Source of the DNA: Flavobacterium sp. CFS9
GTDB lineage: Bacteria; Bacteroidota; Bacteroidia; Flavobacteriales; Flavobacteriaceae
Direction: 5' to 3'
Length of the DNA: 64,000 bases
Assembly (NCBI RefSeq): GCF_041154745.1
Contig: NZ_AP031573.1
Span: 4,464,001-4,528,000 of the forward strand
Position numbers and translations under genes: made by a program. The notes beneath the pieces were generated by a model. The model worked only from the letters and a program-made list of their open reading frames with translations, had not been told where the DNA came from and made no database searches. Positions 1 through 64,000 of the stretch are shown here, piece by piece; within the stretch, counting starts at the first letter, position 1; every line of letters starts with the position of its first letter.

Positions 1-186
1 TCCGCTGTCGGAGGAAGGCCTGAAAATTAGGTAGAGGCATCCCGCACAGACGATGCCCATCAGACCGAATATCAGAGGTTTCTTCAGCCTCTCCAGCCTG
101 CCGGTTTTCACATCTTCCCGACCCATTTGATTTTCCGAAGCCGATTCCCTAATCATCACCCCTGATCTTTTCTCATTTGTTTTCAT
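1..186 (-). CDS. traM: Conjugative transposon protein TraM, N-terminal part, cut by window edge
   Basis: Only the first 62 codons are present; the gene runs off the left edge. The reading frame starts with MKTNEKRSG, is charged for about 35 residues, then has one hydrophobic segment (PLIFGLMGIVCAGCLYLIF) of the kind that anchors TraM, a VirB10-like component of the Bacteroidota mating pore, in the inner membrane. It sits 17 bases downstream of traL in the usual traK-traL-traM order, and that position is the main argument for the name. The periplasmic domain cannot be seen, so the family assignment rests on context and topology. Confidence 0.75.
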   Translation of the reverse strand, partial: MKTNEKRSGVMIRESASENQMGREDVKTGRLERLKKPLIFGLMGIVCAGCLYLIFRPSSDSG

Positions 187-203
187 AAATTTCCTTTCTT
201 TTT

Positions 204-455
204 TTATTTTGGTTGAACTGCCTGATAGCGCTCTTTTTTTTGCCTATCCATTGGATTATCTATATGTCCGGTAACCGTGATGCGGCGGTTCTCTGACCTT
301 TGCAGCCACACCTTGGTTATCACTGCTGCGGTCAGCAGTACATAGCCCCAAAAAAACAGCCGTATGAGCCGGTGCTGCCTTTCCAGAGGCATCCTGTCCC
401 ATCGCCTGTCAAAAGCCCCCGTCCACCTGTCCAGATTTTTTAAGATCTTCTTCAT
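204..455 (-). CDS. traL: Conjugative transposon protein TraL (DUF3989-like)
   Basis: This 83-residue protein has a basic, aromatic N-terminus (MKKILKNLDRW), one membrane span at about residues 33-52 (LFFWGYVLLTAAVITKVWL) and a short polar tail. Small single-span proteins of this kind between TraK and TraM are TraL, a component of the CTnDOT-family type IV secretion channel whose exact role is poorly known. It lies 9 bases after traK and 17 bases before traM, on the same strand, so it is co-transcribed with them. Length and topology are typical. The name rests on gene order plus the DUF3989-like N-terminal pattern. Confidence 0.8.
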   Translation of the reverse strand: MKKILKNLDRWTGAFDRRWDRMPLERQHRLIRLFFWGYVLLTAAVITKVWLQRSENRRITVTGHIDNPMDRQKKERYQAVQPK

Positions 456-464
456 AATGTTTCT

Positions 465-1088
465 TCAGCGTTTAATAACTTCGATGTCCTTATTCTCCAC
501 CACCGCAAATTTTTCAATATTGAAGCCCTGAGGATTGTTGTCCGAGCGCACCGAGTTTACCAGAAGGCAGCTGGTCACAAGGCTTCGCTGGGTCACGTTG
601 CTGGATCGGATGATGAATTCCCTCGCATAGGATCTGACCGGGTACGGATAGGATTCGAAACTGCACACCACGCTGTCAATCTCGATGCGCTGCTGAACAT
701 TCCCCGATATGATGCGGTTGTAATAGCCCTTCTCGGACAGGTCTTTGTAATAGTCGAAAGCGCTTTTGTCGGCAAGGCTGAAGGCGCGCTTCATATTGCT
801 TTCAATGGCGTATTTGTCGGGGGCGAGCGTAAAGAAGAGTTCGTGGAAACGCCTCACATGCTCCCTGGCCTCGACGGGCCTGTTGACCGATGCATCCTGC
901 GAGAGTGCCAGCATCAGGGATTTCCCGTTGTCCAGCACATAGATCTTCTCACGCTGCCTGTCGGCAAAACGGTAGGACCACCAAAGGGCGGATCCCGTGA
1001 TTCCCGTGCAGAGAAGCGCAAAGACAATCGCGTAAATCCTGATCTGCCTGAAACTGTTTTCTATGTTTCTTAAAGTTTTGAATTCCAT
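465..1088 (-). CDS. traK: Conjugative transposon protein TraK (VirB8-like)
   Basis: This 207-residue protein begins MEFKTLRNIENSFRQIR, has a single membrane span at about residues 16-37 and a long periplasmic domain, the topology of VirB8-type assembly factors of type IV secretion systems. The start of the periplasmic part (FADRQREKIYVLDNGKSL) and the length match the TraK family of Bacteroidota conjugative transposons as I remember it. It follows traJ by 20 bases and precedes traL by 9, in the standard order. It should nucleate the mating pore at the inner membrane. No oddities seen. Confidence 0.9.
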   Translation of the reverse strand: MEFKTLRNIENSFRQIRIYAIVFALLCTGITGSALWWSYRFADRQREKIYVLDNGKSLMLALSQDASVNRPVEAREHVRRFHELFFTLAPDKYAIESNMKRAFSLADKSAFDYYKDLSEKGYYNRIISGNVQQRIEIDSVVCSFESYPYPVRSYAREFIIRSSNVTQRSLVTSCLLVNSVRSDNNPQGFNIEKFAVVENKDIEVIKR

Positions 1089-1108
1089 TATTGTTGTTTT
1101 ATAGGTTA

Positions 1109-2107
1109 TTAAGATCTGCTGATAAGCCTTCCTGCTATATTTCCTGCGGCGGAACCGGCGCCCGCTCCGGCGATGTTGCCCGCTTTCATGGCCGTCTGGC
1201 TCACATTGCGCATGAAATTGCCTCCGCCTCCGGCCTGGATGATCCAGCCTGTCACCGTCGGCACCGTGAAATAGCCCACAATGCCTATGATCATGAAAAT
1301 CACGTAAACGGTGTTGGAAGTGTCGGGTATGAAGGACGGGTCCGAAAGCATCTCGATGTCCCTTTCAATGATCAGCGACTGGATGCGCGCCAGCATGGAA
1401 CTGAAAAGGTCCGCTACGGGCAGCCACAGATAGACGCTGACATACCTGGTGATCCACTGGGTGAGCGTCGACTGGAAACCGTCCCAGACCGATATGGCAA
1501 AAGCGATCGGTCCAAGGATGGAAAGCACTATGAGGAAAAACGTCCGTATGGTATCGATCACCAGCGCAGCCGCCTGGAAAAGCACCTCCAGAAAGTTTCG
1601 GAACCACTCCTTTATAGCCTGTTCTATCTCATACGCCTTCCTGTCCATATACATTCCCGCCATGGTCCCGATGTCCGAGGGCGACCATCCCAGCTCGTCG
1701 AGCTTCTTGTCGAACTCCTCGTCGGAAGCCATATAGGAGGTTTCGGGATTGCGCACCATCGCCTCATATTCAAGCTGGTCCTTCTGCTGCTGCAGCCTGT
1801 TAAGGTCAAGAACCTGTCCCTGGAGCATTCCGTGGGTTCCGCTGACTATCGGACTCAGCACCGCATTGATGCTTCCCAGAACGATGCTCGGGAAGAACAT
1901 GATGCACAGACCTAGCGCGAAGGGACGAAGCATCGGATAGGCATCAATGGGTTCCGCCCTTGCCAGCGCCTGCCAGACATGCAGTGCCACATAGAACAGG
2001 GCTCCAAGCCCTGCCAGCCCCTTCGCAACCGCCGCCATATCCCCCGCAAGGGGCATCATGTCATCGTAAAGCGAGCGGAGCACCTCATGGAGATTATTGA
2101 ACTCCAT
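1109..2107 (-). CDS. traJ: Conjugative transposon protein TraJ, polytopic membrane subunit
   Basis: This 332-residue protein has several hydrophobic segments (about residues 20-45, 70-100, 185-210, 225-245 and 270-300), matching TraJ, the VirB6/TrbL-like inner-membrane channel subunit of CTnDOT-type elements. The last 40 residues are rich in Gly and Ala (AGNIAGAGAGSAAGNIAGR), also a TraJ feature. The gene starts 2 bases after the traI stop codon and ends 20 bases before traK, showing a tight operon. It would sit in the inner membrane and help pass the DNA-relaxase complex. Length is typical. Confidence 0.92.
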   Translation of the reverse strand: MEFNNLHEVLRSLYDDMMPLAGDMAAVAKGLAGLGALFYVALHVWQALARAEPIDAYPMLRPFALGLCIMFFPSIVLGSINAVLSPIVSGTHGMLQGQVLDLNRLQQQKDQLEYEAMVRNPETSYMASDEEFDKKLDELGWSPSDIGTMAGMYMDRKAYEIEQAIKEWFRNFLEVLFQAAALVIDTIRTFFLIVLSILGPIAFAISVWDGFQSTLTQWITRYVSVYLWLPVADLFSSMLARIQSLIIERDIEMLSDPSFIPDTSNTVYVIFMIIGIVGYFTVPTVTGWIIQAGGGGNFMRNVSQTAMKAGNIAGAGAGSAAGNIAGRLISRS

Positions 2108-2109
2108 GC

Positions 2110-2742
2110 CTACCAGTATTTCTGGCTGGAGGTACCGTACAGGTCAAGCACGCTTTTGGCGTCGTTTTTCTTTTTCGCCCTGAGATAGCTCACCGATATG
2201 TTCTTGTTGGTGTAGTACCGCACCAGGCTGTGGTATTCCTTGACTTCCTTATAGATTCTGTTGATCAGGTCCATGCGCTCCTTGTCATTCAGCGACAGGC
2301 TCGATGTGCTCACGATCTGTTTGAGTTCCTTCAAAAGCTCGGTGCTTTCTCCCAGAAGCGCCGTATACCCATTCCCGATGGCGATGAGCTCCTGCGGCGT
2401 AAAGTTGGGGTCATTGATCATCCTGCCGAAATTCTGCACGTAGATCTGCGATACATCGCCCACCAGAAGAACGGTCTGCTGCACCTTTCGTGCATCCTTC
2501 ACCAGGTTGTTCACCGCCTGCAGCTTGTCGTAGTATTCCTTTCCCTGAGTGTAGACCTTCTGCACTTCCTTGAAGTTCTTCACTACATTGGAGACCGTCG
2601 AGGACGTCTGTATGATTTCATTGGCACTGTTGAGTATGCCCGAGGCCAGATTGGCCGGGTCTGTAACCACAAACTGCGCTTTTGCGCACGGCGCGGCGGC
2701 AAGCATGACTGCCGCAAACGCCATTGATAGCATCCTTTTCAT
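2110..2742 (-). CDS. traI: Conjugative transposon protein TraI (DUF4141), VirB5-like
   Basis: This 210-residue protein starts with a clear signal peptide (MKRMLSMAFAAVMLAAAPCAKAQ) and is otherwise polar and alpha-helical. The mature start FVVTDPANLASGILNSANEI is the hallmark I know for DUF4141/TraI of Bacteroidota conjugative transposons, which resembles VirB5/TrbJ periplasmic proteins. It lies 18 bases after traG. CTnDOT carries a small traH between traG and traI; there is no room for it here. It probably acts in the periplasm in pilus or channel assembly. No anomaly in the reading frame. Confidence 0.9.
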   Translation of the reverse strand: MKRMLSMAFAAVMLAAAPCAKAQFVVTDPANLASGILNSANEIIQTSSTVSNVVKNFKEVQKVYTQGKEYYDKLQAVNNLVKDARKVQQTVLLVGDVSQIYVQNFGRMINDPNFTPQELIAIGNGYTALLGESTELLKELKQIVSTSSLSLNDKERMDLINRIYKEVKEYHSLVRYYTNKNISVSYLRAKKKNDAKSVLDLYGTSSQKYW

Positions 2743-2760
2743 TTTCTATAGTATTTTAGG

Positions 2761-5274
2761 TTATTGATTATTCTCGTTTTCCTTCTCCCGTCTCAGCTTC
2801 GCAATGTGCCTGATCGCGAGCTCGACGTTTCCGTCAAGTTCCGCCGCTGCCTGCATGACCTCCAGCTTCTCGGTTTCCTCGGTCGTGTAGGCCAGGTATT
2901 CCTCCAGGCTCACTTCGGTGGCATAGACCGCCGAATGCGTTCCCCCGAGCCCTATCCAGACTTCCTTGTAGAGACGAGAGGGATTGTTGTTCATATTGAT
3001 CGAAAGCACCTGCGCCTTTTCCTTGTCGGTAAGCCCCAGCATCGCCTGTATGCCATCGAATTTGTTCATGTACTTGCGCTGGTCCAGAAGGATCTTGCAG
3101 TCGGAATTGTTGATGATGCTCTCCTTCACAATGGGAGATTTGATGATATCGTCCACTTCCTGCGTCACCACTATGGCCTCGCCGAAGAACTTGCGCACGG
3201 TCTTGAAAAGGTACTTGATGTACTCGGCCATCCCTTCCTTGGCGATCGCCTTCCAAGCCTCCTCGATTAGGATCAGCTTGCGCACCCCCTTCAGCCTTCG
3301 CATCTTGTTGATGAAGACCTCCATGATGATGATCGTCACGATGGGGAAAAGGATCTTGTGGTCCTTTATCGCATCGATTTCAAAAACGATGAAACGTTTG
3401 GCCAGCAGGTCCAGCTGCTTGTCCGAGTTCAGCAGGTAATCGTACTCGCCTCCCCTGTAATACGGCTCCAGCACGTTCAGAAAGTTGGCGATGTCAAAGT
3501 CCTTCTCGCGCACCTGCTTTTCTTTCAGGATTTCGTGGTAATCCCCCTTTACGTAGTCGTAGAATCCGTTGAAGGATGGAGCCCGTCCATTGGCCCTGAA
3601 CCGCTCGATGTAGCCGTTCACAGCATTGGAAAGCGCTACTTCCTCCGAACGTGTCGGCGGCTCGTCATCCCGCTTCCACAGGGTCAATATCAGGGTTTTG
3701 ATGCTTTCCCTTTTCTCTATGTCGAATACCCCGTCATCGGTATAGAAGGGGTTGAAGGCAATGGGATTGTCCTCCGTATAGGTGAAGTAGACACCGTCCT
3801 CCCCGCGGGTTCTGCTGTTGATCAGCCCGCACAGTCCCTGATAGGAATTTCCTGTATCCACCAGAAGCACATGCGCCCCCTGTTCGTAGTACTGCCTGAC
3901 CATATGGTTGGTAAAGAAGGACTTTCCGCTTCCCGAAGGCCCGAGGATGAACTTGTTGCGGTTGGTGATGATCCCGCGCTTCATGGGCAGGTCCGAAATA
4001 TCCAGATGGATCGGTCTGCCGGTGAGCCTGTCGGCCATCTTGATGCCGAACGTCGATGGCGAGCTGTGGTAGTTCGTTTCCTGTGTGAACAGGCAAAGCG
4101 CAGGCTCAATGAAGGTGTAGAAGCTTTCCTCGCTTGGGAAATCGCCCGCATTGCCCGGCATTCCCGCCCAGTACAGCGTCGCGGCGTCAGCCGTGTTGTG
4201 CCTCGGTTTGCATTCCATCAGCGCCAGGGCGCTGCTGCAGTCATTCTTGAGCTGTTTGAGCTCTGCGGGATCCTCCGACCATGCCATGATGTTGAAATGC
4301 GCCCTGATGGAGCTGAGCCCCAACGAATGCGCCTCGTTCAGGTATTTCTCTATCCATTCCCTGTTGATCTGGTTCGCCCTGCTGTAGCGTGCAAGGGAAT
4401 GCATATTGCGCGCCGACTTCTCGAACTTCTGCAGGTTCTCCTCGCTGCTGTCCAGAAACAGGTACTGGTTGTAGATGTGGTTGCAGCCCAGAAGAAGGCC
4501 GACGGGAGCGGCAAAAGACAGGCGGCAGTCGCTGCGGTCAGTCGAGAGCTTCTCGTAGCGGGTATCTGATGCAACAGCCGCAGGGAGGTCGTCCGTATCG
4601 GAAAGCGTATGCAGCGAAAGCCTTTTCGAACCCACCCTAACCTGCTCAGCTCCCAGGGCGATATCTTCCAATGATGCGCCCTCCTCTTTGGAAAGGGTCA
4701 GGTACTGCTCCAGCAGTCCCTGCCTATGATCGGTTCCCGTTAGGTCTTCCTCCGTCAGCCTATTGAGCCTGACAAGCCCGCTGTCGTTGAGGATGCGCTC
4801 AAACTGCGCCACAGTCTCCATAAATCTCCTGACAACCTCTGGATCTCTGACTTCTTTCGGAATCAGCGTTCCCCTGCAGAGCGATGAGAAATTGCTCTGC
4901 ATCCTCATCCTTTCCCGTGTGGTCTTGGTCAGGAACAGATAGCAGCAGTGGTTCAGGAACGGGCGTTCGTTGAAATGCCTTTCGAAGCTTCTTGCAAGGA
5001 AACTCTGCTCCTGCCCCTCCATATCCGGATTGTAGTTTTCCTTGACATACCAGTCCTGCTTATGCACGACCGTAAAATCAGGCAGGGTCTTCACCGCCTT
5101 GTGCCAGGCGGAATGGATGGCCTCATACTCTGCCGATCCCGCAGTAAAAAGCTCCGGAAGGGATACGGCAAAGCAGGCCGTGACATCTCCATCCTTGGAG
5201 ATGATGCAGTTCTGCTCCACCGCCAGAAGGGGTAATCTGCTCTCCAGCGTTGCCGTCTTTGACGAATTCCTCAT
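2761..5274 (-). CDS. traG: TraG conjugation ATPase (VirB4 family)
   Basis: This 837-residue protein is the motor ATPase of the mating channel. A Walker A loop GPSGSGKS lies at about residue 445, followed by VLLVDTGNSYQGLC, and a Walker B segment LILIEEAW at about residue 670, both in the positions expected for TraG/VirB4 proteins of Bacteroidota ICEs. The N-terminal 400 residues form the usual VirB4 domain that binds membrane partners. The start codon overlaps the traF stop by four bases (ATGA), a sign of translational coupling. Length is normal and the frame is intact, so the gene should be functional. It is not the coupling protein; that is mobC at 18285. Confidence 0.96.
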   Translation of the reverse strand: MRNSSKTATLESRLPLLAVEQNCIISKDGDVTACFAVSLPELFTAGSAEYEAIHSAWHKAVKTLPDFTVVHKQDWYVKENYNPDMEGQEQSFLARSFERHFNERPFLNHCCYLFLTKTTRERMRMQSNFSSLCRGTLIPKEVRDPEVVRRFMETVAQFERILNDSGLVRLNRLTEEDLTGTDHRQGLLEQYLTLSKEEGASLEDIALGAEQVRVGSKRLSLHTLSDTDDLPAAVASDTRYEKLSTDRSDCRLSFAAPVGLLLGCNHIYNQYLFLDSSEENLQKFEKSARNMHSLARYSRANQINREWIEKYLNEAHSLGLSSIRAHFNIMAWSEDPAELKQLKNDCSSALALMECKPRHNTADAATLYWAGMPGNAGDFPSEESFYTFIEPALCLFTQETNYHSSPSTFGIKMADRLTGRPIHLDISDLPMKRGIITNRNKFILGPSGSGKSFFTNHMVRQYYEQGAHVLLVDTGNSYQGLCGLINSRTRGEDGVYFTYTEDNPIAFNPFYTDDGVFDIEKRESIKTLILTLWKRDDEPPTRSEEVALSNAVNGYIERFRANGRAPSFNGFYDYVKGDYHEILKEKQVREKDFDIANFLNVLEPYYRGGEYDYLLNSDKQLDLLAKRFIVFEIDAIKDHKILFPIVTIIIMEVFINKMRRLKGVRKLILIEEAWKAIAKEGMAEYIKYLFKTVRKFFGEAIVVTQEVDDIIKSPIVKESIINNSDCKILLDQRKYMNKFDGIQAMLGLTDKEKAQVLSINMNNNPSRLYKEVWIGLGGTHSAVYATEVSLEEYLAYTTEETEKLEVMQAAAELDGNVELAIRHIAKLRREKENENNQ

Positions 5275-5603
5275 AAGGCGGCGGATTTAGCTGAACATTT
5301 CAAACATCTTCGTACCGGCCTGCGGCACACGATGTAGCGCGGATGCCTTTTTCGCGCGGCTATCTTCATCAGCCCATGCTCCCCATACTTCCTGTTCAGG
5401 GAAAAGGTCTGCCAGATGATCAATGCCGCTCCGCCGCTTCCCAGCAGCAGGCAGAAATAGGAATTGGCTCCCGCCATGTAGAGTATCATCACAAGGATGA
5501 GCGTGCCGAGCAGCCCGCCTGCGAAGATGAACAGGTACTGCGCTTTGAGCCCCCTGAATTCAACGGTCCTGCCGATGCCTTTGTTGATGTTGTAAGCACT
5601 CAT
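5271..5603 (-). CDS. traF: Conjugative transposon protein TraF (DUF4133), VirB3-like
   Basis: This 110-residue protein starts MSAYNINKGIGRTVEFRGLKAQY, the typical DUF4133 N-terminus, and has two adjacent membrane spans (about residues 24-43 and 48-66) and a basic tail. DUF4133/TraF is the VirB3-like inner-membrane partner of TraG. The frame is open for 21 further codons upstream (to 5666), but that extension overlaps traE and does not look like the family, so I chose the ATG at 5603. The stop overlaps the traG start by four bases. Confidence 0.9.
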   Translation of the reverse strand: MSAYNINKGIGRTVEFRGLKAQYLFIFAGGLLGTLILVMILYMAGANSYFCLLLGSGGAALIIWQTFSLNRKYGEHGLMKIAARKRHPRYIVCRRPVRRCLKCSAKSAAL

Positions 5604-5614
5604 TTCGCACTTAT

Positions 5615-5923
5615 TTAAAGGAAGAACGATCGCAGGATCGTGGCCGCAACAATCAGAAAGATGCACGCCCCGAACCAGCTGGCGGCGGTTTTGCTGGTGT
5701 CGGGGTCACCGCTGCTGAATTTGTTGTACACCTTAACTCCCCCAATCAGCCCGACCACCGCCCCTATGGCGTAGATCAGCTGGGTCGCAGGATCAAAATA
5801 AGAGGTCACCATCTGGGTGGCCTCCGTAATCCCGGCAGTGCCGTTTCCCTGCGCGGCTGCGCCAATGCCTGCCAGCACCATCAGGGATGCCGAAAGCAGT
5901 TTTTTTTTTCTCTGTTTTTCCAT
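5615..5923 (-). CDS. traE: Conjugative transposon protein TraE (DUF4134), VirB2-like
   Basis: This 102-residue protein has an N-terminal hydrophobic signal segment (about residues 8-24, ending AAAQ) and two membrane spans around a short loop (FDPATQLIYAIGAVVGLIGGVKVYNKF and ASWFGACIFLIVAATIL), the form of a VirB2 pilin-like subunit. The loop GDPDTSKTAASWFG is typical of DUF4134/TraE. The frame is open 25 codons further upstream, but the ATG at 5923 gives the clean signal sequence. It is normally preceded directly by traD; here about 6.5 kb of foreign cargo lies between. The transfer genes downstream of the cargo must therefore be transcribed from the 5924-6070 stretch or by read-through. Confidence 0.9.
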   Translation of the reverse strand: MEKQRKKKLLSASLMVLAGIGAAAQGNGTAGITEATQMVTSYFDPATQLIYAIGAVVGLIGGVKVYNKFSSGDPDTSKTAASWFGACIFLIVAATILRSFFL

Positions 5924-6072
5924 AACCAAACACTTTTGAATTGTCGTTTCCCGCCGAGTGCGGGCTTTGGAGCAAAGGTGTTGTAGAAACAGAGGCACTG
6001 CTGAAAACTGAAAGCGAAAGGAACTCTTTGGCTTTTATTGGCTATTTAAATGGCTATTTTGGATATGAAAAA

Positions 6073-6109
6073 GAAAGCCCTCTTTCCTAGCGTAGGAAAG
6101 AGGGCTTTC
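6073..6109 (-). terminator. Intrinsic terminator of the 6.1-12.2 kb operon
   Basis: A perfect 17-bp inverted repeat (GAAAGCCCTCTTTCCTA and its complement) encloses a 3-base loop. On the minus strand it is followed by TTTTTCAT, forming a Rho-independent terminator 24 bases after the methyltransferase stop codon. On the plus strand it is followed by a T-run after a short gap. It separates the cargo operon from traE. Confidence 0.85.
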
Positions 6110-6133
6110 AAAATATGTTTTTTTCTTAGCTTC

Positions 6134-8008
6134 TCAATTCAAAATCTGTTCATCGCATAGATGTACATCATAAAAGTCTTCAAGAAAGTGATCAACCACA
6201 TGTTTATCCTGTTCATTAATCAAGAAATCAATCTGCTCTTCCGAAAAATTAGGAATTCCAAAGTTCTTGATATAGTTGCCGTTCAATGAATAATAATTTG
6301 AAGTATAAGGCTTGCTTGTAGTTTTGATATAGTACCAAAATATTCGCGATTCCATTATCTTTTTTATAAGAAGCATTTCTTCCTCGGAATGGCCTATAAT
6401 TGCCTGACCATTGTAGAAAAGCAGGTCATTATCATTGCTTATGATGTAACTTGGAACTATATCGGAAAACTTTGGAAAAAACAGCTTATTGCCCATTTTC
6501 TCCAAAGACTGGGTTCTTCCAAATGCAAACCACTTCTCATATTTTCCATAGCCTTTGTCCCTGGTCGCTAAAATACTCTTTTTATTCAGCAGATAGTTAT
6601 AAGCCATGGGAAAACACTCTTTTAAAAAGTCTTCCTCCATTATCTTTGGCCTGTCGTCATCACTATAGGGAAAAAGAACCTTTTCGATGGCTTGGTCAAT
6701 ATCAACGCTTCTGCTCAGTTTATTCGAATTGAAGATATCCCTGCAGATTCCCTTTTCAATTGGATACAGATTTCCATTCTGCAGGTAGTAGAAGTCCTCG
6801 TCTTCAGCCACCGGCCTAAATATATAAAGGTCATTCTTAAGCGTAGCGATTCCGTGCCTTGTTTTGTAGATCTGCCCAAGCGGCCTTCCCGTCGCTTCTA
6901 TCTTGGAAATGAGCTCGTTGTTATTCAAATTCCATCCGCTCCTTGCGTTTAGGGAGTTATAATTTATTCTAATGTAATCAGTTCTAAGTATTGGCATTTC
7001 TCTCTCAATAGACTTATAGTATTCAACAAATTCTTGCTGCCTATTTTCGAGAAAGCATATGCAGGTATATGTACTTTTCGGCTGGAATATCTGAAGCGTG
7101 CCAAAGTCAATAATCTTCACAGCCACATTATTTTCCTCAAAATAGGATCTTAGTGCCCTGCCGTTTAGGCTCTTGAAAAAAGAATTCATTGTAATATAGC
7201 CCAAGATTCCGTTCGGTGCCAAGCTTTCAAAACCAATTTGGAAAAATGGAATATACAGATCGGGGTTACCGGATGCGCATACGGCCCAATTCTGCAGGTT
7301 CTCCTTTACAGCATCTTCCAAGTTTCGGCCGCGAACGTAAGGCGGATTTCCCACAATTATTTGAAATCCTTCAAAGTTTGGATACACATTATTCCAGTCA
7401 AAAATCAAAGTGTCACCCTGATGTATATTAAAATGGAATTCTTCTATGTCTTCTCCTTCCGATATTGCTAAAAGGCTTAAAAGCAATTTGCTTCTCGTAA
7501 CCGAGTATTCCTGAATATCAAGTCCAAAAATCTGATTTTGGTATATATGCTCGTAACTATTTTGTGTTCTCCTTTTCAATTCTTTTGCTGAAGTGTAAAG
7601 AAAACCTCCGCAACCGCATGAAATGTCCGAAATTTTAATATTCGCCAACTGTCCTTCTATCTCATGTATCGACTGCTCAACAATATAATCACGAATATCT
7701 ACAGGAGTATAGATGGCGCCATTAACAATTCTATCCGATGGAGAAATAACAAACTCGAAAAGCTCGATTAGCTTCTCGATTTCAAAAGTATGAAGTTCGC
7801 CGTTAATGATCTCAATGAATTTACCTAGCGCATCCCATTGCTCTTGTTGCTCTTGTGTAATAGAATACTCTATCAAAAAACGGTTCTGACGAACTGTTAA
7901 TTGATTAATTACTAAAAAAGCAGACACGATTAGCCTATCAACTTTTAGCGGATCTGTTGAATAACTTTTTAAGTATCTGAATATATTTCTCATGTAAAAA
8001 TTGGACAA
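6134..8008 (-). CDS. N6-adenine DNA methyltransferase (Eco57I/TaqI class) with C-terminal recognition region
   Basis: This 624-residue protein carries the S-adenosylmethionine loop DISCGCGG at residues 128-135 and the catalytic NPPY motif at 221-224 (IIVGNPPYVRGR), in the order of gamma-class N6-adenine methyltransferases. The segment after NPPY (NPDLYIPFFQIGFESLAPNG) and the C-terminal 300 residues resemble the TaqI-like target-recognition region of Eco57I-type enzymes. No endonuclease domain is visible in it. It is the last gene of a four-gene operon and overlaps the preceding gene by 19 bases. It could mark self DNA for an associated restriction activity or be the effector itself. Its codons are AT-rich compared with the tra genes. 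The target sequence cannot be read from the protein. Confidence 0.88.
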   Translation of the reverse strand: MSNFYMRNIFRYLKSYSTDPLKVDRLIVSAFLVINQLTVRQNRFLIEYSITQEQQEQWDALGKFIEIINGELHTFEIEKLIELFEFVISPSDRIVNGAIYTPVDIRDYIVEQSIHEIEGQLANIKISDISCGCGGFLYTSAKELKRRTQNSYEHIYQNQIFGLDIQEYSVTRSKLLLSLLAISEGEDIEEFHFNIHQGDTLIFDWNNVYPNFEGFQIIVGNPPYVRGRNLEDAVKENLQNWAVCASGNPDLYIPFFQIGFESLAPNGILGYITMNSFFKSLNGRALRSYFEENNVAVKIIDFGTLQIFQPKSTYTCICFLENRQQEFVEYYKSIEREMPILRTDYIRINYNSLNARSGWNLNNNELISKIEATGRPLGQIYKTRHGIATLKNDLYIFRPVAEDEDFYYLQNGNLYPIEKGICRDIFNSNKLSRSVDIDQAIEKVLFPYSDDDRPKIMEEDFLKECFPMAYNYLLNKKSILATRDKGYGKYEKWFAFGRTQSLEKMGNKLFFPKFSDIVPSYIISNDNDLLFYNGQAIIGHSEEEMLLIKKIMESRIFWYYIKTTSKPYTSNYYSLNGNYIKNFGIPNFSEEQIDFLINEQDKHVVDHFLEDFYDVHLCDEQILN

Positions 8009-8751
8009 ATATCGTTAATAGGGCTCCACGTAATATTATCTGGAGCAAAAGGTTTCCACTGGTTCGCTAACGTATGAAAATAAGGTTTCCATATTGCATG
8101 CTGATAATTCTCTTGCAGTTTTACGTATTCCCTTTCGGCTTTCAGACTTTCAAATGCTAATGGGAAAAAATTAGAGGTAAGAAAGCCGATTCCTAATATA
8201 AAATCAATTGGTTTATGCATAATCCTTGGAGTATCAATATAGAATAAATCTCCTAAATTCGGATTATTGGATTTTGTTGGGTTGAAATTATACTGCAAAT
8301 GATAAATTGGATGAGGCTCTTTAGTGTCTGCTTGGCCTATATGTTTGTCGATGTGAAAACCAAAATGATAAGTTCTTAGACCTACGCCTTTTATCATCAC
8401 ATTGTATGCTAGCTCAATAAATGGATCACGAAATGTATTCCAATCTTCTATTTTGGCACGCAATTTCATATTTAATATAACTTCACCTTTAGTAATATCT
8501 TGAGGTTTTACATGGCTTAAAGTATCTAAGGGCATTTTAAAATTCACGATATCATATCCCCAAATGTTTTCATTTGTTGACCCATCTTTTAGAACTGGAA
8601 TAAATTCCTTATTTTGAAGTTGTGAAATTACAGATTCCAGGGCGGAGGTGTTCACATCTCCACCAACAACCCTCGTCAGTACCTGGCTTAATTGTCTTAG
8701 ATCTTTAGCCCTTTCATTTCTGAAACTCATATTTCTATTGTTTACGGCCAT
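7990..8751 (-). CDS. Protein of unknown function in the GHKL-receiver-methyltransferase operon
   Basis: This 253-residue soluble protein has no domain I can name. It has no signal peptide and no clear membrane span. A histidine-rich middle (YHFGFHIDKHIG, then HPIYHLQYNFN at about residues 145-170) followed by a D-TPRIMHKPIDFILGIGFLTSNFF stretch looks like a conserved core rather than random sequence. The histidines might bind metal, but that is a guess. It starts 6 bases after the receiver gene and overlaps the methyltransferase start by 19 bases, so all are made together. Being the only component without a known role, it is the obvious candidate for an effector or adaptor. Confidence 0.7.
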   Translation of the reverse strand: MAVNNRNMSFRNERAKDLRQLSQVLTRVVGGDVNTSALESVISQLQNKEFIPVLKDGSTNENIWGYDIVNFKMPLDTLSHVKPQDITKGEVILNMKLRAKIEDWNTFRDPFIELAYNVMIKGVGLRTYHFGFHIDKHIGQADTKEPHPIYHLQYNFNPTKSNNPNLGDLFYIDTPRIMHKPIDFILGIGFLTSNFFPLAFESLKAEREYVKLQENYQHAIWKPYFHTLANQWKPFAPDNITWSPINDICPIFT

Positions 8752-8757
8752 ATTTTA

Positions 8758-9861
8758 TCAACTATTTTTACGTTCTTCAATCCTATCCGTTTCTGAATAA
8801 TGCGGTTCAATTCCTTTTTCTATACCTAATCTTTCGACTACAGCATAAAAAGAAATATACTTCGGTTCCTGCCATGCTTTCAATTCATGTGATAATTTAA
8901 CTCTAAATCCCTCTAAAGGGTCTAAAGGACATTTTGTAGCTTCACAAATGGTCCAAAATTCACTGCTGGTATTTAGGTCAATAGGTTTAGCAGCTACTAA
9001 ACCTCCTATCATAAGCACTTCAGATAGAATCGCAACTCTTTCTTCAGCTTTTAAAAATGAAAAGTTTTTGCCCGAAATGTCTTTCAATTTAGAATTTACC
9101 AGATCAGCCCACCATCTATTCCATCCGCTAGAAAAAACACCTTTATATTTGCAGTCATCGAATTTTGACAATAATTCCGCCCAGCTGTCTCCACTTGCTT
9201 TTATGTCAACTCCAAATCTGGCCGCTAGAATAGTTTCTTTGATTAGAGGATTGGTAGAATGAAACAAAGTTTTTACGGTAAAGTGCGCATAATCATAAGC
9301 TACATTAATATCCTGACTGTAAAAACGCTCAAATATCCGCTGGTCCAGATTTTTTAAATCCTCCCTTTGGAAAACACTGCTCAAATTATCTGCATCAAAG
9401 GGCAATGTTTTATAATCCTCAGCCAAAGCTTTTAATTTTATTGAAAATCTATCATAATCAGGCTTTTCGGATTTCCTAAATGTGTAATCGAATAGGTCGT
9501 GACTTGTCTTATCTGATTTGTAGGTTTCCTTTATATTATCCAAAGTCGAACAAAGAACGATCGGAAAAGAAGGAATCTCCCGCCTAGCGCATATCGCTCG
9601 CAACTCTGCGCTTATGGAGATGGCACTATACTTTAATCTGTTAGGCCCTTCTCCATCCAATCTCAAGTCAATCAATAATCCATCAAAATTCTCGTCTACT
9701 ATTTTGCTCTTAATGAGTTCTTCCAAATCGGAAAAATTCATTCCTTTAGTAATTAAAAGCTGATGAACTTCTACCAATCCAGTGTCATTAAAACCATGAA
9801 TTAAAGAAGTTATCGACACATCATTTTCATCGTCAACGTATATATATTTTGGCCTAGACAT
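8758..9861 (-). CDS. Receiver-domain protein with non-classical C-terminal output
   Basis: The 367-residue protein opens with a receiver-like fold: acidic pair D10-D11 (IYVDDEND), the phospho-acceptor position D65 (LLIDLRLDG), the Ser/Thr position at S105-T106 (IVLCST) and a lysine at K130 (TFRKSEK). All catalytic positions of a response regulator are therefore kept, although the sequence is otherwise divergent. The last 220 residues are helical, lack a recognisable helix-turn-helix and match no output domain I know. It lies 13 bases after the histidine-kinase-like gene and 6 bases before the unknown gene. The likely role is to take a phosphoryl group from the upstream protein and pass a signal within a defence complex instead of regulating transcription. 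Confidence 0.75.
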   Translation of the reverse strand: MSRPKYIYVDDENDVSITSLIHGFNDTGLVEVHQLLITKGMNFSDLEELIKSKIVDENFDGLLIDLRLDGEGPNRLKYSAISISAELRAICARREIPSFPIVLCSTLDNIKETYKSDKTSHDLFDYTFRKSEKPDYDRFSIKLKALAEDYKTLPFDADNLSSVFQREDLKNLDQRIFERFYSQDINVAYDYAHFTVKTLFHSTNPLIKETILAARFGVDIKASGDSWAELLSKFDDCKYKGVFSSGWNRWWADLVNSKLKDISGKNFSFLKAEERVAILSEVLMIGGLVAAKPIDLNTSSEFWTICEATKCPLDPLEGFRVKLSHELKAWQEPKYISFYAVVERLGIEKGIEPHYSETDRIEERKNS

Positions 9862-9874
9862 AATTTATATTTTA

Positions 9875-12175
9875 TTATTTTTTTGGAATTTCTATTCTAA
9901 AAGTTGTTGTATATCCATCCGTGGGAGAAGACACATAAATTTCTCCATTGTAAAATTCGATAATATCCCTAACGATCTTCAAACCTAATCCCGTTCCAGT
10001 AAGAGCTGTTGCATCATCGGCTGTATGGTTCGAAGCTGTAGATGTAGTGTAAAAAGGCATAAATATTAATTCCTCAGTTCCTTTGATAATGCCATTCCCA
10101 TTATCTGAAAATTCAAGAAAAACGTATTTATCGTCCTTACCGCACCTGATAAATATCTTGCCATCAGCTGTTGATCTTTTTATAGCTTTTTTTGAGTTGG
10201 TATACAAATTAAATAATATGGAAGCCCATTCTGATGGATGCATAGGGATGGTAAACAAATCATACCCCTCATATTTAGTAGGAACCAATTCAATGGATGC
10301 TCTCTTCAAATCATTCGTTATCACGATTTCAAAGTTTCTAACCACATCTCTTAGTTCAATAGGTTCCAATTCACGATGAACATTTCTTGAGATTGTCTTA
10401 TCGAAATATGAAGTGTAAGCGCTAAATGATCTGACATTTGTTTCCAACAATTCAGTTCTTTCATATACTTCCTTATAATCTTTAACGGCATTTTTCAAGA
10501 AACGGATATCAGCGTCAAATCCCGGTAAAAATCGTTGAACTTCATGTACAAATTCACCGATGACTAAACCAAGTCCGGCAAGAATTCTTAGCATATTATT
10601 CTCATCGATCAACTCCTGTTTTTGACTCTTTTCTTCTTCCCTTGCCTGTTTCAAATCAAGAATAATCTGATTGGCTTCATCACTAGTTATTCTGCCAGAA
10701 ATCTTTTGTTCCGGATTTTTATCATCTGCATCAGGATCTTTAAACAGGGCTTCAATTTTCTGTATCGCAGTATCCACCTTGTCAGACGGATCTTCCTTTT
10801 TGTATCCCTTTTGACCAGCGGTCACCTTTCTTCCTCTCAATGCGTGAATTTTCATTACGGCACTTGTTAAAGAACGATAAACAAAATTTACTAATTCATT
10901 TAAGTACTCGTTCTCGACTAAACCTTCACGACTTGAGGTTTCTTCAAAATTTTCACCTAGATCGTTGAGTTCTACAAATCCAAAGAAGTTTCTGTTTGGA
11001 TGTTGAGCCAAGATTATATTTCTATTATTTGATTTATCTAGACCTAGCCAGTCATCGCTTTCCTCGCCATATGGCAGTACTCGAAAACCATTGCGGTATA
11101 ATCTTATCCCGCCTTTTTCGTATAAGAGCTCCTTTATGAATGTGAATGTTCCAGGTGCAAAAAGCTTAGCATCAAATAGAAAATAATATGCTTTGAAATG
11201 AACCCCTTTTATTAGATTGAAAGGCGTTGTCGTATCGTCTTTATCTTTTCCACCATTTCCAATTAAATAAATTTCCTTCGGAAAACTCAGTTTATCACTT
11301 TTTAATGACCAGTGCCCCTGTCCATCTTCACTGACATGGCCCTCAATTTCAGCCAAGGCATGTGAAAAGATTGCTTTCTCTTCATCTACGATTGCAGTTT
11401 TAAATCCATTGTCGTTTCGATAATAATTACTTTTGAAGCCTTCATCTATAGAGTTTTCTTTTTCCTCTTCTTTCTTTTTAGATAAAGGGAAGGGCTGCAG
11501 TAATTCAGAAGTATAACGATAAACCCTTTTAATCATATTGTCTGACCATCCTTCTCTAAGTTCTTCGATAATTAACGTAGTGCCATAATCTCTGACTTTC
11601 GGAACTAAATCAACCGAATTGGATATAGCAAGTAAGTTTTTATCAGTAGCGAACTCTTCCCAATTTACAATAACTTTCAAAGCTTCTTGTGAATGTTTTG
11701 TTTGTGTTATGATTGTCAGTTTTTTTCCAAGTCGCTGAGTAGCAAATCTACCAATACCCTTCTTACCTGCTTTTTGGCGTTTGTATTTATCAGAAACCGG
11801 ATTATGAATTTTATCAGAAGATGACAATCTCATAAAACCGTTAACCAGCTGTTCCCGGTTCATTCCATGTCCATTGTCCTCTATAGTTAATGTCCCACCT
11901 TTATTCCAAGCATTTTCAAACATTAAATCAACTATCGTTGCATCCGCATCATAAGCATTTTTTATAAGCTCTGAAACTGCTGTTTCTTGCTTTCCAACCA
12001 GTTCTTTACCTAATCTGTTTATTATCCCTGCATCAACTGAAAATCTTACTACAGACTCATCTAAAGTAGCAATTTCATTAGATAAAGAAATAATTAAATT
12101 ATTATCCGAGTTTGGTTTCGCTATTTCTTCAGATAATCTTTTTTTAATTTCCGAAATTTTATTTACATTATCCAT
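9875..12175 (-). CDS. Double GHKL protein: MORC/Hsp90-like ATPase joined to histidine kinase
   Basis: The 766-residue protein holds two GHKL ATP-binding modules. The first resembles Hsp90/MORC/MutL: N box with ELIKNAYDAD at residues 69-78, EDNGHGM at 99-105 and GKKGIGRFA at 137-145. The second is of histidine-kinase type: a possible phospho-accepting helix with GEFVHEV (His at about 541), then an N box (NLYTNSKKAI), DNGNG, a Phe-containing lid (MPFYTTST) and GTGLGLKIV at about 726. No membrane span or periplasmic sensor is seen, so it should sense something inside the cell. It is the first gene of the four-gene operon, with the receiver protein 13 bases downstream as its likely partner. MORC-like ATPases are known near restriction-modification genes, which supports a DNA-sensing role; this is inference. 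Confidence 0.8.
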   Translation of the reverse strand: MDNVNKISEIKKRLSEEIAKPNSDNNLIISLSNEIATLDESVVRFSVDAGIINRLGKELVGKQETAVSELIKNAYDADATIVDLMFENAWNKGGTLTIEDNGHGMNREQLVNGFMRLSSSDKIHNPVSDKYKRQKAGKKGIGRFATQRLGKKLTIITQTKHSQEALKVIVNWEEFATDKNLLAISNSVDLVPKVRDYGTTLIIEELREGWSDNMIKRVYRYTSELLQPFPLSKKKEEEKENSIDEGFKSNYYRNDNGFKTAIVDEEKAIFSHALAEIEGHVSEDGQGHWSLKSDKLSFPKEIYLIGNGGKDKDDTTTPFNLIKGVHFKAYYFLFDAKLFAPGTFTFIKELLYEKGGIRLYRNGFRVLPYGEESDDWLGLDKSNNRNIILAQHPNRNFFGFVELNDLGENFEETSSREGLVENEYLNELVNFVYRSLTSAVMKIHALRGRKVTAGQKGYKKEDPSDKVDTAIQKIEALFKDPDADDKNPEQKISGRITSDEANQIILDLKQAREEEKSQKQELIDENNMLRILAGLGLVIGEFVHEVQRFLPGFDADIRFLKNAVKDYKEVYERTELLETNVRSFSAYTSYFDKTISRNVHRELEPIELRDVVRNFEIVITNDLKRASIELVPTKYEGYDLFTIPMHPSEWASILFNLYTNSKKAIKRSTADGKIFIRCGKDDKYVFLEFSDNGNGIIKGTEELIFMPFYTTSTASNHTADDATALTGTGLGLKIVRDIIEFYNGEIYVSSPTDGYTTTFRIEIPKK

Positions 12176-12453
12176 GAATTATTGTCCATTGTTATTGATT
12201 AAATCTGTGGATGCAACTCGCAGTTGGTCTGCATGCTCAGCTAACGCATTTAAGCAAGGGTATATCAACGGTGCGCCAACTACAAATCTCTGCTTCATTT
12301 CTAAAGTTTTTATGCTAACCACTTACTACTCACATTTTTCTCCGCAAGCATTAATTTTAATCTATTAATTGCTTTTTTTGTCATTAAAATTGCATATCGC
12401 GTAAAGATATTGATTTTTTTTTTCTTGCACCACTCAGTAACTTTTATTGCAGC
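12176..12453 (-). other. AT-rich leader and probable promoter region of the cargo operon
   Basis: No convincing gene lies here. It must hold the promoter of the four-gene cargo operon because traD upstream ends in its own terminator. A weak -7-like match (TATCTTTA read on the minus strand at 12403-12410) is present, without a clear -33 partner. Confidence 0.35.
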
Positions 12454-12484
12454 AAAAAAGGGAGCCCGCCTTACGCAAACTCCC
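12454..12484 (-). terminator. Terminator overlapping the traD stop codon
   Basis: On the minus strand GGGAG pairs with CTCCC around a 15-base loop containing the traD stop, followed directly by six T residues. The stem is short, so it may be partial. It insulates the cargo operon from traA-traC-traD transcription. Confidence 0.55.
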
Positions 12485-13103
12485 TAATATCGAAATCATT
12501 TGGATCACTTTTTTCTTCCGTTAAAGTAGATTTTTTATTTATGGAAGAAAGCCTCCCGTCCAAGAGCTCTGCCATTTTTCGAGAAGCATCTTCCATGGAA
12601 TTTTCCAGTAGGTTGAATAATTCAGTTCCTTGTATTTTCTGAATCAACGCTGCTGCTGTTTCCTTTTGGGATGGCTCCAGGCTTTCCTCCTGCAGCATCA
12701 TCCCCACTGAGCTTAATTCTTCGAAGGTAACCCCTTGGGCAAAACCGCTATTCCCTATGGAAATTCCAAAACTATTCCGCTCTTCCTCCTCATCCTCCAA
12801 ATCAGGCAAATAATCATTTGCATCATCGAGCTTGACCTCCCAATCTGTTTGGTGTTGTTCCCCGCTGATTTCTGGATCAAAATTATGCGCTTCATCTCTT
12901 GCTGCCTTAATATGGCAGCCATTGGCATCGTGCGGCGTTAGAAGGCTCTTGAATTCCCTAGTAAGTCCCATTAGATCCGGAAGATTCCTGCTTCGTTTAT
13001 CAAATCCTGTTTTTTTTTCAGCATTCGATATCCTTCCCTGAAATTTATCATGCAAAAGCAGCATTATGATGATAAGCAGACATATCACAATTAAAGCTTC
13101 CAT
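12471..13103 (-). CDS. traD: Conjugal transfer protein TraD
   Basis: This 210-residue protein has an N-terminal membrane segment (MEALIVICLLIIIMLLLHDKF), then a long polar, acidic region and a helical C-terminus (about residues 125-190, with GVTFEELSSVGMML). Proteins of this form between the DUF3408 gene and traE are annotated TraD in flavobacterial ICEs. It is unrelated to the coupling protein called TraD in F plasmids. It is 2 bases downstream of traC. The normal neighbour traE is displaced by the 6.1-12.2 kb cargo. Role unknown; identification rests on position and topology. Confidence 0.75.
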   Translation of the reverse strand: MEALIVICLLIIIMLLLHDKFQGRISNAEKKTGFDKRSRNLPDLMGLTREFKSLLTPHDANGCHIKAARDEAHNFDPEISGEQHQTDWEVKLDDANDYLPDLEDEEEERNSFGISIGNSGFAQGVTFEELSSVGMMLQEESLEPSQKETAAALIQKIQGTELFNLLENSMEDASRKMAELLDGRLSSINKKSTLTEEKSDPNDFDIREFA

Positions 13104-13105
13104 TC

Positions 13106-13516
13106 CTACATTATTGGTTTATACTTGTCATTAAAACTTGCGATGATACGATCGCCGAATTCCTGAAAATGATGTTCAAGCAGATTGTCCAAGTATCCGT
13201 AAATAGTTATTTTGTCCTCTCCAATCACCTGTACGATCCGCGTCAGCCTCTCATGAAAATCGGGCCGTATGTAGACAGTCTTGCCATTGCGGGCATTGGT
13301 CTCGGGTCTTCTGAAAAAGATAGCCTCATAATCGCAGTGGTCCTTTTTTTTCTTGTCGCGCCCAATCGCGCCTGGCTTTTCTGTCGGGGCGACTGCCTCT
13401 CCAATCTTTTTATCCTCCAGCCGTATTCCATCTTTCTTAACCCCATCGGCCATAAGGCTCATCATCAGCTCTTCATTGATTTCATTGCTGTCCCTTTCGA
13501 TATTTTCTTTTCCCAT
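13106..13516 (-). CDS. traC: DUF3408 protein (TraC/TraB type)
   Basis: This 136-residue protein has a low-complexity N-terminus and a C-terminal ribbon-helix-helix-like domain (FFRRPETNARNGKTVYIRPDFHERLTRIV, then ITIYGYLDNLLEHHF), typical of DUF3408 proteins encoded after the ParA-like traA in Bacteroidota ICEs. Such proteins are thought to act with TraA as a ParB or centromere-binding substitute, binding DNA near the transfer origin. It lies 4 bases after traA and 2 bases before traD. The length is normal. Confidence 0.85.
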   Translation of the reverse strand: MGKENIERDSNEINEELMMSLMADGVKKDGIRLEDKKIGEAVAPTEKPGAIGRDKKKKDHCDYEAIFFRRPETNARNGKTVYIRPDFHERLTRIVQVIGEDKITIYGYLDNLLEHHFQEFGDRIIASFNDKYKPIM

Positions 13517-13520
13517 CTCC

Positions 13521-14288
13521 TCAAGAATTTACTACTTCCAAAAATTCTGTAATAAACTGGTCCATTCGGCATGCCTTCATTAACCGCTCGTCCGCAGGCA
13601 GTAAAGTGGAACGGAAAACCGTCTTGGCTGCAGCCTCACTTTCCTTTCGGAACCTGGTGCTGTTCATGACCTGCGTGCGCATAACTTTCAATCCCAGTTC
13701 GCCGATAAGCTTGCTGTACAAGTCGTAAAGAGGAGAACGTTCACGGCCGTCTACCTGATTCCAAAACAGAATTATGCTTTTAATCGACGTGCTTCCTTTC
13801 TTCATTACAACATCCTTCATCAGCTGCGTAAATACCAGCGAGCTCTCCATTACCACACGATCGGCAGTGATCGGGGTGAAAATATGATGCATGCCCGCAA
13901 GTGCCTTCAAAATCCCGGGTGTGTTTACTGTGCCAGGAAGATCAAAAAAAACAAAATCAAACCGAAGGTCTGATGATTCCAAAAACTCGATCGCTGCCTG
14001 CACGACCCCTTCCGCCTTATGCTCAATGATGGGATACGCTTTTTTGTTAATCGCCGTAAACTGTCTGAATGCCGTCTTTTTGAGAAACTCATTTTCCATA
14101 ACCATTCCCAGATCCCGACTCTTCATTTTCACAAGGCTGTACTGCGGGAAGTCCGCATCAAATACTGCAACATTAAAACCCAGACGATAATGCAGTTCAC
14201 TTGCTGCCAGGGCAGTAAAAGTCGATTTTCCCACACCTCCTTTTTGGGAGGAAAAAGCTATAAATTTTGTTTTGTTTTCCGTTTCCAT
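13521..14288 (-). CDS. traA: ParA-family ATPase TraA
   Basis: This 255-residue protein starts with the deviant Walker A of ParA/MinD proteins, SSQKGGVGKST, at about residues 13-23, and later has DFVFFDLPGTVNTP (Walker B). It is the first gene of the tra operon in CTnDOT-type elements, where it is thought to partition the element or bring the transfer complex to the cell membrane. It is followed by traC after 4 bases and reads away from the mob genes, so the stretch 14289-14981 is a divergent control region. Start at the ATG directly before ETENKTKFIAFSS. Confidence 0.9.
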   Translation of the reverse strand: METENKTKFIAFSSQKGGVGKSTFTALAASELHYRLGFNVAVFDADFPQYSLVKMKSRDLGMVMENEFLKKTAFRQFTAINKKAYPIIEHKAEGVVQAAIEFLESSDLRFDFVFFDLPGTVNTPGILKALAGMHHIFTPITADRVVMESSLVFTQLMKDVVMKKGSTSIKSIILFWNQVDGRERSPLYDLYSKLIGELGLKVMRTQVMNSTRFRKESEAAAKTVFRSTLLPADERLMKACRMDQFITEFLEVVNS

Positions 14289-14845
14289 AATTTTCTATGA
14301 TGAATTGTTTTTAATAATGTGCGGCTATGTAAAGGCGGGCAGAACTTAATATGCACACTGGCGGGTATGCATAAACTTTAATTGGTGCAGATTCCGGCAG
14401 CTATCTGCGCTAACAATTATTTGAGCACACAGTTGCTGCCATAAAAAATCTTATAGCTGCATCTGCATATCTTTTTATAATCGACTGCATAGAAAAAGCT
14501 GCACATAATTGCAGGAGCTCGGCTTTAGCTATGGTAACATCTCCGTGTCCAGGCATTGATAAAAGCATACAAGTACGTAACAGCATAACTACGTCTGTAC
14601 ACCGGTTTGTACAGGCAAAGAAATGCACAGATAAGCTTGAATATTTGCCAAGAGAGTGCCTTGGCTTCCATTGTCACAGTTTGGCGCGAGTATTAGATAT
14701 TATGGAGCAGCAAAGAGTCTTTTACTTTGTATTATCCAAGTGGGCAGCCAATTACAGTAGCATGAAAGAAACCTTGGGGACTGGCATCTGCAGCTGGATG
14801 TTTCTCCCTCTCTACATGAAAGCCGTCCCGAAGGGCGGATTTTTA
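14289..14845. other. Divergent traA/mobA control region without a supported gene
   Basis: About 560 bases with no convincing reading frame. Short related words recur, such as CTGCA (at least six times between 14450 and 14515) and TATGCA, which may be protein-binding sites for TraA, TraC or MobA. No promoter box with exact TAnnTTTG was found for traA. Confidence 0.35.
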
Positions 14846-14917
14846 GTGTTCTCCAGAACACGGCAAGTTGTGTTTTGAGGCACTCGAAATTCGAATGGTG
14901 CCCCAAAACAACTTGCC
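14846..14917 (+). other. oriT: Candidate origin of transfer (oriT): two adjacent inverted repeats
   Basis: A perfect 7-bp palindrome (GTGTTCT-CC-AGAACAC, 14846-14861) touches a long imperfect inverted repeat at 14862-14917. The arms of the latter are GGCAAGTTG, TTTTG and GGCAC on the left and GTGCC, CAAAA and CAACTTGCC on the right, around a CGAA-ATT-CGAA centre. It lies 64 bases before mobA and is followed by a G/C-rich CCGGGGGCCGG stretch. In Bacteroidota conjugative transposons oriT lies just upstream of the mobilisation genes. No nick site can be assigned by eye. Confidence 0.5.
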
Positions 14918-14981
14918 CTGCCGGGGGCCGGAAAACCCTTCCGAAGTCAGGGTTTTTAATTACGATAAAAGATTAAATATT

Positions 14982-15413
14982 ATGAATGGAGACAAAAATG
15001 AAGAACGCAAAAAACTGGGGCGCACGCCAAAAGCGGAACCGAGAATACACCGTCATGTTTTTCGACTGACAGACAGGGAGAACGCAAAACTGCTTTCTCT
15101 TTTTGAAATATCCGGCATGGATAATAAGGCAAAATTTATAGCCGCCAGACTGTTCGAAAAGGAAATCAGGACGATAAATATTGACAAGGGAACCATTGAC
15201 TTTTACATGCGTCTGACCACTTTCTATGCGCAGTTCCGATCCATCGGAGTGAACTACAACCAGCTTGTGAAACTCCTGTACAGACATTTTTCGGAGAAAA
15301 AAGCGGCTGCATATCTCTATAAATTAGAAAAACAGACGGCTGAAATGGCTTCCTTATTTCAGAAGATCCTGCAGCTAAGCCAGGAGTTTGAAGAAAAATT
15401 CATTAAAAAATGA
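14982..15413 (+). CDS. mobA: Mobilisation accessory protein MobA (MobC-like, ribbon-helix-helix)
   Basis: This 143-residue protein starts MNGDKNEERKKLGRTPKAEPR. A basic N-terminal tract precedes a ribbon-helix-helix-like domain (HVFRLTDRENAKLLSLFEISGMDNKAKFIAARL in parts) and a helical tail containing VNYNQLVKLL, which is characteristic of MobC-type relaxosome accessory proteins. It binds near oriT and helps the relaxase. The frame is open 38 codons upstream (from 14868), but that part would translate the inverted repeat, so the ATG at 14982 is preferred. The stop overlaps the mobB start by four bases. Confidence 0.87.
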   Translation: MNGDKNEERKKLGRTPKAEPRIHRHVFRLTDRENAKLLSLFEISGMDNKAKFIAARLFEKEIRTINIDKGTIDFYMRLTTFYAQFRSIGVNYNQLVKLLYRHFSEKKAAAYLYKLEKQTAEMASLFQKILQLSQEFEEKFIKK

Positions 15414-16690
15414 TAGCAAAAATTGGCAGAAGCGGCAATTTATACGGCGCATTGGCTTACAATCAGCAGAAAGTAGAAAATAAGAACGCTAAGATTCTTT
15501 CATTTAGCAGAATAATCGAAACCCCGGATGCCCATTATTCTGCTGCCCAGCTGATGCAGTCTTTTGCGCCTTATCTTATTGCCAATCGAAACACAGAAAA
15601 ACATACGCTGCATATATCTCTAAATCCAGATCCAAAAGATCAGGTCAGCGACAGCAGGTATATCGAAATGGCCGATCAGTATATGCGTGAAATGGGCTAC
15701 GGGCAACAGCCTTACGTGGTCTTTAAGCATACCGATATCGAACGCAGCCACATCCATATTGTGTCAGTATGTGTTGACGAGCAGGGAAAAAAAATATCGG
15801 ACAGCTATGAGAAGATGCGCTCTATGAAGCTCTGCCGTGAACTGGAAACCAAATATGGGCTGATACCGGTTGCTGCGGACAAGCCTAAACATGAAAATAT
15901 GATTTTCCAGGCTGTTGACTACAAGAAAGGAAACATTAAAAGCCAGATGGCTTCAGTTGTTAGATACCTGCCGCAGTATTACAGTTATCAGAGCCTGGGA
16001 GAATATAATGCGCTTCTGTCGCTGTTCAATATACAGGCCCAGAAATTAGAAGTTGAACATAGCGGAATAATGCGGCAGGGATTGCTGTATGCTCCGTTGG
16101 ATGGAAAAGGTGAAAAAGCCGGGCATCCGATCAAAGCTTCATTATTTGGAAAAAAAGCAGGAATGGCCGGCTTGGAGCTGCATTTTGGCACCAGCAGAAA
16201 ACTGATGGACGGGCATCCTGCGAAAAAAGCAATAAAGGCTGCCATAACAGATTCCTTCAATTCAGCAAAGGACGAGCAGAATTTTATTGAAATTCTTGGA
16301 AAGCATGGCATTAACGTTATGGTTCGGCGAAATGATGCGGGAAGAATTTACGGTATGACCTTTGTTGACCATAACTCAAAGACAGTTTGGAACGGCTCCC
16401 GTTTGGGCAAGGAATTCTCAGCCAATATTTTTAACAACTGCTGGAACAGCGGAATTAAAACTGAAATGAACAATAGCAATAGCCAATTGAAGGCTCATTC
16501 CCTAAACAGACAGAATCAGGATATGCCTGCAGAGAAGCCGCATCAGCTCTTTAGTTTCATTGATGCCGTCAAAAAGACCGAAAATATATTTGACGTTTTC
16601 GCAGGACTTCTTCCAATTAATCCCGACAGCGGCCTTAATGATTATACTGAACCTATATTTAAGAAAAAAATCAGGCGCAGAAAGAAATAG
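15410..16690 (+). CDS. mobB: Relaxase MobB
   Basis: This 426-residue protein has the features of a MobP-family relaxase: HTLHISLNPDPKD at about residue 64, AYNQQKV near the N-terminus, and the metal-binding HxH set KHTDIERSHIHIVSV at about residues 105-120. It should nick oriT and pilot the strand through the channel. The C-terminal 100 residues are less conserved. It overlaps mobA by four bases and is separated from the coupling protein by a nuclease gene on the opposite strand, an unusual interruption. In CTnDOT-type elements mobB and mobC are close neighbours. Confidence 0.92.
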   Translation: MIAKIGRSGNLYGALAYNQQKVENKNAKILSFSRIIETPDAHYSAAQLMQSFAPYLIANRNTEKHTLHISLNPDPKDQVSDSRYIEMADQYMREMGYGQQPYVVFKHTDIERSHIHIVSVCVDEQGKKISDSYEKMRSMKLCRELETKYGLIPVAADKPKHENMIFQAVDYKKGNIKSQMASVVRYLPQYYSYQSLGEYNALLSLFNIQAQKLEVEHSGIMRQGLLYAPLDGKGEKAGHPIKASLFGKKAGMAGLELHFGTSRKLMDGHPAKKAIKAAITDSFNSAKDEQNFIEILGKHGINVMVRRNDAGRIYGMTFVDHNSKTVWNGSRLGKEFSANIFNNCWNSGIKTEMNNSNSQLKAHSLNRQNQDMPAEKPHQLFSFIDAVKKTENIFDVFAGLLPINPDSGLNDYTEPIFKKKIRRRKK

Positions 16691-16733
16691 CGGCATCATC
16701 AGGCCGTTAATTTCTGATGCAGCGGGCGGCTGC

Positions 16734-18113
16734 TTAAGGCAGGTCTCTATCCCAATGGGAGGCATCTTTAATTGGAATGTCTTTTTCGGGAATTATTAGA
16801 AATGTGTTTCTCAGTAAAGGAACCGGATTGATAAACGATGTCGCCATACTTACGGTTTCGTCAAAAAACCAGTCACGGTAAGATCTCGAATACGACTGAA
16901 AATAATGGTAATATATCCAGCAGAGCCTATTGTCCTCCACATCTAGATTTCCCATAGTTTTTTTTATCTTTTCCAATCTTGCCTTTTCCACCTCCGGTCC
17001 ATCAAATGTCTCCATGCCGACATGAAGAATCCCATCGGTATAATTATCAAACTGCCTTGTTGCATCATTGATTTGATTTCTCACATCCCTTGCTTTGGCC
17101 GAAATGGCTTCGGGAGCGTCGCAATAGCAATGCACGCCAAATGCGTTGCTCATAGCCGAAATGTACAGATTGTTAACCGAATCTTCCCCAACATAAAAAA
17201 AGTTCCCAAGAAAACCGGAAGTAAAGCTTGAATGGTCAACCGGCTTTTTTGATACAAGCTCTAAATGCTGTGGTGAATTGCTTTTTACAAAATATTTGCT
17301 CAAATGTTTTTCAATCGCTGAAATATCAACAAATGAAATATCAATGTCTGCCTTTTCGTTGGAAACTATTCTGCCAGGCTTTTTGGCTGTCGGAATTACA
17401 TCCTTTAGTATATCATGCAGGTAGGAATCCGGCAGAGTAGTCAATTCGACATGGAAAACAATATCCAGCAGCACATTGTAATGGGTGAGCATTTTGCTGA
17501 CCTGTGAAATCAGTATCTGCCTTTTTTTAGATTCCTTATACGTATATTCACCAGTTTTCATTTGTCTTTTACACTCAACCTGCCACTTTTCTTTTCCTTT
17601 TGAAACCGAAAAATCTGGTGATTTGCCTGATTTTCCTTCCTCTATTATTTTTACTTCCCAGCCGTTTCTCGCATATAAGAGGGCTGTCAGGATTTCAAAC
17701 AGCATGGCATCGGCCTCTGAGGGTCTGTTCTTTACCAGATCACGCATTTTTTTATTGATCCCTGCGATAGCGTTCAATAGTTCAAGATCAGTTCCGATAC
17801 GTTTAAATATTGGGACTACCCTGGCTCCCTGATAGAATTCGTATTTATGAGGTTCATAAAGATAAGTGTGGACAAGATACAAATACCAGCCTATACGGTC
17901 CTTTTCTATAACCAGACGGGTGCCTTCATTGATCGGCTGGGAAAACGGCTCGGCTTCTCTTGCGATACTGCCCAGATATTCTTCGATTGCCTTCTTTCTC
18001 ACGTTCCATGCTTCCTCAGAAATGAAATTTCTAATCCATTTGTACGCATTTTCAATCTCGGGTTCGTGAACTAACTGTACAGGAAAGTGTGATAAGGGCA
18101 TTCGCTGGATCAT
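16734..18113 (-). CDS. PD-(D/E)XK nuclease-like protein inserted between mobB and mobC
   Basis: The 459-residue protein contains a convincing PD-(D/E)XK core: a helix with Glu (EADAMLFEILTALLYARNGWEV), then SPDF (Asp at about 167) and WQVECKRQ (Glu 180, Lys 182) at the spacing of restriction-type nucleases. The flanking 150 N-terminal and 270 C-terminal residues match nothing I know. The frame can be extended to a GTG at 18167, but the ATG at 18113 looks better. It is oriented against the mob genes on both sides, so it is an independent transcription unit. Most likely a cargo defence nuclease that cuts incoming or modified DNA; an anti-plasmid role is equally possible. Confidence 0.72.
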   Translation of the reverse strand: MIQRMPLSHFPVQLVHEPEIENAYKWIRNFISEEAWNVRKKAIEEYLGSIAREAEPFSQPINEGTRLVIEKDRIGWYLYLVHTYLYEPHKYEFYQGARVVPIFKRIGTDLELLNAIAGINKKMRDLVKNRPSEADAMLFEILTALLYARNGWEVKIIEEGKSGKSPDFSVSKGKEKWQVECKRQMKTGEYTYKESKKRQILISQVSKMLTHYNVLLDIVFHVELTTLPDSYLHDILKDVIPTAKKPGRIVSNEKADIDISFVDISAIEKHLSKYFVKSNSPQHLELVSKKPVDHSSFTSGFLGNFFYVGEDSVNNLYISAMSNAFGVHCYCDAPEAISAKARDVRNQINDATRQFDNYTDGILHVGMETFDGPEVEKARLEKIKKTMGNLDVEDNRLCWIYYHYFQSYSRSYRDWFFDETVSMATSFINPVPLLRNTFLIIPEKDIPIKDASHWDRDLP

Positions 18114-18284
18114 ATGATTCGATTTAAAAATTACATTGCTCCAAATTAGCACTACATAAACAATCACGCAAATAATTCAGTTGTATTGCTGCATCTAAAC
18201 GACAAAAAGCGACAACTGCTGTCATAAGTCCTTGTTAAACTTGAAATATATCTTCTCCTCGTAATTTAACCAGCTTAATTAACT

Positions 18285-20300
18285 ATGAATGAAATGCAGG
18301 GAGAAGATGATTTAAGGGGACTTGCCAAAATTATGGCATTCATGCGTGCGGTTAGCATACTCGTTTTAATGATGCATTTTTACTGGTACTGTTACGGCTT
18401 TTTTATTGAAAGAGGATGGACGCTGGAAACCATCAATACTATTTTGCGCGGCTTCGACCAAACTGCCGGAATATTCGCCAGTATCCTCTACACGAAGCTT
18501 TTTGCACTGCTCCTGCTTTCCCTCAGCTGTCTGGGAACCAAGGGTGTCAAGAACGAAAAAATTAGCTGGAATAAAATTTACCCCACTTTAGGTCTTGGCT
18601 TAGTGCTGTTTTTCTTGAACTGGTTCCTGCTCGAGCTTTCGCTTTTTTTGTACATGCTTTCTTCTGGCATCGGCTATACTGCCTTAATGGTGGCCGGCAT
18701 CTGGATCAGCCGAATTCTTCGAACCGGGCTTATGGAAGATGTGTTCAACAATGAAAATGAAAGTTTTCAGCAGGAAACAAGGCTGCTTGAAAACGAATAT
18801 TCAGTCAATCTCCCCACCAGCTTCTACTATAAAAACAAATGGAACCGCGGCTGGATAAACATCGTAAACCCCTTCCGAGCAACTATAGTACTGGGTACGC
18901 CGGGATCAGGAAAATCCTATGCCATAATCAATAATTACATCAAGCAGCAGATAGAAAAAGGCTTTGCAATGTACATATACGATTTCAAGTTCGACGACCT
19001 TTCCACCATTGCCTACAACCATTTGCTGCATCATCATGATAAGTATCCTGTCAGACCAAAATTCTACATCATCAACTTTGACGATCCCAGAAAAAGCCAC
19101 CGCTGCAACCCTCTGAATCCTGCTTTTATGACGGATATCTCAGACGCCTATGAGGCGGCCTATACCATTATGCTCAACCTGAACCGAAGCTGGATACAGA
19201 AACAGGGAGACTTTTTTGTGGAGAGCCCCATAATACTTCTTGCGGCAATCATCTGGTTTCTTAAGATTTATCAAAATGGAAGATACTGCACCTTTCCCCA
19301 TGCAATCGAGCTGTTAAACAAAAAATATGCCGATGTCTTTACCATTCTCACTTCCTATCCGGAACTGGAAAACTACCTTTCCCCTTTTATGGATGCGTGG
19401 AAAGGGGGCGCGCAGGATCAGCTTCAGGGACAGATAGCCTCCGCAAAAATTCCGCTGTCAAGGATGATTTCTCCAAGCCTGTATTGGGTGATGACCGGTG
19501 ATGACTTCTCGCTGGACATCAACAATCCCAAGGAGCCCAAGATATTATGCGTGGGCAATAATCCCGACCGCCAGAACATCTATTCTGCAGCTCTCGGGCT
19601 GTACAACTCCCGAATCGTAAAGCTGATCAACAAAAAAGGGCAGCTGAAAAGCTCTGTGATAATAGATGAGCTTCCGACCATCTATTTCAGGGGACTGGAC
19701 AATCTAATTGCGACAGCCCGAAGCAACAAGGTGGCAGTTTGTTTGGGTTTTCAGGATTTCTCTCAGCTGAACCGTGATTACGGGGACAAGGAAAGCAAGG
19801 TGATCCAGAATACCGTCGGCAATATCTTCAGCGGGCAGGTTGTCGGGGAAACGGCAAAGAGCCTTTCGGAGCGGTTCGGCAAGGTGCTGCAGAAAAGACA
19901 GAGCATATCAATCAACCGAAGCGATACCTCCACGTCCATTTCCACGCAGCTCGACAGCCTTATTCCGGCATCCAAAATCTCAACGCTTACCCAGGGCATT
20001 TTCGTTGGGGCGGTATCGGATAATTTCGACCAGCGCATCGAGCAGAAAATCTTTCATGCCGAAATCGTGGTGGACGGACAGCAGGTGGCCCGCGAAGAGA
20101 AAGACTATCAGCCTATACCAGAGATCATGGCTTTTATGGACGCAGAGGGACGGGATAATATGAAACTGGAAATTCAGGCCAACTACAGGCAGATAAAAAA
20201 GAATGTTGTCCAGATTATTGAGGATGAGCTGGAACGGATTTCCAATGACCCTGACCTGCATCATCTGCTGGTTAAGGAGAATAAAAAAGAGGATAAATGA
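18285..20300 (+). CDS. mobC: Type IV coupling protein MobC (VirD4/TraG family)
   Basis: This 671-residue protein has an N-terminal membrane domain (four spans within the first 145 residues), Walker A VLGTPGSGKSYAI at about residue 205 and Walker B SSVIIDELPTIYF at about residue 458, with the usual ATARSNKVAVCLGFQDFSQL stretch (in parts) afterwards. This is the type IV coupling protein that links the relaxosome to the mating channel at the inner membrane. It is called MobC in CTnDOT-type elements and sometimes TraG elsewhere. It ends in a plus-strand terminator. The frame is intact. Confidence 0.93.
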   Translation: MNEMQGEDDLRGLAKIMAFMRAVSILVLMMHFYWYCYGFFIERGWTLETINTILRGFDQTAGIFASILYTKLFALLLLSLSCLGTKGVKNEKISWNKIYPTLGLGLVLFFLNWFLLELSLFLYMLSSGIGYTALMVAGIWISRILRTGLMEDVFNNENESFQQETRLLENEYSVNLPTSFYYKNKWNRGWINIVNPFRATIVLGTPGSGKSYAIINNYIKQQIEKGFAMYIYDFKFDDLSTIAYNHLLHHHDKYPVRPKFYIINFDDPRKSHRCNPLNPAFMTDISDAYEAAYTIMLNLNRSWIQKQGDFFVESPIILLAAIIWFLKIYQNGRYCTFPHAIELLNKKYADVFTILTSYPELENYLSPFMDAWKGGAQDQLQGQIASAKIPLSRMISPSLYWVMTGDDFSLDINNPKEPKILCVGNNPDRQNIYSAALGLYNSRIVKLINKKGQLKSSVIIDELPTIYFRGLDNLIATARSNKVAVCLGFQDFSQLNRDYGDKESKVIQNTVGNIFSGQVVGETAKSLSERFGKVLQKRQSISINRSDTSTSISTQLDSLIPASKISTLTQGIFVGAVSDNFDQRIEQKIFHAEIVVDGQQVAREEKDYQPIPEIMAFMDAEGRDNMKLEIQANYRQIKKNVVQIIEDELERISNDPDLHHLLVKENKKEDK

Positions 20301-20322
20301 AAACATGATCCTCTTTCTTTTT
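20286..20322 (+). terminator. Intrinsic terminator of mobC
   Basis: AAAGAGGAT and ATCCTCTTT form a 9-bp stem with a 13-base loop, followed by CTTTTTT. It overlaps the mobC stop codon and separates the mob genes from the convergent YhcG-like gene. Confidence 0.7.
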
Positions 20323-20378
20323 TACAGCTTATAAATTTAACCATGAAATTTTCTAAAAAAATAAGCGGCTGGCCTAAT

Positions 20379-21509
20379 TTACTTTGCCTTCCTTAACTCG
20401 TTCTCGATAAATGCCCTTAATTCTGCTCTATCGGGAAGCTGCAGCTGGTATTGGCTGACAAATATTTCCAGATCGCTGTCCGCAATCGCATATTCCACCA
20501 GGGCTTTGTTCTGGCTGGTCACAAGCAGGATTCCAACAGGCGGATTGTCGCTGGCTGCCCTGATGTTCTTCCTGTAGAAGCTCAGGTAGGCTTTAAGCTG
20601 GCCTATATGTTCATGTTTGGCATTTTCAGTCTTCAATTCCACAAGGACATGGCACTTCAGTATCCGATGGTAAAATACCAGATCGACAAAATAATATTCG
20701 TCACCGATAAGCAGCCTCTTCTGCCGCGCCTCATAGCAGAACCCGTTTCCCAGTTCAAGGATAAACTGCTGCAGATGCTCTATAAGGGCGGACTCCAGCT
20801 CGTTTTCCTCAATCAGAGCAGGCTGCACCAGATTTAGGAATTCAAAAAAATAATGTGACTTGACCATGTCATGGGACTCCAGCGGGGCAATGCTCTTCAG
20901 CGCCTGAGCAAAAGAATGCTGATGGTCCTGCGAAAGCCCTATCCTTTCGTAGGTAAGGCTGTCGATCTGCCTCTTGAGCTCTTTTACTGTGGGCTGCGTT
21001 TTTAGGATAAGAACCTCGTAGAATCGTCTTTTGGAGCTGTCCTCAATCTTGATAAGCTCGGTAAAATGGCTGTAGGAAACAGACTCGAACAAGCCGAAAA
21101 GGTGGGTTTGCCTGCCCTCTTGAAAGGTGCCGTCCAATTCTTGGGTTGCCGACCCAAGAATTGCGGGACTGTAATTTTCAAAAGAAAAATCCTCAAAAAA
21201 TGCCTCGGGAAGCAGGCTCTTTAGGTCTTTTTCTAAAAGTGCATGGAACTGCGGATACCTGTGATAGAACTGCCTGCATCGGGACAGCTCAGGCGCGGTC
21301 AATCCTTTGACGGAGATTCTCTTGGCAAGGTTTTCAAGCAGTCTCACACCGTACTCCGCCCTGTCGCTTCCGTGCTGTTCGAACTCCACAATATAAAGAC
21401 CGGTAAGCCAGTTCCTCAGCGTGACCTGCATGTTCACCGCCTTGAAGGCATTGGTGCGTAAATAATCACTGGTCTGCTGTATTCTTAAGCTTAGTATTTC
21501 AAAATTCAT
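20379..21509 (-). CDS. YhcG-like PD-(D/E)XK nuclease (DUF1016)
   Basis: This 376-residue protein has the two-part structure of the YhcG/DUF1016 family: an N-terminal helical domain (LRNWLTGLYIVEFEQHG, YGVRLLENLA) and a C-terminal nuclease domain with VDLVFYH (Asp at about 275) and VLVELKTE (Glu 291, Lys 293), then GQLKAYLSFY and PVGILLVTS. These proteins are common on mobile elements and in defence islands and probably cleave DNA or act with restriction systems. It is convergent with mobC and is followed downstream (plus-strand coordinates above) by topB transcribed in the same direction, 80 bases apart. A perfect 12-bp hairpin lies inside the coding sequence at 21135-21163. Confidence 0.9.
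   Translation of the reverse strand: MNFEILSLRIQQTSDYLRTNAFKAVNMQVTLRNWLTGLYIVEFEQHGSDRAEYGVRLLENLAKRISVKGLTAPELSRCRQFYHRYPQFHALLEKDLKSLLPEAFFEDFSFENYSPAILGSATQELDGTFQEGRQTHLFGLFESVSYSHFTELIKIEDSSKRRFYEVLILKTQPTVKELKRQIDSLTYERIGLSQDHQHSFAQALKSIAPLESHDMVKSHYFFEFLNLVQPALIEENELESALIEHLQQFILELGNGFCYEARQKRLLIGDEYYFVDLVFYHRILKCHVLVELKTENAKHEHIGQLKAYLSFYRKNIRAASDNPPVGILLVTSQNKALVEYAIADSDLEIFVSQYQLQLPDRAELRAFIENELRKAK
21135..21163. repeat. Perfect 12-bp inverted repeat inside the YhcG-like gene
   Basis: CAATTCTTGGGT and ACCCAAGAATTG flank a 5-base loop. It codes for part of ILGSATQELD in the nuclease. No T-run follows, so it is not a terminator. It could be an internal regulatory hairpin, a protein-binding palindrome or chance. 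Confidence 0.6.
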
Positions 21510-21589
21510 ATTCCTGCCGCATTAATTTCTTTAATAAGCCAAACGGTTTTTCTTTTTGCCGCCGGCAACGAGTCATTTCCATTCGGATT

Positions 21590-23659
21590 TTACTTCTTTG
21601 CAAATTCAAATGAAGTCTCAGCCTTGCCATTCAATACGATATAGGCATCAAATGATTTTCCGGACCTGCTTTTCATTCCCTTGAGCAGCGGGGTTTTCCC
21701 GGTACGCAGCAGGATTTCGATATCAGCGTGACTGATCTGCACCCCGCAGACATTTCGGAACTGGATCCACCGGCATTCCTTATCGGGGCATTTGACGGCA
21801 GTATCGCTGACAATCATTCTGCTTGCCCTGCACTTCGGACAGCACAGGTTTGGCGCCGTATTCTGCGGAACGGACGTTTCAAGGAGTTCCTTTGTTATGC
21901 TTGCGGCGTATTGTTCCATCTGCTTTTGGAATGCCGCCGCGTCTGCCTCTTTGTTTTCAATCTTCCGCAATTCGGTTTCCCATTGGGCCGTCATCGCCAC
22001 GTCGGCAATCTTTTTATCCTTCACCAGCCCATACACCATAAGTCCCTTCTCGGTTGGAATCAATGATTTTCCATGCCTTTGGATATACTTGCGGTCAAAC
22101 ATTGTTTCAATAACCGCCGCCCTAGTTGCAGACGTTCCCAGACCAATATTCTGCAGTGTCTTGCGGTCCTGGACGTTTTCTATACTGTTTCCGGCGTGTT
22201 CCATTGCCGATAAAAGTCCAGCTTCTGTATAAAAGGCCGGCGGGCAGGTGGCCTTCTCCACGACCGCAGACTGTTTGATTTTAAGCTCGTCGCCCCTCCT
22301 GATATCAGGGAGTTCCTGTGCAGGCTCTCCGCTGTCAAAAAAGAGAGCCTTTACACCCCGCCAGCCGGATTCGATGATCCTGCTTCCTGCAGCGGTAAAA
22401 TCAAAGTGCAGCACCTGCAGATTTATTCTGGTAATCTCTTTGATGCACGGCTCGGACACTGCTTCAAGAAGCCTCCCGGCTATAAGGTTGTAGACAGAAG
22501 CCTCCTTTGCGGTAAGCGCCGATGGGATTCTTTCGGTGGGCAGCAGGCCGTGGTGGTCGGTAACGCCGGCTTCGCTGACGATCCTTTTATTCAGCCGCCC
22601 CAGTTTCAATGCCGATATCGCCGCCTTGAAATTTTCGAGCTGCCCCAATGCTTTTATAAGGCGGGGGATCTCTTCCCAAAGATCTTCGGTAATATTTCTG
22701 CTTCCCGTTCGAGGATAGGTGATGAACTGCTTTTCATAAAGGCTCTGTGCAATGTTCAAAGTTTCATTGGCCGAGAGGCTGAGGTCCGTGCTGGCCTGCT
22801 TCTGCAGTCCTGTGAGATCGAAAAGCAGAGGGGGCTGCTCTGTAGATTTTTTGGTCTCGACAGAAGATGCCCAGGCTGTCGCCGCATTTCTTTCGATCGC
22901 CCTGAGCGCTTCCGTTGCCTGCCTTTTATTGTCCCATCTCTTTTCGCTGATACTTGTGAAGAGTGTATAATCCTTGCTGTGCGTCAGCTGGAGCTGCCAG
23001 TATGGCTCGACGGTGAAGGCCTTGTTTTCCAAGTAGCGCAGACATACAAGCGCCAGTGTCGGTGTCTGGACCCTTCCAAGGGAATAGACGCCGGCACCCT
23101 GGGCAAGGCTCAGGGCCTGCGAGGCATTGATCCCTACCAGCCAGTCCGCCCTGCTCCTTGCCTGCGCCGCAAGGTACAATCCGTCAAGTTCAGAGCCCGG
23201 CTTCAGATTCTCCAGCCCTTTCCTGATGGCTTTCTCGGTGAGGCTGCTGATCCATAAGCGGACGAATGGCTTGCCGCACTCAAGGTATTCATAGATGTAG
23301 CGGAAAATCAGCTCCCCCTCACGCCCTGCGTCGGTGGCCACTATGATCAAGTCGCTAAGGCCAATAACATGCTTGATGACTTCGAGCTGTTTCAAAGCGC
23401 CTGCATCAGCGGAGTAGCCGGTTTCAATTTTTTGTTTACGAACGGTAAGTAGAAAGGGATCCGGAATTATAGGCAGGGAGCTCTTCTCAAAGCCCCTAAC
23501 GCCGTAATCCTCCGGCAGGCCCAAGCCCACCAGATGTCCTAAAGCCCAAGTAACAAAATAGCCGTTTCCTGCCAGATAGCCAACCTTTTTTTCGGTGGCT
23601 CCCAGCAGTACGGCTATCTCCCTTGCAGTACTTGGTTTCTCTGCAATAACAGCTTTCAT
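21590..23659 (-). CDS. topB: DNA topoisomerase III (TopB), ICE type
   Basis: This 689-residue type IA topoisomerase begins MKAVIAEKPSTAREIA (Toprim Glu), has DAGREGELIFRYIYEYL at about residue 113 and the active-site Tyr in FITYPRTGSRNI at about residue 315. It ends with a four-cysteine zinc ribbon (CCPKCRASRMI, KCPDKECRWIQF) and a DUF3945-like tail (KGMKSRSGKSFDAYI). Such an enzyme is carried by nearly all CTnDOT-like ICEs and helps resolve DNA during transfer or excision. It lies 6 bases after the DUF3945 gene, in one operon. PRTGS replaces the more common PRTDS; the zinc ribbon is complete. Confidence 0.95.
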   Translation of the reverse strand: MKAVIAEKPSTAREIAVLLGATEKKVGYLAGNGYFVTWALGHLVGLGLPEDYGVRGFEKSSLPIIPDPFLLTVRKQKIETGYSADAGALKQLEVIKHVIGLSDLIIVATDAGREGELIFRYIYEYLECGKPFVRLWISSLTEKAIRKGLENLKPGSELDGLYLAAQARSRADWLVGINASQALSLAQGAGVYSLGRVQTPTLALVCLRYLENKAFTVEPYWQLQLTHSKDYTLFTSISEKRWDNKRQATEALRAIERNAATAWASSVETKKSTEQPPLLFDLTGLQKQASTDLSLSANETLNIAQSLYEKQFITYPRTGSRNITEDLWEEIPRLIKALGQLENFKAAISALKLGRLNKRIVSEAGVTDHHGLLPTERIPSALTAKEASVYNLIAGRLLEAVSEPCIKEITRINLQVLHFDFTAAGSRIIESGWRGVKALFFDSGEPAQELPDIRRGDELKIKQSAVVEKATCPPAFYTEAGLLSAMEHAGNSIENVQDRKTLQNIGLGTSATRAAVIETMFDRKYIQRHGKSLIPTEKGLMVYGLVKDKKIADVAMTAQWETELRKIENKEADAAAFQKQMEQYAASITKELLETSVPQNTAPNLCCPKCRASRMIVSDTAVKCPDKECRWIQFRNVCGVQISHADIEILLRTGKTPLLKGMKSRSGKSFDAYIVLNGKAETSFEFAKK

Positions 23660-23665
23660 GGCTCG

Positions 23666-25120
23666 TTACATTTTGCGTCCTCTAGACTTGGTTTCAGCCT
23701 GCTGCTCTTCCTGCTGTTTCTGCGTCTCTGGACCCGACTGTCCTGATCTTAAAGGTTCCTGCAGCTTTTTGGTCGCCTCATTGGTTTTACCCTCTGAATT
23801 CACCGCCGTCTGTACTTTGTTTTCCTCAGCAGGCTTCGCCTGTTCCTTCATTTTTGTCGGGTTGTCGAAAGAAAACTCGGTCCTGCCGCTCTCCTTGTTC
23901 AAAGTGATGTATCCGTTGTACTCTCTGCCTTTCTTGTCTATAAGACCGCTGATGTATACGGTCTGGCCGTCCTGCAGTTTCTGCTGCTGCTGCTCGTCCA
24001 GTTCTTTTCCCCTGAAGTTTTTCGGGGCTTCCCCGGTCTGGTTCTGTTGATTGCCCTGCACCTGTTTGCCGCCGATGCTCCTGTCGAAGAGAAATTCTAC
24101 GAAGCGCTTGTCGGCATTGAACTGCACAGTCGCGTCGAACGGTTCTCCTTTTTTGGAAATCATCCCTTCCAATGCCAGCGGTTTTCCTTCCAAAAGGGTC
24201 TGCTTTTGATCTTCACTCAGTTTTACGCCTTTTATTTCATCGGGTATTTTGATGTAATCGGCCCTGAAAGCCACTACTTCATTGGTCAGCCTGTCCACGC
24301 TGATCACCGAAGGAAGAACCTCGTCGGTCTTCGGATTGGTCAGATTGACAACGCGTCCCATGTTTCCCGTTTTCAGCAGGTTGTCCTTGTCCTCCGTGCT
24401 GAACTCATGGCCGAAGAAGGGATAGTTCAGGTTGGGCCCTTTTCGGATGCCGTGTATGGCGACGACAACCTCCCCTTCCTCGTTCATTTTAAGGGACAGT
24501 CTGGCGTCCAGCCTTGTAACGGCAGTCCCGAGATTTAGGCTTATGGGCACGAGCTCATTTGTTTTGTAGCCTTTGAGCATGGGCTCCAGAAGGTTCAGTT
24601 TCTCAAGTTTTTCCTTGCTGAGCCCAAGATGGTTCATGGTCTCCCAGTCGATCTGTTCCGGCTTGTAGCGGTATTCGCTCGTCTCGGCATTTGTCTGTGT
24701 TGCTTCCATATGATTTTTATTTATTGGATTATTGTCTTTTTTGTCCTGCGCAGGCCCATCCGCTTTGATTTCATGCTGCTGCATTAGCAGTTCGCCCTTT
24801 GGCGTCGGATTGTCTATATGCTGCTGTATTTCCTTTGCCGTATCGACCCCAATGGCAAGAGGCACCTTGAAAAATGAAAAGTTGGTGGGATTTTTCAGCT
24901 GGCTCAGAAAATTGGAAAAGAAATTGGAGAAGAAATCGCCGTTCCTGTCCACTCTCATAAATTGGTTCTGGTTTTTATCTGTGGGGTCTACGGTCTGCAT
25001 TTTTCCATTTTCATCGATGCTTTTCACTGCCTGGATTTTCTTTTTTTCTTTATCGAACACAAGCAGGATGTCCGAGAGTTCCTCCGGCCATTTTATTTTT
25101 TCACTGGATTGTTCACTCAT
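23666..25120 (-). CDS. DUF4099/DUF3945 domain protein of Bacteroidota ICEs
   Basis: The 484-residue protein has a DUF4099-like region (about residues 140-190: YKPEQIDWETMNHLGLSKEKLEKL in parts, then GYKTNELVPISL) followed by two DUF3945-like repeats (KLSEDQKQTLLEGKPLALEGMI and ELDEQQQQKLQDGQTVYISGLI). The C-terminus is Gln/Lys/Glu-rich and disordered. This family is encoded next to topB in CTnDOT-like elements; its function is unknown. The same short motif also ends TopB, so the two may share a binding partner. Spacing to topB is 6 bases. Confidence 0.88.
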   Translation of the reverse strand: MSEQSSEKIKWPEELSDILLVFDKEKKKIQAVKSIDENGKMQTVDPTDKNQNQFMRVDRNGDFFSNFFSNFLSQLKNPTNFSFFKVPLAIGVDTAKEIQQHIDNPTPKGELLMQQHEIKADGPAQDKKDNNPINKNHMEATQTNAETSEYRYKPEQIDWETMNHLGLSKEKLEKLNLLEPMLKGYKTNELVPISLNLGTAVTRLDARLSLKMNEEGEVVVAIHGIRKGPNLNYPFFGHEFSTEDKDNLLKTGNMGRVVNLTNPKTDEVLPSVISVDRLTNEVVAFRADYIKIPDEIKGVKLSEDQKQTLLEGKPLALEGMISKKGEPFDATVQFNADKRFVEFLFDRSIGGKQVQGNQQNQTGEAPKNFRGKELDEQQQQKLQDGQTVYISGLIDKKGREYNGYITLNKESGRTEFSFDNPTKMKEQAKPAEENKVQTAVNSEGKTNEATKKLQEPLRSGQSGPETQKQQEEQQAETKSRGRKM

Positions 25121-25198
25121 AGCTTTATTTTTTTAGTTGATAATCGAAAGTAACCCCAGCGTCTTCGCTAATGCAGCTGCGGACACCGGTTGTCTGGG

Positions 25199-25510
25199 TT
25201 AGTCTCCAATTGGCTTTTTCCTGGCGGTATGTGCTGAAAAACTCTCCCTTATGAATTGCTGCACGTCCGAAAGCTTGTAATAGATCTTGCCGCTGATTGA
25301 ATAATAGCAGAGCCTTCCCGAAGACCTGTAGCGCTGAAGGGAGCGAGAACTTATTTTCAGCATCTGCAGGACATCTTGGTTGTCAAGCAGCTCCTCCCCG
25401 TCTATGTCCATATTTTTCTTCCTGCTTTCGCTGACCATCTCGCCCAGGATGTCGAACCGCTCCATAATGCGTTCCATCCAGGCCATGAATTCCAATCTCT
25501 CCACATTCAT
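25199..25510 (-). CDS. Excisionase-like helix-turn-helix protein
   Basis: This 103-residue protein has an N-terminal helix and a winged HTH of the MerR/excisionase type (ELLDNQDVLQMLKISSRSL, QRYRSSGRLCYYSISGKIYY, KLSDVQQFI). Such proteins lie upstream of topB in Bacteroidota ICEs and resemble Xis2c of CTnDOT, which directs excision. The ATG at 25510 was chosen because the frame upstream (to 25540) lacks family-like residues. A gap of 78 bases separates it from the DUF3945 gene. RteC, encoded just upstream, is the expected activator. Confidence 0.85.
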   Translation of the reverse strand: MNVERLEFMAWMERIMERFDILGEMVSESRKKNMDIDGEELLDNQDVLQMLKISSRSLQRYRSSGRLCYYSISGKIYYKLSDVQQFIRESFSAHTARKKPIGD

Positions 25511-25622
25511 AATCCAGTAATTTTGAGTTGCACACCGCAAAATTGTATAATACGCAGATCAATACCTGCCAAGCCGTGCCCATTGGCACATAATTTTTTT
25601 TTCTGTAGTGACGCAATAAATC

Positions 25623-25656
25623 AGCCCCATTTGTCCGCACGCGGTCAAATGGGGCT
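25623..25656. promoter_or_regulatory. Long hairpin between rteC and the excisionase-like gene
   Basis: An 11-bp stem (AGCCCCATTTG with CAAATGGGGCT) encloses an inner CCG-CACG-CGG stem. On the plus strand TTTCAAAAA follows; on the minus strand there is no T-run. It lies downstream of rteC and upstream of the excisionase-like gene, so it is either the rteC terminator or a control site for the downstream promoter. In CTnDOT, RteC binds inverted half-sites upstream of xis2c, which makes the second reading attractive. Confidence 0.5.
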
Positions 25657-25739
25657 TTCAAAAAGGTGGGATGGTGGTCCATGCCAATTGGCTCTTATGG
25701 GTAAAAAAGGAAAACTTTTAGCCGTTAATCCGCAGCTGT

Positions 25740-26582
25740 TTAAAGCTCTTTGTCCATGTACTGCTCCAAGGACGTCTTAAGGTGGTCCAGAAAAGAAGTC
25801 CTCGTTCCAGCCCTGTCTTTCATCCTGTGGAAGGAATGATGCACGTCGCCGAGCGGAATACGGAAAAGCAGCTGAAAAACAAGGGTTATCCTGCGTATCC
25901 CGATCTTTCCGTGCGATACAACTCCAGAGGCGTAAAGCGCATAGATAAGTTCAATTAGCGCGTTTTTGGAATCCGTCCAGAAAATTTCTTTGGAAAATTC
26001 CGCGCCTCCCGCAAAAGAATCCGGAGATACTACTGGATGTATCTTCGTGGTAAGGTAATTATAGATAAGCTCATTTGCGATAATCCTCGCAATCTTATTG
26101 TCATAATAGGTGGAGAACCTGTGGTCGATCTCGAAAACATAACTGTTCAGTCCATCGCTGTAATTGATCTTTCCCCGCAAAAAATATTCATCATCCCGGT
26201 CATTTCTCCCGGACTTGTAGTAACGGTAGAAATGTGTGCTGAAGATGCATTCCTTGAACTGCGCTTTAAGCTGCTGGAGATGGCTCATGAAAAATTTCTG
26301 ATGGACCTGCCCTTCCCTGACCGGACAGATGGTCTCAATGCGGAAAACTTTATTATAGAACATCAGTTTGCCCAGAATCAGAGGTTTGATGTTTCTGAAA
26401 AAGTCTATTTCCTCCGCTTCGTCTTCGAATCCCTTTTCAAGCACATGCTGCCGTGCAGTTTGAAGCACTTCCTTCAGATAGAGCGTCATCTGATGGGCCT
26501 CATCAATGAGGTGGGCGGTCTGGCAGGATAATTTCTCTTCTTTAATGCTGATTTGGGAAATAATGGAATGCAGTGAATTCAT
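25740..26582 (-). CDS. rteC: RteC-like regulator of excision
   Basis: This 280-residue protein matches the RteC family in length and pattern: an N-terminal helical region, FFRNIKPLILGKLMFYNKVFRIE in parts, FYRYYKSGRNDRDDEYFLRGKI and a C-terminal segment FSKEIFWTDSKNALIELIYALYASG. RteC in CTnDOT activates the excision operon. The ATG at 26582 gives the usual N-terminus (MNSLHSIISQI); the frame stays open to 26672. It lies about 230 bases upstream of the excisionase-like gene. No RteA/RteB two-component genes are visible beside it. Confidence 0.88.
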   Translation of the reverse strand: MNSLHSIISQISIKEEKLSCQTAHLIDEAHQMTLYLKEVLQTARQHVLEKGFEDEAEEIDFFRNIKPLILGKLMFYNKVFRIETICPVREGQVHQKFFMSHLQQLKAQFKECIFSTHFYRYYKSGRNDRDDEYFLRGKINYSDGLNSYVFEIDHRFSTYYDNKIARIIANELIYNYLTTKIHPVVSPDSFAGGAEFSKEIFWTDSKNALIELIYALYASGVVSHGKIGIRRITLVFQLLFRIPLGDVHHSFHRMKDRAGTRTSFLDHLKTSLEQYMDKEL

Positions 26583-26754
26583 ACTCGAAGGATTTAATGT
26601 AATATCTTTTACAAAAATTCCGGGCGCAGCAAAAAGTGCACTGCCTGCCGCTCTGGCATCAGAAACACTCATTGCGCCGTTCTCAAAAACAAACCTGCTG
26701 GTAAAAGATAGTACGGTTAGGTGAATTTATTAGCATTTTCGTTTAGGTGCTGGA

Positions 26755-27648
26755 TTAAAACTTGAGGCTCAGACGATACTGGGTAGGTGAAAGTCTGGTG
26801 TTCTTTTTGAAAAAACCGCTGAACGCTGCAGGACTGTCAAAGTTGAGCTGTTCGGCAAGCTCGGAAACGGAAAGCTGCGTATCGGCCAGAAGCTGATAGG
26901 CTTCCGACAATACGGTCATTTCTATAAAACGTTTGGCTGAGATCCCTAAAACTGCTTTTACGGCTTTTCCCAAATGGCCGCTGCTGACATACAGGCACTC
27001 AGCATAAAATTTCACATTATGGTGCCTCGGCGAATTCTGCTGCACCAGGCTGATGAAATCCACTACTATCCTGTCATTTCGATAGTGGAGCTTTGCCGTG
27101 CTTTTGCCATATTTATAGCGCAGATCGATGTACTCGTAAACTATTATATTGAAGTAAAGCAGCACCATTTCGTCCCTGAAGACTGCATGCCTGCTGCCGA
27201 TCTTTTTCTTCAGCAGACGCAGAAGCGATACGACATGCCGCAGTTCCTTCGCGTTAACTGCAAGAACTGGAGATTCCTTTCGGGCAAAAATTTCCATATA
27301 GCCTGCACCGAACCTTATGATCCTGCTGGAAACGGCAAATTCTGCAGTGCATGACACCAGCCATATGTGGAGACCCCCCGAGAGGGAGTCGACCGCGGCG
27401 CTTCCTGGAACAGCATATATATCGCCGGCCGCAATTTTTGCTCCGGACGAAGATTCTGCGAACGTAATGGAACCCGACACTACCGCCACAAGGGTAATCC
27501 AGCCTGGAACCATAAATTTGGAAAGCGCTTTTGCCGATCCGATATCATAAAGGTAAACCACTTTAAGGTCATTCCGCCAAAGACTGTCAGACATTGTATT
27601 CAAAATATTGCTTGTATTTGCATGTAATTTTAGGTGAAGTATGATCAT
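26755..27648 (-). CDS. AraC-family transcriptional regulator
   Basis: The 297-residue protein has an N-terminal cupin-like sensor region and a C-terminal double helix-turn-helix (about residues 195-295: YVSSGHLGKAVKAVLGISAKRF, LSVSELAEQLNFDSPAAFSGFFKKNTRLSPTQYR in parts). It starts 3 bases after the small membrane-protein gene and so belongs to the three-gene minus-strand operon 28622-26755. The ligand cannot be inferred. It may regulate its own operon or nearby ICE genes. Family assignment is secure; target genes are unknown. Confidence 0.88.
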   Translation of the reverse strand: MIILHLKLHANTSNILNTMSDSLWRNDLKVVYLYDIGSAKALSKFMVPGWITLVAVVSGSITFAESSSGAKIAAGDIYAVPGSAAVDSLSGGLHIWLVSCTAEFAVSSRIIRFGAGYMEIFARKESPVLAVNAKELRHVVSLLRLLKKKIGSRHAVFRDEMVLLYFNIIVYEYIDLRYKYGKSTAKLHYRNDRIVVDFISLVQQNSPRHHNVKFYAECLYVSSGHLGKAVKAVLGISAKRFIEMTVLSEAYQLLADTQLSVSELAEQLNFDSPAAFSGFFKKNTRLSPTQYRLSLKF

Positions 27649-27651
27649 TTT

Positions 27652-27942
27652 TCAAGGACCGGCTTTTTTTTTGGCTAGCCAGCCGCATGTCACAAAAAAG
27701 ATAAATAGTATATTGATCAGTATGGCAACCAGGACATAAATAAAATGCCGTATTCCCGAATACTTGATCTCCCCGCCGCTTAGATAGCCCACCATCTCAT
27801 CATAGCTCATAAGATCTGCGACAAGATAGAGGCTTGCTAGATTCAGCGCTATAAGGAAGAGGCAGGTGAAGACTCCTGCAGATCGCTTGTAACGCTCCAA
27901 AATGATTCGCAGGTTTATTCCCTGACGCTGTGCTTTTGGCAT
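27652..27942 (-). CDS. Small membrane protein, two spans, unknown function
   Basis: This 96-residue protein has a basic N-terminus and two membrane spans at about residues 23-44 (GVFTCLFLIALNLASLYLVA) and 66-88 (HFIYVLVAILINILFIFFV), with a Lys-rich C-terminus. The frame overlaps the upstream lipoprotein gene by 28 bases, suggesting coupled translation, though a shorter start cannot be excluded. It lies 3 bases before the AraC gene. No family recognised. Confidence 0.6.
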   Translation of the reverse strand: MPKAQRQGINLRIILERYKRSAGVFTCLFLIALNLASLYLVADLMSYDEMVGYLSGGEIKYSGIRHFIYVLVAILINILFIFFVTCGWLAKKKAGP

Positions 27943-28622
27943 ATTCCGACTGCCGCCGCCATTTTAAGTCCTAGAACAACGTTCTGATCAGATGCAAAGA
28001 CGGTCTGTGCAATTTTAGTAACAGAGGTCTCCCAATCCTTATCCTTTCTTTTCCTTTCAGTTGAATAGCGTACAACGGAAGATATGGTAAGCAATATCTG
28101 CTTATCGCTGTTGCTCAGGGCAGAATTTCCCTGGATGCCCTGCTCATAAGAAACCAGCAGTGCATATAACTCCTGGTACGTATCCTCGGCATGCAGTTCC
28201 ACAAGCTCCGAAAGCTGCAGAAGGCTGGTTCGGGCCTCTGTGCCAAGAATTGATGATAATAGAACATCATCAAGCTCGGCATCAGATGAAATTATCGGGG
28301 TGATTTGATGAAGCCTCTGGTGCAGAACTGCGTCGTTCGCCATTCCATCCAGCTCCGGATAAGTATCGGCTATCGAGTCAATCAGTACGGCAGCATGTTC
28401 AACCGAATTCAGTTCCAGACTGTCCGTGTCTATAATGTCTAGTATTTTGCTGTAGAAGCTCCCTGCAGCATCATAGGGGTTGTCCGGATTTTCAGCATCC
28501 GCCTGGTTTTCTCTCATTGTCATGGCAGCTTGGCCATTCTCAATATTTGCCATTAAAGGCTCTTGGGAGCAGGCAATGGTGAAAAATGGCAGAATTGCAA
28601 GCCATAGTTTTATGTTTTTCAT
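27915..28622 (-). CDS. Putative lipoprotein of unknown function
   Basis: This 235-residue protein has a lipoprotein signal peptide (MKNIKLWLAILPFFTIACSQ; lipobox FTIAC, Cys at about residue 18). The mature part is helical and acidic, without a recognised domain, and contains internal ADTYPELDG and DKQILLTISSVVRYSTERKRKDK segments. It is the first gene of the operon with the small membrane protein and AraC regulator. It should be anchored in the inner or outer membrane facing the periplasm. I do not recognise the family. Confidence 0.72.
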   Translation of the reverse strand: MKNIKLWLAILPFFTIACSQEPLMANIENGQAAMTMRENQADAENPDNPYDAAGSFYSKILDIIDTDSLELNSVEHAAVLIDSIADTYPELDGMANDAVLHQRLHQITPIISSDAELDDVLLSSILGTEARTSLLQLSELVELHAEDTYQELYALLVSYEQGIQGNSALSNSDKQILLTISSVVRYSTERKRKDKDWETSVTKIAQTVFASDQNVVLGLKMAAAVGICQKHSVRE

Positions 28623-28957
28623 GTTTGATGTGTTAAATGTTACTGATTTTTATTCAGTTCATTTTTCACCCGGGAGAAGCAGAACTATTCGCTGGAGTCT
28701 TTCCAGAATTTTGCTTTGAATTCAAAAGCAAATCTATTGGGTAAAACCATCACATACAAACACTTATATAGCAATTTACAGCAATACTACTGTCTTTTTT
28801 CTGAAAATCGACATACCTTTTTAACCCTAAATTTCATCGCATTTTGCTTTTTTATAGCTATATTTGAGCCATTTGGATTTCCTGTTAACAACATGGCTGT
28901 GGGAATATTTTTGGCCCACGTCATTTCCTTTCATAACAAACCGCTAAAATTTAATCT
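28623..28957. promoter_or_regulatory. Divergent promoter region of the lipoprotein and TPR-AraC genes
   Basis: No gene supported. A TATATTTG box at 28859-28866 on the plus strand matches the Bacteroidota -7 consensus (TAnnTTTG) about 90 bases before the TPR-AraC start. A TTTG at 28843-28846 is too close to be an ideal -33 element, so the assignment is tentative. Confidence 0.35.
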
Positions 28958-30634
28958 ATGGTAAAATATTTACTGGTTATCTCTTTGTGCTTCGGTTATA
29001 ATGTTAATGCACAAAAAACTGTTCCCAGAATTCCGGACTCCTTGAAAAGCGCAGATTTCGACTATCTTTTCGACTGTATCGAAAAACAGGATATTGACTC
29101 CGCAAAAAGAGAGATCTTCCTTAAGGCTTTTCTGGATAAGGCCCGATCAGAGAAAAACTGGGAAGAGCTTTCAAATGCCTATAAAAATTATGTCCATTAT
29201 GCTCCTGCAGCGCAAAAGCTCATCTATGCAGACAGTATGGTCATGGCGGCCAAAAAATCAAATGACAATTCAATCATCGGTTCGGCTTATCTGTCAAGAG
29301 GCGTGGCCTACTATGGGCAGAAACGTCTTAGAAAAGCTATGGACAGCTATCTGATTGCAGATCAGTATATATCCAAAACAGACGACGGCTACCTCATCCA
29401 TAAGACCAAATACCAGATTGCGCAGATTAAATTCTATCTCGGATATTATCATGAAGCCATCTCGCTATTTAACCAGTGCACAGAATATTTTAAGGATAAT
29501 GATGACAGGGCTTACCTGAATTCCCTTCATTCGCTGGGAGCCTGCTACAAAATGGTCGGAAACCATGGTATGAGTACCGAAATCAACAGGCTGGGAATTG
29601 CAGAGGGAATAAGAAGAGGAAACCTGGACATGCAGCATTACTTTGTGCAGTCCGAGGGAATAAACCAATGTCTGATCCACAACTACGAGTCAGCGCTCCA
29701 TAAATTGCAGTCCTCGCTGTCCGGTATCCGTTCCAATAGCGATTTTTCAAATGAAATGGTAAGCAATTTTTACATCGGCAAATGCTTTTGGGGCCTCAAT
29801 GAGAAGGAAAAGGCAATGTCATACTTCAAAAAAGTGGATCTTGGTTTTTCGCAGCATGCATATATGAGGCCTGATCTACGGCAGGCTTATGAATATATGA
29901 TCTCCTATTACAGGGACAGGAAGATGATTGAGGCGCAGCTCCATTATGTGGAACGCCTGCTGGCGGTGGATAAGAAGCTTCATATTACCTATACCTATCT
30001 TCAGGGAAAAATCAGAAAGGAATATGAAACCCAGGATCTTTTGAGGGAGCAGCAGATTTTAAGGCATTCCGTTGACAGCCAAAAAAATAACGACCGAATA
30101 TCCATATCGGTTATCTGCATACTTTTTCTCCTTATCTTGTTAGGGATAATATGGTTCTTCAAAAGCAGAAGCGAATCGCGAAAAAAATATGAGGAGCTGC
30201 TGCAGAAAATTGAAATTGAAACCAGAGCCAAGTCCGAGAAAACCGACGAGCTCGATTTTGCGATAAGCAGCGATGTCGAGCAGGCGGTGCTGCAGTCCTT
30301 GAAAAAATTTGAGGTGGGCAGGAAATTTCTGGAAAAAGGTTTGAATCTTACCAAACTGGCGGGCCATTTCAATACCAACACAAAATATCTGTCGGTCATC
30401 ATCGCGCGTCACAGAAATCAAAACTTCAGCCAGTACATTAACTCACTTAAGATAGATTATATAGCCAAAAGGATCAGAAATGAGAAAACACTGCAGAATT
30501 ACACCCATGATGCCCTTGCTCTGGAAGCGGGCTTCAGCACTACAAGACGTTTTGTAAAAGCTTTTGTAAGCTGCACGGGGATAACTCCTAAATACTTCAT
30601 CGAAGAATTGAGGAAAGATGAAAATCTTCCTTGA
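28958..30634 (+). CDS. TPR-AraC hybrid membrane regulator
   Basis: The 558-residue protein has a signal peptide (residues 1-18), a periplasmic helical region with tetratricopeptide-like repeats (about residues 70-350, e.g. SAYLSRGVAYYGQKRLRKAMDSY in parts, YNEKEKAMSYFKK-like segments), one membrane span (about residues 385-405: ISVICILFLLILLGIIWFF) and a cytoplasmic C-terminus with an AraC-type HTH (LNLTKLAGHFNTNTKYLSVII, then ALEAGFSTTRRFVKAFVSCTGITPKYF in parts). This one-protein signalling form is typical of Bacteroidota. It may control the SusCD cluster or its divergent neighbour; nothing in the sequence settles this. Confidence 0.88.
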   Translation: MVKYLLVISLCFGYNVNAQKTVPRIPDSLKSADFDYLFDCIEKQDIDSAKREIFLKAFLDKARSEKNWEELSNAYKNYVHYAPAAQKLIYADSMVMAAKKSNDNSIIGSAYLSRGVAYYGQKRLRKAMDSYLIADQYISKTDDGYLIHKTKYQIAQIKFYLGYYHEAISLFNQCTEYFKDNDDRAYLNSLHSLGACYKMVGNHGMSTEINRLGIAEGIRRGNLDMQHYFVQSEGINQCLIHNYESALHKLQSSLSGIRSNSDFSNEMVSNFYIGKCFWGLNEKEKAMSYFKKVDLGFSQHAYMRPDLRQAYEYMISYYRDRKMIEAQLHYVERLLAVDKKLHITYTYLQGKIRKEYETQDLLREQQILRHSVDSQKNNDRISISVICILFLLILLGIIWFFKSRSESRKKYEELLQKIEIETRAKSEKTDELDFAISSDVEQAVLQSLKKFEVGRKFLEKGLNLTKLAGHFNTNTKYLSVIIARHRNQNFSQYINSLKIDYIAKRIRNEKTLQNYTHDALALEAGFSTTRRFVKAFVSCTGITPKYFIEELRKDENLP

Positions 30635-30734
30635 TGGTAAATTACTGTATAAAAGACATTGCTATTATTTTTCGCTAACAACAAGCATATCAATTTAATT
30701 TTTCCGATATGCATCGGTTAAAAGAGCAATTAAC

Positions 30735-31793
30735 CTAGACTTTTTCTAACTCTGCATCTATTTTCAAAATTTTATTTAATAAATAATTTCCAAATTCATT
30801 GGTTAATTTCAGTTTATCAGCACCACGCATTAAGCTGCCAAAGCTGTTTATTCCACTGGGAGTTATATTTAATAAATTATTTTCTAGAAAATAATTTTTC
30901 TGGTTTGTAACAGTTACATTTTGGCTTGCCCATTCTCGGCCATAATTAGGTGTTAAGTTCTCACCAACAAAATAATGCGGCCATCTATCATTTTCATTTC
31001 CTGTATTTCTAAGTTCCGAATTGACCCTATATATTGAAAGAATATTTAAATGTCCCACCGCATAGCAAATCAGCACATCGCCTTCCTTTACTCCATTTGG
31101 TTTTAATTTTGAAAAATGGAGATTGCTGTCTACCTCGTCAAATTTTGCGGATAAAGGGATTAGATCATTTGAAACACCAATAGGCTTTAGCCAAAAAGTT
31201 GCATTTGTCTTTATTCCAAGATAATTCTCTCTCTCTTCAAATAATAAGGATAAATTGAGTTTGATTGGGTTTTTCTCGATTACGGGTATGGGCGTTTCCA
31301 TAATTTTTGCCAAACATTCATCAATTTTATGTTCGTTGAAGCACTTGAATTTTATTTTGTCAATTATTCCATTTTTAATCTTATCTATTTCTATTGCATC
31401 TTTAATTAAAATCCCCCACTCATTGTTAATCCGAAGGCCGCTGTCAGTAAAATTAGCAGAAGTTATGATTGCACTTGCAGAGTTATCGGCATACTCGCCT
31501 ATAAATATTTTCCCGTGAAAGAAATTATCAATGAAGATTTCAAACTCAACTTTCAAGGAATTGAAAATCCCATAAAGCTCTTTGAAAAAATGGATTTTAG
31601 AATACTGATCTTTGTCAAATGGCTTCAACGTAGTTACAATTGTGACCTTCCGAAGACAAACCAGCTCTTTGAAGTTTATGAGTTCTATGTTCTTTGTGAT
31701 ATATGGACTTATTATTGTGGCACTATTGGCCTCCTTAAAAATTTGATTTACTTGATGCAAATGATTCTGCCTGGTAAGGTTATTTATTATCAT
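30735..31793 (-). CDS. PLD-family nuclease joined to EVE/PUA-like domain
   Basis: In this 352-residue protein the N-terminal 180 residues are phospholipase D-like: SATIISPYITKN at 24-35 and the catalytic half FFHGKIFIGE (His93, Lys95) followed by AIITSANFTDSGL (Ser112, Asn114), as in NgoFVII-type nucleases that work as dimers. The C-terminal half (about 195-330) has the look of an EVE/PUA-like base-reading domain: NATFWLKPIG, EGDVLICYAVG, ILSIYRV and WPHYFVGENLTP. Nuclease plus EVE-like module suggests restriction of DNA carrying modified bases (type IV-like). The gene is AT-rich and is the last of three same-strand island genes. Confidence 0.72.
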   Translation of the reverse strand: MIINNLTRQNHLHQVNQIFKEANSATIISPYITKNIELINFKELVCLRKVTIVTTLKPFDKDQYSKIHFFKELYGIFNSLKVEFEIFIDNFFHGKIFIGEYADNSASAIITSANFTDSGLRINNEWGILIKDAIEIDKIKNGIIDKIKFKCFNEHKIDECLAKIMETPIPVIEKNPIKLNLSLLFEERENYLGIKTNATFWLKPIGVSNDLIPLSAKFDEVDSNLHFSKLKPNGVKEGDVLICYAVGHLNILSIYRVNSELRNTGNENDRWPHYFVGENLTPNYGREWASQNVTVTNQKNYFLENNLLNITPSGINSFGSLMRGADKLKLTNEFGNYLLNKILKIDAELEKV

Positions 31794-31878
31794 TTTATTT
31801 ACTCTTTTTATTTCTCAGATTATTTAAATATTTTTTCAATGATAATATTCATCGCTTCTACAATTTACTGATTATTGG

Positions 31879-32862
31879 CTACCTTATTCTCTCTAAGTTG
31901 GTCATATATTTTTTACAGTATCTACCGGTCTCGTTATCACGCAGTGCTCTGTTTAGTGCATATCCTCCTCCAATAATAACTCCTAAAGCGCCTAATATTT
32001 CTTTGACATATTCAGGAGAGGTTGCAGCTGGATTTTTGATTAGCATATAGGCGGCAAAAGGTATTGAAGCAAGCCCTAACCCTGTCAAAAGTACCTGTCT
32101 GCTGAATTCTGAATATATATTATTGTAATTATTTATGAAATCTTGTTCACTGTAGCCTTCACCAATTTTCTCTTGGATATTTTGTAGTTCTGCGTTGAAT
32201 GCCCGTAAGTAATCTCTATTCTTTTCACGAAACTCTATTAGTCGTTCAAAAGGTACATCTGCTAGATTCTTTGGAATAAGAAGATTGATGATTCCTTTGG
32301 CAAATTTGGTAGTCCTATTTAAGCTCGGAGTTGTAAAACGGGAGTAATTGGTAAAATTGTCATACCTGTTATTATCGGTAATTATCGCCGCAGATTCTAA
32401 ATGGGCAATTTCTTTTGCCAGATAGGTCATAAATAGAAATGCGAGCTCCTCAGGCAGTGTCAGTCCGTTCTCGGTTTGGCGTCCAATGTTATTTCGCAGA
32501 CAATAATCCGCCCACGCATCGGAAAATTTTTCGTGGTAAACATTGAAATTCCAGTTTTCAGGATTTTGCCATTTTCTGATCAAGTTCGCATTATTGAATA
32601 AAAGGCTCCTCTCGTGCCTATTGTCAAAGATTTTATTTACTTCTTCAATTGCTTTCAATGTTGCTCTATATCCTACATCCGCTCCAGGACTATAAGGTCT
32701 TATTAAATCAGTTTCATCTATTATTCTTGCATAATTGTCGCTCACTTGACCGCGACGGCTGTAAGGAATAATAGGCCTGAAATTTTCGAAATATAATAAT
32801 GAAAATTTAAGCCAAGCATCAGTTGGCGGCTCAAAAGTCGGATAATAAATAAGTGGCTCCAT
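31879..32862 (-). CDS. Unknown protein, DUF6236-like
   Basis: The 327-residue protein begins MEPLIYYPTFEPPTDAWLKF and continues LLYFENFRPIIPY, a start that I associate with the DUF6236 family; that link is from memory and not certain. Residues 265-305 are hydrophobic and Gly-rich (FAAYMLIKNPAAT, GALGVIIGGGYAL), perhaps one or two membrane helices near the C-terminus. It is 85 bases upstream of the PLD gene and 116 bases downstream of the next unknown gene. A membrane-linked toxin or sensor partner of the PLD protein is possible but unproven. Confidence 0.6.
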   Translation of the reverse strand: MEPLIYYPTFEPPTDAWLKFSLLYFENFRPIIPYSRRGQVSDNYARIIDETDLIRPYSPGADVGYRATLKAIEEVNKIFDNRHERSLLFNNANLIRKWQNPENWNFNVYHEKFSDAWADYCLRNNIGRQTENGLTLPEELAFLFMTYLAKEIAHLESAAIITDNNRYDNFTNYSRFTTPSLNRTTKFAKGIINLLIPKNLADVPFERLIEFREKNRDYLRAFNAELQNIQEKIGEGYSEQDFINNYNNIYSEFSRQVLLTGLGLASIPFAAYMLIKNPAATSPEYVKEILGALGVIIGGGYALNRALRDNETGRYCKKYMTNLERIR

Positions 32863-32978
32863 TATTTAACAGTTTTATAATTTAATTTTACAATTCCTTT
32901 CTTCCATATTTCTACAAAGCACTATTAATTTTTAAAGCGCTTGTTCCGCTGATTTTCGCAATTTTAACTTACACAAAT

Positions 32979-34130
32979 CTAAATTGAAAGATAGCTGATT
33001 CCTTCGATAATCTCTTTCGATTCCTCACCCTCAAATCTGATATTTATCGCATCGCTTTCTCTAGCGTCCAACAAGAACTCTGTCAAATAGCGCGGTACAT
33101 TTTTACTGTATAAATTTTCTTCTCTAGAATTCAATTTTGTAATGAAATTTTCAAATTCGTTTAACGCATTAAATACTTTATTCAAAATTTCAATATCTCT
33201 TTGTTGATTATCATAGGATGCAAATTCGCCTGAATAAAAATAATCTGCGTATTTTTCTAAAAAAACCACGGATAATTTGGCTGGAGAGACTTCAAAATAA
33301 TGAAGCAGATATTTTAAATATCTAATAAAGGACTCTCTAAGCTGAAATGCAATAAACTCTTTATAGGCATCACTTTGCCCTTCATTGTATTCGATAGATT
33401 TTAAAAAGGATTCCAAAGCTTCCTGAACCTTTACTCCTATTACATCTGCAATTATTTCAGGAGTCCTGTCTTTCCCTCCAAAGAAAAAAAAGAAATAATT
33501 TACTTCGCAGCGTTTCATGTCAAATTTCCCTATTCTGAAATTATGTTCTTTATTTTTTTTGAAAGACACCTTTGGAGTCTGCGTTTTTGCCTGCTTATCA
33601 ATATCGGCAACTGAAACAAACTTTGTTTTTCGAATTAAATTCCCTGCATTAGCTTCTAAATCCCCCATATCTTCGATCAAAGGAAAAGCATATACAACCG
33701 CATTGCCCTTATCACCTCCTATGCCATTGGCAAGACTGCGAAGTACAAAATGCTGATTCGTGCTCGTCGAATTTATCTTAAATTTAAAATGATCATGTGG
33801 GGTCTTGCTGAATTCACTTTTAGGATCTGGGCTGGAAGTTTGCAGGTCTCCTTTTTTATATTGTATAAAAAGCAGATGCCCGCCGCTGCCCGATTTTATT
33901 CTTACATCAAATCCGCCACCTGCATTTCCAGTTGGATCATCCTTCCCTTCCGTTGTAATGTGGAACCCTCCAGCAGTAGACTTTGGAACATTAAAAAAAG
34001 GTAATCGATGTGCTGGTCTCCAGTAGTCCCATAACGGAATATCTTTTAAAAACCAAAAATAACTGTCGGCAAGGTTAAGAAGTTCGTGCGTTATGTTTAG
34101 CTCAAGTGTTTTTTCGTGAAATTCCATCAT
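32979..34130 (-). CDS. Unknown protein with possible PD-(D/E)XK-like N-terminus
   Basis: The 383-residue protein has an N-terminal domain with GFHITTEGKDD, GGGFDVRIKSGSGGHLLFIQYKKG (split into Asp at about 75 and Gln-x-Lys at about 91-93). The order Glu, Asp, Gln-x-Lys resembles divergent PD-(D/E)XK nucleases of the Cap4 type, but I cannot confirm it. The rest is helical (about residues 200-350). A run of five Phe (NYFFFFFGGKD) lies at about residue 215. It is the first of three AT-rich island genes on the minus strand. If it is a nuclease, the island would hold two different nucleases. Confidence 0.6.
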   Translation of the reverse strand: MMEFHEKTLELNITHELLNLADSYFWFLKDIPLWDYWRPAHRLPFFNVPKSTAGGFHITTEGKDDPTGNAGGGFDVRIKSGSGGHLLFIQYKKGDLQTSSPDPKSEFSKTPHDHFKFKINSTSTNQHFVLRSLANGIGGDKGNAVVYAFPLIEDMGDLEANAGNLIRKTKFVSVADIDKQAKTQTPKVSFKKNKEHNFRIGKFDMKRCEVNYFFFFFGGKDRTPEIIADVIGVKVQEALESFLKSIEYNEGQSDAYKEFIAFQLRESFIRYLKYLLHYFEVSPAKLSVVFLEKYADYFYSGEFASYDNQQRDIEILNKVFNALNEFENFITKLNSREENLYSKNVPRYLTEFLLDARESDAINIRFEGEESKEIIEGISYLSI

Positions 34131-34437
34131 TAATTATTATTTTTTTTATTTTAAAGGACATTATTCCCTATCTCAATTATTAATTGGACAAACCTAGAAT
34201 ACTATTTGAATATATATTTACGGTTTTCCGCAAATCGAGCAATTCTATCTACAAAATAATCGTTTTATGATATAATTTGTGACAGTACAAATACCTGTTT
34301 TACTAAATTATAAGCATAAAAAAAGATGCTTATTAAGCATCCTTAGGTATTTTGTTTAAATGTTATTTAATTAACTTTTTCGTTTATCTTCTAAAGATCA
34401 AATTTATTAGTTCCTAGCCTTAAAAATTTAAAGAAAA
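34131..34437. other. AT-rich intergenic stretch, likely promoter of the island genes
   Basis: No gene seen. TAGGTTTG read on the minus strand (34189-34196) fits the -7 consensus 60 bases before the 34130 start, but no well-spaced -33 element was found. Confidence 0.35.
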
Positions 34438-34731
34438 TTATTTCGTAAGAGCTTTCTTAAATATATTTATATCTGAATTATCAATTGAATCATAAACTTT
34501 TGCAAAATCTGTTAAAGAAAATCCCATCGATTCAACTATTAAAAATAATGTTAAAGAATTTGGTATAGATTTACCATTAAAAGTATCAGAAACAGTAGCT
34601 TTTCTTATATACGCAGTCAATGCAATTTTATTATAGCTTTGAGCGACAGGTGCTTCACCAGTGCTTTCAAGTAACCTGCGTAAGCTAATTGCAATTCGTA
34701 ATTTGATATTTTCGTCTGTTTCTTTTTTCAC
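34438..34731 (-). CDS. XRE-like helix-turn-helix regulator
   Basis: The 97-residue protein carries a helix-turn-helix-like segment (LRIAISLRRLLESTG, YNKIALTAYIRKATVSDTFNG, KSIPNSLTLFLIVESMG) with the sequence feel of XRE/lambda-repressor proteins. It is AT-rich like the island beside it and lies 307 bases upstream of the first island gene on the same strand. A perfect inverted repeat lies 26 bases before its start, so it probably represses itself and perhaps the neighbouring unit. No protease or ligand domain. Confidence 0.7.
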   Translation of the reverse strand: MKKETDENIKLRIAISLRRLLESTGEAPVAQSYNKIALTAYIRKATVSDTFNGKSIPNSLTLFLIVESMGFSLTDFAKVYDSIDNSDINIFKKALTK

Positions 34732-34757
34732 AATGCAATTAACATTAACTAAAATAA

Positions 34758-34787
34758 TTTATCGGTACGTTTTGGCGTACCGATAAA
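34758..34787. promoter_or_regulatory. Perfect 12-bp inverted repeat, probable operator
   Basis: TTTATCGGTACG and CGTACCGATAAA flank TTTTGG. It lies 26 bases upstream of the HTH gene start and just before a plus-strand TATATTTG box (34794-34801), so binding could control transcription in both directions. The HTH protein at 34438 is the natural candidate to bind it. There is no T-run, so it is not a terminator. Confidence 0.65.
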
Positions 34788-34913
34788 ATTTATTATATTT
34801 GGCTCGATACTAGTATTTAAGTATCCTTTTTTTATTATTTTTGCGATTCTTCATTAAAAAATATTTGAAGCATTCGCTTTGAATCTCGTTATCGAAAACT
34901 GGCGTTTAAATAA

Positions 34914-34969
34914 CCACGAGATGATAAGTAAGATGCTCACGCTTTTGGCGTGGGCTCACTTATTCGTGG
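34914..34969. repeat. Long imperfect hairpin of unknown type
   Basis: The inner stem GCTCACGC/GCGTGGGC (8 bp, one G-T pair, TTTTG loop) continues through ATAAGT/ACTTAT to CCACG/CGTGG. It lies in a 600-base stretch between the HTH gene and susC without a convincing gene. It could be a structured RNA, a mobile-element end or a recombination site; none is proven. Confidence 0.45.
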
Positions 34970-35405
34970 TAAGGTACCGCCAGTACCCCGGTAGCGGATT
35001 TGTTGAGTTTCCACGCCTTTTTTATGCTTATATCTCAACTTCTCAAAGCAAATTCCTTAGATTTAAAAGAAACGCACTCATTTGTTTAACCTTTAAAAAG
35101 GTCAGCTATGATGTAAAATTGTTCTGTTTTTGTAATGCCTGGCCCGAACCGGTATTGACATTGAATTAGTTTAAGGGCCGGGTCATTGCCCAGCAGATTC
35201 AGCATATGCCTAGACACAGCCTGGAAAATCACAATCTAGTTTTTGAAATCTTAATAAATACGCCAATGAAATAACCATTTTACAGCATAATTTGAAGCTC
35301 GGCATCAGATGCCGCTCCAAAAAAGCAGTCCCCTACCGCAGCGACTAAACTAGTGTAGAGGACCTTAGCTAATCAAAACCAAGTTCAACTAACCAATCCA
35401 ATATT
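34970..35405. other. Gene-free leader upstream of the susC homologue
   Basis: A 96-codon frame across 34879-35169 looks non-coding because it translates the hairpin and has no family pattern. A weak stem (GTCCCCTAC with GTAGAGGAC, 35328-35372) precedes the susC start and might act in the leader RNA. No exact promoter box was found. Confidence 0.3.
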
Positions 35406-38400
35406 ATGAATATTTTTTCATTTTTCAAGGGTGGGAAAGCTTTTTATTGCCTTGTTTTTACAGGCTTTCTAATCTCTTTCTCCCCTTCATTTGCCAAAAA
35501 CAGTCTGCGGCGCAGCACCTCTTTAATCCAACAGCATCAGATACAGGGAACTGTCTCCGATGGCTCTAGTCCCCTGCCCGGCGTTACCATCTCATTAAAG
35601 GCAGATTCCATGACTGCCGCGATTTCTGACTACAACGGCCATTTTAGTATTTCTGCATCTGCCCAAGATACCTTAGTATTATCTTATTTAGGATTCAAAA
35701 CCGCTTACATACCCATTAATAGCCGGTCAAAAATTAATATTGTACTTCAGGTTGACGCCACCACTCTGCAGGAAGTCAAAGTTAATGCCGGATATTACTC
35801 TGTACAAGAAAGCGAACGTACTGGAAGCATTGCTCGAATTACATCTAAAGATATCGATACCCAGCCAGTCACAAATGTTTTGGCCACAATGCAGGGAAGG
35901 ATGGCTGGTGTCAGCATCACCCAGACTACAGGTGCTCCTGGCGGTGGATTTGATATTAAAATCAGAGGACAGAACAGCCTTCGGTCCGATGCCAATGCAC
36001 CGTTGTACATTATTGATGGTGTTCCGTATTCTTCGGATCCAATCGGACATGCGCAAACCTCTAGTCCTTTCCCGACAGTTTCCAGTCCGCTTAATAGCAT
36101 TAGCCCAGATTCGATCGAAAGCATTGAAGTCCTCAAAGATGCAGATGCAACCTCAATATATGGTTCAAGGGGCGCAAATGGAGTTGTTCTCATTACCACC
36201 AAAAAAGGGAAAAAAGGAAAGACATCTTTCACCATTAATAGCTCGACGGGTGCAGGGACAATTACAATATTTCCTGACCTGATGAACACAGAGCAGTATC
36301 TGGCAATGCGAAGACAGGCTTTTAAAAACGATGGACTTTCTGAATTTAATGACTGGGATTACGACATAAACGGAACTTGGGATCAGAAAAGATATACTGA
36401 TTGGCAGAAGGAGCTTCTTGGAGGTACAGCACAGATGAATGACCTTCAAGGCACTGTATCGGGAGGATCAGAGCAGACGCAGTTTATGTTCAACGGTAAC
36501 TGGCATCAGCAAAGTACTGTATATCCCGGAGACTTTCGTTATAAGACGGGCGGACTGCAGCTTAATTTAAACCATAAGTCAGAAGACGGAAGATTCCGCA
36601 TTAGTTTTACAGGAGGCTACAACAGCCAGAATAATAACCTGCCTTCCTTTGACCTGAGTTTTGATGCTAGATATCTCCCTCCTAATGCCCCTGCTCTATA
36701 TAAACCTGATGGAAGCCTTAACTGGGAAAACGGTACTTGGGAGAATCCGCTTAGAAATCTTAATGCACAATTCCGTTCAAAAACAAATAATCTAATAGCT
36801 AATAGCACGCTTTCATATGAAATCCTAAAAGATCTTACCATTAAAAGCAGCTTTGGTTTTACCAATCTAGGCAGTTCCGAAACTAGAACCCGGCCTTCCA
36901 CCATTTTTAACCCGGCCAATAATGTCACCAGTGCACGTTCTGCGATCTATCTCTACGATACGGACCGTAAATCTTGGATAATAGAACCTCAGATCAATTA
37001 CAGCATGGCAATAGCTAATGGAAAATTTGACGTGCTGGTCGGCGGTACTTTCCAGAGCCAGACAAACGATATCCTGTATCAGACTGCTAGCGGATTCGCC
37101 TCCAACAGCTTAATTTACAACCTTGCAGCAGCAAAAAACATAACTATTTACAGCAACGACCAGGATCAATATAAATATCAAGCTTTTTTCGCCAGAGTCA
37201 ATTACAACCTGCAGCAGCGTTATATTCTTAATCTGACAGGACGACGGGACGGTTCAAGCAGATTTGGGCCAGGAAACCAGTTCGCTTCTTTTGGAGCTGC
37301 TGGTGCAGCATGGATTTTCTCAAAAGAAAACTTTTTAACTGAAAGCTATTGGCTAAGTTTTGGTAAAATCCGTTGCAGCTACGGAACGACAGGAAATGAC
37401 AAGATCGGTGACTATCAGTTTCTTAACACCTATACCACATCTGGAATAAATTATGGAGGCTTAACTGGATTACAGCCCTCAAGACTTTACAATCCAGATT
37501 TTGGATGGGAAATTAATAAAAAACTGGAATTCGCATTAGAGCTTGGATTTTTAAAGGATAGGATTTTCACAACTGTTTCCTGGTACCGGAATCGCTCTTC
37601 AAATCAGCTGGTCGGTCTTCCATTGCCAGGCACAACGGGATTTCAGGTTATACAGACAAACCTAGATGCGCAGATAGAAAACAAAGGTCTTGAACTCACA
37701 TTAAGGGCGGTAAATTTTAATGATTCCAAATTTAAATGGTCTACAAATTTCAACATAACTTTTGCTAAAAACACCTTGTTACGTTTTCCTAATCTAGAAG
37801 GTTCAACATACAGCCAGAAGTATCGAATAGGTATGCCGCTAAACATCGAGCTGTTGTATCATTACAAAGGCGTAGATCCACAGACGGGTGTTTACCGATT
37901 TGAGGACACTAACAAAGACAATACAATCTCTTTTCCGGATGATAGGCAGACTGCCCTGAATCTTAACCCTGCATTTTATGGGGGGCTTCAAAACCAAATT
38001 AACTATAAAAGATGGAATTTAGACTTTCTCTTGCAGTTTGTAAAACAAAAAAGCAGAATCTATCCGATGGGACCTGCTGGAATGATGTCTAATCAGTTGC
38101 GGGATATGAGCGCAACATGGACGCAGCCCGGGGATAATGCATCGTACCAGATTGCAACAACTGGATCCAATTATGAAGCATTGATGGCTGATTATTATTA
38201 CTCCCTCAGCGATGCTACTGTGACGGACGGGTCTTATATCCGTCTTAAAAATATAGCCTTGTCATTCGATGTTCCGCTGGCACTTAAACAGACAGGCCTA
38301 AAAATCATGCTTCAGGGACAAAATTTACTGACATTCACAAAATTCAAAGACGGGGATCCGGAATTCGGAGGTGCGGGATTTCTACCGCCGCTTAAAGTAC

Positions 38401-38429
38401 TCAGCGCAGGCATACAACTAACATTTTAA
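35406..38429 (+). CDS. SusC/RagA-type TonB-dependent outer-membrane transporter
   Basis: The 1007-residue protein has a signal peptide (about 1-30), a carboxypeptidase-like regulatory domain (IQGTVSDGSSPLPGVTIS to LSYLGFKT, about residues 47-100), the plug (MQGRMAGVSI, GFDIKIRGQNS, LYIIDGVPY, TSIYGSRGANGVVLITTKKGK in parts) and a long beta-barrel. There is no N-terminal STN domain, so it should not signal through an anti-sigma factor. It is followed after 10 bases by a SusD homologue, forming the outer-membrane import pair. The next gene is a secreted-type peptidase and not a glycosidase, so the substrate is more likely a peptide than a glycan. Confidence 0.95.
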   Translation: MNIFSFFKGGKAFYCLVFTGFLISFSPSFAKNSLRRSTSLIQQHQIQGTVSDGSSPLPGVTISLKADSMTAAISDYNGHFSISASAQDTLVLSYLGFKTAYIPINSRSKINIVLQVDATTLQEVKVNAGYYSVQESERTGSIARITSKDIDTQPVTNVLATMQGRMAGVSITQTTGAPGGGFDIKIRGQNSLRSDANAPLYIIDGVPYSSDPIGHAQTSSPFPTVSSPLNSISPDSIESIEVLKDADATSIYGSRGANGVVLITTKKGKKGKTSFTINSSTGAGTITIFPDLMNTEQYLAMRRQAFKNDGLSEFNDWDYDINGTWDQKRYTDWQKELLGGTAQMNDLQGTVSGGSEQTQFMFNGNWHQQSTVYPGDFRYKTGGLQLNLNHKSEDGRFRISFTGGYNSQNNNLPSFDLSFDARYLPPNAPALYKPDGSLNWENGTWENPLRNLNAQFRSKTNNLIANSTLSYEILKDLTIKSSFGFTNLGSSETRTRPSTIFNPANNVTSARSAIYLYDTDRKSWIIEPQINYSMAIANGKFDVLVGGTFQSQTNDILYQTASGFASNSLIYNLAAAKNITIYSNDQDQYKYQAFFARVNYNLQQRYILNLTGRRDGSSRFGPGNQFASFGAAGAAWIFSKENFLTESYWLSFGKIRCSYGTTGNDKIGDYQFLNTYTTSGINYGGLTGLQPSRLYNPDFGWEINKKLEFALELGFLKDRIFTTVSWYRNRSSNQLVGLPLPGTTGFQVIQTNLDAQIENKGLELTLRAVNFNDSKFKWSTNFNITFAKNTLLRFPNLEGSTYSQKYRIGMPLNIELLYHYKGVDPQTGVYRFEDTNKDNTISFPDDRQTALNLNPAFYGGLQNQINYKRWNLDFLLQFVKQKSRIYPMGPAGMMSNQLRDMSATWTQPGDNASYQIATTGSNYEALMADYYYSLSDATVTDGSYIRLKNIALSFDVPLALKQTGLKIMLQGQNLLTFTKFKDGDPEFGGAGFLPPLKVLSAGIQLTF

Positions 38430-38439
38430 CTATCAGAAA

Positions 38440-39816
38440 ATGAAAAAAATAACAGTCTTAACAGTTGCTGTAGTTTTATGGCAGCTCCTAGCATGCGACT
38501 CTTTTGTTGAAACTGGTCTTCCTAAATCACAGCTTTCAACTTCAGAGGTATTCGAAGATCAAGCAACGGCTGCAGCAGCCTTAGCTAATATTTATGCCAA
38601 AATACGTGACACAGGCATGCTGACAGGCTCCTTTACAGGTTTATCGCTCCAGCTTGGGAACTACGCCGATGAAACAGTTTCATATGAAAATGCTTCAAGC
38701 TCCGGCTCTTTATTTTATGGCAATAGACTGCTTCCTTCCACAACGGCAGTCCAGGACTACTGGAATACTTCTTATAATCAGATCTATGCCTCAAATGCGC
38801 TTATAGAAGGAGTAGAAAAGAGCCAGAATCTTTCCCCTGAAAATAAAAAACAGCTTAAAGGGGAAGCACTCTTTATCAGGGCATTGGTGCACTTTTATCT
38901 CACAAATCTTTTTGGTTCTATTCCCTACATCACTGATACCGATTACAGAAAAAACAGTAAGGTCTCGCGTATAGATATGCAGAAAGTTTATGAGCATATT
39001 CTTTCTGATCTGAACAGTGCCGTCCTCCTGCTGCCAACTTCATACAGTACTGTGGAAAGAATCCGTCCCAACAAGTGGGTTTGTCATGCACTGCTCTCAA
39101 GAGTTTATCTGTACAGCAATCGATATGCTGAAGCCTCTAATGAAGCCTCAGCAGTTTTAAATGAAAATAATTTGTTTTCATTGGAACAGGATATAGACCG
39201 CACTTTTCTTGTCAGCTCGAAAGAAACTATCTGGCAGCTTCAGCCGGCATTTGCGGGGCAGAACACAAAGGAAGGGTCATCCTTTATTTTTATAAGCACC
39301 CCTCCAACAGCAGCCTCTCTCAGCCCTTCGCTCTTTGATTCCTTTGCCGCAAATGACCTGCGCAAATCTCATTGGATCAAAGCTGTTTCAAATGGTACTT
39401 CAATTTGGTATCATCCCTTCAAATATAAGGAACGGGATAATACGGCGCAATCCAAGGAATATTCTGTATTGTTCCGATTAGCCGAGCAGTATCTCATCCG
39501 CGCAGAAGCCAGGGCGCGCCAAGGAAATTTAACTGGATCAAAAGAAGATTTGAACCAAATCAGGATACGCGCTGGATTAGACAAAACAGCTGCAGTGACC
39601 GCAGATGAAATCGCAAATGCAATACTGCAGGAGAGAAGATGGGAGTATTTTACCGAGCTTGGCCATCGCTTTTTTGATCTGAAACGTCTTGAAGTGCTTG
39701 ATAAAACTCTCAAACCAGTAAAAGCAGGATGGAATTCAGAAGACAAATTGTTCCCTATACCTCAAACTGAATTAATCACCAATCCAAATCTTCAACCCCA
39801 AAATCCTGGTTACTAA
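38440..39816 (+). CDS. SusD/RagB-type outer-membrane lipoprotein
   Basis: The 458-residue protein has a lipoprotein signal with lipobox LLAC (Cys at about 19). Typical SusD features follow: VEKSQNLSPENKKQLKGEALFIRALVHFYLTNLFG (in parts) at about 125-165, with the TPR-like helical framework, and a C-terminal LRIRAGLD-like and ELGHRFFDLKRL stretch (residues 375-440). It should cap the SusC barrel at the cell surface and bind the ligand. Starts 10 bases after susC and ends 12 bases before the peptidase. Length is slightly below the family mean of about 500. Confidence 0.93.
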   Translation: MKKITVLTVAVVLWQLLACDSFVETGLPKSQLSTSEVFEDQATAAAALANIYAKIRDTGMLTGSFTGLSLQLGNYADETVSYENASSSGSLFYGNRLLPSTTAVQDYWNTSYNQIYASNALIEGVEKSQNLSPENKKQLKGEALFIRALVHFYLTNLFGSIPYITDTDYRKNSKVSRIDMQKVYEHILSDLNSAVLLLPTSYSTVERIRPNKWVCHALLSRVYLYSNRYAEASNEASAVLNENNLFSLEQDIDRTFLVSSKETIWQLQPAFAGQNTKEGSSFIFISTPPTAASLSPSLFDSFAANDLRKSHWIKAVSNGTSIWYHPFKYKERDNTAQSKEYSVLFRLAEQYLIRAEARARQGNLTGSKEDLNQIRIRAGLDKTAAVTADEIANAILQERRWEYFTELGHRFFDLKRLEVLDKTLKPVKAGWNSEDKLFPIPQTELITNPNLQPQNPGY

Positions 39817-39828
39817 ATAAAATACAAT

Positions 39829-42489
39829 ATGGCATCAAAAAATAAACGGTTCTCCCTTAAAGAAGTTCAATTAAAGGATTGTCTTATATATTTATTTTTT
39901 TTATTTGTTTTGCAATTGGAAACCTGCCCTTTAAATGGGCAGGCATTGCAGAAAAAAGAGCTAGAGGAGAAAGATTACCGCCTCTGGGCGGAAACTTTCA
40001 TTGATAAATTTTCTTCTGATGGAAGATGGACTAGTTATTCCTTACAATATGAAAACAATCGTGATACGTTATTTATCAGAAACATAACTGACACGGGAAA
40101 AACATTTAATATTCCGATGGGATATAACTCCTGCATTACTTCAGATCAATACTTTTACGCCCAGACAAAAGACAGCCTTAGCTTTATTGATTTGAGTAAT
40201 GGGCAGCAGAAAAGTATTTCGAATGTTTCTTCCTATCAATATAACGAGCAATACAATCTTATTATATTACTAAAAGCTAACGCTGGAAAAGAAAAGTCGC
40301 TACTTATTCAAAGTCCTGATGGAAGAATAATTAAATCAGTAGAACATGCCACACAGTTCTCTCTTTGTCCTAAAAATAAATGGCTAATCGTCAGCACTTG
40401 CAGCAGCGGCAGTTGCAAATTGATACTGATCAATTTAAAAGATAAGTCCGAAAAACAAATCGCTTCCGGTTCAAATCATTTTACGGAATTTTCATGGGAT
40501 CCACATGGCAGAGCAGTCGCTTTTTACTCGTTGTCGCCAGATAGGAAAATAAATTCAATATTTATGTACCGCAATGACCTGAAAAGATTATTTGAATTTA
40601 ATAGTGGAGTTCCGCAGGGACTTCCTGAGGGCGCAGAAATTGTTTCTTCACCTCCAGATAAAATTTTAATTTCAGAAGACCTCCAGCGTGTCTTTTTCCA
40701 TATCAGGAAAAGAAAATCTGACAAACTTTCTAAATCTTATTCGCAGCCTGAAGTCTGGAACACAAATGATAAGTTAGTATATTCGTACGCATATATCGGT
40801 GAAATTCCCAGTGAAACTCTCAAAATTATGATGTGGGAACCGAATAAAGGAAGATCTATTGAGGTAAGCACAGATGAACTTCCTGAAGTTTTTTTCACGG
40901 GAAACCAAAAGTATGCGATTCTGTCCAATAAACTGCAGTATGAGCCACAATTTACTCTTTATGCACCGCGAGATTATTATCTGCTTAACCTTGCCACGAT
41001 GCAGCGAAAGAAAATACTGAGCAGGTTTTCATCTTATTATGAATATTTAACAGCATCTCCTGACGGACGTTATCTTGCTTATTTTAAAGACGGCAACTGG
41101 TGGACTTATAATATTATCAAAGACCTGCATACTAACCTAACTCAAAATTTACAAACAGTTTTCAATGGCAAAGTACATACTTTGGTTTCCAACAGTGCAT
41201 TTGGACAAGCTGGATGGAGCAGCAGTAATACAGAAATACTTCTCTATGACCAATTTGATATCTGGGCTGTAAGATTTGACGGTTCTAAAGCGAGAAGACT
41301 TACCCACGGAAGGGAAAAAGAAATAAAGTTTCGCTTTGGTTGTGATCCAGGCAGTGCCCTACTTAATAGTACATATGGAAGCTTGAACCATGAAGTCTAT
41401 GACCTAACTAAAGAGATTATTTTAAATGCCAGAGGTGCTGATGAAAAAACAGGATTTTTTCTATGGAAAGAAAATATCGGCGAAAAACCAATCGTTTATG
41501 AGGATGCATATATTGACCAGCTCAAATATTCATTTTCCGGCAAAAAGTTTCTATACAGGATTCAAAAATTTTCTCTTCCGCCTGGGCTGGTCATTCAGCA
41601 GGAAGATCTGCGGCAAAGTACAATTTTCCAGAGCAATGCGCAGCATAGTAATTATCACTGGGGAAATAACGAACTCGTAACTTTTGAGAATTCAAAGCAT
41701 CAGAAACTCAAAGGTGTTTTATATTATCCGGCTTTATATGACCCCACAAAAAAATATCCTATGATTGTCCATGTTTATGAAAACCAGTCAAAAAATCTGC
41801 ATTTATATTCCATTCCTACCTTAAAGAATGAAACAGGATTTAATCCGGCAGTTTTTACCTCTAAAGGCTACTTTTTCTTTCTTCCTGATATCATCATTGA
41901 GGATGAAAATCAAGGGCTATCCTCATTGGACTGCGCCGAATCAGGTGTAAAAAAAATACTCTCCATGAACATTGTCAATCCCGAAGGTGTTGGCCTAATG
42001 GGCCATTCTTTCGGCGGTTATGAGTCTGCGTTCATTGCAAACCGATCCAGCCTCTTTAAAACAGCTGTAGTCAGCGGGGCAATTACAGATTTAGGCCGCT
42101 TTTATTTAACTGTAAACTGGAAAACAGGCAGGCCCGATATATGGCGCTTCCAAGGTGATCAGTGGAATATGAATAATAAGGATCCATTTAATTATCCCGA
42201 TGTTTATAATCGAAACTCGCCAGTCGCCTATATTAACAGTCTAAAGATTCCGCTTCTCACATGGAGCGGGAGGGCAGATACGCAGGTTGACTGGCAGCAG
42301 ACCGTCGAATATCATATGGCCCTGCGTCGTCTTGGTAAAAAAAATGTAATGCTGCTGTATCCTAATGAAGGTCATGGATTGGCTATACCTTCCAATCAGG
42401 AGGATTTGACACACAGAGTTTTGCAATGGTTTGACTATTTTCTAAAAGAAGAAAAAATCTCAGGTTGGATAGACAATGCTATGAATTAA
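39829..42489 (+). CDS. S9-family prolyl-oligopeptidase-like peptidase
   Basis: The 886-residue protein has an uncleaved or long signal segment (about residues 20-35: YLFFLFVLQLETC), a beta-propeller-like middle (SPDGRYLAYFKDGNW and similar, about 90-560) and a C-terminal alpha/beta hydrolase domain: nucleophile in GHSFGGY (Ser at about 728), SGRADTQVDW (Asp at about 818) and NEGHG (His at about 848). It should cut short peptides in the periplasm or at the envelope. It is 12 bases after the SusD gene, so the import pair and peptidase are co-expressed. Neighbouring small secreted proteins are possible substrates. Confidence 0.92.
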   Translation: MASKNKRFSLKEVQLKDCLIYLFFLFVLQLETCPLNGQALQKKELEEKDYRLWAETFIDKFSSDGRWTSYSLQYENNRDTLFIRNITDTGKTFNIPMGYNSCITSDQYFYAQTKDSLSFIDLSNGQQKSISNVSSYQYNEQYNLIILLKANAGKEKSLLIQSPDGRIIKSVEHATQFSLCPKNKWLIVSTCSSGSCKLILINLKDKSEKQIASGSNHFTEFSWDPHGRAVAFYSLSPDRKINSIFMYRNDLKRLFEFNSGVPQGLPEGAEIVSSPPDKILISEDLQRVFFHIRKRKSDKLSKSYSQPEVWNTNDKLVYSYAYIGEIPSETLKIMMWEPNKGRSIEVSTDELPEVFFTGNQKYAILSNKLQYEPQFTLYAPRDYYLLNLATMQRKKILSRFSSYYEYLTASPDGRYLAYFKDGNWWTYNIIKDLHTNLTQNLQTVFNGKVHTLVSNSAFGQAGWSSSNTEILLYDQFDIWAVRFDGSKARRLTHGREKEIKFRFGCDPGSALLNSTYGSLNHEVYDLTKEIILNARGADEKTGFFLWKENIGEKPIVYEDAYIDQLKYSFSGKKFLYRIQKFSLPPGLVIQQEDLRQSTIFQSNAQHSNYHWGNNELVTFENSKHQKLKGVLYYPALYDPTKKYPMIVHVYENQSKNLHLYSIPTLKNETGFNPAVFTSKGYFFFLPDIIIEDENQGLSSLDCAESGVKKILSMNIVNPEGVGLMGHSFGGYESAFIANRSSLFKTAVVSGAITDLGRFYLTVNWKTGRPDIWRFQGDQWNMNNKDPFNYPDVYNRNSPVAYINSLKIPLLTWSGRADTQVDWQQTVEYHMALRRLGKKNVMLLYPNEGHGLAIPSNQEDLTHRVLQWFDYFLKEEKISGWIDNAMN

Positions 42490-42504
42490 TTCATACAATA
42501 AACA

Positions 42505-42530
42505 AAGCCGTTCATGTGTCTGAACGGCTT
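42505..42530. terminator. Bidirectional terminator between peptidase and small secreted protein genes
   Basis: AAGCCGTTCA and TGAACGGCTT form a perfect 10-bp stem with a 6-base loop. TTTGTTTATTG follows on the minus strand and ATCTTTAAAT on the plus strand, 16 bases after the peptidase stop. Confidence 0.7.
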
Positions 42531-42546
42531 ATCTTTAAATAAGCTT

Positions 42547-42822
42547 TTAAAATGGACGCCAGAGCGTTATTACACATTGCCCCTGCGCATTCTTTCCATA
42601 GGCTATTGGTCCGGTTGTTCCGCCTAAACGGCAGATAAATGGACTGGGATTATCATCACAAGCGACTGCAATATCACATTGTTGCTGAGCATTCAAAGTG
42701 TAACCCACAGCAGGACCTCGACGTTTTTCAAGCTGCGGCTTGAACGAATTGGCAAACGCGCTGGACGCTGCAAGGATTACGGCTAGAATAGATAAACGGT
42801 TTTTAAGAATAATTCTCTTCAT
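42547..42822 (-). CDS. Small secreted four-cysteine protein, DUF6520-like, copy 1
   Basis: The 91-residue protein has a signal peptide (about 1-24, ILAVILAASSAFA) and a mature part with GYTLNAQQQCDIAVACDD, PFICRLGGTTGP and YGKNAQGQC, giving four cysteines that could form two disulfides. It resembles the DUF6520 family of Bacteroidota as I remember it. A paralogue lies 122 bases upstream with the same cysteine pattern. Each copy has its own hairpin terminator and probably its own promoter. Role unknown: secreted peptide, toxin-like or redox-related. Confidence 0.78.
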   Translation of the reverse strand: MKRIILKNRLSILAVILAASSAFANSFKPQLEKRRGPAVGYTLNAQQQCDIAVACDDNPSPFICRLGGTTGPIAYGKNAQGQCVITLWRPF

Positions 42823-42900
42823 AATTGTTTATTATCATTGGACAGCATACAAAATATGCCTCTTCGTTTACTTAAAAAAATCAGATTTTATATTTAACAA

Positions 42901-42926
42901 TACCGCTCCATATCACTGGAGCGGTA
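42901..42926 (-). terminator. Terminator of the second small secreted protein gene
   Basis: TACCGCTCCA and TGGAGCGGTA form a perfect 10-bp stem with a 6-base loop, 18 bases after the stop codon of the 42945-43220 gene. It is followed on the minus strand by TTGTTAAAT. Confidence 0.65.
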
Positions 42927-42944
42927 AAGCTAATTACTCAATTT

Positions 42945-43220
42945 TCACTGCATCGGACGATATAGTATTTCAACACATTGTCCTTGTGCATTCTTACCGT
43001 AGGCCTGTGGTCCTGAGGTACCATTTAGTCGGCAGACAAATGGTGTCGGATTATCGTCACAAGCCACTTGGATATTGCAATCGTCCTTAGCATTCAGCGT
43101 GTAGCCGACTCTAGGGGCCAAACTTTTTGAACTGCTCTGCATCGAGGACGCAAAGGCTCCTGTAATTGCAACGACAACTGTTGCTGCTGCAATTCCATTT
43201 TTAAATAATAGCGTTTTCAT
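42945..43220 (-). CDS. Small secreted four-cysteine protein, DUF6520-like, copy 2
   Basis: This 91-residue paralogue of the downstream gene has a signal peptide (about 1-25, ending ITGAFAS) and the core GYTLNAKDDCNIQVACDD, PFVCRLNGTSGP and YGKNAQGQC. The two mature regions share most residues, while the linker after the signal differs (SMQSSSKSLAPR here). This is a tandem duplication that has kept the cysteines, so the protein is under selection. It lies 86 bases downstream of the MauE-like gene, same strand, with which such proteins often co-occur. Confidence 0.78.
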   Translation of the reverse strand: MKTLLFKNGIAAATVVVAITGAFASSMQSSSKSLAPRVGYTLNAKDDCNIQVACDDNPTPFVCRLNGTSGPQAYGKNAQGQCVEILYRPMQ

Positions 43221-43306
43221 AATATAAATATTAAATTAAACTCTGATCTACTTTTTTCTACAGGTTTTCGATCTGTTTCCTGATACTGGCCAGTATATTT
43301 TTAATA

Positions 43307-44839
43307 TCATTTTTTTACAAAACCATTATTTTTAAACTCTTTTTTCAATATATCCCGGAATTTATAAACTACAATACTATTTCCAATCAGAGCAAAGCAA
43401 TTTTCTTTCGTTATATAAAAGCTTCTCATCTTATTATCCTCTAAATTATAGATTGGGAAACTCATCAGGTATATATTTTTTGAGATATCGTAAACATCTA
43501 TTATTGACGCCTGCTCCCACAGTTTGTTATCCTCAAACTTTCCCTTGATTCTAGAATGTATAAAAAGTAGATTATCATATACTGCGGCGTTAGCGTTTAC
43601 AATTAACGGCGGGGCATTCATAGTACGCTCCTTATTTCCTTTAAGATAGGCCACTCCTATCTTCGCTTTTGAAACAGTATCGATCGTATTGCCTCTCCTT
43701 ACGAGATGTCCGCTATTATTTGCTATAATAAACTCATTTCTATAAAAGTAGACATATACCAACCGTTGTATCTTTTCACTGTAGAGCAATATTCCATCAG
43801 TGTCAAAAACTCCATCGATCTGTCTCTGGAGTAGACGTCCATTATATTTAATTGAAGGTCTAGAGTATTGGTTAAAGACTCCTAAAATGTTCCCTAGATT
43901 TTCTCCATTATTGGATCTGAATCCAGTAGTTGTACTGTCGATTTGAACCGACTGTGTGAAATAGGGTATTCCTTTTAAATTATAATTGATTTTCCAGTCC
44001 GAAGTTTTTCCCCGGTAGACTGCAGGTACGGATCCCTCTTTTAGAAAAAAGTAAAATCCCTGTACAGATACAATTGGTTTCTTAAATGGAATTTCGTTAG
44101 TCCTAAAAGTAATTCTCTCCGCTTTCAGACTTTTCAGTCCTTGATCTGCTGACTTAATATTTAAGGGAGCGGTATAGTTACCCAGATAGATTCTGCCTCC
44201 TGACTCCCCAGCAAAGTAGTAGGAATTATATTTTAAGTCCAGCTGGTTTTCAAACGCTGCTGGATGTTGAGGATAACGTCTTATAAAAGGATTTTCAAAG
44301 TGCATAATACTCTCTGAGCGTCGAAATAGAATTATTATAATGGCGGTAGTACAGATAATTGTGGAAATCATTTTCACCAAAATTAAATAGCTTTTTTTTC
44401 TTGAATGATATGGCTTTTCTATATTATGGTGCAGCAAAATAGCTGTCATTGCCAGTAACACAAATGCAATATTGAAGATGAGATGGCTTCGCCAGCTCAT
44501 TTTTTCTAAAATGCCTCCGCATGAACAAGGTATAAAAGAACTATAATTTAAAATAATTATAATATAGGTAGTAAATAAGCTCATCATGCCCAGTGCTAGA
44601 AATAATGCTGCCATTCTTAATTTGGGTACCATAAGCAACAGAGCTGTTAAAAGCTCAAGAAACAGTACACTTGGTGCTGCCAAGCCAGCAAATGCACTTA
44701 TTAGCGGTGATTGCCCGAGCTGGATTTGGAAGTTTTCAAAATCTATCATTTTGCTTACTGAAGCATAAACAAATAGAAGTATATATAACAGGCAGATTAC
44801 TTCAAGTATCACTTTTTTAAATGATTCCGGTATTTTCAT
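43307..44839 (-). CDS. MauE/DoxX-like redox membrane protein with large periplasmic domain
   Basis: In this 510-residue protein the first 150 residues hold four membrane spans with YASVSKMIDFENFQIQLGQSP and the cysteine motif IPCSCGG, as in MauE/DoxX-type proteins that pass electrons or help disulfide formation. After a fifth span (about 155-175) comes a long beta-rich region without cysteines that I do not recognise, perhaps a propeller. The ATG at 44839 is preferred over one 13 codons upstream. It may oxidise the cysteines of the two small secreted proteins encoded just downstream; this is inference. Confidence 0.8.
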   Translation of the reverse strand: MKIPESFKKVILEVICLLYILLFVYASVSKMIDFENFQIQLGQSPLISAFAGLAAPSVLFLELLTALLLMVPKLRMAALFLALGMMSLFTTYIIIILNYSSFIPCSCGGILEKMSWRSHLIFNIAFVLLAMTAILLHHNIEKPYHSRKKSYLILVKMISTIICTTAIIIILFRRSESIMHFENPFIRRYPQHPAAFENQLDLKYNSYYFAGESGGRIYLGNYTAPLNIKSADQGLKSLKAERITFRTNEIPFKKPIVSVQGFYFFLKEGSVPAVYRGKTSDWKINYNLKGIPYFTQSVQIDSTTTGFRSNNGENLGNILGVFNQYSRPSIKYNGRLLQRQIDGVFDTDGILLYSEKIQRLVYVYFYRNEFIIANNSGHLVRRGNTIDTVSKAKIGVAYLKGNKERTMNAPPLIVNANAAVYDNLLFIHSRIKGKFEDNKLWEQASIIDVYDISKNIYLMSFPIYNLEDNKMRSFYITKENCFALIGNSIVVYKFRDILKKEFKNNGFVKK

Positions 44840-45215
44840 TGGTTTAATTTTAAGGTGTAGGATTATCATCTTTGCCAATAGTCAGTAGATAATATTTTCC
44901 ACTTGTTAAAAAATCATTTGAATTATAGCACAATTTCAAAGTGCCAAATTAGATCAATTGCATTGAGTGATTATTATGAAAATTCATCCATTATTTATAA
45001 AAAACGGTCTATTTTTCCTATAAGCAATTATCTTCCTATTCGCTGAGGGCTTAAAGAAATATTCTCGATACCCAAAAAGTGGGCAGATTTTTAGCAAGCT
45101 GCATGCTGTTGGTCTTCAAAACGTTGCTGGAAAAGCGGATGAATCCGAAGCAAATCAAATGCTATGCTCCCGTTCTTCCCTTGTAAGTGCGGGGCATTTT
45201 GCCTAAATTTGCGGA
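44840..45215. other. Intergenic stretch without recognised features
   Basis: About 375 AT-rich bases between two divergently transcribed genes. I see no gene, exact promoter box or strong hairpin here. It must contain the promoters of both flanking genes. Confidence 0.3.
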
Positions 45216-45509
45216 ATGAACCACGAAGAAATAAAACGCTATTTTGAAAGCAATCCCCCGCCCAAGGAAGTAAGACTGACGGAATGGGCAAATATTACCG
45301 ATACGCAGGTTTTTCTCAGGAGCTGCTACAGCACCATCAGAAACTTCAGCGGACCTGTGGACCGCTGTCCGGCATGGTGGCATCTCAGGGATTTTTATAT
45401 CCTAATGAAAAAGACTCCCGCACCGCAGGCTTCGGCACGGGAAGCAGCTGCGGAAAATATGCAGGAAGATGCCTCTGATCAATCGCTTTCAGAAGAAGCC
45501 GATGTTTAA
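45216..45509 (+). CDS. Small DUF6965-like protein
   Basis: In this 97-residue protein residues 3-65 (EEIKRYFESNPPPKEVRLTEW, TDTQVFLRSCYSTIR, CPAWWHLRDFYILMKK) fit the DUF6965 pattern that I know from mobile elements of Bacteroidota; the tail is Ala/Glu-rich and disordered. Function is unknown. It ends 23 bases before a strong bidirectional terminator. Confidence 0.72.
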   Translation: MNHEEIKRYFESNPPPKEVRLTEWANITDTQVFLRSCYSTIRNFSGPVDRCPAWWHLRDFYILMKKTPAPQASAREAAAENMQEDASDQSLSEEADV

Positions 45510-45532
45510 AACCGGCTTTCATTTATAAAATA

Positions 45533-45569
45533 ACAGCCCTGCAGTTCACACTGCAGGGCTGTACTTTTT
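45533..45569. terminator. Strong bidirectional terminator
   Basis: ACAGCCCTGCAGT and ACTGCAGGGCTGT form a perfect 13-bp stem with a TCAC loop, followed by ACTTTTTT on the plus strand and TATTTTATAAA on the minus strand. It serves the DUF6965-like gene and the convergent response regulator. Confidence 0.85.
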
Positions 45570-45585
45570 TATGATGGACGCCGTC

Positions 45586-46035
45586 TCAAACCAGAAGGAA
45601 TTCTGCCTTGTTTCTTCCCGCAATGCTCCAGTCCATTTCCATTATGCTCTGCAGAAGATCTTTAAGGGCCTTGAATGTGCTGGGCTTGACGGCATAATAA
45701 TCGGCTCCCAGATCATAGGAGCGCTTTATGTTTTCAGCATTGCTGCTCGTGGAAAGCATAATCACTTTTACGCCGCTCAACGGCAGCGTTCCCCGCCGTA
45801 TTTCCTCAAGGCATTCAAAACCGTTTTTGACAGGCATGTTGATGTCCAGAAAAATGATTTCAGGCAGGCTCCCGGCGGCCTTATTAAGAGCACTCAGAAG
45901 CTGCTGCCCGTCTTCGGCTGTATTGACAGTCACCGGAAGGCTGAGCTCCTGAACGGCATCGAGAAACAGCAGCCTGTCGTCCTCATCATCATCTGCCAGA
46001 TAGATAATCTTTTTGGAATTATATATTTGCGACAT
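45586..46035 (-). CDS. Stand-alone response regulator (CheY-like receiver)
   Basis: The 149-residue protein is a complete receiver domain: acidic residues in IYLADDDEDD (15-17), phosphorylation site D64 in IIFLDINMPVKNG, Ser/Thr in IMLSTSS and Lys in YYAVKPST. It has no output domain, as in Rcp1/CheY-type regulators frequent in Bacteroidota that act through protein contacts. No histidine kinase gene is adjacent, so its partner is elsewhere. Separate from, and unlike, the divergent receiver protein at 8758. Confidence 0.9.
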   Translation of the reverse strand: MSQIYNSKKIIYLADDDEDDRLLFLDAVQELSLPVTVNTAEDGQQLLSALNKAAGSLPEIIFLDINMPVKNGFECLEEIRRGTLPLSGVKVIMLSTSSNAENIKRSYDLGADYYAVKPSTFKALKDLLQSIMEMDWSIAGRNKAEFLLV

Positions 46036-46439
46036 GGCCTCATGCTTTATGCTGCTGCAGAAGACAAGAATCTAAGAATCTGCAAAAAATACATATCAGA
46101 TAAGTAAGAATTGAAGATCGATAAATAATCGAATTATATCCGTTTAGCGGTTAACAGACCTTAAATATACGGAATTTACCTGCATAATTTTCAGCAATTG
46201 AAGCAAAAGATTGAAAATTATAGAAACAATAACACTTTATAACATTTTTTTTTAAAATTCATTTAATCCTTTTTAAAAATAAAAACAGCATTCTTTTCAG
46301 AATTCCCTATGCCGTAAATTCTGAATAAAGCCTTTCCGGCTTCTTTTTTCTTTTATGAATACCTGCTGAAAAATAAGGCTTTTTTAAAATTGTTGCTATT
46401 TGTAACATAATAACTTTTACAAAATGTTATTATCTGTAC
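46036..46439. other. AT-rich divergent region between response regulator and dinB
   Basis: About 400 bases with no convincing gene. It probably holds the response-regulator promoter. A T-rich tract at 46238-46256 is not part of a hairpin. A short direct recurrence of TAACATAATAAC and AAATGTTATTAT precedes the dinB promoter. Confidence 0.3.
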
Positions 46440-46470
46440 TAATTTTGGTCTGTATAAAAATGAACAGACC
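46440..46470 (+). promoter_or_regulatory. dinB promoter box with palindromic operator
   Basis: TAATTTTG at 46440-46447 matches the -7 consensus exactly. It runs into a perfect inverted repeat, GGTCTGT-N10-ACAGACC (46447-46470), which touches the dinB ATG at 46471. A repressor bound here would cover the transcription start and the leader. This is the layout of an SOS-type operator, but no LexA-like gene is seen in the window. Confidence 0.65.
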
Positions 46471-47652
46471 ATGAGCAGGGCAATTGTGCATATCGACATG
46501 AACACCTTTTTCGTATCGTGCGAAAGGCTTTCCAATTCAGAACTTAACGGCATTCCGCTGATCATAGGCGGCGGGGACAGGGGCGTTGTGGCGTCCTGCT
46601 CCTACGAAGCCCGTAAATTCGGCGTGCGTTCGGCCATGCCCATACACATGGCCATGAAGCTCTGCCCTCAGGCCAAAATCATGAAGGGCGACATGGAGCT
46701 CTACTCGAGGCTCTCCCATGACATCACCGAAATCATCCAGGAAAAGGCGCCCGTGGTGGAAAAGGCCAGCATCGACGAGTTCTATCTCGACATCACCGGC
46801 ATGGACCGTTTCTACGGAAGCTACAAATGGACAGATGAGCTGGCGCAGCGAATCACAAAGGAAACGGGCCTGCCCCTCACCTTTGCCCTTTCGGTCAACA
46901 AGACCGTATCGAAAATCGGCACGGGCGAAGGCAAGCAGAAGCAGAACCTTGAAATCCCGGAGCATCTGGTGCAGTCCTTCCTGAACCCGCTCTCCATTAG
47001 AAAAATTCCGATGGTCGGACAGAAAACCTTTGAGCTCCTTTCGAGAATCGGCATCCGCACCATCCGCACGCTCTCCGAAATGCCAGCCGAGTCCCTGCAG
47101 CAGATGATCGGAAAAAACGGAACAGAACTCTGGAAGAAAGCCAACGGCATCGACAACACGCCTGTGGAGCCATACACGGAAAGAAAGTCCATTTCCACCG
47201 AGCACACCTTCTCCCAGGATACCATTGATATATTGAAACTCAGCAGGATCCTGCAGGGAATGGTTGAAAAGCTGGCCTACGAGCTGCGCGCCGAAGAGTG
47301 GCTCGCCTCGACTGTGACCGTCAAGATCAGGTACGCCAATTTTGATACCGAAACCAAGCAGTCCCGTGTGCAGTATACCTCGGCCGACCATATCCTGAAC
47401 CAGACGGTGGTGGATCTCTTCAACAGGCTCTACCAGCGCCGCATGAGGCTCCGCCTTATCGGTGTGCGATTCAGCGGACTGGTCAGGGGAACCTACCAGA
47501 TCGACCTGTTCAATGACACCGAGGAGATGCTTGCCCTGTATCAGGCCATGGACCGAATGAAGAACCGCTACGGCTTTGATGCCGTGATGAGATGCGCAGG
47601 CGCATCTTTCAAGCCCAACAATAAAGACGAAATTTTAAAACGAAAAAAATAA
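46471..47652 (+). CDS. dinB: Y-family DNA polymerase IV (DinB)
   Basis: The 393-residue protein begins MSRAIVHIDMNTFFVSCERL with the metal-binding Asp at residue 9, and has KASIDEFYLDITGMDRFYG at about residue 100 (Asp-Glu pair), so the polymerase active site is intact, unlike in the inactive ImuB relatives. The little-finger region (TVTVKIRYANFDTETKQSRV in parts) follows. It makes mutagenic bypass synthesis past damaged DNA. The next gene, a DnaE-type polymerase, starts 3 bases later, so both are produced together, as in mutagenesis cassettes. Confidence 0.95.
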   Translation: MSRAIVHIDMNTFFVSCERLSNSELNGIPLIIGGGDRGVVASCSYEARKFGVRSAMPIHMAMKLCPQAKIMKGDMELYSRLSHDITEIIQEKAPVVEKASIDEFYLDITGMDRFYGSYKWTDELAQRITKETGLPLTFALSVNKTVSKIGTGEGKQKQNLEIPEHLVQSFLNPLSIRKIPMVGQKTFELLSRIGIRTIRTLSEMPAESLQQMIGKNGTELWKKANGIDNTPVEPYTERKSISTEHTFSQDTIDILKLSRILQGMVEKLAYELRAEEWLASTVTVKIRYANFDTETKQSRVQYTSADHILNQTVVDLFNRLYQRRMRLRLIGVRFSGLVRGTYQIDLFNDTEEMLALYQAMDRMKNRYGFDAVMRCAGASFKPNNKDEILKRKK

Positions 47653-47655
47653 ATC

Positions 47656-50600
47656 ATGTTTCTCAACTGCCACTCATTCCATTCCCTGCGCTACGGCACC
47701 ATACCGCTGGATGATCTGATCAGGCAGGCAGCGGATTGCGGTGTCACGGCGGCAGCCCTGACCGATATCAATACCGTTACGGGCATTTATGATTTTATAA
47801 AAGGCTGCCAGGCTCTAGGCATAAAACCGCTTGTCGGCATAGAATTCCGCTGCAGCCATAAATTGCGCTATATCGGCCTTGCGCAGAATGCCGTGGGGCT
47901 CGCCCAGATGAACCGCTTTCTGACCGAGCATAACTTTGAAAAGAAACCGTTGCCAGAAACCGCACCGTTCTTCTCGGATGTTTTCATCATTTATCCTTTA
48001 GAAAATGTGCCCGAAGAGCTTCGGCATAATGAATACATAGGCATCCGTCCCGACCAGCTGCAAAAACTTGTAGTCTCACAGTGGAGAAAACGACGAGCTG
48101 AGATGGTTATTCTTCAGCCAGTTGTATTCCGCACCAAAAGGGAATACAACCTGCACAGGATTCTTCGTGCAGTCGACCTAAACGAGCTTCTCTCCAAACT
48201 CGAACCTGATGACTGGTGCAGCAAATCGGATGTCATGATTCCTGAAGCGGAACTTACCGCCATGTATAAAGATTATCCCGAAATAATCCAGAATACAAGA
48301 TACATCATCGAACGCTGTAATTTTAAGTATGATTTTGAAAGCCCGAAAAACAAAAGGCATTATACCAAAAGTAAAAAAGGGGATATTGCCCTTTTGACCA
48401 CTTTGGCCGAAGAAGGTCTGGTATGGAGATACGGAAGCCATAATGCAGAAGCAAAAGCGCGTGTGGAGAAAGAGCTCAAAGTCATCAATGACCTTGAATT
48501 CAGCGGCTACTTCCTCATTACCTGGGATATCATACGCTACAGCACCTTCTGCGGTTTCCTTCATATCGGAAGGGGCTCGGGCGCCAACAGCATAATTGCC
48601 TACTGTCTTGGAATAACCGACATCTGCCCTTTGGAGCTTGACCTGTATTTCGAGCGCTTTCTGAATGAAAACCGCAAGAGCCCTCCCGATTTTGATATCG
48701 ACTGGAGCTGGAAAGAGCGGGATGTAATCTTGAGATACATCTCCAACCGATACGGCAGTGAGTATGTAGCTTTCTGCGGGACTAATGTAGAGTTCAAATA
48801 CCGCTCGATTTTCCGCGAGGTAGGCAAAGTATTCGGACTTCCAAAAGACGAGCTGGACATGCTGGCCAAAAATCCCATGAAGCTCCATCAGACCAACTCC
48901 ATAGTCAAACTGGTGCAGGAATACGGCATGATGCTGGAAAAATATCCCAATATGCGCAGCATGCATTCCTGCGGGATATTGATCTCCGAAGAGCCGCTGA
49001 CCAATTACACGCCGCTGGAAATGCCCCCGAAAGGATTCCCGATAGTGCTCTTTGACATGCATACGGCAGAGGATATCGGTTTTGACAAGTTTGACATTCT
49101 CAGCCAGAGAGGCATTGGGCATATTGATGATACCGTGAAGATAATTGAGAAGAACAGAGGAATCCGGATCAATATCCGCGACACGAGTATCTCAAAAAAC
49201 GAACCCTCCGCAAACGTCTATCTTGCGGAAGGAAGAACCATAGGATGCTTCTACATCGAAAGCCCTGCGATGCGGGGGCTTTTGCGCCGTCTGAAATGCG
49301 ATAATTATAAAACCCTTGTTGCTGCCTCTTCGATCATCCGTCCTGGAGTCGCGCAGTCTGGAATGATGAAGGAATACATATTCCGCCATAACAACCCGTC
49401 AAAATTTGAATACTTTCACCCGGTCTTTGAAAAGGAGCTAGGAGAAACCTACGGCATTATGGTGTATCAGGAAGACGTGATCAAAATTGCCCTGCATTAC
49501 GGCGGGCTGTCGGCTGCAGACGGCGATATACTAAGGCGTGCCATGTCGGGCAAGGGACGCTCTAAAGCGGCGCTCCAGAAAGTGAAGGACGATTTCTTTA
49601 TTTCAGCGGCCGCAAATGGGCATCCCGAAGCGCTGAGCCAGGAAATCTACCGCCAGATCGAATCCTTTGCGGGCTATTCTTTCTGCAAGGCGCACTCCGC
49701 ATCCTACGCCGTGGAAAGCTACCAGAGCCTTTATCTGAAGGTGCACTACCCTATTGAATTTATGGTTGCCGTAATCAATAATCAGGGAGGGTTCTACAGA
49801 ACTGAAATCTATGTGCACGAAGCGCGGATGGCCGGCGCTGTCATCCATACCCCCTGCGTGAACAGAAGCGGATTTGAAACCGCTCTTTACGGCACCGATA
49901 TCTATCTGGGCTTTATGCACCTGCAGGGCCTGGATTCCAAACTCTCGCAGTTCATCGCTGCTGAGCGCGAGAGAAACGGCATCTACAAATCGCTGGAAGA
50001 TTTCATAAACAGGGTGCCGATGGGAATTGAGAATGTAAAGACGCTTATTTTTATCGGCGCTTTCCGTTTTACGGGAAAAACCAAAAACCAGCTTCTGGTG
50101 CAGGTAAGCCTTTTGATGAATAATTTCAAGCCAGCAAATCGCGGGCTTATGCTCATCGAGCAGCCTGCAAAGGAATTTAAGCTGCCTGTTCTGGAGCGCT
50201 CGATTTTTGAGGATGCCTTTGATGAAATCGAACTGCTGAATTTCCCGGTTTCCTGCACCGTTTTTGATCTGCTCAAAACCAGATACCGAGGGGATGTGAT
50301 GGTTCGGGATTTGTTAAAATACCATAAGAAGGAAGTTCGCATGCTTGCCTATCTCATCTCGACAAAACAGGTGCCTACAAAGAGGGGCAATATGTATTTC
50401 GGGACATGGATCGATCATGAGGGAGCCTATTTTGATACGGCGCATTTCCCGGACAGTCTTGTAAATAATCCTTTTCAGGGAGGCGGATGCTACCTGCTTC
50501 TGGGCACAGTGGAAATTGACTATCATTTCCCTACGATCACCATTTCCAGAATGGCGAAAATGCCATTTATCCCTGATCCAAGATATTCGGACTCGGAAAA

Positions 50601-50709
50601 AAGGTATACCACACAGCACAATATCAAACAGGATGTCAGCAGCACCCACCGCCAGCCTTATCCGCAGGATCACGAAATCAATCTGCCGCGCCACAGAATG
50701 AAATTTTGA
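47656..50709 (+). CDS. dnaE: DnaE-type DNA polymerase III alpha subunit (error-prone type)
   Basis: This 1017-residue C-family polymerase, shorter than replicative DnaE (about 1150-1450), has an N-terminal PHP domain (NCHSFHSLRYG, ALTDINTVTG), catalytic PDFDIDWSW at about 345, IRPGVAQSGMM, YQEDVIKIALHYGG and AMSGKGRSKAAL, then helix-hairpin-helix and an OB-like C-terminus. This size and the partnership with a Y-family polymerase fit the DnaE2/ImuC type used in damage-induced mutagenesis. It lies 3 bases after dinB. It is followed by 290 bases without a supported gene, then by yedK. Confidence 0.92.
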   Translation: MFLNCHSFHSLRYGTIPLDDLIRQAADCGVTAAALTDINTVTGIYDFIKGCQALGIKPLVGIEFRCSHKLRYIGLAQNAVGLAQMNRFLTEHNFEKKPLPETAPFFSDVFIIYPLENVPEELRHNEYIGIRPDQLQKLVVSQWRKRRAEMVILQPVVFRTKREYNLHRILRAVDLNELLSKLEPDDWCSKSDVMIPEAELTAMYKDYPEIIQNTRYIIERCNFKYDFESPKNKRHYTKSKKGDIALLTTLAEEGLVWRYGSHNAEAKARVEKELKVINDLEFSGYFLITWDIIRYSTFCGFLHIGRGSGANSIIAYCLGITDICPLELDLYFERFLNENRKSPPDFDIDWSWKERDVILRYISNRYGSEYVAFCGTNVEFKYRSIFREVGKVFGLPKDELDMLAKNPMKLHQTNSIVKLVQEYGMMLEKYPNMRSMHSCGILISEEPLTNYTPLEMPPKGFPIVLFDMHTAEDIGFDKFDILSQRGIGHIDDTVKIIEKNRGIRINIRDTSISKNEPSANVYLAEGRTIGCFYIESPAMRGLLRRLKCDNYKTLVAASSIIRPGVAQSGMMKEYIFRHNNPSKFEYFHPVFEKELGETYGIMVYQEDVIKIALHYGGLSAADGDILRRAMSGKGRSKAALQKVKDDFFISAAANGHPEALSQEIYRQIESFAGYSFCKAHSASYAVESYQSLYLKVHYPIEFMVAVINNQGGFYRTEIYVHEARMAGAVIHTPCVNRSGFETALYGTDIYLGFMHLQGLDSKLSQFIAAERERNGIYKSLEDFINRVPMGIENVKTLIFIGAFRFTGKTKNQLLVQVSLLMNNFKPANRGLMLIEQPAKEFKLPVLERSIFEDAFDEIELLNFPVSCTVFDLLKTRYRGDVMVRDLLKYHKKEVRMLAYLISTKQVPTKRGNMYFGTWIDHEGAYFDTAHFPDSLVNNPFQGGGCYLLLGTVEIDYHFPTITISRMAKMPFIPDPRYSDSEKRYTTQHNIKQDVSSTHRQPYPQDHEINLPRHRMKF

Positions 50710-51001
50710 ATATTTAGTTATGCAATGTCCTAAGAATGAACTAAATTTGATAGAAAAGCAGAAACAGAAAGAGGAAAACAAGCATGCCGTACATCAGTTT
50801 TCTGCTGTTTCTTTTTCTAAGCTTTTGTTTTCGCTTTTCATTTTCTTTAATAAGCCTTTCGATGCGTTTGATGTCTATTGGGTAAGATTCCATAAGATCG
50901 TTTATTCAAACTTAAGCCGTATGAAAAAGACAAAAGCCCTTAAAAGGGCAGATTAGTATCAGGATAAGACATTTTTAAAACAGCCTTTAAAACGGAATAT
51001 T

Positions 51002-51625
51002 ATGTGTTATTATACCCAGCAGAATGCCTCAATAGAAGATCTCAAAAGACGCTTTAATGCGGAACTCGACAATGAGGAAACCTATCTGCAGTCGGATTTT
51101 ATAAACGGGTTCTCCCATCCAAATATCCCTGTGATACTTAATTCCTCTCCGCACCTGATCACAACGGATTACACCTGGGGGCTTCTCCCGTCATGGGCGA
51201 AGGATATAGAATTCAGAAAAAATACGCTCAATGCAAGGATAGAGAGCATAGACGAAAAGGCCTCCTTCAAAAACATCACCCATAACCGATGCCTGATAAT
51301 AGCATCTGCCTACTACGAATGGCATTGGAATGATGAGAAGGGAAAAAGCAAGGATAAGTACCAGATCAACTCGCAGGATGATGAAATCTTTACGTTTGCC
51401 GGCCTGTATTCCTCCTGGACGGATCCCCTAACCGATGAAATTAAAAACACCTACACCATGGTGACCACAAAAGCAAACGGCCTGATGCAGTACATCCATA
51501 ACCATAAGCTCAGAATGCCCATTATGCTGAAGCGGCAGGACGAATCCGCATGGCTGGACCAGTCGGTGAAAATCGAGGATTTCGCCTTTCCCTATCAGGG
51601 AAATCTGGTCGGCTTTCAAATCTAA
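51002..51625 (+). CDS. yedK: SOS response-associated peptidase (YedK/SRAP)
   Basis: The 207-residue protein starts MCYYTQQ with the catalytic Cys2, and has NARIESIDEKASFKN, CLIIASAYYEWHW (Glu) and HNHKLRMPIML (His), the SRAP active-site set. YedK/HMCES proteins bind abasic sites in single-stranded DNA and form a thiazolidine crosslink that protects them. Next to the polymerase pair this completes a damage-tolerance group. The 292 bases upstream contain a GCCCTT-AA-AAGGGC palindrome at 50937 and no clear gene. Confidence 0.95.
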   Translation: MCYYTQQNASIEDLKRRFNAELDNEETYLQSDFINGFSHPNIPVILNSSPHLITTDYTWGLLPSWAKDIEFRKNTLNARIESIDEKASFKNITHNRCLIIASAYYEWHWNDEKGKSKDKYQINSQDDEIFTFAGLYSSWTDPLTDEIKNTYTMVTTKANGLMQYIHNHKLRMPIMLKRQDESAWLDQSVKIEDFAFPYQGNLVGFQI

Positions 51626-51636
51626 CAGATACTGCT

Positions 51637-52074
51637 ATGGAAATCGATAAGTTTAACGGAGTCACAGACTCAGATTTTATAGAATACTTTAAAATTGACC
51701 TGCATTCCCGAATGGAGATCATCAATTACACTTATCCCCATGAACTCCTTGACGAAGACGGCGGCTTCGGCGAGCATGTGCAAAGATGTGTCGGGCTGCT
51801 GAAAGACTACATCATCGTCTGCCACAGGGAGGCAAAAGCTGCCTTAAGGCGGCAGCAGAGAGAGGCTCTGGAAAATGATGGCGCGCCAGGCACCGAAATG
51901 GAATTGGGGCAGATGGTCAAGGAAACTCCCGAGGAAAAAACCAATAGGCTGGAAATGGAAAAGAATCAGGAAAAGGAAGAGTCGGCAGCCAAATACAGGG
52001 AGCTGAGCGATGAGATAAATTGCCTGATCGACGGGCACCGCGAGAAGGTAAAAATTATCTACGTCGACCTGTGA
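51637..52074 (+). CDS. Hypothetical protein downstream of yedK
   Basis: The 145-residue acidic, helical protein has no signal peptide. Residues 1-60 (MEIDKFNGVTDSDFIEYF, DLHSRMEIINYTYPHELLDEDGG) look folded; residues 70-125 are a charged coiled-coil-like region (RRQQREALEND, EKTNRLEMEKNQEKEES). The frame is open upstream into yedK, but the ATG at 51637, 11 bases after the yedK stop, is sensible. Likely co-transcribed with yedK. No family recognised. Confidence 0.6.
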   Translation: MEIDKFNGVTDSDFIEYFKIDLHSRMEIINYTYPHELLDEDGGFGEHVQRCVGLLKDYIIVCHREAKAALRRQQREALENDGAPGTEMELGQMVKETPEEKTNRLEMEKNQEKEESAAKYRELSDEINCLIDGHREKVKIIYVDL

Positions 52075-52097
52075 GGTTTGGATAGAATCATTAGAGC

Positions 52098-52529
52098 CTA
52101 ATTTTGAGTCCCGAGAATGGAAATTGTTTTCTCATCCAAAATTCCGCCATAGTATTTCTGAAGCACTTTTCCGAAGACCGGATCCGCATCGGCAATCCTG
52201 CTGAACAGCGTCATGCAGGACCTGAGCTTCCGCTGGTCAGGCTTTCCGAAAATCTCCAGCGCGGTTTTTCCGTTCAGTCCCAGGACCGCCTGTGAAATCT
52301 CGACTAGACGTTTCCCCAGTACCGGATCGTTAAGATATTCCCTGGCTTCGTCCAGGTCCTTTAGCCCAAAATATACATTATAGTCCGTAAAACCCAGACC
52401 CCTGATCTGCGGGAAGACAAACCACATCCAGTGGCTCTGCTTGCGTCCGCTTCTGATTTCTTCCAATGCTCGGGGATAGGCATCCTGCTGCGCCCTGATA
52501 AATCTTTCAATGCCGTCTTCTGTATTCAT
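52098..52529 (-). CDS. DUF1810 family protein
   Basis: The 143-residue protein matches DUF1810 along its length: RFIRAQQDAYPRALEEIRSGRKQSHWMWFVFPQIRGLG (in parts), LGKRLVEISQAVL and DQRKLRSCMTLF. The family is widespread, often called calpastatin-like in databases without experimental support; it may belong to the ADP-ribose or macrodomain-type world. Convergent with the yedK pair and 24 bases from it. Intact. Confidence 0.9.
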   Translation of the reverse strand: MNTEDGIERFIRAQQDAYPRALEEIRSGRKQSHWMWFVFPQIRGLGFTDYNVYFGLKDLDEAREYLNDPVLGKRLVEISQAVLGLNGKTALEIFGKPDQRKLRSCMTLFSRIADADPVFGKVLQKYYGGILDEKTISILGTQN

Positions 52530-52602
52530 TGCTCCTCTATTTTAAATTTATAATTGGCCAGCTTGATCCTTTTGCGCAAAGAAGAGCAGTGAGGAACGAT
52601 TT

Positions 52603-52992
52603 TCAGAACACCTCCTGATACAGAAGCTCGATTGTCACCTCTCTTTTTGCGGATCCCTCCTCCACGAAGATTGTGGCCCATCGCGGCTCGAAATTTTCGA
52701 CCAGGAAACTGAAGGCACTCAGTATTTCATCCGTCGCACTCTCCCTATCGATGCCAAGATTCTTTTCATATGCGATGATCCGGTAGAAGATGCCGTTCTC
52801 CAGCAGCTCATCCTGCCCGTCGGCCGTATTGTCCGGCGCCGGTCCAAAATGGAAAATCTCCGCGCCCCCGCAAAGCAGTCCCGCCAGATGGCTGCGCACC
52901 GATAAAAACAGCGCCTCATCGCTCAAGCCGTACGGCACATCCAGCTCTCCGGCTCTGACGGTCACCGCTAAATCCTCAAAATGCAGTTCCAT
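52603..52992 (-). CDS. Hypothetical protein, 129 residues
   Basis: Acidic soluble protein (e.g. MELHFEDLAVTVRAGELDVPYGLSDEAL in parts; TIFVEEGSAKREVTIELLYQ at the end) with mixed alpha/beta character and no signal or membrane span. It is the second of three short genes on the minus strand at 52.1-53.5 kb, with about 70 bases before DUF1810. I do not recognise it. The codon pattern is regular, so the frame is probably real. Confidence 0.55.
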   Translation of the reverse strand: MELHFEDLAVTVRAGELDVPYGLSDEALFLSVRSHLAGLLCGGAEIFHFGPAPDNTADGQDELLENGIFYRIIAYEKNLGIDRESATDEILSAFSFLVENFEPRWATIFVEEGSAKREVTIELLYQEVF

Positions 52993-53051
52993 AGATCGAT
53001 AATTAAGATGGCAGATTGGTATTTAGGGAGAATGTCTCAGAGAAAAGAAGA

Positions 53052-53516
53052 TCAGTCCAGAATGCCTTTTCCGAATATCTTCTCCACCTGATAGATATAG
53101 TTTTCCAGCAGAGGCGTCGGCAGGAAGAACCTGCTCACTGCAGCGGCCTTTGCATCGGTCTTCTGGCTGTCAAAGGAGCGTTCCAGCAGTTCAGTATAGT
53201 CTCTAAGCTGGTCACTGTCCAATATTTTTCGCAGATCCCTTTCCGTGTTTACAAAGGACTTGAGCATTGGGAAATCATTATTGTTATCCGTTTCATAGCG
53301 CTCTAGTCCCGACTTTATGCCATCGTACTCTTCTTTGAAGATGCTCAGCACATCCTTCATATTATGCGCGTAAAAGATGTTGGGAATGAGTCCGGCCTTA
53401 TACTCCGCATAATGATGCTGTGATGCGGCGGGGCTTTCCAGATACTTCTCAAAGGTCTGTATCCTGAAAATATAATCCGTTTCAAAAATATTGCGGTCCT
53501 GATAATCAATATCCAT
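53052..53516 (-). CDS. Hypothetical protein, 154 residues
   Basis: Soluble, highly charged helical protein (MDIDYQDRNIFETDYIFRIQ, FAHNMKDVLSIFKEEYDGI-like segments, EKIFGKGILD) without recognised domain, signal peptide or membrane span. It is first in the minus-strand group that ends with DUF1810; 59 bases separate it from the next gene. The 285 bases between it and the large gene at 53802 hold no gene and must contain both promoters. Confidence 0.58.
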   Translation of the reverse strand: MDIDYQDRNIFETDYIFRIQTFEKYLESPAASQHHYAEYKAGLIPNIFYAHNMKDVLSIFKEEYDGIKSGLERYETDNNNDFPMLKSFVNTERDLRKILDSDQLRDYTELLERSFDSQKTDAKAAAVSRFFLPTPLLENYIYQVEKIFGKGILD

Positions 53517-53801
53517 ACTGTACTGTATTAGTTGTTATGACTAAAGTTAGCTAATTTTTTAATTCCAGACTCCTAAAAAATGATCTGCACTTCAATTTCA
53601 TCAGACCGCTCAATATCAGCCGTTTAGTACGCCGCCGCTAAACCGAGAAGCCCCTCGGAGATTCAGCAGCGATGGCACAGTATTTTAACTGGCAGAATAT
53701 TAAGAATTTTCAACTTAAAAATATGCTCGATTTTCGGATATTGCATAAATTTGAATTGATCAAAAAACTTTACTGCTAACCAAATTTTTAATCGCATTCC
53801 C

Positions 53802-56800
53802 ATGAAATTAATTGACAGAACCGATATAGAGCACTGGGCGGAAAAACATCAGGGAAAAGGATTTTTTCCCTATCTGGTTTCAAAACTGGTTTATTTCTCC
53901 ACCCTTCCCGGAGCGCAGATCAGCATACCCTACGGCAGCGCTGTCTATCTGCCCGGCTGGGATGGGCTGATATATTCCGAGCAGCAGAGGCCGTATGTCC
54001 CTGCAGGCCGATCGCTGTGGGAATTCGGGACCGATAAGGGTTTCAGGGCGAAAGCCGATAGGGATTTTGATAAAAGGGCCGAAAACCCATTGGGATATGA
54101 TGCCTCAGACTGCACCTACGTATTTGTCACGCCTAGGATCTGGAAAGACAAAGAGGCTTGGAGGCTCGAAAAGCTGAAGCTGAATCTCTGGAAGGATATC
54201 TGCGTGTATGATGCAGTGGATATGACGCAGTGGCTGGACCAGTCCGGACCCGCCGCACTATGGTTTGCCAGGGAAATCGGAAAGGCGCCGGCGGAAGGCG
54301 CTCTGGACGCCGAACAGTTCTGGGCAGAATGGTCAAGCGGAGAAGCGGGACATCTCGTGCCAAAAATCGTAACCTCAGGCAGGGACGCTGAAACCGCCAA
54401 GCTAAGCGGATTCCTCAGCGGGGATCCCGGCATCATCACTGTACAGGCCAAAACCAAAACGGAGGCAGCTGCCTTTATAATTGCTGCGGCGGACAGTTTT
54501 GATCAAGACGAGAAACAGCGTTTTTTTTCAAAAACAATGGTCGTGGAAAATCAGGAAAGCTTCAGAACCCTTTCGCTGAACTACGTAAAGACTTCATTGA
54601 ACCTTATTGCCAAATTTGATGATAAAAGCCTAGTAGGGGCCGCTGTCTCGCAGGGACACCACGTGATTATCCCTGCAGGGGCGGATGACGAGCTAACGCA
54701 CAAACGCATTATCCTGCCTACTATCGGCAGGGAGGGCCAGATCGAAGGGCTCCGTGAAATGGGCCTTTCCAGAGAAGATGCCGAACGCTTCAGCAGGGAA
54801 GCCGGCAGGGATATCAATAAGCTGCGAAGGCTGCTGAAATATATTGACAATAAAGCTGCGTGGCATAAATCGGAGAACATACGCGAAATCATCCCTGCCC
54901 TTATTCTCGGACGATGGAATATCAATAATCCCGGCGACCGCGAGATTCTGGAAAAGCTTTCTAAAATGCCTTTTAACGATTATCTGGCAGTTTTATACCG
55001 GTGGAGGGACTTTGAGGACTCCCCCATACTGCAGATCGGCGGCACATGGAGGCTGACTTCCCCGCTCGATCTCTGGAACAGCCTTTCGAAACATATCACA
55101 GCAGATGACCTTTCGGTTCTCGCAGAATATTTTCCGTCTGTCTTTACCGATCCCGGTAACAGCGGCGAGACGCATCTTATACAGATAACCTTTTCGTTTA
55201 CCCCTCCGAAAAAGTACTCCCCATGGGCGCGCGAGGGGCTTGTCCAGACACTGATACTGCTCAGCCTGTATGGCGAAGCCATAAATCCTGCCGTAATTTC
55301 CGCGCCTGAAAAATGGGTGGACGTGCTGGTTGGCAGCCTGCTGCTGGATGCCGATGCCGAACTGTGGAGAAAAACCAACCGGAAGCTTCCCCTGATTGCC
55401 GAGGCATCACCGAAAAGCTTCTTCAAGGCAGTCCAGAGCTCCCTGCAGAAAGACGAGCCCGAGATTATGGGCATGTTCAGGACAAACAGCAGTTATTTTG
55501 GCGAGTCCAGCAGCCATACAGGACTGCTATGGGCGCTGGAAGGTCTGGCATGGCTTCCTGAATATCTTTTTCAGGCAACAGATATACTGTTAAAACTCGC
55601 TGAACTGGATCCCGGAGGAAATCTGAGCAACAGGCCCGCAAGAAGCCTCGCTGACATCTACAGGCCCGCGCATCCACAGACAGCCGCTGCTCTTGGCGAG
55701 CGCATGGAAATACTGAAAGCGGCCATCAGCAGAAATCCCAAATCAGGATGGGAGCTGCTAAGAAAGCTCATGCCCAAGCATCATGATAACTGGACTGCAA
55801 ACAGCAGGATGAGATGGCGCCTTTTTGATAAAAGCGCAGCACCTTCCAATTCCCCTGAACAGACAAATGAAGGATTCAGGGCCGTTTCGGACCTCATGCT
55901 GGAAATGTTTGACGGCAGCGATGGAAGGCTTGCCGATATCATCAGACATTCGTCTGAAATGAGCTCTGCCGATGAGCGTGAAAAGCTTCTGGTTTTTATT
56001 GAGAAAAATTATGCACGCATTCCCAAAGACAGCACCCTGTCCAGAGATGAGGCAAGAAGGATCCTGCACCTGCACCGCTCAGCTTCCGAAGCCCCATGGG
56101 CATTGGATGAAGAGATCCTTTCCCGCTACCAGCCTCTTTACGACGCGCTGGAACCCGAAGACATCACGGCAAAATACCGATGGCTCTTTGAATCCTCGCA
56201 GGTGAATTTCCCGCAGGGCGCCCGGGAGACCGACGATGATGAAAAGGATGAGCTCGACTACAATGCCAGAGTGCTCAAAGCCCGCACTAAAGCCATTCAT
56301 ATTTTATCGGCAGAAATAGGAATTCAGGGCATTGCCGCTATGGCGGATTCGCCCGAAATAACCGGCATCCTTGCATTTACCCTATCCAGAATCGAACAGA
56401 CAAAGGAAGAGACTGCTTATATCGTCTCTACCTTAAAAAATGCAGATGCAAATGCCAATTTCGTAAGCCTCTATATAGCGGCTAAAACAGCGGCCAAAGG
56501 ACTGCAGTGGCTTTTTGTCCTCTGTTCCGACTTGGAATATCTTAATCTGGACGACAAGCAGCAATATGCGCTTTTCAGCCAGGTGGACCACTCGCAGGAA
56601 CTATGGGATTATATCGAATCAAAGGGCGAAAGCCTAAACAGTACCTATTGGCTAACCATACCCCCTTATTTCTACCGCACAACGGCCGAGGAAAGCATTT
56701 CGGCCGTAAAGAAGCTGATGGAGCACAAAAGGTTTAAAAGCGCTCTCAGGGCAGCAAGGCACATTAAAAGACAACTGTCTACCCAGATAATCGCTCAGGT

Positions 56801-57593
56801 GCTGCATAAGACCGCAACAGAAGAAAGCATAGATAATTTTTTGCTGGAGCTGCATGAAGTCACCAGCCTTTTCAAGGAAGCTGCACAAAGGGAAGACATA
56901 ACCAAAGACGAAATGCTCAATCTCGAATGGCTTTATCTTTCAGTGCTCAATTCCTACCATTCAGACTACCGTCCCAGCCAGCTGTACGGCGAACTGGCAG
57001 ATAACCCCCATTTCTTTGTGGATGTGCTCTCATGGCACTATACGCCCGCTGATCCCGAAAATATTGAGCCTGAAAGGAAAAATATACCTAAAGAAAATCT
57101 GGAGCAGCTCGCGCAAAAGTCTTACGAGCTGCTGGACAATTTTATGATGATTCCGGGTGTGCGCTCTGACAATACAATTGACAATGATGTGATGGACCAT
57201 TGGATCGCACAGGTAAGGGAACTGGCTCAAAAGAGAGGCCGCCTTGAGGCGGCTGACAGCCATATCGGAATGCTTCTGGCTTATTTTCCCGAAGAAGGCA
57301 CCGGCAGCTGGCCGCCGGATGAAATCAGCGCTGCAATCGAACGCATCAACACTCCGGCTCTAAAAGATAACTTCGCTGTGACACTTATAAATAAGAGGGG
57401 ATCTACAGGCAGAGGGGTCTTTGAAGGGGGAACAATTGAAAAGAACAATGCCGCCTATTTCCAGAAACTGGCCGGTCTGCACAAATACAGCCATCCCAGC
57501 CTATCGGAAATTTTTATCCAGATTTCAGAGAATTATTTAAATACTGCAGGACATCATGACGACCAGGCAGAACGTGACCGCCTGGAATATTGA
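53802..57593 (+). CDS. Very large protein: nuclease-like N-terminus, degenerate NTPase-like centre, helical C-terminus
   Basis: The 1263-residue protein has a first 130 residues including GWDGLIYSEQQRPYVPAGRSLWEFGTDK (in parts; Asp at about 49, Glu at about 69), KADRDFDKR and TYVFVTPRIWKDKEAW, a set I associate with restriction-nuclease-like domains at the front of large STAND-type ATPases. Residues 200-350 resemble such an NTPase but the P-loop is degraded (SGDPGIITVQAKTKTEAA), with a later REGQIEGLREMGLSREDAERF stretch like an AAA lid. The remaining 900 residues are helical, perhaps repeats that recognise a ligand. No family name is claimed. It stands alone on its strand. A role as single-gene phage-defence sensor-effector is plausible but unproven. 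Confidence 0.72.
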   Translation: MKLIDRTDIEHWAEKHQGKGFFPYLVSKLVYFSTLPGAQISIPYGSAVYLPGWDGLIYSEQQRPYVPAGRSLWEFGTDKGFRAKADRDFDKRAENPLGYDASDCTYVFVTPRIWKDKEAWRLEKLKLNLWKDICVYDAVDMTQWLDQSGPAALWFAREIGKAPAEGALDAEQFWAEWSSGEAGHLVPKIVTSGRDAETAKLSGFLSGDPGIITVQAKTKTEAAAFIIAAADSFDQDEKQRFFSKTMVVENQESFRTLSLNYVKTSLNLIAKFDDKSLVGAAVSQGHHVIIPAGADDELTHKRIILPTIGREGQIEGLREMGLSREDAERFSREAGRDINKLRRLLKYIDNKAAWHKSENIREIIPALILGRWNINNPGDREILEKLSKMPFNDYLAVLYRWRDFEDSPILQIGGTWRLTSPLDLWNSLSKHITADDLSVLAEYFPSVFTDPGNSGETHLIQITFSFTPPKKYSPWAREGLVQTLILLSLYGEAINPAVISAPEKWVDVLVGSLLLDADAELWRKTNRKLPLIAEASPKSFFKAVQSSLQKDEPEIMGMFRTNSSYFGESSSHTGLLWALEGLAWLPEYLFQATDILLKLAELDPGGNLSNRPARSLADIYRPAHPQTAAALGERMEILKAAISRNPKSGWELLRKLMPKHHDNWTANSRMRWRLFDKSAAPSNSPEQTNEGFRAVSDLMLEMFDGSDGRLADIIRHSSEMSSADEREKLLVFIEKNYARIPKDSTLSRDEARRILHLHRSASEAPWALDEEILSRYQPLYDALEPEDITAKYRWLFESSQVNFPQGARETDDDEKDELDYNARVLKARTKAIHILSAEIGIQGIAAMADSPEITGILAFTLSRIEQTKEETAYIVSTLKNADANANFVSLYIAAKTAAKGLQWLFVLCSDLEYLNLDDKQQYALFSQVDHSQELWDYIESKGESLNSTYWLTIPPYFYRTTAEESISAVKKLMEHKRFKSALRAARHIKRQLSTQIIAQVLHKTATEESIDNFLLELHEVTSLFKEAAQREDITKDEMLNLEWLYLSVLNSYHSDYRPSQLYGELADNPHFFVDVLSWHYTPADPENIEPERKNIPKENLEQLAQKSYELLDNFMMIPGVRSDNTIDNDVMDHWIAQVRELAQKRGRLEAADSHIGMLLAYFPEEGTGSWPPDEISAAIERINTPALKDNFAVTLINKRGSTGRGVFEGGTIEKNNAAYFQKLAGLHKYSHPSLSEIFIQISENYLNTAGHHDDQAERDRLEY

Positions 57594-57688
57594 CAGGCAC
57601 ACTGGGCGCTGCCATGCAGGGCATATCCCCTACAGGACTTCACATTTAACTTCAGACAGGAGGAAAATTTCGTCCCAATTTAATTTTT

Positions 57689-58001
57689 ATGGATTTGAAA
57701 AAAATTTGCATATTCCTTTTAGCGCTGTCCGTCAACACCCTGCTTTCCCAGGAAAGCAGAAGACAGCCATAGAAATGGACAGCTGTGGCATCTCCAGCGG
57801 GGCACTGTTAAAAAGAAGTCCCTGCAGCCCCTTTCATTGCAGAGCCTTGTTCCTGCCTCGCAGGAAAAAAACGGAAGGTTCTTCCTCTATCCTACCGCCG
57901 ATGCATACACGTTTATCCTCGTAGACCAGCTCGATGGCCGAACCTGGCAGGTCACGTGGTCCGAAAAGCCAGAAAAGCGGGCGGTTTCACCCATCGGCTG
58001 A
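57689..58001 (+). pseudogene. Frameshifted small secreted protein
   Basis: From the ATG at 57689 the frame encodes a signal peptide (MDLKKICIFLLALSVNTLLS) and stops after 27 codons. In the +1 frame, directly overlapping, the sequence continues with GRFFLYPTADAYTFILVDQL and RTWQVTWSEKPE to a stop at 57999-58001, which looks like a real protein tail. A single extra base near 57755-57765 would explain it. It may be a pseudogene or a sequencing error. Confidence 0.5.
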
Positions 58002-58042
58002 GCCTCTGACGCGTCGTGACGCGCGAGATCATCTTCTCCCTG

Positions 58043-58288
58043 CTAGTCTGTCATCACGGCATCAAGCAGCTTCTCCGCGCTGATGAAAGCCGCAATGTAC
58101 TGCATCGCTTCGGCTGTCTTCTCCGATGGCGTTTCAAAGGTATTGACATGGAACTCTTCATTCAGGTCCAGTATATGGATGATCTGGGTATATCCTTTTG
58201 AAATGAGGGTGCCTTTCAGCTTTATGACCCCGGACTGCTGCTGTGCATCCAGATCTTTCCTCACTTTGAGCCGTATCGTTTTTTCCAT
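58043..58288 (-). CDS. Hypothetical small soluble protein
   Basis: The 81-residue protein starts at MEKTIRLKVRKDLDAQ. It has a regular alternation of charged and hydrophobic residues (GVIKLKGTLISKGYTQIIHILDL) and a C-terminal helix (KTAEAMQYIAAFISAEKLLDAV), suggesting a small mixed alpha/beta fold. The frame continues 14 codons upstream, but the ATG at 58288 fits better. No family recognised. It is convergent with the frameshifted gene. Confidence 0.6.
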   Translation of the reverse strand: MEKTIRLKVRKDLDAQQQSGVIKLKGTLISKGYTQIIHILDLNEEFHVNTFETPSEKTAEAMQYIAAFISAEKLLDAVMTD

Positions 58289-58404
58289 TGCAGAAATCTC
58301 TTTTTTTTTAGGTGGCAGATTGCCTGCCAAAAATAGCCATTTGCCCGCACATTTCCAGCCTATGCGGTGTTAAAACTTATATAAGGGTTCTGCCGGGCAG
58401 GGGC

Positions 58405-58437
58405 AAAAAAAACCCGATGCCCCATTGGGGCATCGGG
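58405..58437 (-). terminator. Strong terminator of the Nramp-related gene
   Basis: CCCGATGCCCC and GGGGCATCGGG form a perfect 11-bp stem with a 3-base loop, followed on the minus strand by eight T residues, 37 bases after the transporter stop codon. Confidence 0.9.
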
Positions 58438-58473
58438 CTGTCCCGATCCGCTGGGCCGCGCCTGGCGCATCCC

Positions 58474-59736
58474 CTAGAAAAACAGGAAGTAGAGCAGCGC
58501 AGCAGCCGCAGCCGACATGATGATAAGGGCAATGGCGCCCAATGCGTTTGAAAGCCTCGAATTGGTGTGCCCGCCCATTATCTTCCTGTTGTTGCCGATA
58601 TGCAGGACCACCGCAACCATCACCGGCGCGGTCAGCCCATAGCAGACCGCCGTGTAGAGCAGCGCCTGTATGGCGCTGATTCCAAAAAAGTCAAGCCCTA
58701 CGCTGACCGCCAGCGAGAAAATTATGGAAATGTAAAACAGCTTGGCCTTATGGAATTTCTTATCAAGGCCCGTTTTCCAGCCGAAGGTCTCGGCCAGCAT
58801 ATAGGACTGCGAGCCCGCAAGAACCGGTATGGACAGAAATCCCGTCCCCAGCACGCCCGCCGCGAAAATAAGATAGGTCAGCCTGCCGGTCAGGGGCTCC
58901 AGAGCCGCAGCCGCCTGGGCCACAGTATCGATCCGGCGTATGCCCGCAGGATAAAGGACGCTTCCCGCAGTCAGTATGATAAAAAACATCACCAGATTGG
59001 AAAGCAGCATCCCCGCATTTACATCCTTTCTCATATCCGCCAGACTGCGTCTGCCCAAAGCGGGATCCTGCCTGCCGTGGGCCGCATCCTCCGCTTCCAT
59101 GGTGGCCTGCCAGAAGAAAAGGTAGGGCGAAATCGTCGTGCCGAATATGGCCACCAGTATCAGGACAAAATCCTTATTCAGGGCAATAGTGGGAATAAAG
59201 GCATTGCGCGCGACAGCCGCCCAGTCCTGGTCCATCATAAAGGGCACCGCCATGTACAGCAGCAGCGAAAGGCAGAGCCATTTTAGGATGCTGGCGATCT
59301 TCCGATACGGAAAGGTGATGATTGCAAACATCAGCGCCGCCGTGATGCATAGGCAGAAGGCCGGAACCGGCACAGCGGGGAAAATCATGTTTGCAACCGC
59401 AGCCATGCCCTCTATGTTGGCTCCGATGTTCAGGGTAATGGCGGGAAAGCTCATCAGCAGCACGCCGTACAGCAGCCCCTTGGGATAATGCTCCCTGATG
59501 GTCAGGGTGAGGCCCCTGCCGGTGACCAGTCCGATCCTTGCGCACATTCCCTGGATGGCGGCCATCAGGGGGAAAGTCAGAAGCGCGGTCCATAAGGTGG
59601 CAAGACCCGTCTGGGCGCCCGCCTGGGAATAGGTTGCGATTCCCGAAGGGTCATCATCGCTGGCTCCCGTAATGAGGCCCGGACCAAGCACTCTGGCCCT
59701 TTCTTTTATTGCTGATATTATTTTAGCGCTTCCCAT
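58474..59736 (-). CDS. Nramp-related divalent metal transporter
   Basis: The 420-residue, about 11-span membrane protein has the Nramp fold signature LGPGLITGASDDDPSG near the N-terminus. The canonical DPGN is replaced by DPSG (residues 29-32) and the usual MPH of the sixth span by SPY (GTTISPYLFFWQ), so the metal-binding methionine is missing. Related branches without this methionine prefer ions other than Mn or Fe, e.g. Mg. Its start overlaps the small upstream gene by 14 bases. Substrate unknown. Confidence 0.88.
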   Translation of the reverse strand: MGSAKIISAIKERARVLGPGLITGASDDDPSGIATYSQAGAQTGLATLWTALLTFPLMAAIQGMCARIGLVTGRGLTLTIREHYPKGLLYGVLLMSFPAITLNIGANIEGMAAVANMIFPAVPVPAFCLCITAALMFAIITFPYRKIASILKWLCLSLLLYMAVPFMMDQDWAAVARNAFIPTIALNKDFVLILVAIFGTTISPYLFFWQATMEAEDAAHGRQDPALGRRSLADMRKDVNAGMLLSNLVMFFIILTAGSVLYPAGIRRIDTVAQAAAALEPLTGRLTYLIFAAGVLGTGFLSIPVLAGSQSYMLAETFGWKTGLDKKFHKAKLFYISIIFSLAVSVGLDFFGISAIQALLYTAVCYGLTAPVMVAVVLHIGNNRKIMGGHTNSRLSNALGAIALIIMSAAAAALLYFLFF

Positions 59737-59938
59737 TTCTGCCGTTTTTTTTAGATCTTCTATAGATGATCATAACCGACAGCAGATACGCCAGGGTTAC
59801 AATGGGAGTCATGATATTAAGGGCCTTCGCCGTTTCCGGGATTCCCCTTTTTGAAAAATAGAGCGCGGCATTCGAAGCCAGCGCAGCCGCCAGCAGCAGC
59901 ATTGCCGCCGCATAGAGCGCTTTGGATATTTTCTGCAT
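59723..59938 (-). CDS. Small two-span membrane protein upstream of the transporter
   Basis: The 71-residue protein has two membrane spans (about 8-28 and 40-58, NIMTPIVTLAYLLSVMIIY) and a basic C-terminal tail (RRSKKNGRNGKR). It overlaps the start of the Nramp-related gene by 14 bases, so translation is coupled and it may be a helper subunit. No family recognised. The next 225 bases toward 60164 show no supported gene. Confidence 0.6.
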   Translation of the reverse strand: MQKISKALYAAAMLLLAAALASNAALYFSKRGIPETAKALNIMTPIVTLAYLLSVMIIYRRSKKNGRNGKR

Positions 59939-60163
59939 AATGTAATTCTGTAGTTTTTTAAAAGCCGGACGCGCACGCCGCAGCCTGCGGCCATGGACCG
60001 CGCCATCAGCATGGCGGCGGGCAGGGTGCGGACAGCGCAGAAATGGCGGCCGGGGGCTCAGGCGCTATTGGCCGGGCCCCGTCTGCAGCGGTCTGGACGT
60101 GAATGGAAAAGCGGAAGCTGCAGCAGGTCTGCGCAGATCCGACCCTAAGGGTTCTCCGGAACC

Positions 60164-60490
60164 CTAGGTGAAAAAAAAGCGGCCTGACTGGGGAGGCTGC
60201 CAGATGGAGCAGCGAAAGGCGGAATAGGCATTGCGCTTCATATAGCCCGGACATAAGAAAGCGGCTGAAGGCGCCGCAGGGGACTGCAGCACAAAAGCAG
60301 GCGCAAGAGCCGGGATATTGCGGCAGCACACGCAGGTGCAGAACGGACAGCATGCATCTGCTGGCTGGAAAGTGCCCGAAGGGCTGCTCAAAGCGGCGTT
60401 CGCCCCGCGCGCCGGGCCTGCGCCCCTCTCGCATGGAATGCTGGAAAGGGCAACTATGATCAGAGCCAGTATGATGCAGATGAATTTCAC
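60164..60490 (-). CDS. Small cysteine-rich exported protein, DUF6660-like
   Basis: The 108-residue protein has an N-terminal hydrophobic segment MKFICIILALIIVALSSIPC, a variable linker, then CCPFCTCVCC, the cysteine cluster I associate with DUF6660 proteins of Bacteroidota, which often lie near metal-efflux genes. The C-terminal tail is unusually Ala/Pro/Ser-rich, matching the GC-rich DNA. The cluster may bind metal. The next upstream gene on the plus strand is divergent. Confidence 0.68.
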   Translation of the reverse strand: MKFICIILALIIVALSSIPCERGAGPARGANAALSSPSGTFQPADACCPFCTCVCCRNIPALAPAFVLQSPAAPSAAFLCPGYMKRNAYSAFRCSIWQPPQSGRFFFT

Positions 60491-60806
60491 GGACTAAAAT
60501 TAGCAAATTATGACATGCGCACCATTATATAATTTTAATTTTCAATTGTAAAATTCCTGGCCTCCATCCCTCCATTGCCCCTATCGCCTTTCCCGCCGCT
60601 CCGGAGATTATTTTGAAGAAAAAACGAAACCCGTAAAGCGCTGTATGTAAGCGCATTGAAGCATAAAAAATTCCTTACGCCGCTTATGATGGTCCGGAAA
60701 TTCAGGATGATTACAAAATTGGATTGTAAACTTTCGGCAAAAATAATCCGATATGTTTTGCCCTGGTTAAGCCAATGTAAAGCCATCATTAACAAAGTCC
60801 CAGACA
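60491..60806. other. Divergent intergenic region upstream of pap2
   Basis: About 315 bases without a supported gene; promoters for the DUF6660-like gene and pap2 must lie here. TATGTTTTG at 60751-60759 (plus strand) is one base longer than the -7 consensus and lies about 50 bases before pap2. Confidence 0.3.
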
Positions 60807-61706
60807 ATGCGCCAGTTATTCCTCGAAAATGCCGATGGGCCCATCGAAAAAATCACGTCCGAAAAGGCCAATCCCCTTTTGGATCTTTATGTTTCATTCA
60901 ACTTCTCAAGGCTGCGGCCTTCGCTTTTTTTCCTGCCTGCGGTGCTGCTGCTGCTCATCGCCGCATTCCTTTTCATGCTCGATGCGCTGCGCGCCGAATC
61001 GTATATCCTGATCCAGCGGGAATATTTCTTTATGCTGAATGCCGCCCTGTCCCAATATCCTGAAATGCAGTACAATCTCACCGAAACCGGAAATACGCTG
61101 GTGGTGGCATCACTGCTGAGCATTTTTGTGCTGCACGCGCCTAAGATATGGGAGTCTCTTGCCTCTGCCCTTTTGGTTTCCTGCCTGTTTTCCAGCGTGC
61201 TGAAAAAGCTCTTTCATGTCCCAAGGCCGGCAGCTTTTTATGATACCGGCAGCTTTACCATAATCGGAAGGACCCTCTCAGGGCACAACAGCCTGCCTTC
61301 TGGGCATTCGATCACTATTTTTACGGCGCTTTCCATCCTTATGTTTGCCTTTATGCCTGCCAGGCTGCGAAACAGGATCATCTGGTGCGCACTTTTTGTT
61401 TCAGCAGGTCTCGCGCTTGTACTCACAAGGGTTGCCCTGGGAGCGCATTACCCCATTGATGTTCTTGTCGGGGGAATCATAGGCTACAGCTGCGCCCTTG
61501 CCGGCATATTTATCTCAACAAGGTACCGCATTTGGAAATGGATCGGAAACAGGAAATACCACCCCTTCTTCATCATTGCCTTCACGGGATGCTGGCTTGC
61601 GCTGGCCTTCAGGATCATGCAGGAGCACCTTTTCATATTCTGCCTGTCTTTGTTCGTTTTGACCATATCACTATATAAAATCACCGCCGCGTATGTTAAA
61701 AGGTAA
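60807..61706 (+). CDS. PAP2-family membrane phosphatase
   Basis: The 299-residue membrane protein has the three PAP2 motifs: KKLFHVPRP (about 132), SLPSGHS (about 163) and TRVALGAHYPIDV (about 208-216). Six or seven spans are likely. In Bacteroidota and on mcr-bearing elements such enzymes accompany phosphoethanolamine transferases and remove phosphate from lipid A or recycle lipid by-products. Its stop overlaps the eptA-like start by 14 bases, so the two are a functional pair. Confidence 0.92.
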   Translation: MRQLFLENADGPIEKITSEKANPLLDLYVSFNFSRLRPSLFFLPAVLLLLIAAFLFMLDALRAESYILIQREYFFMLNAALSQYPEMQYNLTETGNTLVVASLLSIFVLHAPKIWESLASALLVSCLFSSVLKKLFHVPRPAAFYDTGSFTIIGRTLSGHNSLPSGHSITIFTALSILMFAFMPARLRNRIIWCALFVSAGLALVLTRVALGAHYPIDVLVGGIIGYSCALAGIFISTRYRIWKWIGNRKYHPFFIIAFTGCWLALAFRIMQEHLFIFCLSLFVLTISLYKITAAYVKR

Positions 61707-63213
61707 ACTCCCGGCAGCCCGCATGGCAGCCTTAATCAGCCTGGCCAACTGCCTGTTCTTCCATATCCCCTTCTTCTCTTTTGTGCTCGGGAACCTGAAT
61801 TACGCGGGATTCAGCGGCATTATGACCATTGCCAGCCTCATCGCGCTGATGCTGGTGCTGGATTTCCTGGTCTTTTACCTGCTGCTTTACCTTACCGGAA
61901 TTTTCGGCAGACTGCTCATTTCGCTCTTTTTTGCGCTCAGCGCCGCAGCCCTGTATTTCATCAATTCCTACAGCGTGATCATAGATGAAAGCATGATCGG
62001 GAATATCCTCAACACCAATTATGCGGAATCAAGCGCCTACTTTTCGATCAGGCTGGTGCTTTATGTGCTCGCGCTCGGGATACTTCCCGCGGCGGCGCTA
62101 TTGAGGATAAAGATAATAAAGGAGCCCCTCAAAAGGTTCGCGCTGCTCTGCTCAGGCAGCCTGTTTATTGCCCTTGCGCTGGTATTTATCAATTCGGCAG
62201 GCTGGCTTTGGATCGACAAGAATTCCAAAAAATTGGGAGGGCTGGCAATGCCATGGTCCTATGCGGTCAACACTTCCCTGTTTTACGTGCACCAGTACAA
62301 GAAAAACCAGAAGGAAATCCTGCTTCCCGATGCCCGCATCGGGAACAGGAAGAAATCCATTGTGGTGCTGGTCATCGGGGAATCGGCAAGAAGGGCCAAT
62401 TTCTCGCTGTACGGCTATCCGAAGAACACCAATCCGCTGCTTTCCAAAACTGAAAACCTGCATATCTTCAATGCTGTCTCCTCGGCAACCTATACCACCG
62501 GCGGCGTGAAGGCTATTCTGGACCATAAAAAGACCGGCGATCTCTATGAGATTCTGCCCAACTACCTGTACCGTAACGGTGTCGAGGTCATCTGGAGGAC
62601 CGCCAACTGGGGAGAGCCGCCGCTTCATATCAAAAATTACCAGGACCGGAAATACCTGGGCGCTGCATGTCCGGGCAGCGAATGCGCATACGACGAGATC
62701 CTGCTGAACCTTTTCCGGGAGCAGATCCTGGCCAGCAGCAGCGACAAGATACTTCTGGTGCTGCATACCAGCACAAGCCACGGCCCCAGCTACAGCAAAA
62801 AGTATCCTCCGGCGTTCCAGTATTTCAATCCGGTCTGCACCAGCGTCGAGCTTGCCGACTGCTCAAAGGAGGAGCTGATGAACGCCTACGACAATACGAT
62901 AGTCTATACGGATTACCTTTTGAGCCGCGTGATCCAGAACCTGAAAGAGCTCAAGGAATTTGACAGCACGATGATTTTTGTATCGGACCACGGAGAGTCC
63001 CTCGGGGAAAATAATCTCTACATGCACGGCCTGCCGATGAGCATTGCTCCAAAAGAGCAGTTCGAGATACCCTTTGTCGTCTGGGTATCTCCCGGCTCAA
63101 AAAAGCTGAAAACCAATAAAACGGTGTCGCAGTACCATGTCTTTCACAGCGTGCTGAACTTTCTGGATGTGGAAAGCCCCGTATACGATGAAAACATGAA
63201 CATTTACCAATAG
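61693..63213 (+). CDS. Phosphoethanolamine transferase, EptA/MCR family
   Basis: The 506-residue protein has five N-terminal membrane spans, then a periplasmic sulfatase-fold domain with the metal and nucleophile residues of the family: VLVIGESARRANFSLYGY (Glu at about 227), SATYTTGG (nucleophile Thr at about 266), HTSTSHGPSY (His), VSDHGE (Asp and His at about 432) and MHGLP (His). It would add phosphoethanolamine to lipid A, lowering negative charge and affinity for cationic peptides. It overlaps pap2 by 14 bases and precedes DUF1345 by 39. Confidence 0.93.
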   Translation: MLKGKLPAARMAALISLANCLFFHIPFFSFVLGNLNYAGFSGIMTIASLIALMLVLDFLVFYLLLYLTGIFGRLLISLFFALSAAALYFINSYSVIIDESMIGNILNTNYAESSAYFSIRLVLYVLALGILPAAALLRIKIIKEPLKRFALLCSGSLFIALALVFINSAGWLWIDKNSKKLGGLAMPWSYAVNTSLFYVHQYKKNQKEILLPDARIGNRKKSIVVLVIGESARRANFSLYGYPKNTNPLLSKTENLHIFNAVSSATYTTGGVKAILDHKKTGDLYEILPNYLYRNGVEVIWRTANWGEPPLHIKNYQDRKYLGAACPGSECAYDEILLNLFREQILASSSDKILLVLHTSTSHGPSYSKKYPPAFQYFNPVCTSVELADCSKEELMNAYDNTIVYTDYLLSRVIQNLKELKEFDSTMIFVSDHGESLGENNLYMHGLPMSIAPKEQFEIPFVVWVSPGSKKLKTNKTVSQYHVFHSVLNFLDVESPVYDENMNIYQ

Positions 63214-63252
63214 GATTCAAACAACCGGCACAAGCCATAAAAATAATTTCAT

Positions 63253-63903
63253 ATGAATGGAACAGTATTTATCAACCGGCTCAGCAACAGGTCAAGGCTG
63301 GCAATATCCGCTTCGGCGGGGCTGCTCACAGCCGTTGTCCTTGAAATAGGAACCAGCAGGCCTTCGGTGCACATCATGGCGGTATGGCTGGCTTTTTCGC
63401 TCACCCAGCTGTTTTTCTCCTGGTTCACCATATTCACCTGCCGTGTGGCCGAGCTCAAGAAGAATGCCAAAGACCAGGACTCGGGACGCGCTGTGCTTTC
63501 CCTGTTCATGCTCCTTACAACGGCCGTCAGCCTTCTGGGGATCGTGCTGCTGTATGTTTCGGCCGAGCAGAAGTCAGGCTCCGAGCTGGCGCTGCATGTG
63601 GTGATGACACTCTCATCGGTGGGAACGGCCTGGGCGGTGGTCCATACCACATTTGCCTTCAAATACGCCAATCTGCATTATTCGCTCAATGGCCTTGATT
63701 TTCCCGGAAAAGGCGAACCTGACTATCTCGACTTTGTCTATTTCTCATTTGTGATCGGCACAACCTTTCAGGTGTCCGATGTTGCCATACTGGACAGGAA
63801 GATAAGAAGGACCGCACTGGTGCACGGGGTGCTCTCCTTTATGTTCAACACTACCATACTGGCATTGAGCATCAACATAATTTCAAGCATGGTCCAGCGC
63901 TGA
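63253..63903 (+). CDS. DUF1345 family membrane protein
   Basis: The 216-residue protein has about five membrane spans and the family-typical segments LDFVYFSFVIGTTFQVSDVAI and SFMFNTTILALSINII. Function unknown; it is frequently encoded near envelope genes. It is 39 bases after the transferase in the same direction and is followed by a hairpin terminator, making it the last gene of the pap2 operon. Confidence 0.9.
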   Translation: MNGTVFINRLSNRSRLAISASAGLLTAVVLEIGTSRPSVHIMAVWLAFSLTQLFFSWFTIFTCRVAELKKNAKDQDSGRAVLSLFMLLTTAVSLLGIVLLYVSAEQKSGSELALHVVMTLSSVGTAWAVVHTTFAFKYANLHYSLNGLDFPGKGEPDYLDFVYFSFVIGTTFQVSDVAILDRKIRRTALVHGVLSFMFNTTILALSINIISSMVQR

Positions 63904-63959
63904 AAAATATAGCCCAACAGGAACATTTGCATGTACCCAAACTCTGTTTTTTTTGATTT

Positions 63960-63997
63960 GATTCTCCCGGCATCCAGTTTTCATTGCTGGGGGAATC
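63960..63997 (+). terminator. Terminator of the pap2-eptA-DUF1345 operon
   Basis: GATTCTCCCGGCA and TGCTGGGGGAATC form a 13-bp stem with two wobble or mismatched positions and a 12-base loop, followed by TTT at the window end. Confidence 0.65.
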
Positions 63998-64000
63998 TTT

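What the first reader, a model, noticed from the sequence alone, without database searches (positions are those of the whole stretch)
6073..12484. Four-gene candidate defence system: double GHKL kinase, receiver, unknown protein, N6-methyltransferase
Seen: four minus-strand genes spaced 13 bases, 6 bases and a 19-base overlap, AT-rich, bounded by a terminator at each side, placed between traD and traE. The first protein carries an MORC/Hsp90-like ATPase and a histidine-kinase module in one chain, the second keeps all receiver residues (D10-D11, D65, T106, K130) but has no DNA-binding output, and the last is an NPPY methyltransferase without a visible endonuclease. Known: MORC-like GHKL ATPases occur near restriction-modification genes, and phosphorelay-controlled defence exists (Detocs). 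Inference: a phosphorelay that senses foreign DNA or its methylation state and triggers the unknown 253-residue protein or the receiver output domain. I know no named system with this combination.
Basis: partly seen in the sequence, partly recalled or inferred. Interest (0 to 1): 0.82.

Follow-up and report, generated by a model that had tools for sequence, protein, structure and literature searches.

The report
Phosphorelay module partnered with DNA modification
A mobile element carries a compact set of genes in which a kinase, a signalling partner and an unknown protein travel together and pair with different DNA-marking enzymes in different bacteria, which looks like a new, switchable form of restriction against foreign DNA.

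Summary
The four genes are real and conserved as a unit: all 20 named loci found with the receiver protein carry kinase (HK), receiver (RR), unknown protein (U) and methyltransferase (MT) in that order, although 2 of the 20 have broken genes. A wider survey shows that HK-RR-U is the core. RR-U stands beside the same MT clade in 30 loci, a distant Eco57I-type methyltransferase in 6, and in one genome the phosphorothioation genes sspBCD without a methyltransferase. In related elements, the same slot beside traE held defence genes in all 8 loci scanned, of 14 fetched. HK is a full-length relative of the HEF_HK kinases published in 2021 beside restriction-modification genes; RR and U show no significant relation to that system. 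U has no significant Pfam or fold match and keeps an invariant His/Asp/Arg set. Best reading: a modification-partnered defence module in which a MORC-like kinase checks DNA, and phosphotransfer through RR controls U, a predicted effector. Defence is supported by position and partners; signal, direction and U's activity are inference. New variant of a known, functionally untested kind.

The parts
9875..12175 (-). HK: MORC-like GHKL ATPase (64-184) plus histidine-kinase core (H544; HATPase_c 651-765)
8758..9861 (-). RR: receiver domain (about 2-158) plus a conserved C-terminal domain without known fold
7990..8751 (-). U: protein without significant family or fold match, predicted effector, invariant HxD, PxxH and PR residues
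6134..8008 (-). MT: Eco57I-type N6-adenine DNA methyltransferase, NPPY at 221
6073..6109 (-). terminator-like hairpin after MT
12459..12485 (-). terminator-like hairpin at the end of the preceding 210-aa border gene
5615..5998 (-). traE (DUF4134), low-coordinate border of the cargo slot
12471..13103 (-). 210-aa border gene of the cargo slot, no Pfam match

Best explanation
It is a candidate restriction-like defence module carried as cargo of a conjugative element. Its constant core is HK-RR-U. A separate DNA modification unit, here the m6A methyltransferase MT, marks the host's own DNA. Proposed working: the N-terminal MORC-like ATPase of HK, which resembles the N-terminus of BbrUII/HgiDII-type restriction enzymes, engages DNA or the modification machinery. 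When DNA lacks the mark, or modification is disturbed, HK autophosphorylates at H544 and passes phosphate to D65 of RR, and the RR C-terminal domain changes its hold on U, the effector, perhaps a metal-dependent hydrolase or nuclease acting on the invader or the cell. Shown: gene set, conservation, kept catalytic residues, partner exchange, position in a defence slot. Inferred: phosphotransfer, the signal and its direction, U's activity.
For: Conserved unit: 20 of 20 loci, each flanking ORF shared with at most one other locus. Partner exchange: same MT clade in 30 loci (HK seen in 29), distant Eco57I-type clade in 6, sspBCD in 1. H544 in 34 of 34 kinases; D11, D65, S105, K130 in 34 of 34 receivers; H133, D135, H151, R176 in 34 of 34 U proteins. 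In the related HEF_HK loci examined, an HNH_2 nuclease gene directly follows the receiver in 2 of 4, where U stands here. Distances over 26 class I loci: RR C-terminal part with U partial r 0.61 (5-95% of 70% subsamples 0.50-0.69), kinase C-terminal half with receiver 0.37, U with MT 0.05 and -0.02 although adjacent. In L019 RR and U differ together from the window (REC 49, RR C-terminal 47, U 33% identity) while HK and MT stay at 69-80%. Slot: 10 of 10 large cargo proteins, from 8 of 14 related elements, match PADLOC models. Neighbours elsewhere: AbiE genes in L049 and L062, a Piwi gene near L052.
Against: No experiment. U has no recognisable nuclease motif or fold and its model is moderate (mean pLDDT 78.9); H147 is lost in 2 and H179 in 1 of 34. 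The RR C-terminal domain has no known fold. The phosphorothioation pairing rests on one genome. The correlations use non-independent pairs; receiver with RR C-terminal part is only 0.19 and HK N-terminal half with RR C-terminal part is 0.38, which a simple chain does not predict. In the other 2 of 4 HEF_HK loci no nuclease was identified after the receiver. The sister system has no tested function either. Cargo proteins for one search were chosen by size.
Confidence: 0.6

Rival explanations
1. Epigenetic regulation: the kinase-receiver pair and U regulate transcription or replication of the element or the host in response to methylation, without restricting anything.
For: No endonuclease family recognised in U or RR; PMC8011034 proposes signalling that controls R-M systems, directly or indirectly.
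Against: No known DNA-binding output in RR; the unit sits in unshared surroundings, in a slot otherwise filled with defence genes, and exchanges its modification partner.
Confidence: 0.15
2. Guard and abortive infection: MT or SspBCD is the guarded partner; when an invader inhibits it, HK-RR-U kills or stalls the cell through U acting on the host and not on foreign DNA.
For: Partner exchange; U is uncorrelated with MT, so U need not read a DNA site; kinase-receiver logic is used in Detocs (glossary in PMC11249213).
Against: Nothing separates it from the main reading by sequence; the HNH_2 gene in the sister loci favours DNA as the target.
Confidence: 0.2
3. Element-serving module: MT protects the conjugative element from host restriction and the trio is an addiction or entry-control device.
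For: Location inside a conjugative element; overlapping genes.
Against: The same set is found outside recognised tra slots, for example on a plasmid annotated as non-mobilizable, and with sspBCD.
Confidence: 0.05

Closest known systems
HEF_HK (PF19191) / Response_reg_2 (PF19192) two-component-like pairs beside R-M genes (PMC8011034)
   Same: Kinase with HATPase_c_3 and HATPase_c next to a divergent receiver protein and a DNA methyltransferase; kinases homologous over most of their length (hhalign prob 99.9, E 2.8e-36, 699 columns)
   Different: Our HK has no PF19191 match and our RR no PF19192 match; RR and U show no significant profile relation to Response_reg_2 proteins (best: RR prob 2.7, E 0.017, 60 columns); partner here is an m6A methyltransferase or sspBCD; U stands where 2 of 4 such loci have HNH_2
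Ssp phosphorothioation systems (SspBCD with SspE or SspFGH; PMC8092258)
   Same: In L051/L053 HK-RR-U directly follows sspBCD; that paper reports 2,211 of 2,678 sspBCD (83.9% as printed) without SspFGH or SspE
   Different: No sspBCD among the window's four genes; trio not compared with SspE or SspFGH except through PADLOC for the window's proteins (none listed)
Acinetobacter baumannii global clone 2 Ssp without SspE, with a nearby two-component system (PMC12421847, passages)
   Same: The authors noted a histidine-kinase two-component system in the region and suggested a possible new Ssp variant; in L122 (unnamed genus, family of the Psychrobacter genome G753) sspBCD converges on a kinase related to ours over 696 columns plus a 639-aa receiver-like protein
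   Different: The 639-aa protein is not detectably our RR, no U was found there, and whether L122 matches the paper's genes was not tested
MORC and paraMORC GHKL ATPases of R-M systems (PMC2292703, passages)
   Same: N-terminal GHKL module near DNA methyltransferases
   Different: Here fused to a histidine kinase and paired with a receiver
Detocs, defensive two-component system
   Same: Three-gene kinase-receiver defence (glossary in PMC11249213)
   Different: Described there with an ATP-cleaving PNP effector; no DNA modification partner is mentioned in that passage
DefensePredictor unvalidated predictions with HATPase and REC domains (PMC13092281, figure legend only)
   Same: HATPase and REC domains predicted as defensive
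   Different: Gene composition not visible in the passages read

Membership tests
HEF_HK / Response_reg_2 system | kinase has HEF_HK domain PF19191 | tested here: not met
   no match at E up to 1; a HEF_HK kinase as control (L045) matches at 8.9e-28
HEF_HK / Response_reg_2 system | receiver has PF19192 | tested here: not met
   (0 of 43 members, E up to 1); control L045 at 5.4e-34
HEF_HK / Response_reg_2 system | HATPase_c_3 plus HATPase_c in one kinase, adjacent to a receiver gene and near an R-M gene | tested here: met
paraMORC ATPases | N-terminal GHKL ATPase with intact motifs | tested here: met
   HATPase_c_3 1.6e-23; N73, D100, G102, G104 in 34 of 34
paraMORC ATPases | S5 domain after the GHKL domain | not tested
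   a conserved RNGFRVxPYG stretch resembles it from recall only
Type II restriction-modification | DNA methyltransferase | tested here: met
   Eco57I 2.1e-29; NPPY in 27 of 27 class I MTs; activity not tested
Type II restriction-modification | cognate restriction endonuclease | tested here: inconclusive
   none recognised; HK residues 45-154 match a REase_II model at 1.7e-10 and 44-213 the N-terminus of BbrUII/HgiDII at 9.9e-21, far below its cut-off; U has no known fold
Two-component system | phospho-acceptor His, receiver Asp, Lys and Ser/Thr | tested here: met
Two-component system | phosphotransfer from HK to RR | not testable with these tools
   needs purified proteins
Ssp system | sspBCD among the system's genes | tested here: not met
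   absent from the window's four genes; met in L053
PADLOC-DB 2.0 systems | models for the trio | tested here: not met
   RR and U none at E up to 1; HK only partial matches to REase_II, PDC-M43B, MzaB, TmtA, PDC-M38B

The most novel reading that the evidence does not exclude
HK-RR-U is a plug-in restriction engine: one phosphorelay that can be attached to chemically different self marks (N6-methyladenine from two distant methyltransferase clades, and DNA phosphorothioate) and that executes foreign DNA or the cell through U, a new effector enzyme family. Together with the HEF_HK pairs and the Ssp-linked kinase of L122 it would define a broad class of phosphorelay-gated restriction.
Probability: 0.35. 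Interest if true: 0.92.

Novelty: new variant of a known kind. Interest (0 to 1): 0.77.

Why it matters
If right, restriction can be gated by histidine-aspartate phosphotransfer, and one effector core can serve several unrelated DNA marks. It offers a candidate answer to a gap in print: PMC8092258 found most sspBCD loci without a known effector, and PMC12421847 found Ssp without SspE near a two-component system. It would also give the 2021 HEF_HK pairs a testable function and names a protein family (U) with a conserved putative active site.

Tried and rejected

RR as Response_reg_2: not supported by hmmscan or hhalign. The Response_reg_2 profile had only 4 sequences and the best hhalign value (prob 2.7, E 0.017, receiver region) leaves a distant link open. 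U as a piece of the longer Response_reg_2 proteins: no support.

U as an endonuclease matched to MT's target: disfavoured, because U and MT distances show no partial correlation. Near-identical DNA on plasmids: none. U in phage records: none. U in plasmid records: one, on a Hymenobacter plasmid. Viral contigs: one locus by RR, none by U.

Dropped or incomplete rows: L013 and L086 are weak U hits without HK or RR and were not counted; G858 (stops inside) was not opened. L023 and L029 carry broken genes and were left out of the alignments. L063 has RR in two ORFs and its contig ends before HK; L066 has only RR and U at a contig end. L091's kinase frame ends early, so its C-terminal ATPase residues are missing, but it is among the 34 sets. 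L010 duplicates L024, L068 duplicates L033 and G1033 is the L052 plasmid. L024 and L025 score alike against the window; L025 was dropped.

Full report
Observation. The window lies in a 5.37 Mb single-contig genome. At 6134-12175 on the minus strand lie four genes, HK, RR, U and MT, as described: spacing 13, 6 and a 19-base overlap, hairpins at both borders, low GC. HK carries HATPase_c_3 and HATPase_c. MT is an Eco57I-type N6-adenine methyltransferase. RR has no match in Pfam, PADLOC or NCBIfam, and U has none but a chance-level POTRA_2 (0.2).

Conservation. A profile of RR found 20 distinct loci in the named genome collection (165 stretches matched a pattern, 22 encoded relatives). All 20 match HK, RR, U and MT in that order; in 2 of the 20 (L023, L029) some genes are broken into several ORFs. 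Apart from these four, a flanking ORF is shared with at most one other locus, so the unit is these genes. The titles name mostly Bacteroidota, plus a Psychrobacter and MAGs labelled Staphylococcus and Vallitalea (MAG labels unchecked). The unit is rare: U profiles or U itself matched in 5 of 199 relatives, one of them without RR, 2 of 395 genomes of the phylum, 8 of 299 of the genus, 8 of 199 of the family of the Psychrobacter genome, two of these with stops, and 4 of 120 of the Hymenobacter genus.

The core is three genes. A broader U profile led to further loci. Class I, same MT clade directly downstream: the window, the 20 loci, L049, L050, L052, L062, L063, L064, L065, L081 and L082, 30 in all, with HK seen in 29. 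Class II: L034, L083, L085, L090 and L091 have a distant Eco57I-type methyltransferase upstream of HK, and L084 has it convergent after U, 6 in all (21-28% identity to the class I enzymes over parts). Class III: in G511, of the window's genus, SspB (3.5e-106), SspC (E printed as 0) and SspD (9.2e-85) are followed, with overlapping genes, by HK, RR and U, without a methyltransferase in between. L066 is cut off by its contig end. So a DNA modification unit is adjacent in 37 of 38 loci that hold RR and U, the other being incomplete.

Co-variation. Pairwise distances of 26 class I loci were compared by partial correlation (an earlier run without distance correction on 27 loci gave the same order for the main links). 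The strongest link between different genes is the RR C-terminal part with U (0.61; subsamples 0.50-0.69). HK's C-terminal half tracks the receiver (0.37). HK's N-terminal half tracks MT's C-terminal half (0.29) although these are not adjacent genes, and also RR's C-terminal part (0.38). U does not track MT (0.05, -0.02) although the genes overlap. Against a simple chain: receiver and RR C-terminal part give only 0.19. Pairs are not independent, so this is support, not proof. In L019 RR and U together belong to another branch while HK and MT stay close to the window's.

Position. traE homologues were sought in 121 genomes of the genus (38 with a match). Of the 25 loci returned, the window's included, three show the 210-aa border gene within about 0.25 kb of traE, an empty slot (L098, L100, L110), and a fourth at 1.0 kb (L104). 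I fetched the stretch beside traE in 14 other elements; 13 have the border gene there with cargo in between. I scanned 10 large cargo proteins from 8 of these 14, chosen by size: all 10 match PADLOC models, namely type IIG restriction enzymes (L134, L138), an Argonaute and QatA (L128), Gabija (L129, L132), IetS (L127) and candidate systems PDC-M62 (L135) and PDC-M65 (L139). The window's four genes fill the same slot. Elsewhere the unit lies directly beside AbiEi/AbiEii (L049, L062) and, on a Hymenobacter plasmid, near a Piwi gene and another methyltransferase.

Relation to known systems. PMC8011034 (abstract, introduction, results and discussion read, not the methods) described HEF_HK kinases with Response_reg_2 receivers, 91.6% linked, beside R-M genes, with HATPase_c_3 + HEF_HK + HATPase_c as main architecture and HNH_2 as best-represented endonuclease domain. 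I fetched four such loci (L045-L048, found with PF19192). In L045 Pfam confirms C5 methyltransferase, HEF_HK kinase and Response_reg_2 receiver in that order; genes of similar length precede the kinases of the other three and were not scanned. An HNH_2 gene follows the receiver in L046 and L047; in L045 and L048 the next gene is on the other strand and was not scanned. Their kinases align with ours over 699 columns (E 2.8e-36), but ours lacks the HEF_HK match, and RR and U show no significant relation to their receivers. So ours is a sister system, not a member. Iyer et al. 2008 (PMC2292703, passages) placed MORC-like GHKL proteins in R-M operons. PMC12421847 (passages) reports Ssp without SspE near a two-component system in A. 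baumannii and speculates on a new Ssp variant; among 175 genomes of the genus of G947, 5 had an SspC match. Of these 5, L122 has a kinase related to ours over 696 columns (E 2.3e-34) and a 639-aa protein with receiver-like motifs by eye, convergent with sspBCD; L126 has broken kinase pieces near a broken sspBCD; the other 3 show no such kinase in the 20 kb fetched, which speaks against a regular link there. PMC8092258, PMC12839542, PMC13092281 and PMC11249213 were seen as passages only. Ten paper searches listed nothing that I recognised as HK-RR-U; listings are capped and most subscription papers are not held.

Mechanism. Most likely the modification unit marks self DNA and the trio is the restricting side: the MORC-like part of HK reads DNA or modification status, phosphate goes from H544 to D65, and RR releases or activates U. 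U's place matches that of HNH_2 in two sister loci, and its invariant His/Asp/Arg set suggests a metal-dependent enzyme; this is inference. The sign (phosphorylation activates or restrains U) cannot be read from sequence.

Verdict. Real, conserved, probably defensive, new in its core protein U and in its partner exchange, with a published but functionally untested relative.

Noticed in passing
window 5998-12471; L127-L140: The interval between the 210-aa border gene and traE is a cargo hotspot of this family of conjugative elements; relatives carry Gabija, IetS, QatA with Argonaute, type IIG enzymes and candidate systems there.
   Followed up: partly
L053:2125-12310: sspB-sspC-sspD without sspE, continued by HK-RR-U, next to a YhcG-type nuclease gene (PDC-S02) and relaxase, MobC-like and TraG-like genes.
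   Followed up: yes
L122:2714-12148: sspBCD converging on a MORC-type histidine kinase and a 639-aa receiver-like protein without Pfam match; perhaps of the kind that PMC12421847 mentions.
   Followed up: partly
L126:13839-16973: Pieces of a broken MORC-type kinase near a broken sspBCD cluster, with an integrase gene near by.
   Followed up: no
L091:2195-2842: HNH_2 nuclease gene just upstream of the clade b methyltransferase, HK, RR and U, so one locus holds both U and the nuclease type of the sister system.
   Followed up: no
L028:1842-6690: ResIII helicase and N6_N4 methyltransferase genes, type III R-M-like, immediately upstream of the four-gene unit.
   Followed up: no
window 30001-35000: Second low-GC stretch in the window (down to 0.296), perhaps further cargo.
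   Followed up: no
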